A stretch of DNA of 64,000 bases from Powellomyces hirtus. Lineage: Eukaryota > Chytridiomycota > Chytridiomycetes > Spizellomycetales > Powellomycetaceae. The position numbers and the translations under genes are program-made. The stretch spans positions 248,001 through 312,000 of the forward strand of contig JAHLKG010000027.1 in the NCBI GenBank assembly GCA_025526995.1. Reading direction: 5' to 3'. Shown here in pieces: positions 1-64,000 of the stretch (position 1 is the stretch's first letter; every line of letters starts with the position of its first letter). A model generated the notes under the pieces. It ran no database searches. It saw only the letters and a list, made by a program, of their open reading frames with translations, and had not been told where the DNA came from.

Positions 1-1178
1 ATCGCCGGCTTTCAGCTGCAGGTCATCCGTCGAGACGGGCAACTGGTCGCGGATGCCGTAGTATTCCGTAAAGGTCGCGACCGACGCGCGCGGATCGTTG
101 TCGTCGTAGGAGGGCGGCAGGGTGGTGGTCGCCGTGCGTTCTAGTTCGAGCGCAATAGACGGTGGCGCCAGCGGTGGGGCCCGCGTGGGTGGGGCGGGGA
201 TGGGAGGGACCGCGGTGGCTGAGGGAACCGGTGAGGGGGCAGCTGCGTGCCGGTAGGTATCTGGATACGCTTCGGAATAGTAAGCGAGGGAAGGTGATGG
301 GGAGGGTGCGTCCCGGTACGTTTGGTTGCGGAATGCTGCTACGGGAGGTTGATAATAAGTGTCCTGGTGCATCTCTGGGTGGAACGATGGTAGCATCATT
401 TGTTGCAGATGATGGTGCTCGAGATTCTGGAAAGACTCAACGGGGGAATGGCCGAGTGGTGGTGCCGCGGGTAACTGTTGTCGAGGGGTGTCCGGGTCCG
501 GGAATACGTCAGCGAACGTGAGCGCGTCCCCCTTGTCGCCGCCGCCGCCGCTGCCGCCCCAGCTACCCTTTCGGCGTTTCCAGCACACCAAAACGGCCAC
601 GGCGCTAGCGAGCACGAGGACGAGACCGACCACCATGCCGGCAATCAAACCAGGAGCTGCAGCGGATGACGACGACGACGACGACGACCCCGCGATTTGA
701 TTCTCATTCGAGTTCGTCGTCGGAGTAGGCGACGCTACTGTTGACGAGGCTGTTGGTGATCGCGTTGCCGCCACGGTCCCCACAACCGATGTCGTTGCCG
801 ACGGCACATTGGGGAACAAGCCCGACAAGCTCAACACCCCCGTCGCAAACCGCCGGGGAGTGTACACGGCGGGCTTGAGCCAGCAATCGGTTTCATTCCA
901 CGTCGCATAGAAACATCGGGGTTCCGTCTGGCACGCCGACATGCATTCCGTGCTCGTTCTCTTGTCCTGATAATGAGCAAAGTACTTGTTGACGTCGGGC
1001 CCGGGAAGATCCCCAACGACGACATGGTCTGGAGCGAGAGAAAAGATGGTATGGTAGCCTCGCTGGGGAAGCGGATGCAAAGAAGAATATTAAAATTGAT
1101 AATGCATCGGTGAAATATATAGCGTCCCTCACTTACATTGCTGGGTGCCAGTATTCGCAGAAAACAATCTTTGGTAAC
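1..1178 (-). CDS. PAN/Apple-like, single-pass membrane protein with SH3-like C-terminus (partial)
   Basis: A surface protein running off the left edge. Read on the minus strand, the main exon (1028 down to 1) encodes a cysteine-rich PAN/Apple-like stretch (TECMSACQTEPRCFYATW, then DCWLKP), a Ser/Thr/Pro-rich stalk, poly-Ser, and one membrane span (GLIAGMVVGLVLVLASAVAV) followed by the stop-transfer sequence CWKRRK. The cytoplasmic tail is Pro-rich and ends in EYYGIRD...STDDLQLKAGD, which resembles the start of an SH3 domain. An upstream exon (about 1178-1137) joins in phase across intron 1136-1029 and gives RLFSANTGTQQ before the PAN part. The exon with the signal peptide was not found, so the 5' end is open. 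PAN ectodomains bind protein or carbohydrate; a membrane protein ending in SH3 suggests a cortical sensor or adhesion protein. That role is inference. Confidence 0.6.
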
Positions 1179-3109
1179 CTCATCAAAACCCCACCAATTG
1201 CACAGCGAGAGTCTACCTTGGCAAAGACCGGCACTAATTGACATATCACAAAAGCGCACAAAAACACCCAAGAAAAAAAATACATCAATGAGAAAGCAAG
1301 TCCATCCGTGTTTCAAATTCGGATTCCTCTCTTTCAGTATCTCTCACCATGTGCACGGATTCTCACTTCTCAATGTAGTCTCCGTAGGAATTCCTTTTGT
1401 AGACGGTAAATCGACATTCCTAAATTGATGTAATACATTATATGTTCAATAAAAGCAACCCCACACATATCAGCCCGCGCGTCAGTCAGCACATTGCTGG
1501 GGATGCCCCAAATACATGTCCCATGGGACGGATCTCTCTCTCTCTATATAAATATAACGCACCATGCATATCGGTACACTTGCCGCGACCCAGTGATGGG
1601 ACACAGCTCGACAGGGGCCTGGGATTGGCCGCCTGTGACTGCCCAAGAGCAGATCAGGAAGAGCGACGCTGCGACGGATGAAAAGTGGGGTTGTGACATT
1701 TTTTGTGCGGGGAGATGTGCTGCGATGAGGTTCTTTTTTGTCTCAGTGGGGTGGTTGGGTTTTGGGTGGAGGCTAGGTAGTTATTGTCTGTCCATCTGCC
1801 AAATCCTACTACGGTATAAGCTAACAAAACCGGGAATCTATTTCCGTTGGTGCCGATTTGAAGGATAAGTCGCAGAGAAGGGGAGAGGACAAGAGAGACG
1901 ACATGAGATGAGCGCCCACAACCGCATGGGGCGCCGGGGAAAGCATGGGCCCGTAGGGAAAGTTTGTTGCTCTGCCGGCCGTGCATTGCAGAGACGATGG
2001 GCGCCCAAAAATCACACCAAAACGTCCAGAAGGTGTCACACCTCATGGCGCTGTGGCGCAGTCGACGCGTTCCTTTTGTTTGCTCCGCCCTCCCCGTGCA
2101 AGCTCGCCTATATTTCGTTGCGTCACTCTCTCCCTCTCACCTGCACCAACCTCGATTAGCCTCTCCATTCAAGGAAAGGGCCAAATAGTAGCGTTCCCAT
2201 CCCTCTTGAGGCGATTCGAATATATAGTATCAGCGAGTTGTAGCCTTTTAGCGCGAGTACGAGTCAACCCGCAACGCACAGACTCCAGCACAAGTCGCTT
2301 GACCGACGAAAATGACAAAAAACGAGCCTGATATATGAGTTTTCGAATGTTTTTACAGAGTTTTTTTTGATACATGAGACTGATAAAGGGAAGGTTCTGT
2401 GAGGGAGGTTCTCAAATCCATCACAGCTTCCCCAGAACCCGTGGGCAAAAAAAGCACGACCAAAAGACCCTTGCGGCTCGCATACAACCGCGCTGGTTCA
2501 GGAATAGCGTTGGCAACCAACGCACTGTTCGTATCATATCTAGCTACCTAGCTGAGCAAACCACTCATCATCGAAAGCGAACAAAACAAACCGGGAGGGT
2601 ACTACCCGCATCCCCTTTCAAAGTACTGTACTTTGCAAACATCAATTGGGATGGATCCCGCGGGGGACACCGTACAACGAAATACCGAATAACGATAACG
2701 ACAAACCACATAACAAGAACACTAACACTAATGTCTGGCCCTACGGGACCCGCACACCCCCGAGGAGATGGATCCGCACGACCTATAGCAAGTTGGGTGC
2801 GCCTCCCAGGTTAAGCGGGCGCGATACCAATACTGTGGATGAAATTCTTGTGTACGTTTTTTTTTTTTTCAGTTGGTGGGGGTGCGCTCTCTATTTCTCT
2901 ATTTTTCGTTGGTGCGTCTGCATGTTATGTGAAAATTCGCGTGCGCCAAGCCACGGCAAAACCCCCAACCACAAACTCCGACCCACTGTTGGAATTAACG
3001 GTTACATGTTTGGTTCCTACAACTAATACATATCCAAAAAGAGAAAAACAAACAACACAACATTCGATAACTCGGATACTTAATAGAATAGAATAGATTT
3101 GCTGAGAAT
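1179..3109. other. Intergenic, no gene recognised
   Basis: The stretch upstream of the PAN/SH3-like gene and of the INPP5E-like gene. It may hold the missing first exon of the former. A TATA-like stretch (tatataaata) lies near 1543-1553. The short open frames show no domain or codon pattern that I trust. Confidence 0.5.
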
Positions 3110-5331
3110 TTGAGCATTCCCGACCGCGCGCAACGACTCACTTGCAACATGACGGGATGGACGTCACTAGGGCTCTGCATTCCGTTCCACCGCCGCCGCC
3201 GCACCACAACAACAACAACCGACTGCAAACACGCGCAGAAACAGAACAACACCGTCCACCCCGCGTCCGACTCGGTACTCCACACTGCAGTCGAATGCGA
3301 TCGCACATCGCCTCACCGGCAAACAGAACCCGATACCACGAATGAGAATGAGAATGAGAACGAGAACGATAGCGGTCATATAGCGCACCCAGTACCCGCA
3401 GCGCCACCACCCAACATCATCTCCACCCCGCCGCGCACCACCCCGCGCGCCCCGCTGCCCCCCGGATGGACAGTGTCGACAGGGAGACAACCAGTGAACG
3501 CTGGAAACGGTACGGGTGAACAGAACAGTTATTTGCCATGTGGATATACATATGTCCCGCAACGCTTGCTCTAATTTCTAATTTCACGGATGGGTAGAAG
3601 ACGCAGCAACCCACACACCCTACGCACGGAACCCACCACCACCGCTTTCGCAGCCGATGCGCCCACAGCCCCTCCCCCCGATCCCACGCACCCCCTCGCT
3701 CCCGCACCTGCTCGCCCCACCACCACCCCTGCACAAAAACGCTCTCTCAACAACTTCCCTCCGCGGGTCCCTCGCCACCCTCCGCCACACGCTCCGCCAC
3801 CCGTTCGCGAAATCCACCCCGCAGCTTTCCAACCACACCCCCACCACCCCGCTCCGCATCTTTATCGCAACGTGGAACATGAACGCGCGCGTCCCGACCT
3901 GTGATCTCGCCCCGCTGCTTCGTGACCCCCTCCCCTTTTCCCCACAAACCACCACTACCACCACTGCCCCCACATCAACCCCCCCGACCCCGCATCTGGT
4001 AGTCATAGCGACCCAGGAATGCGAGGAACGTCTCGAAACAGCCGCGCTCCGCAACCCGGCCGAGAAACGCCGCTGGTGCGCCGTCATGGACACGTACCTC
4101 GCCCCGCGCTACACCTGCGTGAAAACAAAAACTCTGGTCGGCCTCCATTTGGCCGTGTATGTCAAGAAAGAGTATGTGGGAATGGTCACTGGTAAGCGCA
4201 AAACACAGCAACAAAAAACAAATAAAATATACCCACAAAAGAGGGTTGTTTGTTTCAGAACCTCATAAATCCCCCCCCCCCCCCCCCCCTCTGTCGCTCA
4301 ACACAGACATCCAAACCGCCGACACCGCCGTCTACCTCAACGGCGCCAAAGGCTGCGTCGCAATCAGTCTGCGGCTCCTCCTCCCCCCCACAACCCCAAC
4401 CACAACCGCACCCGCACGCTCCCCAACCTTCTGCTTCCTCAACGCGCACCTCAAAGCCCACGAAGGCGCCGCCGACCGGCGCAACGCCGACTGGGCCAAA
4501 ATCAACCACACCCTTCCCCTCTCGCCAACCCCAACAACCGCGACTCCCCGCACGACACCCGCAGGCGTCGTCGACCGCTTCGACTACACCTTCTGGTGCG
4601 GCGACCTCAACTACCGCACCGACATGGGCCCCAACCGCTCCCCCTGGGCCCGCTCGCTGCTCGAGAAACCCAACCCGGACATTGGCGTGTTTATCATGAA
4701 CGACGAGTTACGCAAAGCGTATGTCGCCGGCACCATCTTCCGCCACTTTTCTGAAGCCCCCATTGCGTTTCGCCCAACGTTTAAATTCAATGTTGCAAAG
4801 ACACAGGAGCCACACCCGAATCCGACCCCCAATCTCCCACATCCCCCGCCGCCCGCCCACCCCGCCGCGTCCTCCCACCTCCCCGGCTACGACACATCCC
4901 CCAAGCAACGCATGCCGTCCTACACCGACCGCATCCTCTTCAAAACGCGCCACCCAGTCAACATTGGCACCACCACCCCGCGCGGTGGGGAGTCAGATTC
5001 AGATTCAGATCCCCACCACCACCCCGCGCCGCCCCGCATCCCCGGCCTCGGCGCCGCCCTCAACACCTCCATCCACGTTGACGCCTACGCCGACGTCCCG
5101 GGCATCACGCACAGCGACCACAAACCCGTGTGGGGGCGCTACACGGTCTCGGATGTCGAGGTGCCGGTGTGCGCGGAACGCGAGGGGGACGATGACGACG
5201 GTGGGGACCCAGTGGCGGCGTCGTCGCGGGAAAAGACATGCGGGGCGGGTGCGGGCTGGGCATGCGGTGGGGTTCTAAACTTTTGGCGCCGACGACAATC
5301 ACGCAACGCGGTGCAGCCCGTGAGTGAGTGA
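3110..5331 (+). CDS. Inositol polyphosphate 5-phosphatase, INPP5E-like
   Basis: Removes the 5-phosphate from phosphoinositides. Exons 3110-3509, 3598-4191 and 4307-5331 join in phase to about 672 aa. Catalytic landmarks appear in order: ATWNMN, ATQEC, NAHLKAHEGA, FWCGDLNYRTD, YDTSPKQRMPSYTDRILFK and THSDHKPVWGRY. The YDT-KQR-PSYTDR spacing and the ATWNM start fit the INPP5E (72-kDa) group better than the OCRL or synaptojanin groups. INPP5E keeps PI(4,5)P2 out of cilia in animals, which agrees with the flagellar CCDC146 gene in the window; the ciliary role here is inference. Pro/Thr-rich inserts are large. The C-terminus ends PVSE without a CaaX box, whereas animal INPP5E is prenylated. The first exon is low-complexity and supported mainly by phase. 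Intron 2 carries 19 consecutive C before its acceptor. Confidence 0.85.
4271..4289 (+). repeat. C19 homopolymer inside an intron
   Basis: Nineteen consecutive C lie in intron 4192-4306 of the 5-phosphatase gene, 17 nt before the acceptor AG at 4305-4306. It sits where the polypyrimidine tract is expected. Confidence 0.9.
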
Positions 5332-5763
5332 GGCGACGGCGGAAACGCCCCGCCTCGACAGTTGACGGTAGACGCAGGAATATATCGAATGTCGACACGG
5401 AATGTATTTATGTTTTTTTTTTTTTTTACATGATCTGAGCAAAGCAAAAACGACGCCATATCACGATGGGTTTCTCCATGGAAGGGGGGGTTTTTTTTTC
5501 GCAGTGCGACTTTGCAGGAGATGGGACGGGGGATGAAATGAATATGTAGAAAAAGAAACGAAAAAGCAAACGAAAGAGCCGACAAATGGGATGGGAAGAC
5601 TAACTCAACAGTGGTATATACGGTTCGGGACATTGGAGGGTTTGGAGAGATGTGAGGGGGAAATACACTTTGAGCATCCACACGCGCCGGCGCGGGCCCA
5701 AAACCGTTTGCTCTAGGCCTTGGACTTGTTTGATTACGCCCGGGCACACGAACAACTTCAGGT
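5332..5763. other. Convergent 3' intergenic region
   Basis: Lies between the ends of the 5-phosphatase (+) and ubinuclein (-) genes. It holds T- and A-rich tracts (for example t-runs near 5413-5427 and 5492-5500) that fit 3' UTRs. No gene seen. Confidence 0.5.
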
Positions 5764-8700
5764 TCATCTTCGGGACGCCGACGCAGGTGTGGTTTTCGAG
5801 TTGCTCAAAAGATGATTGTACCCACTCATCATGGCGTTTCGGTCTCGGTCCTTGTGCTGCATAGCCGTGGCGGGTGCCGGCGATTCTCTGGACTGCGGGG
5901 AGGGCGGAGAGGGTTGCGTGTACGCCGGCCTTGTATCGCTGCCGCTAACGCCGCGCTTTTTGGTGTTCCCAACCGGCGTTTCATACTGATGCCATTGATG
6001 TTGTGGTTGGTGGTGCTGCTGTGGGTATTGGGGCGATTGCTGTTGTTGTGCTTGGTTATGCGGAGGCGGCGGCGACGTCTCAGCAGAAGTAGGTCGTGGA
6101 GCCAGCAATCGACGCTGCTTCTGTTGTTGATGTTGCTGGTGATGTTGCTGCTGTTGCTGGTGTTGTTGCTGTTGCTGTTGTTGATGCAAGTGCTGTTGCT
6201 GAGCAGCACGGTTGTGCAACTGGTGTGTCGTTGACGAGGACGTCAGGGACGATATCGAGATGGCATTTTTGGCAGAGGACGTGGACGACGCCGAGGTAGG
6301 TCGTTGCGGCGCGGACATGGGGGGGCGTGACGGCGCGGGAGTTTGCTGTATAGGTGTCGACACCATGTTCACAGGGGATCCCGCCGCTGTGGTAATGTGT
6401 CTTTCCTTGTCCGCAGGCGACACGTAGTCGGTCCTATGGTTTGCATCAGGCTCGTTGACTTCGTGCGGCCGTTTCTTGGACGCGGCAACAGGAGGTGCTG
6501 GCGGCGAAGCCTCCGATGATGGCGACCTTCCGGTGACGCCAGCGCGTCCGCTGCGTTTGTCGTTATCGTTTCCGTGCAGCCCGCCCTCGAGGGTCGGCGG
6601 AGCCGATTTGCGTTTGACCGAGACGAACGGGTCGTATCTGAGTCCGGATTCCCGTTCCGGATCCACTCCCGCTTCGACAAGTTTTTCCAACTTCCGCTTC
6701 ATGGAGCTGTAAAGGCGGGAGAGGGAGTCGGCCGACATCATGTCGGGGGGCCAGTAGGGCAGGACTTTGGCGTAGATCGCCTTGCGCACTCCGCTCTGTG
6801 TGAATCCGGGCGGGTTGTTGAAGAACGCATTGTACTCATTGTCCAGATGCGCCATCTCCCACTCGCCGCACAAAATGTTCCAAAACAGCGTCTTTGTTTC
6901 TTCGATCCACACAAACTTTTGTGGACCAGTGGAACCGTCGGGTCCTGGTTTGATATTGCTCGAATAAATGCGCACAGACTCCTCGACGTGCTTCTTGAAC
7001 GTGTCGTACATCTCGCGGATGTTCTTCTTGAGCCGGTCCAATCGGCGGGGTATGATATAGGTATTGACGGTTCGCTAAACAACCACGAATAGAAACATCG
7101 AGATGTCAGAAATATGCCTCGTGCCCTTTGGGAATCTACAAAAGCTTTACCTCTAGCTGCTCCCTTTCGATGGGAATAATACCTTCCAAGCGATCGAAAA
7201 ACGCTGCGTTCAGAAAGCCATGCTGCGATGCGGAAATGGCCACTTGCATGACCATATCTTTGAGTTCCCCTTTGAGCGGTTCCCGCGGCACGGGTGCTTC
7301 ATGTGGAGAAAATGCAATTGTCAGTACCAAATCAACAGCATGAAGCAATGGAAAAGGCCGTAATCTTACGTGTTTGTTTGCAGTATCTTTCGATGGCGCG
7401 AAGTCTCGAGTGGATCCTCTTCAACATATCCATGGCCTGCGAAAACAAGTACAAAAAAAAAGTCGCAGATGCACGTAAGCTTTCTAGATGGGACCCCAGG
7501 TGCGTGAATAGATAAGAACTACATACCCTTCGATCAGCCAATGCCTTTTCCCTGGCAGCTGCTTCCGAACCCACGTCCTTCTTGGCCATGGAGGATTTAT
7601 GTGCCGACTTGCTAGACACAGGTACCATCGTCGCGTCGCCGGTGCTATCTTTAGACGCCTTCTTCTGCTTCTTCTTCACTGGCTCCGCGGAGGACGTCAA
7701 GCCTGCCAGCCCACCGCCATGAGAAGCAGACAGTTTCCGGTCGTTTTTGGGGTGATCCAGCGATGCCCGGCGGCCAATGGATGCACGTTGATTGGTGTTG
7801 TCAGTGTTATCGGGGCCCACATCGCCATTTGCGACGCTGTTGATGCGGGCCACGTTAGTGAGCGGGAGATCGTCATCGGTGGTTTCGTCGTGCTCATTGT
7901 CTGCGGTGCTGGGGCGTTTCTTTTTGCTACTACCGTTGCTCCGTTTGGCTGGTGATGTTTGCAGAGCCGCAACCGCCGCCGTGATGGAAAGGTTCGCGCC
8001 CGGTGCCGCCATTGCCACTTGTTCAGAAGTAGACTTTTTGTCTTTCCGTGGGGACATGGTTGGAGTGCCAGCAGCAGCAGCAGCAGCTGCGGTCGCTTTC
8101 CCGTTGGCGTCCGCGGCCGGCGCTTTCTTGTCTTTGGATGCCGGTGGCGAGACGGCGGCCCCGTTGGCAGCGAGGGTTGTCGTCACCTTTTTGGATTTCT
8201 TGCCTCCGTCCGTGTTCTTGCCTTTGCCTTCCGAGCCGCCAGCGGGTTTCTTCTTGGCATTAGCTTTTGGTTTGGCAGGTGCCTCGCGTTCAAACATATT
8301 GGTTGCACTACAGACAGACAAAAGGGGAGGACAAATCATCACCGTGTAAGCAATCTTGCATGTCCTGATGTTGGTTGGGTATCGGCAGAATGGAATGATC
8401 CCATCAAAGGATGATGAATTCACTTACTATTCTTGAAAGTAGTTTTCAACGGGCCCGCGCCAAGCAAAGAAGCCCGACTCCATTTCTGGTGGGGCAATGT
8501 ACCCGACTTCGCTGTAAAACAGGTCGCTGTCATCAATAAAGTCGTCGTCAAAGTCGTAATCGTCGTCGGCCGTTGCCCGCTTCTTTCTGCTTTTGCGTGC
8601 CTGCGTAAGGGGAAGAGAGGGTCAGTTTGAATTCGATGTATTTACTGCACAAGGCCGCGAGTCGCAAAGCTACGTACCGGCACGGGCGACGGGCCGCTTG

Positions 8701-9022
8701 CTTCTTCGTCGCTCCCGTCAGACCCGTCGGAGCCATCGTCCGTCGCGGCGGAAGCGCCGCCCGACTTTGCGGGGTTGGCCAGCTTTAACGACGGGTCCAA
8801 CTCCTCCATTCTCTTTCTCAAGAGGTCCGCGTAACTAAAGACGTTAGCTTCCGGGTTGTCCTTGCAGAGCGGCACATGAATGCGAATGCTCAGAGGGTAT
8901 TCTTCCTGCTTGTGGGTAGTGTTGGTCGAGCTGAATGCTTGGGGCGGTGGCGGCGCATTCACAGCGGTGGCAGCTCGAGGCTGGTTGTTAACAACCTGGA
9001 TCCCGTCCATTGCGTCCGACAT
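5764..9022 (-). CDS. Ubinuclein/HPC2-type subunit of the HIR histone chaperone
   Basis: A scaffold of the HIR complex, which deposits histone H3-H4 (H3.3 type) outside S phase. Six exons join in phase (9022-8678, 8600-8428, 8307-7527, 7436-7370, 7296-7151, 7074-5764) to 940 aa. Exon 2 carries the Hpc2-related domain at about residues 124-165 (DYDFDDDFIDDSDLFY, then GYIAPPEMESGFFAW), the segment that binds the HIRA partner and histones. Exons 4-6 carry the ubinuclein middle domain (about residues 440-640), including HGFLNAAFFDRLEGIIP and KFVWIEETKTLFWNILCGEW. The C-terminal third is Gln/His-rich low-complexity sequence. Plant and animal ubinucleins are similarly long, whereas yeast Hpc2 lacks the middle domain. 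The start gives a Met directly before a conserved-looking N-terminal segment (YPLSIRIHVPL). Confidence 0.9.
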
Positions 9023-10296
9023 TCCCAGGCTAGAGAGTGCGAAACGCTATGGAGAGCAGAAAAAATGTGGCACGTAAGCCCTTTGTGCATAATTGGTGGT
9101 TTGTCGTGGGGGGGAGGATGTGTGTATGGGGCATAGTGTCATCAGGGGAGGGTTATATACGCGAGGGTGGGAACTCACCGATGAGAGCTGTGGAAGTGTG
9201 TTTTGCAACAACGTGTGTGATATTCAATCTGGAGATAGGGGGGAGATGGGTATACGTGTAGATGTGGATAGTGGTAGATGGGTAAAGAGTGTGTGTGTGA
9301 AAGAGTAAGAGGGAGTAGTGGGCAGGGGAACGCGAAAGGGGGATGTGGGGCAGCGGGCAGTCTCTGTAAAAGAGATAGCGATGGGGCGGGGGAAAGGGGA
9401 GAGTATCATGGATGTATAATTTGGCCGCTGGTTGTGATGTTGTGATGGGTTGTCCAAGTAGGAGGGAATGGGGGGTCGCGTAAAAGTCATGGGAGCAGCA
9501 GTCAGTAGGCGATTGTGATAGCAGTTGGAGTGAGTGAGTGAGTAGGAGCACGAGCATCGATAGTAGGAGTATCGTAGTGGGCAGTGGGTAATAACGACCG
9601 CCGTCCCTCTCAAGCAAAGAATCGTGAGTGAGGGAGAGAGTCAGTCAAAGAGACAGTCACAGAGTCAGTCAGTCAGTCATTCAAGCCAAACCCAGCCAGC
9701 CAGTCAGCCAGCCAGCGTTGGTATGCTAAGGAATGACTACTGAGTGAGTGAGTTGATTGAAGTGAGTTGATTGAAGGGATGGAGTGATGGAGTGACTGAG
9801 TGTAAAATGCTAACGGGGGTTTCCATCATCATCATCATCATCCTATTCCAAGCATGATGCGCCAGAGAGAGACTGAATGCGTTTGACTGACTGACTGACT
9901 CTTTGACTGACTCTTCTCTTTGACTGTGAGTGAGTGAAGTGACTGACTGCCTCCCTCCAATTGGGACTCACGATCGCATATCATTCATTCATTCACTCAT
10001 CCCGTCGGCCGCCAACGACATCACGTGACGCCTCTCCTACTCCCATTCTATCCTCCCCGTTAGTTACGCTTACGCCTGCTTACCTCATCCACTCTCAAAA
10101 ATCGTCGCTCCTCCGATCGTCCAGCGTTGTTTTCCCCCGAGCTGTCTGTCACTGGGGAATACGGAATACATCTGGCCGCAACAAAGCATATATAGCCTAT
10201 ACACATTGAAACAGCACTGCTCGCTTCTTCTCCGGGCTCCTTCTTTCGAGATTGTTGGTGCCACTCACTCAATCACAGCTCTCACTACCCCCCCAA
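9023..10296. promoter_or_regulatory. Divergent intergenic region of ubinuclein and the Ugo1-like gene
   Basis: About 1.3 kb between two divergently transcribed genes. It contains a TATA box (tatata at 10189-10194), an 8-bp palindrome TCACGTGA at 10021-10028 of the E-box/CACGTG type bound by bHLH factors, and many AGTC/TGAC tetranucleotide runs between about 9530 and 9960. No coding region recognised. Confidence 0.55.
9640..9960. repeat. Imperfect AGTC/GACT tetranucleotide repeat zone
   Basis: Short runs of (AGTC)n, (GACT)n, GAGT and AGCC alternate over about 300 nt. A similar AGTC cluster appears at 24580-24606, before the low-complexity gene at 24869. Confidence 0.7.
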
Positions 10297-12158
10297 ATGT
10301 CCGGCGACTACCATGCCGCCGACAGCTATGACGTTGTGCACAGACTCAATCCATATGCTTCTGCCACAGCAACCCTCGACGCCGGCGACCCGCAGGGCCT
10401 GTTTATCCCTGACTGGGAGGACCTTGAGGAAGACGCCGAGCCGTCATCCACTCTCAATGAAGCAGGTAAAAACAATTCTTCAAAAAAAGAGCGTAAACAC
10501 TAGGATCAACTGTATTCGGTGGGACCAGTGAATATCGATTTGCGCACTCTTGTTGATCTTCTTCCTTTTTTATCTGCTTGTGCTCGTTATGTAGTCGTGT
10601 ACGCAGCCGTGCAGGTAAGCCTTGGTCAAATCAGCGTCGACTCTCCGCGTCGCACCGTGTCCCAATGTCTTTGTTCCATCTAGTTTCTAGCCACGGCGAT
10701 CGCATCACCCCTAGAAGTCGTCACGATCCTCAAACAAGTGCAATTCCTGCCCTCGGACGCGTATCTGGACCGATATCACAGTCGAATAAAGGACGGGGAG
10801 ACTACCAGCAACAGCGGTGATGCTTCGGAGGCAGATCCGGACTCGCCGGACGACGACGATGATGCTACCGACGACGCAGAAGACGACGACGCAGAAGACG
10901 ACGACGACGAGGCACACGTGCTTCGCGCGGCAGATGACTACGACACGCGCCACCGCGTGTACGCCCAGTCGGTCATTGAGCGCGCAGAGGAAATAGCGGC
11001 CGCTGATACCACGGGATACCTCCTTGTCGCCCACAGTGAAGACGAACCAACTCGCCCGCCCTACCAGCTCCCGCCCCTGGAGGGCTCGACCATGGCGACC
11101 ATTAGTCAGATCGCAGCTCACAAGGACGAAGGGCTGTCGGCATTGTGGAAAGGTGCGATTTTGGCGATGACAGTTTGTCGGGGACAAAGCATACGGGAAA
11201 AATGGGGCAGAGGGGTTGGTTGAATGTGGCTACTTGCGTCGGTTATCTCACGCGCGTTGTCTGTGTGTTTATAGGTCAAGTTCCAGCCTGGACGCACGAA
11301 ATGACCCACTCCTTCCTACAACCCGGTCTCGAACACCAACTCACCCACATTGTCCACGACCAAGACGCCCTCCTCGACCTCACCACCGACCTCCGCGTCC
11401 TCCTCGTCAAAATCGCCTCCCACTCCCTCACCTCCCTCCTCCTCTCCCCACTCGACCTCATCCGCACCCGCCTCGTCGTCCAAACCGCCCACCCGTACCA
11501 CCGCAAATACCGCGGCCCCGTCCACTGCCTCACCACCGTCCTTCGCGAAGAAGGATGGGCCAAACTGTATATGGGCCGACACCTCATACCCACTGTCTTG
11601 CGACATACCCTCGCCCCCGTGTTTCATCTGTGCGGAGAGTGGATTGTGAGCAGCGTGAGGGAGATGGATACGTATTCGGGCCTCACATTGGGGATACTGC
11701 AGTTGGGATTGAAGGTGCTAGAGTTGGGTGTCATCATGCCTTTGGAAACGGTCCAGAGGCGACTCATGTGCCAAATCATCACGACCCGCGTCCCCGAAGA
11801 CCGCCCCTTTGAATCAGCAGTGGAACGCAACCCGATCCCGTACACCGGCATGCTCGACTGCCTCGGCCGGATCGTGATCGAAGAAGGCGGCACCCGAACA
11901 CGGCGTCTCACCCACCCCTCCCCGCATCACCACCACACCCAGGAACACACGCATCGCAACCGGTCGAAACGGAAAGATAAACAAAACCGCCACCGACGAC
12001 CGCAAAAACAGGGCGAGAGAACGTGGTGGTCCTCGTGGGGCGTCAGCGGGCTCTACCGCGGGTTCCAACTCCGCCTCGTCTCGAGCGTCGCCGCCATCGT
12101 CATCTATTCACTCGTCGATTACCTCGAGGTCCCTGATGACGCCAATGTACATTTCTGA
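10297..12158 (+). CDS. Ugo1/SLC25A46-like mitochondrial carrier-fold protein
   Basis: Probable outer-membrane protein of the mitochondrial carrier fold, related to fungal Ugo1 (mitochondrial fusion) and animal SLC25A46. Exons 10297-10465, 10595-10614, 10684-11152 and 11275-12158 join in phase to 513 aa; the second exon is only 20 nt. Carrier-like segments are PLEVVTILKQVQ followed by the ALWKG-type element, and SPLDLIRTRLVVQ followed by EEGWAKLYMGRHLIPTVLR. The carrier signature is degenerate in the later repeat (MPLETVQRRLMCQ), as in Ugo1, which does not transport metabolites. An acidic insert (about 10840-10910, Asp/Glu-rich) separates the first signature from its helix pair, and a basic His/Arg-rich insert (about 11900-12020) precedes the last helices. 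A TATA box lies about 105 nt upstream of the start. Confidence 0.75.
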
Positions 12159-13009
12159 GATCTCACATCCCCACCCCACACCATGTCCTCTCCCGTAGCC
12201 GATCCTCCACATCCTATGTAGTTTGTATCTAGCACCATCTCCCACACGTATCCGATCCCATTCTATACCTGTGTCTTCGCGACCCCTTGTCCCCCCCGTT
12301 CTTGCGTATCCACCAAAGCTTGGGATGAGACACACCCCCACCCTTTTTTTGTTTGTTTAGAACCCAACCCGTCCTGTCTCCTCGCTCTCTCTCTCTCTCT
12401 CTCTGTCATCTATCTAATCTGTCCATCTCCTTTGCGGGTGTTTTCTCGAAATACCGTGAAATGCAACCCAAAAAAAACAACTTTTTTATCAAACCTATCA
12501 TGTTGATTTTTGTGAGTATAGTTACCCCACAACAGCGTATCTTTGCTCTATATCTCCACCTCGCTCTCGTCCATAAACCCGGGATCAAAAAACCCATCAT
12601 GTAGCCGGTAAAAACTACCTGCCCAATGGAACCAGTTCAATTCAAGTTGGGGGGCCTGTTGGGGTAGTTACGCCTGTAATAGCATGCATCAGCACAGTGG
12701 CCAGCCGGATCCCTTTCGCTTTTTCTTGCTTTGTCAAAAGGCGATGTGGAGTAAGTATCAGGCAGGGACACTTGCATGGTTAAGCGAATGAGATAGTATA
12801 TGATGCACATGTATTTTCGTTTTCATACAAAAAGATACAGATATATAAAGTAAACAAAGCAAAGCAAAAGTACAACAACACAAGAGGCGAGACGAGTCTC
12901 TCGCACTAGCGCTAGCAGGTAGAAACTAGCCATGGTCACTATGTGTCGAAAAGCCAACGATGATGGGGGAGAATGTGACTATGTTCCGTTGTGTGTTTTC
13001 TTTCGGGTT
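12159..13009. other. Convergent intergenic region
   Basis: Between the 3' ends of the Ugo1-like gene and the secreted Ala-rich protein. Contains a (CT)n run at about 12387-12405 and AT-rich 3' UTR-like sequence. No gene recognised. Confidence 0.5.
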
Positions 13010-13615
13010 TCACCCGAGCACGCCCGCGAGAATGTCGTTTACGTCCGCGGCAGTCGCGGCCTCAATGGCGGATGTCGGGATGTTGTCTGGGACGTCGATC
13101 GCGGCTGCCGCTGCATCCACCACCGCCCCCGCGGCATCCGCAGCGGCCCCCTGCGCCGTCGCCGCAGCTCCCCCCGCGGTATCCACCACCGTCCCCGCAG
13201 CACCTTCAATCGCGGCCTGGACGGCGGCGGGGAGGTTCGCAACGGCACCGGCGATCGCGTCTTGCACCGCGGGAGAGAGCGCAGGGAGGTCGATCCCGGC
13301 GATGGCGTCTTGCACTACCGGCGGCAGGGTCGCGAGCACGCTGTCGATGGCGTCTTGCACCGCGGGCGAAATACCAGCATCCGCACTACCCGGCGCGGCA
13401 CCAACCCCACCACCCCCCGTTGCGATCGCACCCTTCACTTTCCCCAGAATACCATCACCACCACCATCACCTGCGATCGCGCCCTTCACTCGCCCAACAA
13501 TGTCCCCCACCACCCCGCGCCGTTCAGAACCGCGCACGGGCGCCGCACTCGTCCGCCCTGCTGCCGTCAGCACCACAACCGCAATACTCGCGAGCAATGC
13601 GACCGGGAATCTCAT
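13010..13615 (-). CDS. Small secreted Ala-rich repeat protein
   Basis: An intronless frame of 201 aa. It starts with a clear signal peptide (MRFPVALLASIAVVVLTAAG, likely cut near TSA/APV). The mature part has two VKGAIA units (residues about 42-65) and then four diverged copies of a P-[AV]-[AV]-Q-x-A-I unit (SPAVQDAI, PPVVQDAI, SPAVQDAI, PAAVQAAI) spaced 17-20 residues apart. The C-terminal half is almost entirely Ala, Val, Ile, Asp and Gly. It has no cysteine and no GPI-like tail. I do not recognise a family. The repeats would form amphipathic helices, so an extracellular coat or antifreeze-like structural role is conceivable, but that is speculation. The compact promoter with a TATA box fits a well-expressed gene. 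Confidence 0.7.
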   Translation of the reverse strand: MRFPVALLASIAVVVLTAAGRTSAAPVRGSERRGVVGDIVGRVKGAIAGDGGGDGILGKVKGAIATGGGGVGAAPGSADAGISPAVQDAIDSVLATLPPVVQDAIAGIDLPALSPAVQDAIAGAVANLPAAVQAAIEGAAGTVVDTAGGAAATAQGAAADAAGAVVDAAAAAIDVPDNIPTSAIEAATAADVNDILAGVLG

Positions 13616-14656
13616 GCCGTTCGTGCGTGCGCCGAGTCAAGTGTAGTGCCGTGTAGTGTGTAGTGTAGTGTAGTGTAGTGTAGTGTGGGCGTGTTGGGTT
13701 TCGTTTTTCGACTTTACACTCGCGTATAACGAACTACCTGCTTTAAACGAAAACACACAACCCCCCCCCCCCCCCCGCACCTCGCTATATATACAAAAAA
13801 CCCCACACCCCACACCCCGCAAGCCGCACGCATGGGACGGGGGGGGGGCTGTGAGGGAGCCATCACCAAAACACGCGACCTCACTCTCCCGCATCCGCAT
13901 CAAACGCCACAATGTCAAAATGAATTTACAAAAGTATAGTAAAAATGAATGAATGAGCGGTGTCTATATAATAAAATAAAATACATATATATACATGAAC
14001 ATGTACTTGAACATGTATCACGGTTATGTTATTGTTATTGCTGTTGTGGCAAAAAAAAAATCTTTTTGTGCAACGCAAAGACGGTCGCGCCAGGGGTGGC
14101 GAGAAAATGAGAGGACATATCGAATAGTGTACTTGTATATGGGCGGCCCCACACAGCCGCGCCGTTGTGCAGGACTTCCCAAAACGGGTAACTCTATAGC
14201 AACGTGGCACATTAGCACCACTGTTTTTTTCTTTTTGTCTTTTGTGGGGCCGGGGAATGTAGTAAACGATTGACGGGGGGGTGGCTCTTGCCATGGGGGC
14301 GTGTTTCGTGTGGCGCGGCCTCTACGCGTCCGTCACGTGACCTGTTGGGAGGTGTGCTTTTGTTTTTTGCTCTGGCAGGGGATGATGTGAGGGGGGGGAT
14401 CCAAATGATAAATAATATGTAATTGCGGGTTGTGTATATGTATAAAAAACAGGTGCGGCGGGGGGGGGGGGGGGACGGGATTTCCCAAATGCGCATGAAG
14501 CGCGTGGGAGTTGGGAAGGGCGGCTTAGGAGCACTTCACTCACACCGGGGCTTCCGCGAGAAAAGTGGGACAGAGAAAACCGGGGGGGTGCCAAGTCATA
14601 GGGGGAGCTGCGGGGTTATGCGAGGGTGTGGGACGGTGGGTATGGACTGCTGGTTT
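13616..14656. other. Promoter of the secreted protein and 3' flank of UTP13
   Basis: Contains tagtg repeats (13650-13686), C16 (13761-13776), G15 (14460-14474) and the palindrome TCACGTGA at 14333-14340. No gene recognised. Confidence 0.5.
13786..13793 (-). promoter_or_regulatory. TATA box of the secreted protein gene
   Basis: The run tatatata lies about 170 nt upstream of the start codon at 13615. A 16-nt C homopolymer (13761-13776) and GTAGT repeats (about 13650-13686) lie between it and the gene. Confidence 0.5.
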
Positions 14657-17569
14657 CTAGTGGTCGACATCCATAGCATCGTCTGCGGCGGACAAGGGTG
14701 TCGACGAGTCGGACTCGTCTTGCTCGTCCTCCTCCTCGTCGTTGTTGTTGTTGTTGTTGTCGTCGTCGTCATCGTCGTCGGACCACGCGACGGCGGGTGT
14801 TTTGCCATTCGCCGTCGTTTCAAACGCCGATGCGTCGTTATCCTCCTCGCTGTCCTCGCCATCATCATCATGATCAGCTTGTTCCAGGTCACCATTGCCG
14901 TCGACGCTCATTTTGCCAGCATCCACAACCATCCCGCTGATCCACGCGTCGATATCCTCTAGCTGCTCCTCCTCATCATCATCGTTGCCATGTATCTCGT
15001 CAAAGCCCAGCATGCTTTCAACGGTATAATCCACAATAAAGCTCTGCGTCACCAGCTGATTGGCCAGTTTCTGATGTCGTTCCGTATACACGACCAGCGC
15101 ATCCAGCAACTCGCGGGCCTTGCGCAGCCTCGCTATGCGTTCCGGGTCAACGTGTTTGAGAATCACGTGGAGGACGGATTGCGCGGTGCGCGCATGCCGC
15201 GTGTTGGTGTTCCACGTTTTGATGTGCCCGAGCAGCTTCTCGAGGTTGGTGTCGTTGAGGGTCGCGATAATGTCGTCGACTTGCGTGTGGCCTAGGATCG
15301 AGGTCGTCGGGTGGAGAGCGAGGTCGGCGACTTGTTCAAAAAGGGACAAAAGTCGGAAAGGCTTGTCGAGCCGCATGGCGAGCATGATGGCGTTTTTGTA
15401 GTCGCGTTTTTGGAGAAAGTTGGCAAGGTCTTGTTCCCTGTTGGGGCAAAGAGAAAGATGGGAATAGGTTAGGAAAGGGATGCATGAATATCGAAACGAT
15501 AGGAAAAAAAAATGCATGGAGAGTGCAAGAAGGGGAACAAGTGCGGTCAAAAAAAATAATACATACAGCAAGACCTGTTCCTCGTGCTCCTTCTGTTTTT
15601 CTTCCATCTCCTGCACCGTGACATCCTCCCAGATGACGACTGTAGAGTCAGACGATCCGGACATGATGAATTTCTCATCCTTCTGCACGGCAAGGGCCCA
15701 GATGCGGTCGTCGTGGCCATCGAGTGTTCCCACACATTCATTGCTTCTAATGGTCCACAGCTTGAGCAGGCCGTCGGACCCACACGAGATGAGCTGCATT
15801 CCCGCAGAGAGGAAGTTGACCTGGAGGACCGAGTTGGTGTGGCCTTCGAATGTTTTAACGCAGGAAAAGTCGGTCACGTTCCAGAGCTTGATGGTTTTGT
15901 CGGTGGAGGAAGTGGCGAGGATTTGGTCGACGGGGGAGAAGGCGACGCACCAGATGCCGCGCCGGTGGCCTTTGAAGGTGCCGAGGAGCTGGCCGTCTTC
16001 CATGGACCACAGTTTGGCGGTTTTGTCGAGGGCGCCCGAGGCAAAGACCTTGTCGTTGGGAGCGACGGCAATAGATTGGATGTCCTTGTCGTGGGCCTGG
16101 AATGTGTAGCGCGTTTTGAGCTTGGCGGGAGCGGGGGTGGTAGTGTTGTCGTTGCTGGTGGTCATGTTGAGTACCGAGTCCGGAATGTCCCAAACTTTGA
16201 TGGTGCGGTCGTAGGATCCGGTGATGACGGTGTTTTGTGATTTTCTCGGGAACGCGACGGCACTGACGGGTTCCGTGTGTCCAACACAGGTTCCAATTTG
16301 AACATATCTGTTTTCGGGTGTTTCGTCCGGGCGGAACTTCCACACGACTGCTTTGTGGTCGCGGGCGCCCGAAGCCAGGAGGGTTCCGTCGCGGGATCGG
16401 TCGATGGCCATGACGATTTCCGAGTGGCCGTAAAGGATATCGCAGTCCATTGTTTCGAGGTTGTAGATGCGGACCTGTTCAGTGTTGGTGACGACAGCCA
16501 AGTGGGAGTCTTCGGGGCCCATGAGTTTGAGATCGAGGACTTCTTGGTTGTAGCCGGCGATTTGGCGGGTGCGTTTGAGGCCCGTCGCGAGGTCGTGGAA
16601 GAGGAGGTTCTGGTCGCTGGTGACGGCGACGAGAGTGTGGGTTTTGCGCAGGTAAATGGTTTCGAGGATCTCGTGTTTGGAGTTGGGTTCGGCGGGTTGA
16701 GTCAGTACACAGGTGTTGGCCATGACATCCCACAAACGGAGGACGCCCTTGTCGCCGCCTGTGTAGATCAGCAGTCGATTTGCCGCGGCACCATCAATGT
16801 TGCGTGCGGATTCCGGCAATGGCGAGCTGCCGAGCAGGACGCCGACTGTTTCAACTGTTTCAAAGACCGGGACCGTTTTTTCGAGTTCGAACGTTGTCAT
16901 GTTCCATAGACAGACGACCTTGTCGCGAGCGCCCGAGACAAGGTAGGCGCCGTTGGCCGAAAAGTCGAGGCCGCGGACGACGCTGACGTGGCTGTCGAGA
17001 ACAGCGACGCAGGTGCGCTTGTGCAGGTCCCAGACGCGGATCTTGCAGTCGTCGCTTCCAGAGACGAGACGGAGGTGGGTGTCGGAGCTGGTGGGGTGGA
17101 ATTTGACGACACTGACGATACCGCTGTGTCCTTTGAAGTTGTGCGTGCAGAAGCCGCCATCAGCGTCCCAGACCTTGACGGTGCTGTCGGCGGACCCGGT
17201 GGCAACGAGGGTGGAAGAGGCATCAAAGTCCATGGCGACAACGGGCGCTTCGTGGGCTTTCCAGGTCCGCACTTCATCGCCGGTTTCCAAATCCCACAGC
17301 TTCAGCAGCAGACTCTGGCTGGCGGTGACAATGTGTTTGCCATCGGGCTTGACGGCAAAGCAGGAGATGGCGTCGGCGTTGCCTTTGAGTTTCTTGACGG
17401 TCCGCCCCGACTCGAGTGCGAGAACGTTGATGTCGTCGCCGACGGCTGTGATGAGGAATTGCTCGTCGGCTGTAGCGACCGCTTTGCCACCCGTATATAT
17501 GGATTCGATGGTGCTGGCGACATTGAAATTTGTCTTTAGGTGCAACTTGCCATATTGTGTTGTGGCCAT
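14657..17569 (-). CDS. UTP13: UTP13/TBL3, WD40 protein of the small-subunit processome
   Basis: A U3 snoRNP/UTP-B component that acts in the nucleolus in 18S rRNA maturation. Exons 17569-15567 and 15437-14657 give 927 aa. About a dozen WD40 blades (for example VWDLHKRTCVAVLDSH, GSYDRTIKVWD, ASSTDKTIKLWNVTD, SGSSDSTVVIWEDVTVQEM) form the tandem propellers of this family. They are followed by the helical Utp13 C-terminal domain (QDLANFLQKRDYKNAIMLAM to about residue 830) and an Asp/Asn/Glu-rich tail. The single intron (15566-15438) is 129 nt, a multiple of three, and has no stop in frame, so retention would insert 43 residues between the WD40 and C-terminal domains. The intron has a GTATGT donor and CAG acceptor, and its translation breaks the conserved EEQ-VLLEQDLANF join. 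Confidence 0.93.
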   Translation of the reverse strand: MATTQYGKLHLKTNFNVASTIESIYTGGKAVATADEQFLITAVGDDINVLALESGRTVKKLKGNADAISCFAVKPDGKHIVTASQSLLLKLWDLETGDEVRTWKAHEAPVVAMDFDASSTLVATGSADSTVKVWDADGGFCTHNFKGHSGIVSVVKFHPTSSDTHLRLVSGSDDCKIRVWDLHKRTCVAVLDSHVSVVRGLDFSANGAYLVSGARDKVVCLWNMTTFELEKTVPVFETVETVGVLLGSSPLPESARNIDGAAANRLLIYTGGDKGVLRLWDVMANTCVLTQPAEPNSKHEILETIYLRKTHTLVAVTSDQNLLFHDLATGLKRTRQIAGYNQEVLDLKLMGPEDSHLAVVTNTEQVRIYNLETMDCDILYGHSEIVMAIDRSRDGTLLASGARDHKAVVWKFRPDETPENRYVQIGTCVGHTEPVSAVAFPRKSQNTVITGSYDRTIKVWDIPDSVLNMTTSNDNTTTPAPAKLKTRYTFQAHDKDIQSIAVAPNDKVFASGALDKTAKLWSMEDGQLLGTFKGHRRGIWCVAFSPVDQILATSSTDKTIKLWNVTDFSCVKTFEGHTNSVLQVNFLSAGMQLISCGSDGLLKLWTIRSNECVGTLDGHDDRIWALAVQKDEKFIMSGSSDSTVVIWEDVTVQEMEEKQKEHEEQVLLYVLFFLTALVPLLALSMHFFFLSFRYSCIPFLTYSHLSLCPNREQDLANFLQKRDYKNAIMLAMRLDKPFRLLSLFEQVADLALHPTTSILGHTQVDDIIATLNDTNLEKLLGHIKTWNTNTRHARTAQSVLHVILKHVDPERIARLRKARELLDALVVYTERHQKLANQLVTQSFIVDYTVESMLGFDEIHGNDDDEEEQLEDIDAWISGMVVDAGKMSVDGNGDLEQADHDDDGEDSEEDNDASAFETTANGKTPAVAWSDDDDDDDNNNNNNDEEEDEQDESDSSTPLSAADDAMDVDH

Positions 17570-18264
17570 CGCGGACGGGCGGGAGGGGAAATGTGTGAGG
17601 GTGATACGTTGGACCTCGCGAAAGGGAGCGAGGGGGAACGTGAGTGCTTGCGGGGTGTGCGCGGACGAGGAGAGTGTGCGTGAGTTGCGAGTGAGTGGGT
17701 AGTATTGTATGCCGTTGGTGTTGCAGGGAGGAAGAAGGGGTATGAACTAGGGGCAATGGGGGGTTTGGAGATGCCGTCAATTCTGGCCAGCACACCGAAA
17801 ACCTCGAACCTGAGCGACAAAAACAAAGTGAAAGTGAAATGAGAGAAGAGTTGAGACAAATATTAAATCCTGTTCTTAGGTTGCTGCTGCGCAATTCATT
17901 CCAGTCACGTGTACGGATAATCATGTGACTAATTGTCGAGGCTGTGCAGTTCATGTAGCCTAGAGTGTCATAAAGTCACACAAAGTCACACGCGCGATTG
18001 CGAATTCAATGATTGATTTCTAAGCCACAGCTTGCGCAATTCACAGATTTCACACCTCACCCCCGATTTCACACCCGCGCCATTCCCTTTAAACATTATC
18101 CTCACTCGATACGCCGTCCCAAAACCCTCTCCCATCATCGGACTTAAACCCCCGCCTATAGCTTGCCTATTGTCTCTGCAACACCCCGCCCAACAATCAC
18201 CGACGAAACAGCTGGCAAGAAATAACACGCACTCTACGTCCTTCACCCCTGGTTCAAGACCATC
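17570..18264. promoter_or_regulatory. Divergent intergenic region, UTP13 and repeat-protein genes
   Basis: Holds a TCACGTGT element at 17905-17912 and repeated 'aaagtcacac' near 17970-17990. No coding region recognised. Confidence 0.4.
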
Positions 18265-19728
18265 ATGCCGTTGTTTTCCACAATCGACGAAGACAATCGT
18301 GACTGCATCCCCTCTCGTCCCCTGGCCGCTCCCTCCACCAAAACAACCACTCCGCCGTCTCCTCCTTCTTCCATCGGTTTCGCCCCGCCCTCTCCTCCTC
18401 GCCGCTTCAACAGCAGCACCGGCTTCCTCTATCCCGGTCTGCACCTCACCCCCTCGTCACCACCCACCTCTGCCGCACGACGCCTGTTTTTTCATCAACC
18501 TATAATGACCACCGATGAGGATGACGTTTCCGCAGTACCTTTGTCAGCACCGTCTGATCTTACCGCCCAGCAACAATTGGGGTCAGTACTGAAAAGGGAT
18601 AAGAAAGCAGAAGAAGAGGTGGAAGACAACATGGCGTCAAACTCAAACTCAAACGCATCATTATTGTCACACATTCAAGTCTTTGCTGACGAAGACGACG
18701 TCGTGTTGGCAGATTCCTCTTCGGCCAAGACCAACACGATATCCGGCAACAGTGGCATCAGAGAAAAGACATCACACATCCAATTCTCTTCTGAAGAAGA
18801 GGATTTTGAGACAGACTCGTATGTTGCCCAACACAATGCAACCGGCAATAAATCACACGTTCATTTTTCATCCGACGAAGAGGATGTCCAGACGCTTGCG
18901 ACCAACACCGCATCCCCAATACACTTCTCTTCCGACGAAGAGGATGCGAGCTTGGACTCGTATATTGCTAAACACACCACACACAACAACACATCACACG
19001 TTCACTTCTCTTCCGACGAAGAGGATGTCGGCTTGGACTCGTTTAACCGCAGAGACAGTGCTTCATCGAACATACAAATCACCTCGGACGAAGAGGACGT
19101 TGAGGCTGACTCACACACTGGATTACATAGCCGCTACGAACCAAAACCATCGCACATCCACTTTTCATCCGACGAAGAGGACGTGCAGGGAGACTCGTAC
19201 TTGTACACCACTACCCACGACACCAACGATCACAGCCGCAGCAAATCACACATCCACTTTACTTCCGACGAAGACGATGTCGATGTCACGTCAGAGTATT
19301 ACACGAAACGCAATACCTACCATTCCACCGCTACCATCACCACCACGACCAACGACCCCAAATCACACATTCAATTCTTTGCTGAAGAAGATTCATTTGA
19401 ATCGCCTTTCGCTCTTCCCTCACCTCCCTCAATGGACGCCGTCCTCGGTGACCCACACAATGTACCCGTCGGAACCTATGTGCGCGACAACTTGCGCGGA
19501 CTGCGACTCGCGCACAGGTTGCAACCCCCAAATACCAACAACAACAACAACAACAACAACAACAGCAAAACCGCATCAACGTACAGCACCAAGTACAGCA
19601 CCTTTGCGGCCGGAGATGGGACAAAGGCGTGGACATTCAACAACCACACCAGTGTGGTGGAGTTTATTGATCATGATATGAACCGCCACCGCCAGCCGAG
19701 AGCACCCAGAGTACCGGGGATGGCGTAA
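18265..19728 (+). CDS. Uncharacterised protein with nine SHIHFSSDEEDV-type repeats
   Basis: An intronless frame of 487 aa that I do not recognise. From about residue 135 to 377 it carries nine copies of a 12-residue motif: SHIQVFADEDDV, SHIQFSSEEEDF, SHVHFSSDEEDV, SPIHFSSDEEDA, SHVHFSSDEEDV, SNIQITSDEEDV, SHIHFSSDEEDV, SHIHFTSDEDDV and SHIQFFAEEDSF. Variable Ser/Thr/Asn/His-rich linkers of about 16-27 residues separate them. SSDEED is an excellent casein kinase 2 substrate, and the alternating Ile/Val-x-Phe directly before it resembles a phosphorylation-dependent SUMO-interacting motif. The N-terminus is Pro/Ser-rich and the C-terminus has Asn9 and a more ordered end (TKAWTFNNHTSVVEFIDHDM). 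No signal peptide or membrane span is seen. It is probably an intracellular multivalent linear-motif protein; the partner is unknown. Confidence 0.75.
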   Translation: MPLFSTIDEDNRDCIPSRPLAAPSTKTTTPPSPPSSIGFAPPSPPRRFNSSTGFLYPGLHLTPSSPPTSAARRLFFHQPIMTTDEDDVSAVPLSAPSDLTAQQQLGSVLKRDKKAEEEVEDNMASNSNSNASLLSHIQVFADEDDVVLADSSSAKTNTISGNSGIREKTSHIQFSSEEEDFETDSYVAQHNATGNKSHVHFSSDEEDVQTLATNTASPIHFSSDEEDASLDSYIAKHTTHNNTSHVHFSSDEEDVGLDSFNRRDSASSNIQITSDEEDVEADSHTGLHSRYEPKPSHIHFSSDEEDVQGDSYLYTTTHDTNDHSRSKSHIHFTSDEDDVDVTSEYYTKRNTYHSTATITTTTNDPKSHIQFFAEEDSFESPFALPSPPSMDAVLGDPHNVPVGTYVRDNLRGLRLAHRLQPPNTNNNNNNNNNSKTASTYSTKYSTFAAGDGTKAWTFNNHTSVVEFIDHDMNRHRQPRAPRVPGMA

Positions 19729-21000
19729 GCGACGAGGCCGTGATCGATCCGTCGCCCCCCTCCTCAAAGTCATGGACGTGGAAACGGGAGATGCACTTTC
19801 CCTTTTTCACCTTTCTTCCGCTCTGTCCCGCGCGCTGGCCGCTCGGTGTCTTTTACCGTTCCCTTCTCTCCTTTCCGTTTCTTGGTCGGCCTTTCGTTTT
19901 TCTCCCTTCCCCTTCTTCGTTTTTCCGATTTTTTGCTTTCGCCTCTTGCCCGTTTTCGTTTTCTCTTGGGCTACGGACACGGCTATTTGCGCTCCGGGTT
20001 TCCACTTTTTTTCAACCTCGTTTACCATTCGTTGTTTTGCTCCTCTTACCGCTTTTCTTGCCTCACCCCACCCCTTCCCCGCCGCCGCCGCTTCGGCTCC
20101 GATTGCTTCTTCTTTTGGACCTCTTCTTCGTTTTCGCTTTCTTTACCACCTCTTGCCGTTTCGTTCTTGGCCACACCCACCCACTCAACTCCGGCCCCGC
20201 TGCGCTCGTGTGCTCACGCCGGGGGCTTTCCTTTTCGACCTCTTTTTTGTTCATTCATTCCCCGCCTTCCCTCTTCTTATTTGCGTTTCGTAGGATGTGT
20301 ATATAGAAAAAAATACGGTTTTCTTTCTCTTTCTCTTTCGTTTGCTTGAATATTCGTTCTTTTGTTTCTTTGGTCTTTTGTTTCTTGATGCCTTCTCTTG
20401 TTCTTGTTCTTTCATTTTCCTATCTTTTGCGTTTCTTCTTCGCTCATCCACCCCCCCCCCCCCCCTCCCAACCGCGGGGAATCTGCTCGTGTCAGTAAAC
20501 TCCTCCGTATCTTGAATATCCGCTGGAGTCGTATCAGTAATAAAATGCCGTCCGTCCAAAACTTGAGTGGTTTCGTGTCGGCGACAGGCGGGTCGGTTCT
20601 TGCATTCCGGATAAAACCGTGCGGTCGCCCGCCCATCCGCTATCGATTTCCTGCTGCTGGATGTGACGGTCGATCACCCATTGTGCTCAGGGGAGCGATC
20701 AATAATTCTCCAGACCTCCACCTAAATGTGTCATCGTGCAATGCCGATACTGTTCCAGCAAAGAGCTCTTAGATGACGGTAGACGCAGGGTATTCGCCGA
20801 ATCAAAACTATCACTGGTCCCCATAAACCGATCTGTCCAAGTCATCAAATCACAATCTTGTTAATCGAAGCTCGGTACAATAGTTTTGGGCATCAACATG
20901 TCGCACAAATGCTGCTTGATGTCAACGGAGGGGCTCTCTACCGGTTGTTCTTCTTCCATCATTATCCTTGTATTTTAACCAACACTCTCACCCTTGCGCA
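19729..21000. other. Pyrimidine-rich intergenic region
   Basis: About 19790-20510 is strongly C/T-rich on the plus strand for roughly 700 nt and includes C15 at 20451-20465. All three plus frames read as Phe/Leu/Ser/Pro-rich and the minus frames as Lys/Arg/Glu-rich, as expected from composition alone. From 20510 to 21000 I see nothing certain. It serves as the 3' flank of the repeat protein and the 5' flank of the acyl-CoA synthetase. Confidence 0.6.
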
Positions 21001-23495
21001 ATGACTGTAGAGCTCAACGCTCTCACCGTCACGCTCGCTGGGGCCATCGGCGCTGGTAAGCTTGACACGTTGGAAATAGACTGGTCGCCTCTCCCACGCG
21101 TTGTACCTGAATTTGAATTCATTGCCGACTTGTAGTGCTTGCCGCCGCCTACCTCAAGATTGTTACTCCCGACTTCCATCCCGCAAAATTCCGTCAACAG
21201 GTGCCCTTCTTCTCCCAGTCTTGCTTTGTCATATCTCCTGGAAAGAAGGAGTCTTGACCGTCATCTTCTTACAGTCGGAGCGGACGCCTACGCGCAAAGA
21301 TGGCGAATCGGCCATTATTCGCAGTCCCTTGGTTCCTGCCGGCGGCCTCATGAGTGGCTTTGAAGGCGGAAAAGTCGGCACGGGCTATGAAATGTTTTGG
21401 ACTGCAGTCGAGAGACACGGTCCTCGCAATTATATGGCCCACCGCGTCGGAACTTTGTGGGCGTGGCAGACGTTCAGCGAGATTGGTGACCGTGTAAAGC
21501 ACGTTGGCTCCGGTCTGCTCAAATTGGCCAGAGTGAAGCCTCCTGCCGAAAAGACCGAATACCCCGTAAGCTCCCAAATGGTTGGCCTTTATCTTCAGGG
21601 ATCCCCGGAGTGGACCATCACAGATTATGGTAGGCAGTCCGCACACTCCAGTCAACATCTGCGTAAGGCGATCTCCTCATCTCCATCTATGACGCACAAT
21701 AGCATGTGTCACATACAGCCTTGTTTCGGTCCCGCTTTATGACACTTTCGATGGCGACGCGTTGAAGCACATCATTACCCAGACTGAGATGACTTTGCTT
21801 TTGACCGCGGAGAAGAACTTGAACAAAGTCTTTGATATTGTTAGTCAATGCCCGAGCCTGAAAACCATCATCCTTGCCGATGTGACTACCATTGCCAAAG
21901 AGACTACCGAACGTGCCGCTGCATTGAATATCAAGCTGCTGACATTCAAAGAAGTGGAAGCTGCTGGAAAGGCTGATCTTAAGGAGCCCATCCCGCCGGC
22001 CCACGATGATATCTTCACACTCTGCTATACCAGTGGTGCGTACCGTGGCGTCTGTCTGTAGTAAAACCTCTTACGTTATACGGGTGACTGACGGAAACCA
22101 TTTGCGTGCAAAAAGGTACCACGGGAGCGCCCAAAGGAGCCATGATCACCCATCGCAATCTGGCAGCTGGCGGAGTCGGAATGTGTAGCACCCTGCCCGA
22201 AGGTTATCAGCTGGGTCTCAAAGATCGCCATCTGTCTTACCTGCCTCTCAGCCACATGTTTGAGCGCATCTGCTTCCACTCGCTCACCCATTTGGGCGCC
22301 GAAGTCGGATTCTTTGGCGGAAACATCACCCAATTGTTCGACGATCTTGCATCCTTCCAGCCAACCCTGTTTCCTACCGTGCCCCGTCTCCTTGGCCGTC
22401 TCTACGACAAAGTCAACGTTTCCATCGACTCTGCCAATTTTATCAAGAGGGCCGTCTTCAATCTTGCATACAATGCCAAGCTCGGCATGTTGCGAGGAGG
22501 CCATGTCACCAACAAGTCCCTTTGGGACAAGATCTTCAACCCTATTCAGGCTAAAATCGGCGGCAAGGTCAAGATCGTGTTGACCGGAGCCGCCCCGATT
22601 TCACCCGACATTATTGAATTTGTACGCATTGTTATGGGTTGCCAGGTTCTGGAAGGTTATGGACAAACCGAATCTTCCGCTGCGGGTTTCGTCACGACTG
22701 TGGGCGATTACCAGTTCCCGTTCGGTTCCCACGTTGGTACACCCTTCCCGTCCTGCGAGTACAAACTGATTGATGTACCCTCCATGAACTATTTTGCCAC
22801 TGACAAGCCGAATCCCCGCGGAGAGATTTTGATCCGGGGCCATTTGGTGATGAAGGGATATTTCAAAGAGCCCAAACTGACCAAGGAGGCTATTGACGAG
22901 GACGGATGGTTGCACACGGGCGATGTGGGTGAGATCCTGCCTAACGGCACCCTGAAGATTGTTGACCGCGTCAAAAACATCTTCAAATTGTCGCAGGGCG
23001 AATATATCGCCCCCGAGAAGGTCGAGCAGAAAATCAAAACGACCTACATGCTCCAGGTCTACGTCTATGGTGACTCGCTCCAGTCGTCCCTCGTTACCAT
23101 CATCGTCCCCGACCCCGAGACCTTCCCCGGATGGGCCGCCGACCACGGATTCAACGGCTCATTGGAAGACGCCTGCAAGAACAAGGACGTTACAGTTGCG
23201 GTGCTCAAGGATATCCAGCAGCTCGGCAAAAAGAGCGGCCTGCATGCATTCGAGATTCCTCGTGCTGTCTACCTCACCCCGGAACCCATGTCAGTCGAGA
23301 ATGGCATGTTGACCCCAACTTTCAAGACAAAGAGGTATGTCGGTCGTCTGCAAACCAACGCGGCGAGTTGAATTGAGTGGGACTTGGAACGTTGATTTGT
23401 ATGGACTTACTCTATGACTCTACTTCAGAAACATTGCTAGGGATCATTACAGGAGTGAAATCGACCGCATGTACAAGAGCATCGCTGGCAAATAA
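21001..23495 (+). CDS. Long-chain fatty acid-CoA ligase
   Basis: Activates long-chain fatty acids to acyl-CoA at ER, peroxisome or lipid-droplet membranes. Exons 21001-21055, 21136-21200, 21275-21629, 21703-22035, 22116-23334 and 23429-23495 give 697 aa. A hydrophobic N-terminal segment (LTVTLAGAIGAVLAAAY) likely anchors it. Signatures are YTSGTTGAPKGAMITH (AMP/P-loop motif), YLPLSHMFER, LTGAAPIS, EGYGQTESSA, and the FACS region DGWLHTGDVGEILPNGTLK with VDRVKNIFKLSQGEY. The intron-3 acceptor was chosen at 21702 because it restores ACVTYSLVSVPLYDT; the nearer acceptor breaks the frame. The last exon gives a C-terminal ending SIAGK with no peroxisomal PTS1. Confidence 0.93.
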
Positions 23496-24868
23496 AACTC
23501 TGACCAGGCGCAAGTCATCCCAGTGAACGCTTCCTTGTTACTGTTTTCTCATGATGCGTCCACTCTTTTCGGACAAAGAGTCCTTTCATTGACACGTTAA
23601 TGGAACATAATAATTCTCAGTTTTCCTTCAATCTGCTCTATTCTTGAATTTGACAAAAAAAAGTCTGGCCGACGCCTACTCTACAATTTTCTAGGCTACG
23701 CCAATTTTCTTTCCAAAAACTTTGTGGGATTACCCGGGGGCGTTACTTTACGCCCTTGCAAAGTGATCCTGCAGAAGCTTGCTGGGACACGAACTAGGAC
23801 AGCTCTTTATGTAGACATCCCAACTGGTTCTTCCCCATCCTCCACTGCTGTTGGGAGGGTTGTAAGTGTTGGAAGTTTCGCACAGCCGCCTGCGTTTTTC
23901 GCCAAGGTTTGCTCATCTTCCCCACTGCGGGACCCCGATCACAACCCTCAAAGAACCGCGTTTGGACGTTCGTGTGGCTTTGCGCATCGGAAACGGAGAC
24001 AAGCCACAAGACAAGCTGTTTGGAGAGCTGTACTATCCTGTGCAAGCTCTTTCTTGAGTGCGGTAAGGAATTACAGAACAAGCCATATATACAGAGGACA
24101 TACTGGGATCCGGTCCCGAGCTCCTTTTTGATCCTGTTGAATCGAACATGCGACGTTTCCTCGCCTTTGTGGAGTGTACAGTATGGACAGTAAGTATGTA
24201 AGATGGAAGGCGCTCGTTCCGAATGTGGGTTAATGACTTTCCGACATCCAGATCATCATCAGCATCATATATCAGGATCTCGAGAGACCAACACACGATG
24301 ATGAATATTCTCATATCGATAGCACTTGTACAGTATCGATAAGTACTATGGGAAACATGCATCATCAATTGATCACCTCGCTCATCCCACATTCAGGCAG
24401 TAGCGCAGCCACATTGATTGAAGAAGGCACGTGGCAGCCTATGGATACTACAAAAAGGGGATCCAATGACGTGAGAGTGCGGCCGCCAGCCGATGACACA
24501 GAGAACAGTTGGTCGTCTCGTGGATGGAAATAGGCAGAGACGATTCCGTGCGTGGCGTGCGGCAGGCAGGCAGGCCAGATGAGTCAGCCAGTCAGTCAGT
24601 CAGTCACAGGGAGAGAAAGAGAAAGAGAAAGTGAACGATAGGGAAGGGAGGGGCGAGCGGCAGGAGGGTGGCTTGGCTTGACTGCCTTGACTGGACTTGA
24701 TGACTGACGCACTCGGCTTTCTCTCACTCCTTCCCCCCCCCAGCCAGATAGCACATATCTCCCGTACCTTTTTTCTTTCTCGTCCCAGACACAGACACTC
24801 ATCACTGACTGACCGACCCTCTGTATATACTTCTTTTTATTGTCTAAACAACCATTTCTGTCACAAAC
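23496..24868. other. Intergenic, with one protein-like fragment
   Basis: Mostly non-coding. A plus-strand piece near 23945-24054 reads LDVRVALRIGNGDKPQDKLF and looks protein-like, but the frame stops at once and no exon joins were found. A TATA-like sequence lies at about 24085-24091, and an AGTC repeat cluster at 24580-24606. Confidence 0.35.
24824..24829 (+). promoter_or_regulatory. TATA box
   Basis: tatata lies 40 nt upstream of the ATG at 24869, within a C/T-rich promoter. It suggests a short leader and supports the upstream ATG. Confidence 0.45.
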
Positions 24869-25920
24869 ATGCATACCACATCACCCACAACCACAACCAC
24901 TTTGCACCAACCGCGGGTGCTCCGCCCATCCGCAAGCGCAAACACCATTCAGCCCCAGTTCAACCATTCCGACACCTCCATCGCAATGCCCGCCCCCAAG
25001 AAACCCTTGGCTCTGCGAGGTCTGCACCACATGCTCGTGCCGAGACTAGACACTTCGTCGCCTTCTCTGAACCCAAACTCGTCTGACAACTCTGCTGTCT
25101 GGACCGGAAACAGCAAGTGCTTGGCTCCCAGCAGAGGTTCCAGCCGGAAGGAGGCAATCGTGCTTTCTCCTCTGCACGAGGACGTCGAGAGCCCTAGCAA
25201 GAGGTGGGTGCGACCTTTGGCCGGTGCAAAAAGTTTCAGTGAATGGTTGAAATAACTCTGGTTCTCATTTGGGTTTCCAGTAGCTACGGATATGGAGACG
25301 ACGCTGCGGTTGCAGAGTTGATGGAGATCTTGGGCACCCGAAAGAACGACGAGCAACAACCTGCACCTTCCGACACCCCCGCCAGAATGGGTCATCAGCG
25401 AAAGTCATCCGTCCCGTACCTCTTCCAGGGACCGGAAGGCTTCATGCCAGCGGACGTCCCGGACGCTCCCATTGTCGTTCCTCCACGTCTCTCCGGCACA
25501 CCTTTCAAACCAACCGACCGCCGGTCCGAAAACGACAACAGCTACCAAGTGCCAGCTGCTCCTTACTCTGGCACCCACACCACCGGCCACTCGCCCGTGT
25601 CCCGCGCCAGGAACCCGCTGCCCTTCAACTCTCCGTTCTTGAGTCGCCGCAGGGCACCATCCCCGCTCACTGTCCCCACCGCCGGTTCCGCCAGTTCCCT
25701 TCAGAAGCGCGACTCGCACGCCGAGCTAGGTCTCCTCTCTCCTTCACCCGAACCTCGCGCAGGACCGTACTTTTTCCACCGCCCTCCCAATCCTATCCAG
25801 ACTCGTCTTGCTGACTTGTCCTGTGCCGCCGCCGGCACGTTCGTCGAGAGTCCTCACCGCCCGCGCAGCAAATCGGTCACGGACCTTGACGGTCGTATCC
25901 GCATTGCGTTTGCATGTTAA
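24869..25920 (+). CDS. Uncharacterised Ser/Pro-rich protein
   Basis: Two exons (24869-25203 and 25281-25920) join in phase to 324 aa. I do not recognise it. Most of it is disordered Ser/Pro/Arg sequence with SP and TP sites and basic-Ser patterns that could serve as phosphorylation or 14-3-3 docking sites (SRRRAPSP, RPRSKSVTDL). One short ordered-looking helix follows the splice junction (DDAAVAELMEILGTRK). No signal peptide or membrane span. The start at 24869 is favoured by the TATA box 40 nt upstream; the in-frame ATG at 24986 (MPAPKKPLALRG) is a reasonable alternative. A signalling or regulatory role is only a guess. Confidence 0.6.
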
Positions 25921-26495
25921 ATAATTCCCTCTTTTGCTGACCGATATACCGCGGTCGGCACCGTTTCTTGTGCCATTCGTTTTATCTTCCATTTCGATTA
26001 CCATTTCCTTTTTTCATTTGTAGATCTCCTCAGCACTTTTCCCCCCATCATGTAGTTACTCTCCCATGCGTAGATAGCTTCTTCTGTTCTTTCTGTCGGC
26101 GTTCCCCGCAGCTCCTTCCCCGCCGCGGCCCATCCTGTATAGTTCTCATTCCTTTGGGTCGTGTCTGGGAGGACAAGGGGAGCGGATTCCCTTGTTCCCT
26201 TGTTTGTAGATTCGTGGAGATACCGCGGGCGTTTTTGTACCTCGCTTCCCTTCGCTTTTTATACTTTATCCGAGATGGGTTTTGTTCCCGCCTCGGATGG
26301 TTCCTTACATAACATTTTGGTTCTCGTCTTCATATATATCATGTGTCCTGGCTGTTTTGGACTTATTGATGAGAGCTCTTGGAGAATTTATAGAATATAC
26401 AGTATCATCTTGATTATATCAATAGTCAATAAGCTCATACATAACTGGGCACCATCCTTTTGAGTCCTTCAAATGTTATGAGCATTTCTTAATCT
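25921..26495. other. Convergent intergenic region
   Basis: T-rich sequence fitting 3' UTRs of the Ser/Pro-rich gene (+) and the small minus-strand locus. No gene recognised. Confidence 0.5.
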
Positions 26496-27020
26496 CTAGA
26501 ATGGCGCCACCTCGTTTGTTCGAAAGATCTTCCGCTTGCCCACGCGGCGGGGAGTTTCGCGCACGGGTATCGACAAGAACTTGTCTGTTGGCATATGGTA
26601 CAAAAGCTTTGCGGTGGGCTTGATCCGACCGTGCTCGCCAGCATACACGTGGTTGGAGTTGATGTTGCGGTCGAACTTGAAGCTACCTAACATAAGCTCC
26701 TCGAATGCTGCCGGATTGTTTGTGAAGTGTACAAGAACCAAACAGGCGTCCTCCAACGTGTCTCGATCCTTCCTCTCGATGCGGACGCTCAAGTTGGTCG
26801 CCTTGCCCACTTACGAGGCAACTAAATACTCGTTGTCATCGGTCTCGTCGAAGGCCACGTACACTCCAGATTGGTTGTAGTTCCCATGTTTCTCCATAAT
26901 GGGGTCGTAGGAACCATACACAACATACTCGCGATAGAAGGCTTCCATCGAGAGAGCCAAGGCCGCTGGCGGTGGCAAGGACGCTACGTCGGATCGGTTT
27001 ACGTGTTGAGGAGTAGGCAT
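26496..27020 (-). pseudogene. Unknown small protein with in-frame TAA (pseudogene, intron or readthrough)
   Basis: One reading frame continues for 174 codons on both sides of a single TAA at 26811-26813. The upstream part (69 aa from ATG 27020) ends DDNEYLVAS; the downstream part begins VGKATNLSVRIERKDRD and ends RTNEVAPF. Both halves have normal, protein-like composition and read as one globular domain (FYREYVVYGSYD, HVYAGEHGRIKP, TDKFLSIPVRE). The stop lies inside a perfect donor-like GTAAGT (first base 26814). The phase-compatible acceptors downstream either make an implausibly short intron (27 or 42 nt) or a longer one that deletes well-formed protein sequence. I do not recognise the family. 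Confidence 0.5.
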
Positions 27021-27288
27021 ATCAAATTATCGTCGGATATTGGAAGGCGAACGGGACCTTTAGTTCCATAAAGAAGTAAAGAGCCAGTAGCGAGTAGGAG
27101 AGCCGTGGTCAGCTCACGCAGGGTCAGAATGTGGGTTGGGGCGGAGGGCTTAGCTTCGCGCTTCGCTTCACTCTGAAGACGCAGCTTCGGGAAGGAGTTA
27201 CATAGAAGTTACACTGCAGCACACTGCGGCACACTGCATTCAGTCTCAACGAGTGGCATATAACTGGTTCAACTCTTGAGTTGCGAGA

Positions 27289-28880
27289 ATGTCGAGTACC
27301 AAAAACCCTCCAACTACCATTGCACCGCCCTTGGTCGACGAAGATGGCGACGCCGACGGCGCAGCCGACTATCGCTGGCTGCTTTCCGAGAACAAAAGGT
27401 GCGAGGAAAGACACTCACAACACTTCCTTGACCTGCAGTTAGATTGACGAATGATTGTGTTTTCATCAAGTCAGCCAGCACTTGTGCGCGGGAGCAAAGA
27501 TTTCGCACCGGACGGGTCAGAGCGACAGGCCCAGGCATTGACAGATGCGCGGGATGCACTGTGCAGTGTGTTGCAGGAAGAGAGGCGTGCGTCAAAGTAA
27601 GCGGTGGTTCTCATGGGGAAATTGTGAACTCAAAGAATGGTGGACGAGGACTGACAACTCCTCCCTTTCTTTTTTTTTTTTTTTCTATCCAGTCGCTCTC
27701 TAAGCCAAGCCATATGGCTACCATCTCAGAACCTCGCACGCGTCACAGTACAGAAAGGCACAGCGTATCAGAACATGGGCACGACCGTCGGCGGAGAGAC
27801 CTTCTTGCTACCAGAGGAAGTATTGTTCATGGTAGAACGGAACACGCTGCTGTTGACCCATTGCGGCGGCCTGCTCTCGGTTCAGCACGCGTTTAATCTG
27901 CTATTGGGAAAGGGAGCGCCCGGTGATGAGAGGTTGGATGTGGATGTGTATTTGGTAAATTCTGGAGAAGCTCGTTAGTACGCTTGTGAACAGGGCATTG
28001 ACTACATGTCTATTACCGCAGGTCTATGCGTTTTTGAAACGGCTGGGATATGCAGTTTTTCGCTCAGAACGTCGGCTTGCCCCTCCTACGATCAATCGAG
28101 GCATCAAACCTCATTCCCCGCTTGGGCTGTTTGAAGTAGGTACGGCACTGAGTTTGTACTGTAAACCTCGGGTCTGTGCCTCTTACTGAGTCTGCACACT
28201 GTACATATTAGTTCGGCATACGATCACGAACACGATTGGCTCGTTTGTTTCCCTTGTCGGACGGCTTCTAACGCGCTGGCTGCCTTTCTGGAGTTGCGCT
28301 CCGTCCTGGCCGCTATGTGATCTCACGTCGCGTCGATATCGATATGTCGGTGAGTTCCTGTGCGGCGCTACAGAGGAGCTACCAGATCATACTCGGACTT
28401 TTTGACTGAATGCATGCACGGCACGCCAGGTCAAGTTTTCCGTAGCCTGCAGATCATTCCACGGCAGCCCATCTCGCACTCTACGTCGCCAACACCCCCA
28501 TTATCGACTTCACCCCCGATGCAGCACTCAAACCCCCTGCGGCACCAGCACCGTAGCGTTCACGCCTTTGACGTATTCAAGCCGCGCCCGCGGTTCCGCA
28601 AGAGCGACCCCGGGCCCCCTGACTTTTTCGTCGTGGCGCAAAGGTAAGAGTTACAAAAATCACAGTGGCCATGTCCCCTTTCTCCCCCACATCTGCTCGC
28701 AATGTGACGCTCCTTTTTGTATCGCGGTACAGAGTGTTTGATCCGCTTCCGGACATGCATACCCTCCGTGGCTTTTTGGCCCAGACCTCACCCACCACGC
28801 AACTCAAGATTGCAGTTACTGATAGTGGGAACGTGTCGTTTCTGGCGTTCAGTGAGCCGCCGAACCTAGCACTGGTGTGA
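27289..28880 (+). CDS. TSEN54: tRNA-splicing endonuclease subunit Sen54
   Basis: A structural subunit of the nuclear/mitochondrial tRNA-splicing endonuclease. Seven exons (27289-27398, 27471-27596, 27693-27954, 28022-28139, 28212-28349, 28430-28643, 28733-28880) join in phase to 371 aa. The Sen54 N-terminal domain is clear: VRGSKDFAPDG, ARDALCSVLQEERR, then GTTVGGETFLLPEEVLFMVE and LSVQHAFNLLL. VYAFLKRLGYAVFR follows. The C-terminal part has SLQIIPRQP, then HAFDVFKPRPRFRKSDPGPP and PLPDMHTLRGFL, typical of fungal Sen54. The exon 4 donor was set at 28140 because it alone keeps GSFVSLVGRLLTRWLPFW in frame. The length is close to the fungal norm. Confidence 0.85.
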
Positions 28881-29357
28881 AACGCCTAGAGGGGCCACTT
28901 GGCACGTTTTCCGTTCACGCATCATGTTAGAGACCCTTTGGGAACCAGACAATCCGCCCTGTACATATGCACAATCAAATAATCTCGCATCCCGCCCTTC
29001 AACGGTTTCTCTAAAAGCATATCATTTGGAGTATCCAGAGGGATGATCTGGTCTAGTCAATTGATAGATGCAGCACGCGCGACAGGCCTTGGTTGCCCAT
29101 GGCTACGCGAAATGCAAGCAGACGCGTCTGTCGCCTGTCGCCCACCAAGACATGCCTGTTAATTGATACGTTACAAAGTCGAAAAGAGTGGGAGTGTCCG
29201 AACTCGACAATCTCCTTCATTCCATCCCCAAATCCCACCATCCCCAACTCGTCACCCCAGTCTTTTACGCTAATCGCAAGTCTTGTCCAACTCGTGCCTG
29301 ACTGACTGAACCTTCGCTCCTCACCCCATCACCTCACCACAAACCCGTCCCACTACA
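28881..29357. promoter_or_regulatory. Intergenic between TSEN54 and CCT6
   Basis: About 480 nt holding the TSEN54 3' end and the CCT6 promoter and leader. No coding sequence recognised. Confidence 0.4.
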
Positions 29358-31598
29358 ATGTGAGCTACTACTGCGGACTCCCCCCCCCAAAGAAAACATC
29401 TGAGATCACTAAACTGGACACACATCATCTAGGTCTTCCTCTGCGATACAGCTTGCGAACCCAAAGGCAGAAGTCGCGCGCCAGGGCCAGGCGCTGGGAA
29501 TCAATATCACGGCTGCTGCGGGTTTGCAAGATGTCCTGAGATCGAACTTGGGACCTAAGGGCACGCAGAAAATGTACGGAGATGAGAATGAGAGGAGAGA
29601 GACTGAAAGAGGGGAGGGACAAGGAATGTTAGCCGCAGGATTCTGATTTTATCCTGTCTTTCTTTTTTTTTGCGTCTTGCAACTGTAGGCTTGTTGGTGG
29701 TGCCGGAGATATCAAACTTACAAAGGACGGAAAAGTACTCCTGACAGAAATGGTTAGTGAGATCTCGCCATGCTTTAGATACATTTTTGTGCAGTGGGAG
29801 ATGAAAAAAAACCGGGAGGTTTCGGTTGAACTAGTTGAACTAACGGTTTTGATATGAATCTTTGTAGCAAATCCAAAACCCTACCGCTGCTATGATTGCC
29901 CGTGCTGCCACTGCGCAGGACGAGGTCACTGGAGACGGCACAACGTCCAACGTCCTCCTCATTGCAGAGTTGCTGAAGCAGGCGGAACGGTTTATTGCGG
30001 AAGGACTGCATCCCCGTGTCATTACCGAGGGATTCGATATTGCCAAGAAGGAGGCTTTGGAGGTTTGTCAGCAAGTGTGGGCACTTTTCCGGAAATGATT
30101 GGTTGATTAAAGTTTCTGTTATTTACGGTCGGATATAGTTTTTGGAAAAGTACAAAGTCAAGAGCGACGTGGACCGCGAGACCCTGCTCAACGTGGCTCG
30201 AACATCGCTCCGCACCAAAGTGCGACAAGAAGTCGCCGACGCCCTCATGGAGGCCATCGTGGATGCGGTTCTGTGCATACACAAGGATGGCCAGCCCATT
30301 GACCTCCACATGGTGGAGATTATGAAGATGCAGCACAAGAACGACACGGACACTAAGCTCGTGCGCGGACTTGTCATGGACCACGGGGCCCGTCACCCTG
30401 ACATGCCCAAGCGCGTGGAGGATGCGTTTATTCTGACGCTGAACGTGTCGCTGGAGTATGAGAAGAGGTTGGTGGAAGAGTGATTATGTTTTGCCAATGT
30501 TTGTGACAATGTTCTGTTTGCGGTTTGCTGACATTGCGGTTCCATTTTCGCAGCGAAATCAACTCTGGATTCTTCTACAGCAGCGCCGAACAGCGGGAAA
30601 AGCTCGTCGAGTCGGAACGACGGTTCGTTGACGCCAAGCTGGCCAAAATCGTCGAGTTTAAAAAGACGGTGTGCGAGGGCAACAAGAAGGGTTTTGTGAT
30701 CATCAACCAAAAGGGAATCGACCCCTTGTCCCTCGACGTGCTCGCCAAGAACGGCATCATGGCCCTGCGTCGCGCCAAGCGAAGGAACATGGAACGTCTC
30801 CAGCTGTGCTGCGGTGGAACCGCTCAGAACTCCGTGGAGGACTTGACTCCGGACATTCTGGGTCACGCGGGACTGGTATATGAGCATGTTCTTGGAGAGG
30901 AGAAGTTTACCTTTGTGGAGGATGTGAAGAACCCGCAGTCAGTCACGATCTTGATCACTGGTAAGTCTTTCTTGAACCCCATTGCTGTCTTACTTATCAT
31001 GGTGCTGACACATCTTCTTTCGACTTATTTTCAGGCCCAAATGCGCACACCATCGTCCAAATCAACGACGCGATCCGCGACGGTCTGCGCGCCGTCAAGA
31101 ACACGATCGAAGACGGATTCCTCATCCCCGGCGCCGCCGCGTTCCAGATTGCTCTGCACGCGCACCTGACGAAATTCAAAGACTCGGTCAAGGGTCGCCC
31201 CAAGATGGGCGTGCAGGCGTTTGCCGACGCGATGCTCATCATTCCCAAAGTCTTGGCATCCAACGGCGGATTCGATGTCCAGGACGTCCTGGTTGCTCTG
31301 CAGGAAGAACACGCGGCGGGACACAATGTCGGCATTGATTTGACGACGGGGGAGACGTTGGATCCCGTTGCGGAGGGCATTTGGGATAACTATCGCGTGC
31401 ATAGGCATATGTTGCATTCTTGGTACGTGGGCAAACGCCATCGTTTTGTTGTCTGTGTTTCGATTTTTTTACTCATTGTGTTTTTATTTCTTTTTTTTTT
31501 TTTCTGTCTCTAGCGCCGTGATTGCCAGCAATTTCCTCCTCGTGGACGAAATGATGCGTGCCGGGCGATCCAGCCTGAGGCAGTCCAATGCCGAATAA
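29358..31598 (+). CDS. CCT6: T-complex protein 1 subunit zeta
   Basis: A subunit of the cytosolic chaperonin TRiC/CCT, which folds actin, tubulin and WD40 proteins. Eight exons (29358-29359 coding part, 29433-29573, 29689-29752, 29868-30062, 30139-30467, 30554-30960, 31035-31422, 31514-31598) give 536 aa, the usual CCT6 length. Landmarks: [56 protein letters not shown] (nucleotide-binding GDGTT), [20 protein letters not shown] and the C-terminal [12 protein letters not shown]. The start codon itself is split: AT (29358-29359), intron 29360-29432 with a GTGAGC donor, then G at 29433. No other in-frame ATG precedes the conserved N-terminus. Intron 2 also falls inside an ATG codon (AT/G, residue 48). 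Confidence 0.95.
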
Positions 31599-32129
31599 AA
31601 CAGAAAAAGAAAAGAGGGCATGTTGTTGTTGCTGTTGTGTTGTTCTTTTTTTTGTTTTACTTTGTATATCGATGTAAATGTAGAGAAGAACGGAGGGCCG
31701 GCTTGTGGGGAGGAGAAGGGAAGGTAATAAATAAATAAATAAAATATTGTAAAAAAAAGATCCGATAGAGCAGTGTCGGGGTAAGGATTGGAGGGAGGGG
31801 CGTGCTGTTTTCTCTCCTTTGAGAGTCATCCATACGACACGATATTTCTACATGTTTGAGAAGAAAACTGGGGGAGTAGAAAGGCGGGTTAGGGGGGTTG
31901 CGATGCGCGTCCATAATGTGCGGGCGGCTTGGGCAAACAGGACAGCGTTGCAATTTATTTTTGAACGAGCGAGACAAAAAATCGGAAGCGGGGGTACTGG
32001 GTATGTCATATTGTTTTACACGACTGACAAAAAATAACACATGTATATTGACCAAAAAAACAGGGGTGACGGTTATGTTATGTACAGTTGTGATAGCGCC
32101 GGGGGTTGGGTATGATGAGCAATCTAATT
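31599..32129. other. Convergent intergenic region
   Basis: CCT6 3' flank (AT-rich, ataaataaataaataaa near 31726-31742) and 3' flank of the C2H2 gene. No gene recognised. Confidence 0.5.
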
Positions 32130-33635
32130 TTAATTGATCAAATCCTGGATCCGCACTCGATGCGAGTCGAATGCCGTCATGGCGCGATGATGATTACGAT
32201 GATGCGGGGTGGTGATGGCCGATGGAGCCAGCGGGGAGAAGCGGGCGAGTTCGTCAGCGGCGCACATGGCAAGGGTCAGGAGTGGGTCGTCGGCGTGGCA
32301 GCGCGAGGGGTCGTTGTTGGGCAAAGACGATGCCGCGTCGTCACTCTCGGAATCCGCGTCAGATGCAGCTGCCGTGATGGAGAAGGTATCCGCAGCATCG
32401 TCGTCGTCGTCGTCGTCGTGGTGGTGGTGGCCAAGATGGATGGCGCCAGCGAGGACAGCCTGGAGAGTTGCGCGGGCGGGTATCATTGTTGGTGTGGGGC
32501 CTTTGCTGTCACCGCAAGCGGGCACGACAGTGGGGGCATGTTCAAAACTGTAGTAATCGTCCCTGGTATGTGCCGTTTCACAGTCACGGCAAAACGAACC
32601 GACAATAGCGTGGCGCTCGAGAATGTGGTCCACGTACGCAACGAGATCGCGGGTAGCGAGGGCTGAGCATTGGATGGAGCGGACAGCGTGGTGTGAGACA
32701 GACGAAGATGACGAGGAGGAGGAGGAGGAGGAGTGCGAGTTAATCAAGGTATTTGGTTTGGATTCGAGATGGTGCGAGAGGTGATGCGAGTTGAGGAGCG
32801 AATTGCACCCGCGGACTGGGCATTGGTACATGGCGCGGTCGGCGTTGCAGACAAGGGTAACGGACAGGGTGGCGAGGTGGCGAAGCTGGGCTGGGCAAAT
32901 TCCGGATCCGCGCGCGGGTGTGTGCTTCTGTCGAGGGCTGGCCTCAATCGCGACGGCAGCCGCGGTGGTCTTTCTGCGCTTGGGCGCCGGCAACGGGCGT
33001 TCTGCATCTTCTTTTTCTTTTTCTGTAGCAGCAGCAGTGGGAGGGGCTGTCATGGCGGGAGCTGGTGATGGAGCGGGTGCTGGAGGAGTGGGCAGGATGA
33101 ACGGATACTGACGAGTCGCAGTAGCTGCCACTGTTTGCGTTGATGGGGCGGCAGTCAGGATGGGAAACAGCGCCGCGTCCGAGTGCGGGTACCGACGAGA
33201 GCGAGTTGAGCCAGTCAAAGACCGAGTGGTCGTCGCTGATTTCCTGGTGGTGTTGGTAGACTCGGCAGCCGCCGCAACCTGGCCAGCAGGCTGAGCAATC
33301 CTCGCAAACAGGTTGACTGCTTCAGCCGAGTGAATCCTCGCATGGCGTCGCAGCGCATCCACCCGCGAGAAGCCGCGACCGCAGCGCGAGCACGGGAAGG
33401 GTTTGTCCCCACTATGGGTCATGACATGGCGGGCGAGGTGCTCGGCGCGGCGGAAACAAAGGTCGCATTGAGGGCACTTGTAGCGTTTGAGCGGGTTGGA
33501 AGACGGAGAGATGCTGCTGCTGCTGCCCTTGGCGGCGCTCGTGGGTGGCGACGAGGGAGGTGGGGAAGGCGAGAGGGACGAGTCCCGCCCGGAGAACGAG
33601 TCCTCAGAGACTGTGGTGGTGGGTTCGGAGGACAT
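32130..33635 (-). CDS. C2H2 zinc-finger transcription factor
   Basis: An intronless gene of 501 aa from the ATG at 33635. Two adjacent C2H2 fingers lie near residues 53-103: YKCPQCDLCFRRAEHLARHVMTH and, after the linker SGDKPF, PCSRCGRGFSRVDALRRHARIH. Fingers of this two-finger type, with RRAEHLARH and RVDALRRH recognition helices, resemble fungal Msn2/Adr1-like factors that read GGGG-type sites; the target is not known here. Further on, Cys/His clusters (YQCPVRGCNSLL with HHLSHHLE; SFCRDCETAH) could form atypical metal sites. The rest is Ser-, Ala- and Asp-rich low-complexity sequence with KRRK nuclear-localisation-like stretches. The frame extends upstream of 33635 without other ATG support. 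Confidence 0.75.
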   Translation of the reverse strand: MSSEPTTTVSEDSFSGRDSSLSPSPPPSSPPTSAAKGSSSSISPSSNPLKRYKCPQCDLCFRRAEHLARHVMTHSGDKPFPCSRCGRGFSRVDALRRHARIHSAEAVNLFARIAQPAGQVAAAAESTNTTRKSATTTRSLTGSTRSRRYPHSDAALFPILTAAPSTQTVAATATRQYPFILPTPPAPAPSPAPAMTAPPTAAATEKEKEDAERPLPAPKRRKTTAAAVAIEASPRQKHTPARGSGICPAQLRHLATLSVTLVCNADRAMYQCPVRGCNSLLNSHHLSHHLESKPNTLINSHSSSSSSSSSSSVSHHAVRSIQCSALATRDLVAYVDHILERHAIVGSFCRDCETAHTRDDYYSFEHAPTVVPACGDSKGPTPTMIPARATLQAVLAGAIHLGHHHHDDDDDDDAADTFSITAAASDADSESDDAASSLPNNDPSRCHADDPLLTLAMCAADELARFSPLAPSAITTPHHRNHHRAMTAFDSHRVRIQDLIN

Positions 33636-35637
33636 TGTGGGTTTGAGTGTGGGGTAGGTTTGAAAAGTGTTTTGTTTTTGCGACCGGTGAGGTGTGTGTA
33701 TGGTGTGCAAGAGCATGGAGCGTGTCCAGCGAGGTAAGCAAGGGTGAGTGGTTGTGTGTTGAAGTGGGATGGGATAGAGGAATGGGATGGGAGGTTTTTG
33801 TAATAAACGCTGAGATAGGAGTGTGGGGGAATGCACAAGGGCACGGACGGAATGGGTTGACCCCACACCGGAACGAACGAACGGATGGACGGAACGGAAG
33901 GGTGGTTGTGTGAGATGGATGAGTGTGGGGGTGTTCCTAATCCACACTTTTTTGTTCGGAAGCGCCCCGATTGAAACTGATTGCGCAAAGTGTTCCTTTT
34001 CCGCATCTGCATGGCTGTGCCACTCACACTTCCATCGGCGTGCGCATGGACTACATCTAGGGGATGCTCTTAGTGGAGCGGCCAGCCAATCATCTTCCTT
34101 CCGAGTGAAAAAAGAGTCATCATCACAAGCTGCCCCACAACTGATTTAAACTCTCCTTGTTAATCGAAACATGGACGCTCAATTGCTTACACGTTGTAGC
34201 TGGGAGTCTATCACCGCTTGAGGGGCCATGGTGGAGCCGCTCGGGACTACATGCTACCGGTTAGTTGCGGCATGCATGGCTTCTCATCCATCGGAAGGAA
34301 TTTCGTGAAATGATTGTCAAGCTATATCGGAGGAAGCTGGTTGGCGTTTTTTTTTTTCATATATTTATGGTTTGTGTGACGGAGAAATATAATGGGATTC
34401 GCGGAACCGTCGGAAGGAAGCAACCCCACAATGCGCGCTGGTTGAACCTTCCGGCCCAAACCCAAACCGCGATCGGCTGGCGCAGCCCCATTTGATTTCA
34501 TAACCCATCCTCATGCTGCACACTGGGCGTCCGTCGGGAATGCGACCCGGTCCGCATCCTCAACCTTTTTGGATCCCTATTCGGCTCCCACATGCGTTAC
34601 GGTGTCCAACTTGGGATGTCCATCCATGAGTTCCGCCACTCGGAATGTTACCAAACTTTGATAGTCGATCGCCATAATTTTTTGATTGCTCCCTCCGCAT
34701 TTTTGATGTTTTTTTTTTGTTTCCATTTTTCTCGTGTCACTATTGGTTGCGGGATCGCCGGACCCCACAATTGCGGCCCCCGCGCACGTTCCGGTCCTTA
34801 AGGCCCCCTTCCCCACAATCCTACATCATGGGCTCTCCGACATCCCCTCCACATCTAGGTTCCGTACCTTGCGTGGGTGTACAGAACGGATGTCATCTCA
34901 ATTGCATCAACCATGCGGAAACAACAAGGAGACGGAATGGGATATCATCCAGATTACACGTACACGCGGCCAAGGCCCCGATACGGCGTGTGATAGGTCC
35001 TGAGCACGGCCTGTTACCCCGCGGATTGAATATGGATGAGCACTTTTTGTCCCGCCGCCCCGCTGCGGAATGACTTCCGGTCGTGTGGCTAGAAGACATG
35101 GATGGTGAGATGATATACTCTACATTCCCGTGGCGCAATGCAACGCGCATAGTTCGGAACCCCATTGGAGAAACGCTGGAATGACTTCCCAGCACTGAGA
35201 ACTCAAATGACATGAGCTTACACATAGGGCATCGTGCCTACCGAGAACACACTCCCATTTCGACACGGGTACAATCCGAATGAGTCACAGGTTCATCGTT
35301 GTTTGTTTGTATTCCACTTTCAACGCATCACCGCTTTCAAAACCATACAATGTCATGGAACCCCACGACGCCAGGGCAAAGACAACATCATTGTTGCGGT
35401 AAACATACATCGAATAGTCAAAAAAAAGAGGAGAAATCTACATACAGTCCAACATCAGTCCGACAGCGATGGACGGTTGGAGCCTCTGTGGATCCATGAC
35501 AAGAGTCGGACGAGAGATTGGGCGCACAGCCTGGCGGATTACGATTTGAATGAAGCGGGGGCGGTCCGGAGTGGGATTGACGGCAACGAAGCTCGGAGGA
35601 TATGTCAAGTGTTGGTTAAAGACACAGGCACCCCTCT
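33636..35637. other. Two kilobases without a recognised gene
   Basis: Upstream flank of the C2H2 gene and 3' flank of RAMP4. Short open frames exist (for example plus strand 35234-35722) but their products look random and one overlaps the last RAMP4 exon on the other strand. No repeats or mobile-element ends were seen. Confidence 0.5.
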
Positions 35638-36190
35638 TCACAGCATCCGGCTGAAGATTTCAAAAATGGCTGGGATGGTGAGAAAAACGGTTAGACGTTT
35701 GGTCAGAGAATCTGTCGCGTGAGCGCGTGTGTGCGGCCAGGGGCAAACAACCAACACAAATGACACGGTGTTGTTCTTGCACGTACATGAGCCGAGGACG
35801 ACAAACACAAAGAAGCCCAAGAGAAGCGGTCCGACTGGGTATTTTGAAGATTCCTTCTTCAAAGTCGGCTTCACAAAGCCGCGCTTATGAATGTTCCTAT
35901 TCCCACAGCGACAAACATCAGTACGAGGGCGGAACAAACACGAACCTCCCCCCCCCCCCCCCCTCAACCACCGGTGCAGATCTGGCTGAAGGATCGCAGA
36001 TTTCCGCAATAGAAGAGCCTAGTGTGGGAAATATAGTGGCCTTACTTTGCGTAAATTGAGTTTGCTTGACGAATTGCGGGAGGAGCGGCCTGGAGCGTGG
36101 AATAACAAAAAACAATGTCAAATAGGGGAACTGATCAACCACATACAAAGATACCCCCGAGACCGACCAGGAGGGTCATAAACATACCAT
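35638..36190 (-). CDS. Stress-associated ER protein, RAMP4/SERP/Ysy6 family
   Basis: A tiny tail-anchored ER protein bound to the Sec61 translocon, which stabilises nascent membrane proteins. Four coding exons (36190-36188, 36089-36046, 35896-35787, 35669-35638) give 62 aa. The family pattern is unmistakable: RQANSIYAKNIHKRG, then KYPVGPLLLGFFVFVVLGS forming the C-terminal membrane anchor, ending SIFEIFSRML. The first coding exon contributes only the ATG and is followed at once by GTATGT. Introns are 98, 149 and 117 nt. The gene is much shorter than its introns and would be missed by ORF-based prediction. C16 (35948-35963) lies in intron 2. Confidence 0.88.
35948..35963 (+). repeat. C16 homopolymer
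   Basis: Sixteen consecutive C on the plus strand, so G16 in the sense of the RAMP4 transcript, inside its second intron. Confidence 0.9.
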
Positions 36191-36523
36191 TGTGTGCTTG
36201 ATATTTGCAGTTGCAAGGAAAGAGTTGAGGGGGGAACTATGGGTTGAATTTACATACAATGCCAGAGAGAAAGATGCCCAGACGGGAGGCGGCAGAGACG
36301 TGAGTCGAATTGAGTTGGACGTGGCAGGTCAGAGTTGGTATTACTCATGCCACATATGGAAATATGAACTACTGCGCCTGCTGCGCTTCGACAAAGCGAA
36401 CTATAAACCATTCAGTTGTTGCAATCTTCCCCCATTCGCCCTTTTCAATTCCAGAGCACACACACTACGTTTGATTTCCCACAGTCTCCACTTCAGGCAC
36501 ACGCAACCACAGCATTCAACAAA
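36191..36523. promoter_or_regulatory. Divergent promoter of RAMP4 and EAF7
   Basis: About 330 nt between two start codons on opposite strands. No coding sequence or clear TATA box recognised. Confidence 0.4.
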
Positions 36524-37123
36524 ATGTCCGACAAAGATCCCGCCGACTTGCCCACTCCCACAACCCCAACCCCAACCTGGACCCCCGAACAAGAGATCGC
36601 GCTCTTCCACGCGCTGACCAAGTTCCGCCCCGTCGGCGTGCACAAGCATTTCCGCATGCTCTCCGTTCAACGCTTCGTCGCCGCCTCCACAGGTGTCTCG
36701 TTCACCATCGCCCAACTGTGGGCCCACCTCGCTACATTCTACGAACTCGATGCCCTCGATGCCATGGCGGATGAAACCGACGACGACATCACATTTGAAG
36801 CCAGGAGAAGACGATCCGGGTATCCGTTTAAAGTGGTCGCGGAATTTCAGTTGCCGAGTGAGGAGTTTGAAAATCTGATTGTGGAGCAGAGGAAGGCGGC
36901 TTCACCGACTCCTGTGGAATCGACACCGGAGCCGGAGGAGGAAGATAAGGCCCCGCCTGCGACGGCGCCCGCGAAACGAGGCGTCGGGAGACCGAGAAAG
37001 GCGACCAAGAAGGAACAGCCGCTGTCGGAACCTCCCATGAGACGAACCCGCGCGGCATCTGGATCGGCGGCTGTGACCAACACCCCGACGCCGGCGACGA
37101 AAAGACCCCGGAGAAATGCATGA
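36524..37123 (+). CDS. EAF7/MRGBP (CT20 family) subunit of NuA4
   Basis: A subunit of the NuA4 histone acetyltransferase that bridges MRG15/Eaf3. Intronless, 199 aa. The CT20 domain occupies residues about 18-90: WTPEQEIALFHALTKFRPVG, VHKHFRMLSVQRFVAAS, LWAHLATFYELDALD. An AT-hook-like stretch (RGVGRPRKATKK) near residue 150 and a basic C-terminus (TKRPRRNA) fit a chromatin protein. The start has MSDK directly before Pro/Thr-rich sequence and the domain; the frame is open upstream but nothing conserved lies there. Confidence 0.88.
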   Translation: MSDKDPADLPTPTTPTPTWTPEQEIALFHALTKFRPVGVHKHFRMLSVQRFVAASTGVSFTIAQLWAHLATFYELDALDAMADETDDDITFEARRRRSGYPFKVVAEFQLPSEEFENLIVEQRKAASPTPVESTPEPEEEDKAPPATAPAKRGVGRPRKATKKEQPLSEPPMRRTRAASGSAAVTNTPTPATKRPRRNA

Positions 37124-37264
37124 GAGCCCTTGCCCAATGGCGCAGATGTACATATGTAGATATTAATTTAGGAAAAGAAAACAAAGCAAGAGCAGCTCTA
37201 CGCGTCAAAACGCCGAGTACATTGTGCAGACTGCAGTAAAACGATCACATGTGACTCTGGGGGC

Positions 37265-39024
37265 TCAAAAGTTCATCGGCTGCCTCACCCCATCCTCCGG
37301 CTTGTACCGCAGGTTCAACGCATCTGGTCCCAACGCCGACACCGCGACCTTGAACCTCGCCCGGAGCTTATCCAACGCGACAGTCGGGTCCGGTCCCTCG
37401 TCTGGGTTTGTATAGTTTTGTCGCGGGAACTCCTTGGCTTGAATGCGGAGGGATTGGAGCGCTTTCAGGGCTCTGCAAATCAATGAGGATTATTTGTTTG
37501 ATGTACGGTGCCGGGTGCAAGATGTCGGTCTTACCGATCAGAAGGTGTGATCAACCCCATTTCGGCCGCCTTGAGGTATGTGTCGGCTACGCCGCCATAG
37601 AATCCGGCTTCTTGACCCATGGCGAATCCAGCTTCTGTTCCTGCTACGCGACCTTCCACGTGGCCGGCATGTACCCCGTCTCTCAATCCATCTTCCCGAC
37701 CCAATTCCTCAAACCTACACATAGAAAAAAAGAAACGAAGAAAGCACACATACGCATGTCAGAACGAAGGAATGTGCATCCCATCTATAATCTACTCATG
37801 TAAACATGGAACCATCGCTCCCTGTGGTGGTCCTGGGAGGTGCATTTACATTGTCTCCAAGTGAATCAAGTCGTCGACCTTGAACCGCTGTCCCGCTGAT
37901 GTCGCGAAGGCGGCCCGTGTAAACACCTCGGCAAAGGATCGGATGACCGGCACGTCGTGAGCGTCAGGAAGCGTGATCGAGTCGAAGTCGGCTTCGACGG
38001 TGCCGCCTCCGGGCGCTGGTGACGGCAACGGTGCATTTCCAGGTCGGTGCGCGATGGCAACTTGGTAGTTGGCTGAGATGGCCGCGGCAATTTCTGCACA
38101 GGCGAGGGAAATGTGAGCGCGCCGGCATTCAACTGATTGCCGCCTCGGAGGAATGGGGTCCGTTGTTTCTATACCTTTCACATTGTCGCTAATGAACAGC
38201 AGAGTCGCCGGGTCCCGCCCAATCGTCTGCGCAATCTTTTCATAGGACTCCCGTTCGATTTTTAATCCCACGCCAGTGTCAAAGTGGCCTTTGAAGTACT
38301 ACACACCACCATCAGCTGTCAGACAGGGCAACTAACACCACAAAAAGTTGCTACGTATGTTGACACGTACCTTAAGCAAGTCACCCTTCTCTGACCACTC
38401 AAACAACAACTTCTGCGCTTCAACACTGCCGGAGGAGTAAATGTAGATGTCCACGCCTTGCGCCGTCCATTTGTCTAGCGCCGGCACGACGTCGTCGTAG
38501 ATTGCGCCCTGGATCTGACCACTTTCGTAGGCGGATCGCCACATGTAGCCCTTTTCATTAGGTTTGGGTTAGTACGGCTGATCTGAGGGTGATATGTTGA
38601 TGGAACCAGCTTTGTACCTGCAGAGCTTTCAGCGGACCAATCTTGCGGTCGATCGACATCTGCCACCGTACATTGTCCACCACCGACTGTCTGACTTGCT
38701 CTGCTGCCGCTCCCTCCGTCGCCAATATCGGGACGGCACCATCTAGCCCACCTGCGACATCCTTTTCGGCCTAACAGTATCCAGACCACACAAACTCGGA
38801 TGAGTTTTCCACGAAAGTATTCAGCATGGAAAAAAAGCCGGTACCTGCTCCCTCAAAGCATGCACTTTGGAAACACATTCAGCTTCCTCCCAGTGATCAG
38901 CGAGAAACCCCTGCAGGTGGTCCTTGACGTATGGAAAGAGCACATCATGTACAAACGTGATGGGCGTTGTTGTCCCCTCGATATCGAGGATGACCGTAGT
39001 GTATGGTTGGGGCTCCGCTGCCAT
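37265..39024 (-). CDS. Enolase-phosphatase E1 fused to LTO1
   Basis: Seven exons join in one frame (39024-38845, 38770-38618, 38550-38371, 38298-38175, 38093-37850, 37714-37535, 37472-37265) to 422 aa. Residues 1 to about 265 are enolase-phosphatase E1 (UTR4/ENOPH1, methionine salvage), a HAD enzyme: nucleophile region VILDIEGTTTPI (Asp14, Glu16), IYSSGSVEAQKLL, FISDNVKE and AHRPGNAPL. Residues about 286-422 are LTO1: VDDLIHLETMFEELGRE, the deca-GX3 series from DGLRDGVHAGHVEGRVAGTE to EAGFYGG, and the C-terminal YKPEDGVRQPMNF. LTO1 with YAE1 recruits the Fe-S targeting machinery to ABCE1. The junction intron (37849-37715) splits ATG as AT/G. If it is retained, the enzyme ends at LETM. No separate ATG for LTO1 was found in frame. 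Confidence 0.82.
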
Positions 39025-39247
39025 CGTTATCTATGTACAGTTGTGGGAGTTGGCTATTGCAGCGTTCGGTATGGGAATCTGTTCTTCGCCTTTATGAGGG
39101 GGTTTTGCGAGACGCAAGCCTCGCTGACTAACAAAACCAAATGAGAAGGAATCGATGAAACGAGTAGCGCTTTGACAGATCACTTCAACCTTGCTCGAGT
39201 CATTAATATACCATATAGACTATCTACAGAAGACGAAGAGATTTATA
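39025..39247. promoter_or_regulatory. Short divergent promoter, ENOPH1-LTO1 and NDOR1
   Basis: Only 223 nt separate the two start codons. AT-rich elements (taatatacc and catatagac) lie near 39206-39222. The arrangement would allow shared regulation of the LTO1 fusion and NDOR1, both linked to cytosolic Fe-S assembly. Confidence 0.5.
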
Positions 39248-41203
39248 ATGATGGATCACGCCCCGGACCGCCCACACCGCTCACTGCTCGTTTTGTATGC
39301 TAGCGAGACGGGCACGGCTCAGGACGTTGCGGAACGCATAGCCCGCGAGGGACGACGGAGGTGGTTTGTGCCCACTGTTTTGAGCATGGACGAATATGAT
39401 CGGGTAAGGTATTACAGCCTCGTTGGTATGCAGTATGGAAGATGCTGACAAGAATATGGCATTTTGTAGTCACGGCTGATTGACGAACCATTGGTCGTCT
39501 TTGTCTGCTCTACGACCGGCCAAGGCTCTGAACCCGCCAGCATGACCAAATTCTGGAAATTCCTGCTCCGCAAATCCCACCCGCACAACATCCTCTCCAA
39601 CACCCGCATCGCGGTTTTCGGGCTCGGCGACTCATCCTACCCGAAATTCAATTTCCCCGCCAAAAAACTGCACAAGCGACTTGTGGCGGGCTTGGGCGCC
39701 GTTCCTGTTGTCGAGCGCGGTGATGGCGACGATCAGCATTATTTGGGTGTTGATGGCGGGTTGGATCCGTGGCTGGAGGATCTGTGGGCAAAACTGTTGA
39801 CGATTTGGCCATTGCCCCCTGGAAAGGAGATTGTTAGTGCGGATATTGTGCCCCTCCCGTCCTTTGAGATCTCGTTTGCGGAGATGAATGGGGGTGGGGA
39901 TCCAGTTGACGGTATGTTTGACCAGCTCGGGCTCAACAGACATGTGCCCTCGGCGACGGCTTCCACACCACGCTTAACAGCGGTCGTCAACGTCAACCAG
40001 CGAATCACCGCCCCAGACCATTTCCAAGACGTCCGCCATTTCGAGTTCACGGTTGATCAACCCACCCATAACGCGGGCGACATCATGGTCGTCTTCCCCC
40101 ACAATCTCCCGGACGAAATCGCGCTCGTCATCGCTCACTTTGGATGGACCGATGTGGCCGACAAGCCCTTCACCCTCAAGCCCACTTCCCCGGACATCCA
40201 TCTCCCCCTTATCCACCATCACGCTCCGCTCACCATCCGTCACCTCCTCACCCACCACCTTGACATATTCGGCCGTCCCCGACGCTACTTTTTCCACCTC
40301 CTCTCCTTCTTCACCACCGACCCGCTCCATGCCTCGAAACTGCGCGAACTTGCCTCCCCGCAAGGGCAACAGGAGCTTTACTCGTATGCCCACCGCCCTC
40401 GCAGAACAATGTTTGAAATCCTGCAAGACTTTCATTCAGCAAAAGTGCCCCTCAAATACCTCCTTGACCTCATCCCACCCATCCGACCACGAAACTTCTC
40501 CATCGCATCTTCACCTACTACCCACCCTACCAAGATCCATCTCTGTGTCGCCATCATCGAATACACCACTAAAATGAAGGCACCTCGAACGGGCGTCTGC
40601 ACTAAATGGATGAAACACCTGCAACCCGGAAACAAAATCACCTACTCCATCAAAAGGGGAACATTGCGACTCCCTTCCCCTGATAAACCTCTCATTTTAG
40701 TCGGGCCAGGAACGGGCATTGCTCCCATGCGCGCACTCCTTCATGAACGAACTACCAACGGACTCACAGACAACACCGTGGTCTTTGGGTGTCGCTATCA
40801 GCACAAAGATTTTCTGTATGCCGATGAATTGACCGCACTGGAACGCGCGGGCGCATTGAAGCTCTTGACCGCGTTTTCGAGAGATCAGGACAGTAAGATA
40901 TATGTCCAGCACCGCATTGCCCAAAACAGCGCCCTTGTGTACGACGCGATGGTGGCGCGGAAAGGGACGTTCCTCCTGTCAGGGTACGCAAACTTGTTGA
41001 ACGGTACTCTTTCACACTGCGAGAACCGCTGTTCACACTATCTGTTTCTACCCTACAGCAACGCATCTAGAATGCCCGTAGACGTCACCGCAGCCTTGGT
41101 CGAATGCGTCATGCGCGAAACGGGAGTCAAGACCGAGCAGGCAGAAGAAGTCGTCAAGACGTGGGAAAAGGAAGGCCGATTCCAGATGGAATGCTGGTCA
41201 TGA
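39248..41203 (+). CDS. NDOR1: NADPH-dependent diflavin oxidoreductase 1 (TAH18 type)
   Basis: Passes electrons from NADPH through FAD and FMN to the Fe-S protein DRE2/CIAPIN1 in cytosolic Fe-S assembly. Exons 39248-39403, 39470-40983 and 41059-41203 give 604 aa, the family length. FMN domain: LLVLYASETGTAQDVAE, VFVCSTTGQGSEP, VFGLGDSSYPKFNF. FAD domain: PRNFSIASSP (R-x-F-S). NADPH domain: LILVGPGTGIAPMRALLHER, FGCRYQHKDFLY, and near the end GSGxxNRMPxxV-like SGNASRMPVDV. The lack of an N-terminal membrane anchor separates it from P450 reductase. ATG 39248 is followed by a second in-frame ATG at 39251. Confidence 0.95.
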
Positions 41204-42193
41204 GGGCGGCCATTCGTTGTTGCACATTGGGGATAGTGTATTTATTTACAAACATGACTTCTGACGCCTATTTTCAACCGTGCACGGCCCGCCCTTTGTC
41301 GTTTGCTCTCCCACGCTGCGCACATTCCATGCCGGAGCTGCTTCAGAAATCGTAGAATGTCCCGGTGTCCCTTATGCGCTTGCTATTGACACACCTGGTA
41401 AGCTAGGAATGATAGCGGGCTGGATCTTTCTCTGCAATCTCATGAAGTCTTCTGATTCCTCATCCTGATCGGCGACTTCCGGATTGTGAGCGCGGCGGAA
41501 CGCTCTGCGTTCATCTAGAGCGCCTCTGAATGCATTACGGTAAAAGCGCTCCTCCCATAACTAGTCGAACCGACATGGTTCACGCACCATCTTGGTGTTA
41601 GCATGCGGAGAGAAGCGGAAGCGAGCATCCCCAGCTTCCTTTTTTGATCACGGTGCGGAAGTAATTCTTGACAGAACTGATACTGGTGGAGCTGGTGACA
41701 ATATGGGCGCGGATAGACCAGGGGAGGGCGAGATCCCACATGGGCTTGCAATGTATTTCTCTTCCATGTCCAAGTTTGCCTGCATTCCGCTCAACGTGCG
41801 TGGCCGGATCCACAGGAACTTGATTCAAAACCGCTGCTGCGCGTTATTGTCCGTCAACGTCCCAATCGAAAAGCTCATACTAGGCTGTAGGCCGTCCATA
41901 GTTCCGTTTGTCAGGTTCGGGAAAATGCGCGGTGTGCCACTTATGTTTGCACGACGGTGTCCACAGAACAGAGCGCAATGTTCGGGCATTGTGCACGGGG
42001 GGGACAGCAGGTCGTCGATAGGGTGCACACGGAGAGCGACCTGGAAAAGAACCTTGGGAGAGCCGTCAGCGTTATACCGGGCAGGTCAGTTTTCTGGGAG
42101 TGTCGGAAAAGGTGCTATTTCCACACGCGTGCGCGCTTTTTAATCGAGAATGATGACACTCCGTCAACCTTGCTTGCCCCAAACCTCACCAAA
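41204..42193. other. Intergenic, no gene recognised
   Basis: Open frames occur on both strands between about 41590 and 42140 (for example a minus frame with RIFPNLTNGTMDGLQPSMSF), broken by stops and without a recognisable domain. They may be a decayed gene. Confidence 0.4.
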
Positions 42194-42843
42194 ATGACAG
42201 GATCAAGCGAATCTAGAATGCACAAACGAATACCGTTCATACGACTTCCCGACGATGAAGACGATACGATGTTAATTCCAGGGGAACTGTTGGACGAGCA
42301 ACGTATGTAGGAGATATGGCGGGGCTGGGGGAAGCCCGACTAACCTCATGCAATGTTGTGGTTATTCAGAGCAAGAAGAAGTCATCAATGTCCTGCGGGT
42401 AACACAGATACAGTCTAGTCAGGGATTCGAGAGCGCGGGACGAGTGTTGGGATTACTAGGAACCTTTCTGTTAGTAGGCATGTCAAAGTCACCTTTCACC
42501 TCAAAATATTTGTCACTCAATAGGTTATAGATTTCTCGGCCTCCTATGCTTCCAGCCCCACGCGCAGCCCTTCCAACACGCTCTCTCCGCCGTCATCTGC
42601 ATGCTCACAGTCATACCACCCTCGGGCTGGGGCCAGTGGCTGGCCATGTCGCTCCTTTCGGTCTTCCCCTTCCTGATCCACGTCGGCGTCTACATTGATG
42701 AGGCCCATTTTCTCGATTCCCTCACGTCATGCATCCCGGGTCTCGTCGTTGCCGTCAACGTGTACATTGAGAAGTCATCGAGAGATCTTGATGGAGCGGT
42801 CACAGAGTTGCAGGCGTTGCGCTATGGGTTCAAGGGCGCTTGA
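42194..42843 (+). CDS. Small multi-span membrane protein, unknown function
   Basis: Exons 42194-42302, 42370-42469 and 42531-42843 join in phase to 173 aa. The N-terminal 60 residues are hydrophilic and acidic (IRLPDDEDDTML, DEQQQEEVINVLRVTQ). Four hydrophobic stretches follow: LGLLGTFLFLGLLCF, LSAVICMLTVI, WLAMSLLSVFPFLIHVGVYI and SCIPGLVVAVNVYI. The end is charged (DLDGAVTELQALRYGFKGA), probably cytosolic. The exon 2 donor was set at 42470 (GTTAGT) because only this keeps the first span in frame. I recognise no family; the pattern is that of small fungal ER or vacuolar membrane proteins. It lies downstream of NDOR1 on the same strand. Confidence 0.65.
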
Positions 42844-43277
42844 AATCAGAATGGAGGCGTGACAGACGGGCAGGCCGAGTTACGCCAGTTTTGCATACGA
42901 TAGACCTGCGAACGTGCGAATCGCGATGCAAAATGATCGCAGGGCACCAATCATTGTTCGTGCTTAGTTGGGCTTCTTTGAATTGCAGAAGCGGACATCT
43001 TTTTTGGGTGCAGGACATCATAGAAGCAAGTGAGGATGCAGAGGCTCCGTTTGCATACCCCACGATTGATCATGTTTGTTGTCTTTCAAGTTGACAATCT
43101 AATAGCAAACCTCTGAGCACATAAAAGCGTTGGGCCTAATGCAGAGAGGAAGAAACTGAAACATGAAATGATCAAGCCTGTTCCTAAAGTAAACCTCTCC
43201 TAGGGAGGTCTAACCCTTCAACTTTGCTATTGGAATTTTCGAACGCGACCGTTTCAATAGTCCAATATCTCCAATAG
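42844..43277. other. Intergenic, no gene recognised
   Basis: 3' flank of the membrane-protein gene. No feature seen. Confidence 0.4.
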
Positions 43278-45682
43278 ATGGAGGCACAACCAAGCGCCGT
43301 GGGCAATGGGTGGTCTTCACTTTCCCGCAACCAAGCGGCGGGACCGGATTCACAGACACTACATCCGGCAACCAGACCGGCTAAATCATCGCTGTTGCAA
43401 TACGTGCTCCGCGGATTGAACTCTTGAGATTGTCAGTACTGCAAACGCCGCACGATCGGTATAACGTGGGCCAGGGCGACCAGCCTTGTCGAACGAGACT
43501 GTGGTCACCGGTAAATATACCAAGGTGTGCAACGGCTGCAACGTCGTTTGGACCACGTCTCATCACCATTGTGGCTTCTGCAACACTTGGGATATCGATA
43601 TGCTCACGGCATCGTGTGGAGTAAGAACCGCCGTTGTCGCCGCCTCTTCTGCCACCTCACAAAGCGAACAAGACTACAGTACCAACTGCAAATACACTAG
43701 AAGGTCTACTTGCCGTTTGCAACCAATACAATCTGTACCCACCTCCGACCTTCAGTGCCACATATGTCACGGGAACGACAGTATAGTTGGGGCGGCAGTT
43801 CGCTGTCAACGACTGACTTGGCAGAAGTCGTACATTTTGACCGTTTTATCAACGTATGCAACAACTGCGGTATTGGAATCAATATCGTAGTCAATGTGCC
43901 TTGTGCAACAATCCGGACATGCTGGCAACGGTTCACGGACTGTCAAATGCGACCGAGACCGGGAAGTACGTCTCACAGCTATGCCACCCGCTACCGGCTT
44001 GCAAGGATAGCGAGTCAAAAACAATGGCATCATCAAAACGGGATGCATGCTGTGTGCACTACGTGCCTTGCATTCTGGCCTACGTCGTGTAATTAGTGCG
44101 CTCATTGCAGTGAGGGAGACCACCTCAAGGCGACCGGAGCGGCCTTACCGGAGGGGTCACCAGTTGGACGGAAGTGGCAGTGGACCGTGTACCGATCATG
44201 GTGTGCAAAGAAAGACTACGATGTTTATTGGTCATTATCTCATCACCAATGTGGCATTTGCAACAGTTTCGCGATATCTGCAGTTGTTTGCGGGCTCGGG
44301 GCGCCAGAAAGGACGACTGGTCACCCCAAAGGTATGGAGGCAGGCAGTGATACGGACTCGCCGGAAGTCTCGATAGTGACTGAAAAACGTGAGATCTTGG
44401 AGTTGAGAAAGACGTCGCGGAACTTTTATCCTGAGGCCGACCCGAGACCTTCAGAGGCAGTCATTGCGGTCGACTCGCCGGACGGTTTGATGGTAACGGA
44501 AAATCTTCAAACCGTAAACGTGATGCCTCCCCCCTCTCTGTACCAAGTTCACCGTGGGGGACGAGCGGGGCCAGTGTGTAACAATGTAGAAGTTTTGGGT
44601 CGTAGTGGATGGCACACAATCGTTAACGGACCTGCCAATGTGGACATCTGTTCCGATGCACAACGTCTTCTCCTGTTTCCGTGCAAGGTTCACCCCATGC
44701 CCCGAACGTGCAAGCGAGGCGCCAGTCAAGGCCGCATTTGACATCTCGTGGGTTCGATATGCATGGGTTATTGGAATGGCAAGACTTTGACCTCTTTGTA
44801 AAGGGCGTCAATACCTTTATCGAAGGTGAACCTTGTCCGCCGGCCGAGGCGAAACCCCGCCCGCGCTGGAATTTTCTCCAGGTCCCATACCTGACTGGGG
44901 GGCATATGTGAATTGCCACACAATGTTAGGCGTGATTTATCCAAAGGCTTTCGAACTCTTTGGACTGAGTGATAGTGGACCTCTGTCTTCTTCTGACACC
45001 GGTCCCCATTGTGGGTTCTCCTGGTCACGACAGAAGCAGGTATTTTATATAGACGCGGTCTTTTGAGATGGACGCCGCCGATGATTCCACCGAGGAATTA
45101 CGCGCAGAGTCGGCCAAGTGGTTTAGAATAAAGGTAGCTGCGCGAGCGCCGCTGTCAGAAGGTCCGAAAAAGCGCAAGGTGGACAGGTCGAGGAAAATAT
45201 CGTAGCGCCGAAATCCCCGGCTGGGCCGCCTGCGAAGTTTGTTACGTGACACTCATGAACGGAACGAAATACCAAACAAATTTTATAACGTCGGTGGATC
45301 AAGGCGCTAAAAACCAAGGTGCATGCTGTATTCGCCCTGAATGCGTGGACTCTACGAAACGGCTGGTAAATACAACGATTGGCCCACGTTTGTCAAGTTA
45401 GCCACCGAACGAGCTCCGTTGGACCCCAACTTCCTCGCTTGAGCTATAATGATCAAACAACTGTACGACATGGCGCTCCTTCAGCAGCAAACCCTGAGGA
45501 TGGCGTCCATGTATGCCAGAGGAAGCGCCGCGATATTGGATATTAGCTAGATGAGTCTTCTGATCATCTTAATGGGAAGTGCGGCACAGGTGAATGCGAG
45601 TGCCGGGCTGGAGGGAATGAACGCCCAGCGACTAATGCAGGAAATGGTGTTGCATATTGATCAATGGAAGAAAATCGAATAA
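43278..45682 (+). pseudogene. Cysteine-repeat locus, fragmented or heavily spliced
   Basis: No single model fits. Starting near ATG 43278, plus-strand frames carry diverged CxxC modules: KVCNGCNVVWTTSHHHCGFCN (about 43523-43583), LQCHIC (about 43757), NVCNNC (about 43850), SQCALCN (about 43893), AVCTTC (about 44054) and DVYWSLSHHQCGICN (about 44220-44263). The first and last align over about 30 residues, and 24 of 27 bases match between 43559-43585 and 44239-44265. Modules lie in different frames and are separated by stops. Further downstream a frame from about 45068 has GPKKRKVDRSRK, and a helical piece (YDMALLQQQTLRMASMYARG; LMQEMVLHIDQWKKIE) ends at TAA 45680-45682. It may be a decayed duplicated zinc-ribbon gene or a many-exon gene. 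Confidence 0.35.
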
Positions 45683-45897
45683 AAATCTTGAGAGTTTAGT
45701 CCGCGCTGGGTCCGAGTTAGCTTGTCATAGATTGATAAAATCGTTGTTTACAGTGTTGACCCATGGTATTGTTCAAAAATAAGTCAATTGATACCATCCT
45801 CGCATGGCTATTTAACGGGCTGAGGTAGAGATACCTATTGGAACGAGAGGCTGATGTTATACATGACCTACAAGCTAGGTAGGGGTGATGGTGGTGG

Positions 45898-46491
45898 TCA
45901 TGCGTTATGGTTATGCAAATGAATATGGTCATGGTCACGGTCGTGTCCGTTACAGTGATGCTGCTGATGTTGATGCAACCCCGGTGTATGTGGGTCGGCG
46001 GCGGCAGCATCAGCTTGTTTTCGTTTTTGTTGCCGCGCACGCCGCACTGATTTGGGTTCGCGCTCGTATGCGTTTGGTGAGTTGGAGGATGATGAGGAGG
46101 AAGAGGAAGAAGAAGAATCGGAGTCGGAGTCGGAGCCGTCGGGGTTGTGCGGTTTGCGGAATATGCAGCAGACTAAAAACAAACAAACACAAAAGAGATC
46201 AGCAACTCCACCTCCCCAACCTCCTTTCAAATCCATTTTTTCCATACCTTTACTAGTCTTCTTCCCCATCCCCTCATTATCCACCACCCCGTCGTCCCAC
46301 TGCACGCGGCGGTCGTCCAAATTCCCGCCGCGGAGATGGAGTGTGCCATCGGGAATGAGTGGTTGTGGCGAGGCGGGGCGGGAGGCGACGGTTTGGGTTT
46401 GGGAGCCGGTGGAGAGGGGTTGTTGGGCGAGGGTCCTGGAGGTTGAGGATGAAGGAAGTTGTAGGATTGGAGGTGGGTTTGTGGTGGACAT
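45898..46491 (-). CDS. Protein phosphatase 1 inhibitor, YPI1/PPP1R11 family
   Basis: A small intrinsically disordered regulator of protein phosphatase 1. Exons 46491-46248 and 46172-45898 give 172 aa. The family core is GTLHLRGGNLDDRRVQWDDG, VVDNEGMGKKTSKVCCIFRK, followed by an acidic/Ser run and a basic, His-rich tail (HDRDHDHIHLHNHNA). RVQW is the RVxF-like PP1 docking motif, and KVCCIFRKP the second conserved segment. The intron (46247-46173, 75 nt, GTATGG donor) lies exactly between K and VCC. It is a multiple of three without stops, so a retained transcript would insert 25 residues, including a hydrophobic stretch, into the PP1-binding core. Confidence 0.9.
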   Translation of the reverse strand: MSTTNPPPILQLPSSSTSRTLAQQPLSTGSQTQTVASRPASPQPLIPDGTLHLRGGNLDDRRVQWDDGVVDNEGMGKKTSKGMEKMDLKGGWGGGVADLFCVCLFLVCCIFRKPHNPDGSDSDSDSSSSSSSSSSSNSPNAYEREPKSVRRARQQKRKQADAAAADPHTPGLHQHQQHHCNGHDRDHDHIHLHNHNA

Positions 46492-46703
46492 TTTGTATTA
46501 TTGAAAAAACATAGTGGAGAATGGGGAATGGACGGGTGACGAGTGTGACATTTGCGAGGGAAGGCTTAGTTACGTGACCTCCAATGGGTTGAATATTACA
46601 CCAAGATTATCGTGTTCAAAAATTCAACGACGTAGAAAATTTAAATATGAAACATTTAAAAAGCTTAAGCTACATGTATTTTGACACATATTTGAAATAC
46701 AAC
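46492..46703. promoter_or_regulatory. YPI1 promoter and CCDC146 3' end
   Basis: Only 212 nt separate the CCDC146 stop from the YPI1 start on the same strand. Contains a ttacgtgacc element near 46569-46578. Confidence 0.35.
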
Positions 46704-49700
46704 TTATATCTCCACAGCTTTGATGACCGCCCGGCGGAAATACCGCATTTGCGCACCCTTCTCCCGCGGACGGAACGGTGCGTGGCCGCCATACGGTTTC
46801 GGAATGGGCAGTTCGGTGACCACCCCGCGCGCAGCCGCTGCGGCCGCGGCAGTAACGGAGGGTGTTGTATCGGGGATGTAAGCGTTTGGCCGTGGATGCG
46901 CGGTAGTGCGGAGTGTAGGATATATGTAGAATTCGTCGTCACTGCGTACACGAGTGAGGAGATCAGAGGGATGTGTAAAGGGGGAAGGGTGAGATGTGAG
47001 CGCCTTCAACTTACGTGTCGATGCAGCCGTTTGCCTGTGCGCGCATCTTGCGCTCGGTAATGGCCTGCTGCGCTACTGCCTGCTCGTGAGATTTGTACTC
47101 CGCGCGATAGAACTCGCGCTCGATGGCCGGCGTCGGTGCCAATCCGGACGCCAGTCGTGTTTTAGCTTCCTCGATCAGGAGTTCCTGCGATGAAGGAAAG
47201 CCGAAACGCATGAGCGGCCTACGTCAGAGTGTTCGAACAAGCGGATACCTATCAAGTCTGAGCGCGTACTTTGTTGATCTTCTCCTGATACAGCGCAACA
47301 GCCATCCCTTGATGCATGGCGAGTTCCGACACGCGGGCCATCATGGCTTTTGTGGTGTGTTTGATGCGCTTGGAGAGGTCGTTTACTTTGCCGGCGACGG
47401 CGTGCGACTCGCTTCGTCCATCGAGAGTCTGTCGTTTTAGCCGATCTGTGAGTGTGCTGACTTCGCTGAGGATGAGGTCCTTTTCCAGTATGCGTTCCTG
47501 CAATGTACAAAGGTAAGAAGCTGGGACATTGTGTCTCTGACTAGTAGATATGTGGCATCCAGCAGAAGCTGGTCCAAGAGGCGTACCTCTCGTTCAGCAA
47601 GCTTCTCCTCCACGTCGCGAATCTTCTTGACCAGATGTTTGTGGGTCGGATCCGAGCCTCCCAAATCACGCGTCCGATCTGGTTCCCAAGGGCTTTCCAT
47701 TCTCGTGCTCAGTTCTCGAGATCGCTCCTTTGCTTGCGCGAGGCTGTCAAGAAGCTCATCGATGCGCTCTTTGGCTTGAGCGACCTCTCGCCGCGGCATT
47801 CCCCGTTTGAGTGTCTCTACCCCTCTCGACAGATCAGCAGCAATGATGGAGAGTTTGCGGACGGTCGCTTGAATGTTTTGCAGCGCTTCTTCCCCTCGTT
47901 GTGACACCTCATTCGTCAGGTTGAGCTTCTCATACAAAATGCACAGCTCGTCATGTCGGTCCAACAGATGCGTTCCGGTCGTGTTGCGCGTCTTGAGAAG
48001 CGTTTCGTGCCGTGATCGTAGCGAAACCAGATCGCTTTCCGCAGCCGCAATGAGAAGTTGCAGAGTCTCGATGCGGGACAGGTTTTGGTCAATCTCAGCA
48101 CGGCGCTCCCGGTACTGCAGTAAAAGCTTGTTGGCCTCGTTCTTTGCCGAGTCCCGCTGGGCGTAGGCCGCTGTGTTCGTCTGTCTGCGCGTGGTAAGCT
48201 CCCGATCTTTATGCGTAATCTCGTGCCGCAGAATCTCGATCTCGTTCAACAAGATCTTGATCTTCTCCTTCATCTCCGCTGCGCGCTGGGTGGTCGCCTG
48301 AATCTGGTTCAGGTACTTGTTGCGCTCGTTCTTGACCACATCGTACAGCGTTGCAAACTCTTTCAAACGCACAACAGCTTCCTGACACCGTTTGCCCGCA
48401 TCCACGACTGCAGTCTCTTTGATCGTGACATCGTCCTTGATCGTCTTCAGCTTATTCCGAATCCGAATCAGCTCCCGCGATTTGAGTTCTTTCTCAATCT
48501 TCAACTCGTCCACTCCGCGACGCAGCACCTCAGTGCGGGCGACTTTGCCTTCAAGTTCTTCCTCCAGCCGCCGATTCACGCCTAGTTCCCGCGCCAGCGC
48601 TTCACTCTGTGCGCGTTCGCCGGATTCCGTCTTGAGGTACTCGTATAGCGTCAAGTCAATGTGCTTCCGAAGGGCTTGCACTTGTTTACGGAAGTGCTTT
48701 TCGTCCCGTTTGGCGGTTTCGAGCGTCCGGCTGTGGTCGATCAGCTGCTGATGCAGGAGAGGCGTGGAGAGACGGATGTTCGTGACAGTTGTGTCAAGCC
48801 GACGCAGGGATTTCAGCAAGACGTCCTTTTCTCGGAGGGAGCGGAGGAGGAGGTCGTGCTCGCGCCGTATCTGGAGTAAATAGGAACAAGTCGGTTACCA
48901 ATATGCATCGTCAGCGCGGCGAATGCGAGGGGCTAGTTTCGTTCCATACCTCAACGACGCACTTTTTAAGCGCCAGCTCCAATCGTACACGTTCACCTTT
49001 ATGCACCGCGAGCTGTTCTTTTGCAATCTGATGCTGCGTAAAAATCTCGTCGCACTGCCGCTCCATCTCGTGGATCTCCCGACGACGCTGCTCATACTCG
49101 GCAGATTGGTCCAGTTTGTGCTCTTCTTGGTCCTGCAAAATGAAGTAAGCTGCCGATCATATGAACGGTCCTATTATGCTCGGAGAGGAAAATCGTACCT
49201 TTCGCTTTTTGGCTAGTCGGTCGAGTTCCTTATCGAGCTGCTGCGACAGCGTGCTTTGTTTCACGTTTTCGACCACAAGCGAGTTGATGGCGTCTCGGAG
49301 AATCTCGGCTTGTTTTCTGGAACGATCCCACAAGCCTTAGTCAAACGTCGGCGTCCAATCTGCTGCACTGATCCTCGACGCTTCAGAGACATACATGATC
49401 TTCTGCGGCATCTCGTTTGCTTGGCTGAATGCTGCTGCGTGTCGCTCGCGCTCCATCTCCAAGCGTTCGACTTCGTGCATAACCATCTCATGGGTGGCGT
49501 CCTTTTCCTCCTGATCTTTCTCCAGGTTCTCGACCTGGTGACGTCGTTGGATCACCTCTAGCTACACGGGCGGTAATTGCAGCGGGTCAGAGATGTAGTG
49601 GGACAGATAGCGGTCCGATTGTCCAGGTGCTTCGTCTGTACCTTCAGCTCTTTGCTCGAGGCAATCAACTGCGGCTCCAGCATATCCGCCTTGTGCCGAC

Positions 49701-50586
49701 GAATCTCATCAATATCCTCCGTCAGAGTCTTCTTCTTCTCCTGACTCTCCTCAATATCCTTCTCCAATTTTGACTCACGCTCCTTGGCCAGCTTCACCTC
49801 GTTTTCGGCCTTCAGCAGCTCGCGCTTCAATTCCCCGATTTCCGTGTTTTCGGTAAACTGCTTGCTAGCCGTCCGGTCAATCTCAAGCCGCAGCTTCTGC
49901 ACGTCGGCGTTAACGTCTTTGCACCGCTTCATCAACTGCTTCTCATATTCGGCGCAGGAGAGGAGAAAGGCGTGGAGGGAATGTGTGCGGTCTTTGAGAT
50001 GTGTGATGCTGTTCAGATAATGTTAAGATGTTCAGCTGACTGAGGAGGAGAAAAGCTCTTCTTGAAGTGTGTGGTTGCGACACTCACAGATTCTCGTCAT
50101 GTTCCCGTCCTCCACGCAGACCTTCCAAAAAGCGATACCCCGGCGAGACTTCCAAATTGAACAGTCCACCCAGATAAAAGTCTTCAGGTTCATTGTCTTC
50201 GCCCGCCCCCGTCGTTCCAGCTGTATCTGCACCACCCCCACGCCGGCTGCTCCGGGAAGGTGCTGTTGTCGGCGTTTCCCCGCGTGCAGATGCTATTGAT
50301 GATGGTGGCGGTTGCAGTGTCGCTGGTGCTACGGGTGGTGATTGTTGTTGTGGTTGTTGACCGGATGAGGGGATATTGAGGGATGGTGCAGAAGTGTCTC
50401 GTGGCAGATTGTGCATTGGGGAAGGTACTGGGATTCCGGCGCCTGGTGCTGGTTCTACTTAAAAAAGATATGACATGAGAAGTGCTTCCTTTGTTGTATT
50501 CCCCTGAGCAGCTACTTACGAGCCGGGGGATTTCTTGTATCGCCAGCATCGTCGGGCGCCATGCCATCTCGTCCATCACCAGACAT
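46704..50586 (-). CDS. CCDC146/MBO2, coiled-coil protein of flagella and centrioles
   Basis: A long coiled-coil microtubule-associated protein of axonemes and centrioles; the Chlamydomonas homologue MBO2 is needed for the normal flagellar beat. Ten exons (50586-50520, 50457-50088, 50008-49642, 49561-49395, 49316-49199, 49132-48950, 48870-47587, 47497-47270, 47184-47015, 46941-46704) join in phase to 1063 aa; the human protein is about 955. The N-terminus is Gln/Pro-rich; residues about 150-960 are nearly continuous coiled coil. The C-terminus has the family hallmarks EREFYRAEYKSHEQA, ERKMRAQANG, HPRPNAYIPD, LPIPKPYGGHAPFRP and the terminal AVIKAVEI. The intron 47586-47498 was kept because splicing restores LAERE-ERILEKDLILSEV. 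Confidence 0.92.
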
Positions 50587-50871
50587 CGTGAATGTATTTG
50601 GTTGTCCGTCTCTATGCGCTGAAAACCGCCTCTCCGCCAAATAGTGGAATCAACCAGGGAAAGCTCCCGAGCTGCGAATCGTTTTGTAGATGCTGTCGAA
50701 CGGCGCTTCTCCGCGCTGACCTCATCAAATGTCCTGAAACGTGACCCGTCAAATTTCCGAATCGGTGGTAATTGCAGCTCACAACACTTGCGCGTAACGG
50801 CGAAACGGCATTGTCAAATCGGTTGGCATCAGCGATTTCGACAATTGTACTCAAGCACATATCGCGTCAGG
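50587..50871. promoter_or_regulatory. Short divergent promoter, CCDC146 and p24
   Basis: 285 nt between two start codons on opposite strands. No clear TATA box. Confidence 0.4.
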
Positions 50872-51848
50872 ATGAAGTCAGTATCCCTCATAGCAGCAGT
50901 GGCGGCCTGGCTGGTCTGCGTAGCGGTTGCGCCGGTAGCTGCTTTCAATACTTTTACCATCACCTTAGGACCGCGACAGGAGAACTGCTTTAATGAGCAT
51001 TTGCAGGCCCATGAGCGCCTGGATCTGTCGTATGAGGTCGCAGAGGGGGGTAGTTTGGACATTGACTTTGTGGTAAAGGAAAGGAATTACATTCTATTGC
51101 TTTTGAACAAGCTCTGATGGTGCTCCTTGTGGGCGTAGATATACTCTCCGAATTCCCGTCCGCTCTACAACCTCAACGGCGAAAGTTTCGCCACCTTCGG
51201 CTTCAATGCGGAAGTGGAGGGCACTTATGTTTACTGCTTCAGCAACAAAATGTCGGCGTCCTCGGAGAAGAAGCTGTCCTTCACCGTTCACGGCCCCGAC
51301 GAGAAGTGGAAGATTGAGGAGAAGGAAATGAAAGAGAGTATTGGTGAGTGGAGCTGGGGTGATGGCGGGGTGATTGTTACATGGAATAGCGGACAAAAGC
51401 AACTCATGGATGATAAATCTGTTGTTTCAAGATGACCCAACGGACAATCTGCAGAGCGAGATGCGCATCCTGGACTCGGGAATAAAAGCGATCCGCGACG
51501 AGCACGCATTCTTGACGGCGCGAGAGCGGAGACATCGTGCCAGTATGTGCCAAAAGATAACGCCAAAAATGACTCAATCGGATACTTCCGGACGCTAATC
51601 TTCTGCCTTTTACGTTTTGCCATGCAGCCGCGGATAGCACGAACACTCGCGTTCTCTACTGGTCGCTCGTGCAAGCCCTGGCGCTTATCGGGGTGTGCTT
51701 CTTCCAGATCACCTACCTCAAGAGGTAACGTGTGTGGGCTTCGCTGCCTGTTCAGATTTAATGCACTGACTAGTGCAAGCATGTTTTCTTACGCCCCGAT
51801 GTCCTCTTTAATAGATTCTTTGAGATGAGGGGCGGGCGACTTGTGTGA
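50872..51848 (+). CDS. p24 family cargo receptor, Emp24/TMED2-like
   Basis: A type I membrane protein of COPII/COPI vesicles that selects cargo such as GPI-anchored proteins. Exons 50872-51072, 51139-51343, 51432-51542, 51628-51724 and 51815-51848 give 215 aa. It has a signal peptide (SLIAAVAAWLVCVAVAPVAA), the GOLD domain with its two disulphide cysteines (ENCFNEHL and GTYVYCFSNKMS), LDLSYEVAEGGSLDIDF, a short coiled coil (RILDSGIKAIRDEHAFLTAR), one span (LVQALALIGVCFFQITYL) and the short cytosolic tail KRFFEMRGGRLV. The tail carries the FF motif for COPII; the classical KK retrieval signal is absent. STNTRVLYWSLVQAL and YCFSNKMS place it nearest to the Emp24/TMED2 (p24-beta) group. Confidence 0.9.
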
Positions 51849-51984
51849 AAAGCTTCTACTGCTACTCGGTTGTGACACTAGAGCGAGAATGCATATGCGA
51901 AAATTCTTCTATATATATATGATTCATCACCATCACGCTTGTCGCAACATACGCGGTTCGTTGTGTGAGAAACCTTGAGCGATC

Positions 51985-53470
51985 TTAGGCGGGCAACAAG
52001 GAGTTGTAATGTGCTCCTAGACCATATGCATGCCGATGATACCTGGGAGAGCGGGAAGTTCAGTAAAGCAAAGCAGAGCACGGTGATGCGGTGGCTTGGG
52101 CAACGTACGAAACGTAAAGGGGCTCAGATGTGAACTCCTCGCCGACTGTTAGTGTGGGAGAGCCAGCTTGGACAATATGTATTGGGCGCTTCAGAGCTCT
52201 GGCGATAGCTTGCAGCTGTGGCAATGGATGGGTTAGCCAGATGGGGTGAAATCAATCAGTTCAGCTGGTATGACGCTACCTCTGTTTGGCCACCCCAATC
52301 AGCTGTCTTCTCCACTCCGTCACAATATGCTTGGTACTCATCTGCGGATGACATGATCAGTTGCGAAGCAAACTGGCATGCTTGATGTCTTTGGCAGGCA
52401 GCGTTTACCTGGATTGAGCATGTCGCCGTTCTTATTTACGAGGAACGGAATGAAATCGTCTGTGTGTGTGCGCAGGAAGTCGGCCGCGAGTGATCGAATG
52501 TCCTTGTATGTCTGGGGAGTTGCCAGAAATTCACAAGGTCAGATTGGAGATGGTTGGGGGTGTGAGACACACGGATCTATGTACCTTGTTATCATCGCCC
52601 GCGCGGACGCTTAACTGATGCGCTACTGCGTTGTACATGCTGACGAGAAAAGGGCTTCAGGAAGGGCCATTTCATATCCACCATAACAGTAGAGGTCGTG
52701 GCCGTACCAGTGACCGTCTGGAGCGATCTGCTTAATCTGCAGTCCGAGTGGGACAAGCATCTCTGCGATCGCGCTATCTTCAACTTCTTTCTGATTAGGC
52801 ATATTCGCAGCTTCTTCGGCAGCTACGCGGCGCATGGCTTCAAACTCGGCGACTTTTCTTTGCTGATGAGCGCGGCGGAATTGGGGATTAGAATGCGAAC
52901 TTGCGCCGAACCGTACAGGAGTGCTAATGCAAGCTATGATACCTTTCTGAGTTGCGCCTTATTTGGTTTCTTTTTCCGCTCCTCAGGCGTCACGGATACA
53001 TTTTTCAAGTCGTCTGTGATGGCCGATACATGGGCATCATCTGTCTATTTGAAAGCCCTGGGAAACTCCAGGTCCTTGGGTCAACACGGGGAAGCTGGGA
53101 GCGACAGTGCTGTTGCGCCAGAATCACCTCATTTGATGGTTGCTGCTCTACCGTGTCCATTTCAGCGTGCTGCTGTTGCAGCTGTTCGATGGCCGTTCGT
53201 TCTTGGGCATGTCTGTCGTCCAACTCCTTTTCCATCAACGCTGCTTGCACTTGGACATCCTTTTTCTGCATGGCGGAAAGTGACGATACCACGCGTTAGC
53301 AAACTCATTGTACTTGATTAAAGAGCAATGCGTCCCACCTTCTGTTTGTTTCCGCCCACCGACTTTTTCAGAGCGGTGATCTTGCCGGTGAGGTCTTTAA
53401 GCTCTTTCCTGTGACGGGCCTGCAGTGCGTCCAAGGTCTCAATAACGTCTGGTTGTGCTTCGCCGTCCAT
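51985..53470 (-). CDS. OTU deubiquitinase, OTUD6 type
   Basis: A cysteine deubiquitinase linked to translation in animals and yeast (Otu2). Nine exons (53470-53339, 53265-53128, 53044-52943, 52862-52708, 52639-52585, 52511-52409, 52341-52280, 52215-52109, 52042-51985) join in phase to 303 aa, the family length. An N-terminal coiled coil (about residues 1-150; HRKELKDLTGKITALKK, EKELDDRHAQERTAIEQL) precedes the OTU domain. Catalytic motif: QIAPDGHCMYNAVAHQL with Cys176; the intron 52707-52640 splits this codon TG/C. YCDGVEKTADWGGQTELQA and the C-terminal RHAYGLGAHYNSLL (His296) complete the site. Because every exon is short, open-frame searches see only fragments. Confidence 0.92.
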
Positions 53471-54237
53471 AGTCTACTGGGTTCTTTTCTGGTGGCTACT
53501 CCTTGTATATCCCAGCCTTGTTGTCAAGAATGATGTTGAAGGCGGTAAGCTTTCGTACTCAGGAAGCATGAACTTCCAACTTCCATTACATGAAATGGAA
53601 CTTTTGTCGTGCGCCTCGGGCAGTGACCGCCTGTGTCACAATGTAAGACCGTGTATCACAGCGTTCAGAATGTCATGATTTACGGAATTGGAATCTTAAA
53701 ACTTCGAAAAGTATTGGCAACCGGAGCGTGCATTTGGAGAAAACCATGCAGTTGGCACACGTTAACAGTGAGGGAACGACAACATAAGCGTCGCAAAGAG
53801 AATGCAAACACTTAGAGCGCTGATTCTATGCAATTGTTATTTCTACAATCTTCCCTTCGCCAATGCACTCACTGCATATAGCGTCCCCTCTGTCACCAAA
53901 CAGCAGCGTACTTGCATCAATCATTCTTTTGCATGCTCCACAAATGAAGAGAGTGCTGGTGTGACTACTATCTTGTCCTTTCTGGTTGGGATTTGGCTGG
54001 GCTTACCTCGCCGTCTAGTTCTTACATGTTCTTATCGATACTTGACATGTTCTTACATGACCAACGCGATGGCGCGTAAGCACAGGAATAGCGCTTGTGT
54101 TCTTGTAGCCTGTCTTTCCATCCTTAAATTCACAGCTCATCCAACGATTTTTCTAAAGCTCAGTCTTCAGTCGTATACATAATTTCCCCCCGAGTCGCTG
54201 TTCTGAGCCAGCCGACGCCGCTCACAAGTCAACGGAA
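53471..54237. promoter_or_regulatory. Divergent intergenic region, OTUD6 and CTLH genes
   Basis: 767 nt between start codons on opposite strands. The short plus-strand frames look random. No clear TATA box. Confidence 0.4.
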
Positions 54238-55485
54238 ATGGTCGAATCCCTGCGTCCCGCCGAGTCCCGTTCCGCAAACCATAGCGACCCGCCTGCCGAG
54301 TTCTACAACCTCACCAACCTCCCCATCACGCCCGAAGCAATGCATTTACTAGTATATGAGCACCTCGTACATCACTGCTACAGTGAAACCGCACAGTCTT
54401 TTGGAGCGGCATGCAATATTGACCCGTCCACCGCACTTGACCGTCCGCACCGCGGCGTCAAGTCGCCCATGCACGCTGGTGATCGCGGAAGCGACTCGGA
54501 TATGATGGATACCAGCGCCGACTACAACAACAACAACGGAGGAGGCCAAAGGTTTGGCGCTGCGGGGGGTCTGGGGGGAGCAGCTTCGCCTCCGACACCT
54601 GCGCAAACAATGGAGAACCGGAAGATCATTAGCGAACTCGTGCTGGCTGGGGAAGTCGGGGAAGCGATCGAATACTGCAATTCAGTGTTTCCAGAAACAC
54701 TGACTGGGGATACGCCTGAGAGCGCTGACATAATGTTTCAGCTGCAATGTCAGCGGTTTGTGGAGTGTGTGAAAGTCAGTGCGGCCGAGGCGATGACGTT
54801 TGCTCAACAAGGTGCGAGGCTGAGATAGGGACAGGGTGTATGTTTTACGAAATGGACGTGTACAATGAAGCGACTCGTCTGCTAGCCGGATTATCTCGTG
54901 ATGGGATGCTAATTCCTTCTACAAATGTGTGTGCGATTCTCGTAGAACTAGGCAAATTTGGCGCCTTTGGACGGCCGAAATACGTGGAAAAGCTCAACGA
55001 CATCATTGGTCTCATAGCCTACCCAGATCCGTATTCGTCTCCACTTGCTCCGTATCTTTCCGAGAAGCGACGCGAAGAAGTCGCCACTTCCCTCAACAGC
55101 CACATATTAGGTTCGTGAGACATGCTCCCTCAGGCACGATGCGTTTTGAACCACGTCATTGTTGACTTCATGTTATTATTTCGTAGCTTCTCAAGGCTTC
55201 CCGTCGACCACGACGATGGAGCAACTGATACGGCAGTCAACCGTCGTACGCGAGACTTTGCATGACGTTACTGAGACACCAAAGGATGCAAAGAAAAACA
55301 CGAAGGTACGATACATGACAGCTCAGATTGACTTCCAGTCAATGCGTGTCCTTTACTTCTTTTGTCTCTGCGGATTCAGCGATCGACATTTCACCATCCT
55401 TACCGTTTCTTGGTCTTCTTTCTTGCAGCCACAACAACCGCGCTGGGATCTCTCATTGCTCGTTGGGGATACTCGACTGGCGTGA
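54238..55485 (+). CDS. LisH-CTLH-CRA protein (GID8/RANBP9-like)
   Basis: Probable scaffold of the GID/CTLH E3 ubiquitin ligase. Exons 54238-54811, 54946-55110, 55187-55305 and 55429-55485 give 304 aa. LisH: AMHLLVYEHLVHHCYSETAQ (residues about 34-53). CTLH: MENRKIISELVLAGEVGEAI to FVECVKVSAAEAMTFAQQ. CRA: YVEKLNDIIGLIAYPDPYSS, then SEKRREEVATSLNSHIL. A Gly/Asn-rich, Ser-Pro-containing linker of about 65 residues separates LisH from CTLH. GID8 has no such linker, whereas RANBP9/10 proteins do; the SPRY domain of RANBP9 is absent. The first intron was set at 54812-54945 because it alone yields FAQQ-ELGKFGAFGRPKYVEK; a 23-nt alternative was rejected. GID4, the substrate receptor of the same ligase, lies 6.5 kb downstream. 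Confidence 0.8.
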
Positions 55486-55548
55486 AAACCCTCCCAACCC
55501 CCGCAACAAACATTCCTCCCCACCTGTTCACCCCACCTTTCTGTATAA

Positions 55549-56319
55549 ATGATAAACCCATCGTCAAGAGTTTTGACGATAACAGCGCTCTTTGTATCTC
55601 CATCCGCTGAATACAATATCAACATCGTGGTAGATGTCGAAGATATTCTGTTCAAGGCATTTGATATTGGGCATGTTCTAGACCTGAGTAACATACACAA
55701 GTCCACAACCAGGCTCGATGACACGGACAAAGTTCTTCTCTACGCCAACGGGAGAGAAGACTATATCACCATCATTGGCGAATTCGGCGTTGCGACCCTT
55801 CTTGCTCAGCTCGACAAACCAATTCCCGAATTCAAGACTAGGTTGAAGGATTCGACCCGAGCCTTGAGTGAAAAAAGGTAGGAACAAAGCGGAGGAAGGC
55901 ATACAGAAGCGAGAGGAGCGATTTCAAACAAGACATAACCAAACCACCAAACAAAGCTTGGGAACTAGGGAAACGTGTGAATGTGGAGAGTCGCGACGAT
56001 GGTGCCAATTGTTTCACGCCTCAGGAGCGCCGCTCAGCAGTGGAACACCCCCGCCAAAAAGAGCATAGTCGGGGCAAACCACGACGACGACGAAGCTCGC
56101 CCGCATTACGGTTCGCTTTGTAAGGTGAAAGATTATCATCTCGTCTGCTGTGATGGACATCGCCTGGCTTTGGTTTGCTGGGACCCCGATCTGGCGTCCA
56201 AGCTCTACGATGCGAGCGTCAAAAGCGAGGCGCCCTTCAAACCGACGCGTCGCGACAAGGGCAGAAAGCGAGCGCTTTCGACATCGCCCACCTCTTCAGC
56301 TCCGAAAAGGCAAAAGTAA
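55549..56319 (+). CDS. Unresolved locus,two open frames, unknown protein(s)
   Basis: A 110-codon frame (55549-55881) from ATG reads well as protein (NINIVVDVEDILFKAFDIGH, LLYANGREDYITIIGEFGVA, LAQLDKPIPEFKTRLKDS). About 100 nt further, a second frame (55981-56319, 112 codons) reads HYGSLCKVKDYHLVCCDGHR and ends in a basic bipartite nuclear-localisation-like tail (RRDKGRKR ... APKRQK). I found no convincing splice that joins them. The minus strand of the first part also has an open frame (55678-55902) with a fair-looking product, so even the strand is not certain. No family recognised. Confidence 0.35.
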
Positions 56320-56830
56320 ACTCGACGAAAGTGACGAGACGACAAGTTTACAGGCTCGAGGGGAGCCGGAAGTTGTTTCTTGGTGCAAATGTACCTTCCT
56401 TTCAACATTATACTCAAAGCTACATCAACGAATTCAGAATACATCAAAAAGAGTAGGAGACAACGACTGCAAACAATACTCGCATCTGCCTGAAAGTGCA
56501 CTGTCCCAAATTGTCGATTCTTGTCGGTAAATGCGCACCGGCATTGACCCCTCTCTCGCACCTATCTCGCGACCATTACAATGTCATGTTTTAGTTTAGC
56601 CATAACCGACGCATCCGATACTGTCGGGAAAATCAAACTGCAATCGCACAACCAGTGTGAGAACACACAATCTCCCATGATTTTATCTCTAGCACACACG
56701 CCTGCGGCGGAAGAGTTATAAACAATAGATATGTATGGGGAGAGGCGTAGATAGTGCCTAGAGTGTAGTGGGTGAGGGAATCGTCTTGCTTAAAGACAAA
56801 CGCGGGCTTGGGGAGAGTACATGAATATTG
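56320..56830. other. Intergenic, no gene recognised
   Basis: Between the unresolved locus and the 3' end of the Gln/His-rich gene. Nothing identified. Confidence 0.4.
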
Positions 56831-57858
56831 TCATGCATAGGTTCGTTTTGCGACGCGGATATGGTTTTCTAGCGAGGATACCCATGAGGGGAGGCTGTAG
56901 TCGCGGCAGAAGGATTGTGCTAGTTCTAGCGGATCGTCGTTCTGTGAAATTCAGATAATATTCAAGATATTGAATGATCGTGATACATCAGGTGAGTACG
57001 ACGTTCAATCGCAATTGCAAATGCCAGCTTTTCGACAATCTCTTACACGCACCTCATGAACGGGTAACATCTGGTACTGTCCCTTCTCCGTCTCCACTTT
57101 CAAGCGACACACGAGCTTACTGCCATTCACACTCCGAGACGTCGGTGACGGTGGTGGAAGCCCCTCGCGTGAACCGCCCGGAGACCTCTTGTCCGCGATA
57201 TTTGGATTCGAAGAACGATTGGGTAATTGCTGTGACCCATTCAGATGAATCGCGCCATGGGAACTCGCCGCGCTCAGATTCGGCTGCTGGCCTCCTCCAA
57301 CTCGTGATTGCTGTTGCGCTTGTTGAGTGTACCCCGACCTCAGATTCGGTAACGACCCGCGCATGTGGTGTGGTGGTTTATGTTGATGATGAGATTGTGG
57401 GTGGTGGTGCTGGAGATGAGAGCGCGACTGGCCGCCAGAGTTTAGAGAGTCGTGGCTGCTCCGGATTCCCATCCCGGCCATTCGTCGTCCAATTTGGTCG
57501 AATTCGGAGGTGCTGCTGGTGGGGCTGTCCCGACGTCGGTCCTCCCAGTCATCTTGTTGCTCCATGTTGACGTTTGAGGCCCAGGACCGGATCATGGTTT
57601 CAAAATCGGCCTTGGGCTCGCTGGTATGGGCTTTGGTGTGCATTCGGAGATTGTCTTCTGATAAAGACCTGGAGACCCAAATGTATCGCGACAGGAGCAT
57701 TTAGATTCAGTAAGAGGTACGCTTTGCAACCCTCTCTAAAGAAGCATCATGAAGTCTTACATTGGTATCAGAACCTCTTCTGACTTGATCAGATCTACGC
57801 TGCCATCTGCATTGTGGTGACTTCCATGCTGTGAGGACGATTCGGCCGCGGCGCTCAT
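56831..57858 (-). CDS. Uncharacterised Gln/His-rich protein with small conserved-looking C-terminal domain
   Basis: Exons 57858-57761, 57668-57053 and 56941-56831 join in phase to 274 aa. The N-terminus has a helical stretch (SLSEDNLRMHTKAHTSEPKA, DFETMIRSWASNVNMEQQDD), the middle is Ser/Gln/His-rich and disordered, and the last 70 residues look folded: SKLVCRLKVETEKGQYQMLP, then VHENDDPLELAQSFCRDYSL, PSWVSSLENHIRVAKRT. This beta-beta-alpha pattern, with a 'DDP-ELA-xFC' segment followed by an amphipathic helix, recurs at the C-termini of several eukaryotic cytoskeletal and flagellar proteins, but I cannot name the family. Introns split AT/G and fall between Glu and Asn of VHE/NDDP. Confidence 0.65.
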
Positions 57859-58407
57859 ATTTTCCTTTCACTCGGGCAAGCGTATTGCTGGCAATCACCA
57901 TGAACGATGGGGCAGTGCTTTCGGGAAGCGAAGATTAGAACACGCTGCTTCTTGTGAGAAGATACCAAATTGTATATTGGGCGTGGCGTTACCCCAGCAT
58001 CGGAGTCACCAGGGGGTTCTGTCTTCGTCCCCCCCACAGGAACAGTGGTCCGCCGTCATTGTGCCGATCGGAGTAAAGCTTACGTGAGAAACGCCCCCAT
58101 GGCTCGAGCCAGTATGATTGGCTGCACGTGATGGGCACTTAGTAAGCGTCGCCTGTGTATGCGTTTAATTGTTTTTGTCGCTTCTCTCGTTCCAGCTTTT
58201 CCATTGCAGTTTTTTTTTGTGATAGAATTCCTGGCTAATCTGGCTAATTCTCTGTGCTGAGCTTGTCAGAGAATCAGCTTTCAACTGTTTACAGGATCTT
58301 CAAACGAGTCTTTGTGGTTGGCCGTCGACGAACCAGTCCTTTTTGCTCAGAAAGCATAGTTAAACTATCGACAGTTTTATCACCCAGTGGAATTCGACAC
58401 CATCATA
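57859..58407. promoter_or_regulatory. Divergent intergenic region upstream of NOP9
   Basis: 549 nt between start codons on opposite strands. Contains CACGTG at 58125-58130 and T-rich tracts before the NOP9 start. Confidence 0.45.
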
Positions 58408-61231
58408 ATGGCTACTGACCAGGCTATGAAGAAGGTCAAGCGAGGAAAGAGAGGGGGGAAGAAGCTTAATAAGGAACCGTCTGCGGTATCCGCCGGACCA
58501 GCACCAGTCCCAATACAACAGGCTGCTGTCTCGGAAACTGGCGTTCACAATGAGCATCCGGCGGCGTTACTTGCCGACAGTGCTCCGACCGACGGACAAC
58601 CACCAAAGAAGAGAACACGACGTGGTGGACAGGGCAAGAAGATTGCTCCCGTCGAAGCATCTGGAGTGAACTCGGTCGAGGTCGGGTCTGGTCGTACCGC
58701 TCAGGAACAAGCGTCATGGGACGACTGGGAAGCTGGACGGGCCCCTCGACACGACGGGCGGCCTCCGCAACCGTACTTTCCACCAATGCAGCCTGACGAA
58801 CACCACTACTTTATTACCATGGAGAAGGAGCTGGACGAGAAGGAGTTTGAGACAGAGGAAGACAAGGCCATGTTTGTCGCGGCCATGTTCCGTGAATTGG
58901 ACGGCAAGGAGTGCGCCGTTGCCGCGGACCCGGACTGTTCCCGTGTGTTGGAGAAAATGTTGAGAGCGTCGGATGATTTCCGGTTACGCGTGTTTACCGA
59001 TCGTCTGAATGGACAATTTGCTCAGTTGTTCCGACACCAGTTCGCGTCCCACGTGTGCCAGACTGTGCTGTACCTCGCCGCGGACGTTGTTGACCGCGAG
59101 ATGAAGGGCGAATCGGTCATCGATGTGCCGGAAGAGGAGGCGGAGGTTATAAAGACGCTGCCGACAATGGAACAGCTGATCAGCGTCATGTGCGAGCAAC
59201 TGGAAGAGGAATGGAACGCTCTCATCCCTGATCAATACGCGTCCCACCTCGTTCGTGCGGTGTTGAAAGTTCTGTCAGGCGAACCGCTCGCTCAAAGCGA
59301 AGGGGACCGACGCAGCAAGAAGTCACAGAAATACAACAGCGAACACAAAAACACGTGGAAGGAGACCCAATCAACACGGAGAGGTGCCGTCAAACGAACG
59401 GTTCCGGAGGCATTCAACACCATCCTGGCCAAGATCACCCAATCTGTCAGCGACAGTCTGAGCAACGCCGATCTGCGCGAGTACGCACAACACCCCGTTG
59501 CGAACCCTGTCCTGCAATTGCTGATATCGTTTGCCAACACGTCTGAAGCTCTCGTCAACGCGATCATGGGAATATCCGACGCGGACAGCTGTCTCCTTGA
59601 GCGGGATACGTTTATCGACGCTCTGCTCGTGCATCCCGTCGGATCTCATTTGATGGAAAAGCTGATGGCAGTTGCCCGACCGCATCTGTTCCACCAGCTG
59701 TACGTGACCTACTTCAGAACCCGCCTCCTGGAGCTCTGCACTCACCCGGTCGCCAACTTTGTCGTGCAACAACTGATCGTGAATACCCGCAACGCTACCC
59801 AGCTCGAAGTGCTGCTAGACGAACTCCTCGGGTCTTTTGACGCCCTGCTGTGGAGAAACCGTGCGGGAATCGTTGTGAAGATTGTCGAGACATGCGTCAA
59901 GCACCAGACATGCCAGAAGGAAGTCGTGAAGGCCATCTGCACTGCTTTCCACGCCAGTACTACCGACCAGAGACGCCAGATCATTAGCTTGATCTTGCTC
60001 ATGCAAACATTTGAACGATATGACCCGAGTGCAAAACCCAACCTCCACGGATCCTTGATGCTGCAACATCTCCTGTCCTTTGAGGAAGAGCACAACAAGA
60101 TTATCATCGACAGCTTCATGGCCCTCACGCCTGAAGAATCTCGTGGCTGGGCTTCTGACGCAGTCGCATCCCGCGTAATCGAACAGTTCCTCCTCGCTCC
60201 CGCCGTGTCTACAAAAGCCAAACGGAAAGTCATTCGTGGCTGGCTCGGCAGTTTCAGTGCCATCGCGAGCGACAAATTCGGATCTCACGTTGTCGACAAA
60301 TGCTGGGCGGTTGCCGACATTGGTCTGAAAGAAAAGATTGCGGAGGATCTGCTCTCCAACTACAACGCACTTAGCGCCAACCATTTCGGCAAATTCGTCC
60401 TGCGCAATTGCAAGATCGAATCCTTCAAACGCAAGCGCGAGGAGTGGGTCGAGAAGGAAATGGGCATTGAGCGCAAACGCGACATGTTCAAGGACTTCCT
60501 TGGTGAGAATGGAGCGACTGATCCCAATGCAGCTCTTGCGAGTGGAAAGGGAGAGACAAAGAAAGGAAAGAAGAAGGCTGAAGTCGACCCGCTTTGGACG
60601 ACGCATAAGTTCGATGAGGGCATGGCGGTATTGGGGTTTGGTGGTGGAAAGGTGGCGGTTGCGCCGACCAAAGATGTTGGCAGGGACAAGAAGAAGGCCA
60701 AGAAGGATAAGACGTCGTCAAAGGCCGCCCAGGAGTATGAGGACGTGGAGAAGGTGAGCAGAGTATACTATATCTTTTTCAGAGAGGGATATAAAAGCTC
60801 ACAATGTTACATCTTTCTAGATGGCTCTGCAAGATGATGATGACGACAAAGCCGCGGTTGCCGACGGGGATGCTGAAGCCTCCGCCATCAGCAAAGCCAG
60901 CAAAGACGAGATCGAAAACCTTTTCCAAAAGACCAAAAAGCGAAAACGCGATGACGAAGACAAGAAGAAACTCGGCCGTCATTCCCGAACGGCCAACCAT
61001 GACGATCAGACAGATAGCGACAGCAGCGATGATGACGCTACGCCTGCTCCCGTTGCCGTCAACTCAGCAGTCCAAACTCCCAAGAAGGACAAGAAAATGC
61101 AAAAGGAACTCGCGGGCGTCTTGGACGCCATTTCGGCGACTAAACGCAAGAAGGGCAAATCGGCTGAAAGCAAGGACGCCAAAAAGAGCGGTAAACAAGC
61201 GACGAATCCGAAACGAAAGTTTGAGGGATAG
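58408..61231 (+). CDS. NOP9: Nucleolar Pumilio-repeat protein NOP9
   Basis: Binds pre-rRNA in the nucleolus and is needed for 18S rRNA maturation. Exons 58408-60753 and 60821-61231 give 918 aa. The basic N-terminus (KKVKRGKRGGKKLNK) is followed by divergent Pumilio repeats across residues about 150-690: LFRHQFASHVCQTVLYL, LIPDQYASHLVRAVLKVL, YAQHPVANPVLQLLISF, LLVHPVGSHLMEKLMAV, LCTHPVANFVVQQLIV, SDKFGSHVVDKCW and LSANHFGKFVLRNCKIESFK. Exon 2 codes for a lysine-rich, acidic tail of 137 aa containing EIENLFQKTKKRKR. That exon opens with an in-frame ATG, and the intron before it has a TATAAAA 24 nt upstream of the ATG, so exon 2 might also be a separate small gene. Confidence 0.88.
60790..60796 (+). 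promoter_or_regulatory. TATA-like element inside the NOP9 intron
   Basis: TATAAAA lies in the 67-nt intron (60754-60820), 24 nt before the ATG that opens the last exon. Confidence 0.35.
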
Positions 61232-62027
61232 AACATCCAACACTCCATGCATTGTGTTCTCTTCTGAGTTCTCTATATATGTATACACGCACGCACTATC
61301 TATCTGTCACACACACCATTTCAAGCAGATTTTTGTCATCTTTAATCATTGTCATCTTTGGGGGAAAACACAAAGCAATAAATCCGAAATTGTAACTGCT
61401 GCGCTTCTGGTCTACACGCGCCGCGCGCCTTTTGACTTGGGCCGCTGCGTGGGCAGCAGTAAAATCCACAAGCGAAGCGTGGGAACACACACAACCCAAT
61501 CCTAACAACTCGACACCACCCTGCACTATCAACATTGCGATTCGCCCTTTTCTTCCACATCAACCGCCGCAAGCAACCCTATCTCTCTGTTCTTCTTGGC
61601 TTACTCCTGACGGTACCATCACTTCAGCCTACTTGGTTCTGCCGCCACCATTTTCCGGTCTTTTCGGCAGCAGTTTGTAAGCCCAGCCGAACGCCTCCAC
61701 TAGCCTTTTTCTTTGCGTCTACCGGTCGTAGTGTTCTCGACGTCGGCGGAATCAGGAATACTTTGACTGCTCTCAACGGGAAGAGGAGCCGTAACTCTGC
61801 AAATCATTTGATTCAGTGAAATTCGAATTTGTGCCACCACTTTCACAGTTGAAGTTGGAAGCACGACCTATACCGCACCAACCCGCAGATCGGTCCCGAT
61901 CTCAACCCAATCGAACACCAATCGCAAACCACGAGACCAGCCGCTCGGAATCGAAACCGTCAACTCCTCCCGCACACCAGCATCAGCATTGCAGTTAGGA
62001 CCGAACGAAAACGCCACATTTGTATAA
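61232..62027. promoter_or_regulatory. Intergenic between NOP9 and GID4
   Basis: NOP9 3' flank and GID4 promoter/leader. Short plus-strand frames before 62028 could hold an extra 5' exon of GID4, but none is supported by a conserved sequence. Confidence 0.4.
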
Positions 62028-63050
62028 ATGCCAGTGACCACAGAACGAGCTGTTGAAGGTTTCAATACGGACAGGAAAGAGAAGACGGAACTTGTCGCCG
62101 AGGTGCCTCGCCGTGTGGCCCCGGAGCCCGCACGCCTGATTGACCGGCACTGCTGTTCCCTCTTTTCGGGCAGCACATTTACCGGTGAACAAAAGTCGGG
62201 GCGGAGCAGCTATGATGTTACGGTCGAGATCCAGGTATGCGACCGGGCAAAATACATGGGCGATCGGAACCCACTACTAATCGAATGTGGGCGGGTTTCA
62301 GCATGTGGATATGAAAAACTCGTTCTTGTGCGGATATCTCAGCATAAAAGGCCTGACGGACGATTGGCCGGATCTGTGCACGTTTTTCGAGGGAGAGATT
62401 ATTGGACCAAAATATAGCTTCCTGACCCGCAAATGGGATGCGGATGAAGACATTGATGTGCAACACTGGGTGAGTGGGGTTGGATTTTGCGTGGCCCCCG
62501 CAGAGTAGGGTCAAGCGAGGCTGAAAATCCGCCTACCCGTTCAGACGAGATTTCCAGAATTCAAAAAATTCGAACACGATTTTAACCGAGATGGATTTTC
62601 GTATGATTTCGAATCGAATGATTTCATCTTCATGCGATGGAAGGTAGAAATCAAATGATGTTCTGGGTACGATTACCTTTGTCGTCCCATCTTTCCTGAC
62701 CTTTCTGTTTTCATAGGAACACTTTCTGGTTCCGGACCACCGCATCAAAGCCATTAGCGGCGCCTCCTTTGCCGGGTTCTACTACATTGCGTACCAAAAA
62801 TCAACTGGAACGATAACTGGGCTCTATTTCGTGAGTATATTCGATAGGGTTTGCCCCCTCCCCCCCCTCCCCCTCCCCCTCCCTCCGGAAACGGAAAAAT
62901 AATTTGAACACACCACGTTAGGATCGCGATTTGCTGAATGACGCTACCTTTCTTTTCTCGCTTGGCCAGCATCACAACTCGGAATGGTTCCAGCACTTAT
63001 CCCTGAAACATGTCCCGTCAACATCGTTCCCCGCGTTCGAGTTCCGCTAA
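62028..63050 (+). CDS. GID4: GID4/VID24, substrate receptor of the GID/CTLH ubiquitin ligase
   Basis: Recognises N-terminal proline (Pro/N-degron) and brings substrates such as gluconeogenic enzymes in yeast to the GID ligase. Exons 62028-62234, 62302-62469, 62545-62643, 62717-62830 and 62970-63050 give 222 aa, close to the length of the conserved core. The beta-barrel is complete: [110 protein letters not shown] and the C-terminal [12 protein letters not shown]. Intron 4 carries a C/T tract (62854-62886). The short N-terminus may be extended by an unseen 5' exon. Confidence 0.95.
62854..62886 (+). repeat. C/T-rich tract in GID4 intron 4
   Basis: A run of C blocks separated by single T, about 33 nt, early in intron 62831-62969 and so not in the usual polypyrimidine-tract position. 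Confidence 0.8.
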
Positions 63051-63698
63051 GAAAGGCTCTCTGTGCGCATACCCTGTTCTCCCTCTCTTTTTTTTTTTTG
63101 TGTGGGTCGCACGGCCGGCCGAGGCACCCCCTTCCTCCCCCTCCGCACACACATGTTGGCCCGCCTCTGCTCATTGCACCCCCACTGCCTCCGCACCCCG
63201 TGTTTCTGCTTTTTCGAGCAAAAAGTCAACAGTCCCCGCCTTTCGTTGGGGGTAACATCTACACCGGGATCTGGGATTCCGGCCCCCCAGCCTGCCACCG
63301 GCACGCCCCCCCTCTAGCTAGCAAACGTAAACTGTATCCTCCTCCCAATCGGGCGCTGTAAAAACCCCCGTATCAATTTTCTGTACTCCCATTCTATGCC
63401 ATTGATACGCTCTCCAAGTGCATTTTTCCCGCGCCGAATCCCTTTGTTTTTGTTTCTTACCTATGTACCTATATATACTCTAGAACCGGGCCTGTGTGAT
63501 GATGGGGGCGGAGATTGACTTGGGACACCCCCCAAGTTTGATGCAATTGTAGCCAGTCCACGCATGGTGGGATAAATGGAAACTGTTTCATGAGCACATT
63601 GCGGGTGGTTAAAAAAAAATGGCTTTTTGTTTTTGTATTTTGGACCCATGTTTACTTGTAGGAGAACCATGTATCCAAGGATGAAGTGCGAGTCGGCC
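63051..63698. other. Convergent intergenic region, GID4 and DCN1
   Basis: 3' flanks of two converging genes. A T-rich stretch (63087-63101) and C-rich sequence; no gene recognised. Confidence 0.5.
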
Positions 63699-64000
63699 TC
63701 AACGGCGCGGGGTGGGAGGAGCGTCGACAGTTTTCTTCCAAGCAACGTATTCATCTAGCAACACCGGCCCTGGAAGCAACAACATTTTTTTTTGCCGTCA
63801 GATGGATCGAGGATGTGGGAAGCGGGAGCCGAGAGAAAGAGAGTGTCTGGGGGCGTGGATGACGCCAAAGCCGGGGAGCACGGGGGGGGGGGGGGGGGTG
63901 GTTCCAACTTACAAGCACTGGTCTCGTCGTAGCCTGTGAGATCGCCGTGGACCGAGTTGGAAAACTCGAGAAAACTGCGCCATTGGTCCTTGTTGATGAC
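63699..64000 (-). CDS. DCN1: DCN1/DCUN1D, cullin neddylation E3 (C-terminal part)
   Basis: Co-E3 that promotes attachment of NEDD8/Rub1 to cullins. Two C-terminal exons are in the window: 64000-63913 (running off the edge) and 63769-63699. They read INKDQWRSFLEFSNSVHGDL, TGYDETSAWPVLLDEYVAWK, ending APPTPRR. This is the end of the PONY domain: the DQW...FLEF...DLxxYDExxAWPVLLDEYV pattern is diagnostic. The splice completes the Trp codon (T/GG). G17 (63882-63898) lies inside the intron. Confidence 0.9.
63882..63898 (+). repeat. G17 homopolymer
   Basis: Seventeen G on the plus strand, so C17 in the sense of the DCN1 transcript, inside its last intron and near the donor. Confidence 0.9.

Follow-up and report, generated by a model that had tools for sequence, protein, structure and literature searches.

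The question raised by this stretch of the Powellomyces hirtus genome (the window, 64,000 nucleotides of contig JAHLKG010000027.1) is whether one gene encodes both enolase-phosphatase E1, an enzyme of methionine salvage, and LTO1, an adaptor through which a ribosome-recycling factor receives iron-sulfur clusters. To our knowledge, LTO1 is known only as a small separate protein. In yeast it is an essential adaptor (PMC4523923). The initial annotation had read seven exons in a single frame through both domains, with the splice 37850/37714 joining HLET to MFEELGRE, and the gene model bears this out. The exons give one open reading of 422 aa, in which a full E1 is followed by a short variable linker and then by LTO1 (Table 1). 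When six donors read by eye were combined with all AG acceptors within short search intervals, two exon combinations stayed in frame, this one and a 419-aa product that uses an alternative first acceptor. The spliced junction reads HLET-M-FEELGRE, and the codon of the methionine is itself divided by intron 5. Intron 4 (38094-38174, 81 nt) has a length divisible by three and holds no stop, and its retention would add 27 residues; an insert of this type is absent from all nine aligned database proteins.

Table 1. Features of the E1-LTO1 gene and of its divergent neighbour, in window coordinates.
Feature	Coordinates	Strand	Basis
Whole E1-LTO1 fusion gene, 7 exons, 422 aa	37265..39024	-	gene model and homologues
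Exon 1, E1 domain	38845..39024	-	gene model
Exon 2, E1 domain	38618..38770	-	gene model
Exon 3, E1 domain	38371..38550	-	gene model
Exon 4, E1 domain	38175..38298	-	gene model
Exon 5, last part of E1, then linker and N-terminal helix of LTO1, FKVDDLIHLET(M), without in-frame ATG	37850..38093	-	gene model, conservation
Intron 5, 135 nt, splits the M294 codon AT/G	37715..37849	-	gene model; P0009
In-frame ATG close to the 3' end of intron 5, from which a truncated LTO1 could start	37720..37722	-	sequence reading
Exon 6, LTO1 deca-GX3 motif, 10/10 glycines	37535..37714	-	motif count
Exon 7, LTO1 C-terminal helices, C-terminal MNF	37265..37472	-	gene model
Divergent intergenic region, 223 bp, between the fusion gene and the TAH18/NDOR1-like gene	39025..39247		
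TAH18/NDOR1-like diflavin reductase, divergent neighbour; 3' part of model provisional	39248..41203	+	structure-sequence matches

The comparison with related chytrids that the initial annotation had called for revealed the same E1-LTO1 fusion in seven other species. A search with the LTO1 region, restricted to candidates 0.55-1.75 times as long as the 422-aa query, returned nine proteins at E <= 1 among 900 candidates, one from P. hirtus and eight fusions (P0001-P0008) that represent six genera besides Powellomyces. These come from Thoreauomyces humboldtii, Geranomyces variabilis (two clusters), G. michiganensis, Spizellomyces punctatus, Phlyctochytrium arcticum, Gaertneriomyces sp. JEL0708 and Fimicolochytrium jonesii. 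As all eight models cross the same E1/LTO1 junction, the fusion in the window is more than chance. Five of the eight are named ‘Enolase-phosphatase E1’, one carries the same enzyme's chemical name and two are ‘HAD-like’; LTO1 goes unmentioned in the names as far as they are shown. NCBI taxonomy places the fused genera under Spizellomycetales, except for P. arcticum, which is listed under Chytridiales. An ITS2 study of 2025 treats this species as Triparticalcar arcticum, among Spizellomycetales (PMC11762872), and if it is counted there all fused species belong to that order.

Conservation across the junction was compared in 11 segments of the window protein and P0001-P0007, leaving out P0008 and P0009 as truncated. 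The E1 core shows a mean pairwise identity of 0.65, the linker one of 0.24. Identity is highest, at 0.84, in residues 283-294, the 12 residues of LTO1 that precede intron 5, followed by 0.76 in the deca-GX3 motif, 0.50-0.55 in the later LTO1 segments and 0.83 in the last three residues. That a segment encoded in an E1 exon is conserved in the manner of LTO1 is the strongest argument for use of the exon-6 splice.

This pattern also bears on whether two neighbouring genes have been wrongly joined, with LTO1 starting at an ATG within the intron or at the split M294. The initial annotation had found no separate in-frame ATG for LTO1, which is wrong to the letter: one lies inside intron 5 (37722-37720) and reads MCRFEELG, the nearest in-frame stop before it being a TGA at 37761. 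M294, moreover, is invariant in all 10 rows of the alignment, which holds the same P. hirtus sequence twice (window and P0009). However, a product started at either codon would lack FKVDDLIHLET, the best conserved segment, and so the first helix of LTO1. Four full-length separate LTO1s carry this segment behind an N-terminal Met of their own and keep HLETM as well, so that M294 is no new start. Between the E1 motif RPGNA and HLET, no Met occurs in eight of the nine fused proteins, Gaertneriomyces having two. We therefore regard wrongly joined genes as very unlikely.

The database protein of P. hirtus itself, P0009, tells a different story from the relatives. It is 294 aa long, 100% identical to the window protein over its length, and ends without LTO1 at the stop in intron 5; such a record illustrates the risk for annotation. 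The early stop foreseen for a retained junction intron is indeed present, with TAA directly behind the ATG and M294 as the last residue. Intron 5 could thus act as a switch, its retention or polyadenylation giving E1 alone (294 aa) and its splicing giving the fusion, so that splicing would set the amount of LTO1. It is the longest of the six introns (135 nt against 62-81), and P0009, with two member sequences, is exactly the product expected of retention. Against this, the intron-5 donor fits seven of nine consensus positions, a closer fit than in four of the five other introns (6, 6, 8, 6 and 6 for introns 1, 2, 3, 4 and 6), and the models of all eight relatives cross the junction. With intron 5 retained, a stop codon would also come before intron 6, probably making the transcript a target for decay. 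Furthermore, the accessible text of a paper that reports sequencing of P. hirtus CBS 809.83 names RNA-seq for the annotation of Synchytrium endobioticum only (PMC6572847), which bears on P0009 if that record has the same source. On balance an isoform switch is possible but rather unlikely. A weak donor as the cause of retention was dropped, given the seven fitting positions.

The E1 half is, as judged from sequence and fold matches, an intact acireductone synthase (enolase-phosphatase E1, Utr4/MtnC) with predicted activity. It scores 257.8 bits against the human structure 1yns, with residues 5-255 matched, and the relatives P0001 (226.1 bits) and P0007 (233 bits) pass the TIGR01691 cut-off of 128.1 bits. 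The residues D14, E16, T18, S150-S153, K184 and S208-N210 are invariant in 10/10 aligned rows and form the motifs DxExT, SSGS, K and SDN, which we take to be the HAD catalytic motifs. In fold and motifs this half thus resembles known E1 (human 1YNS, yeast Utr4 2G80, TIGR01691), but where 1YNS and Utr4 end after the last helix, the fusion adds a C-terminal LTO1. A domain search of the 422-aa product, likewise proposed earlier, supported this half (PF00702, 46.6 bits; cut-off 26.4) and failed to support the other, PF09811 (Yae1_N) reaching 19.2 bits, below the 27.5-bit gathering cut-off. Two separate chytrid LTO1s, P0010 and P0013, also gave no match to PF09811 at E 0.01, so the model is insensitive here.

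We identify the C-terminal half as LTO1 rather than its paralogue Yae1 from profile scores and motifs. An LTO1 profile scores human LTO1 at 46.2 bits, human YAE1 (a partial sequence) at 9.0 and the Yae1 of the same genome at 10.3; this Yae1 in turn scores 48.5 bits on human YAE1 and 15.4 on human LTO1. All ten glycines of the deca-GX3 motif, which spans 40 residues in LTO1 (PMC4523923), are present in the window protein, and nine or ten in each of the eight fused relatives. LTO1 ends in Trp, or in Phe in some organisms (PMC4523923), and a C-terminal Phe is found in all eight full-length fused proteins (the window protein and P0001-P0007). The window protein ends in MNF, so its Asn at position -2 departs from the strict TCR tripeptide [LIM]-[DES]-[WF] (PMC10623007). 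One of the eight full-length fused proteins fits the strict motif (MSF, Thoreauomyces), the others ending in MNF or LNF, and the four separate LTO1s end in N-F (two), A-F and S-F. A change at this same position, D778A in Leu1, is tolerated (PMC10623007). In the predicted structure, the blocks of residues 281-320, the first part of LTO1, have mean pLDDT values of 51-68, and the linker residues 278-283 fall below 50. Both fold-search lists were filled by the E1 half, and no PDB sequence matched the LTO1 half at E 10. The half shares with LTO1 (ORAOV1) of cytosolic iron-sulfur assembly the ten glycines, the C-terminal aromatic residue and a separate Yae1 partner gene, and differs in that its N-terminus is attached to an enzyme; the LTO1s of Rhizophlyctis and Borealophlyctis are separate proteins of 148-156 aa.

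Might LTO1 nevertheless be a decaying passenger, with Rli1 matured without it? Truncated models exist in P. hirtus and in Fimicolochytrium, and yeast YAE1 and LTO1 are dispensable without oxygen (PMC4523923). In the Fimicolochytrium protein P0008, LTO1 similarity ends at about residue 381 and the C-terminus differs, the model being truncated or shifted; a frameshift or a wrong model is possible. The loss of similarity falls a few residues beyond SDR, where the window has intron 6. Decay is extremely unlikely, as the LTO1 N-terminal helix and the deca-GX3 motif are both better conserved than the E1 core (the later helices less so), nine or ten of the ten glycines persist in all nine fused proteins, and no second LTO1 was found in the genome.

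That last search covered 29.26 Mb in 60 contigs and found neither a second E1 nor a second LTO1, which probably makes this gene the sole provider of both functions. Genes for the CIA partners Yae1, MMS19 and an Rli1-type protein are present; Fer4_RLI domains occur at two places, one of which may be Tsr3. Acireductone dioxygenase is encoded at two loci (G000:C5:1235384-1235973 and C18:373498-374039). On the convergent side of the fusion gene, the ORF at 36407-37123 (+) encodes Eaf7 (PF07904, 70.6 bits). The divergent neighbour looks like TAH18/NDOR1, which is its best reading from sequence matches. Its flavodoxin domain scores 175 bits on NDOR1 (4h2d) against 60-63 on P450-reductase flavodoxin fragments, and full-length P450 reductases match the whole protein with up to 227.5 bits, NDOR1 being listed by its flavodoxin domain only. 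Tah18-Dre2 belongs to the same pathway as LTO1 in yeast (PMC4523923), and together with the short distance between the divergent starts this suggests shared control of the two genes, in an arrangement seen in this genome only.

Outside the fused group, E1 and LTO1 are separate proteins in Rhizophlyctis, Borealophlyctis and Blyttiomyces. A search with LTO1 only (143-aa query) found five proteins among 60 candidates, from Borealophlyctis, Rhizophlyctis (two) and Blyttiomyces helicus together with an 85-aa environmental piece (P0010-P0014), and no named match from Spizellomycetales. An E1 search gave 2759 proteins; among the best 120, these three genera are represented by E1 proteins that lack LTO1 (P0015, P0016, P0017, P0020), as is Quaeritorhiza (P0021), which is a sister of Spizellomycetales in some ITS2 trees, a place taken by Rhizophlyctidales in the final tree (PMC11762872). 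Scanned over 125 retrieved proteins, an LTO1 profile built from 12 of the sequences matched only P0001-P0008 and P0010-P0014, and so gave no sign of LTO1 in the other long E1 proteins among those best 120. Seven of these were read (P0025, P0036, P0050, P0064, P0080, P0093 and P0119, from Mortierella/Linnemannia/Modicella/Podila, Batrachochytrium and Globomyces), and their extra length lies mostly before the E1 core. More diverged fusions are possible beyond the best 120 of the 2759 matches. In the environmental P0014, unrelated sequence runs into the FEELG stretch, and this one fragment would fit an intron at the same place as intron 5. In P0017 (Rhizophlyctis rosea, 561 aa) the C-terminus of E1, where LTO1 sits in the fusion, is joined to a different partner, a PHP domain (69.6 bits), and a second R. 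rosea record, P0016 (268 aa), has E1 alone. P0017 may therefore be a model error, or possibly a second fusion at the same end.

Fused proteins lie on one side of a branch in the LTO1 tree (72/91) and in 76% of its 200 bootstrap trees, and likewise in the joined E1 and LTO1 tree (81/84; 76% of 200). The E1-only tree scatters them, with four changes, and 0% of 200 bootstrap trees have one; it is poorly resolved (7/25 inner branches starred), and the AU test does not reject a single fused clade in E1 (p 0.135). These trees are most simply read as showing one origin, inferred rather than proven. E1 and LTO1, until then separate genes, would have been joined in the ancestor of Spizellomycetales through loss of the E1 stop and of the LTO1 start.

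The most probable account is a lineage-wide fusion in which one gene yields one bifunctional protein, with E1 serving methionine salvage and LTO1 serving Rli1 maturation. Expression as one protein and both activities are predicted. In yeast, Lto1 binds Yae1 via deca-GX3 and the CIA targeting complex via its C-terminal Trp, and Yae1 brings Rli1 (PMC4523923); D4 and the first two deca-GX3 glycines matter least (PMC4523923). The targeting tripeptide of Leu1 fails once three residues follow it (PMC10623007). Since an enzyme on the N-terminus of LTO1 leaves both binding surfaces open, the fusion should still function. The E1 half would keep its usual role, and the LTO1 half would pair through deca-GX3 with the separately encoded Yae1. 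Its free C-terminal Phe would dock on the CIA targeting complex, allowing Yae1 to bring in Rli1/ABCE1. The variable linker would let both halves work, and the main effect of the tether may be the obligatory joint production of E1 and LTO1.

A closer tie would be functional coupling, in which E1 senses or feeds methionine-salvage flux and so tunes Rli1 maturation and ribosome recycling, or the reverse. The fusion is kept in seven genera, Powellomyces counted, and has preserved the motifs of E1, the GX3 motif and the order of the domains; fused genes are usually related in function (PMC2759508). The linker, however, is variable and modelled with low confidence, so nothing points to a fixed E1-LTO1 interface, and a link of Yae1/LTO1 with methionine salvage was not found in the open-licence PMC literature. 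We consider such coupling unlikely. A stronger version is improbable too, in which the state or abundance of E1 controls LTO1-Yae1, and so Rli1 maturation, and intron-5 splicing sets the ratio of enzyme to adaptor. The iron link via acireductone dioxygenase raised in the initial annotation is conjecture; the enzyme works with a metal ion and not with the Fe-S pathway served by LTO1.

In line with the view of the fusion as no standard arrangement, a description of it in chytrids was not found in the open-licence PMC literature either. Known kinds of domain are joined here in a combination without match in that literature, common to at least seven genera including Powellomyces. MtnBD and MtnAK of Tetrahymena and MtnBC of Arabidopsis are likewise fusions of methionine-salvage enzymes with limited distribution, but they join enzymes of one pathway, whereas the partner of E1 here is a non-enzymatic adaptor from another (PMC2759508). 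The fusion is a candidate molecular marker of Spizellomycetales. It offers a way to test the tolerance of LTO1 for a large partner at its N-terminus, a possible link between methionine salvage and ribosome recycling, and the manner in which fusions of this kind become fixed.
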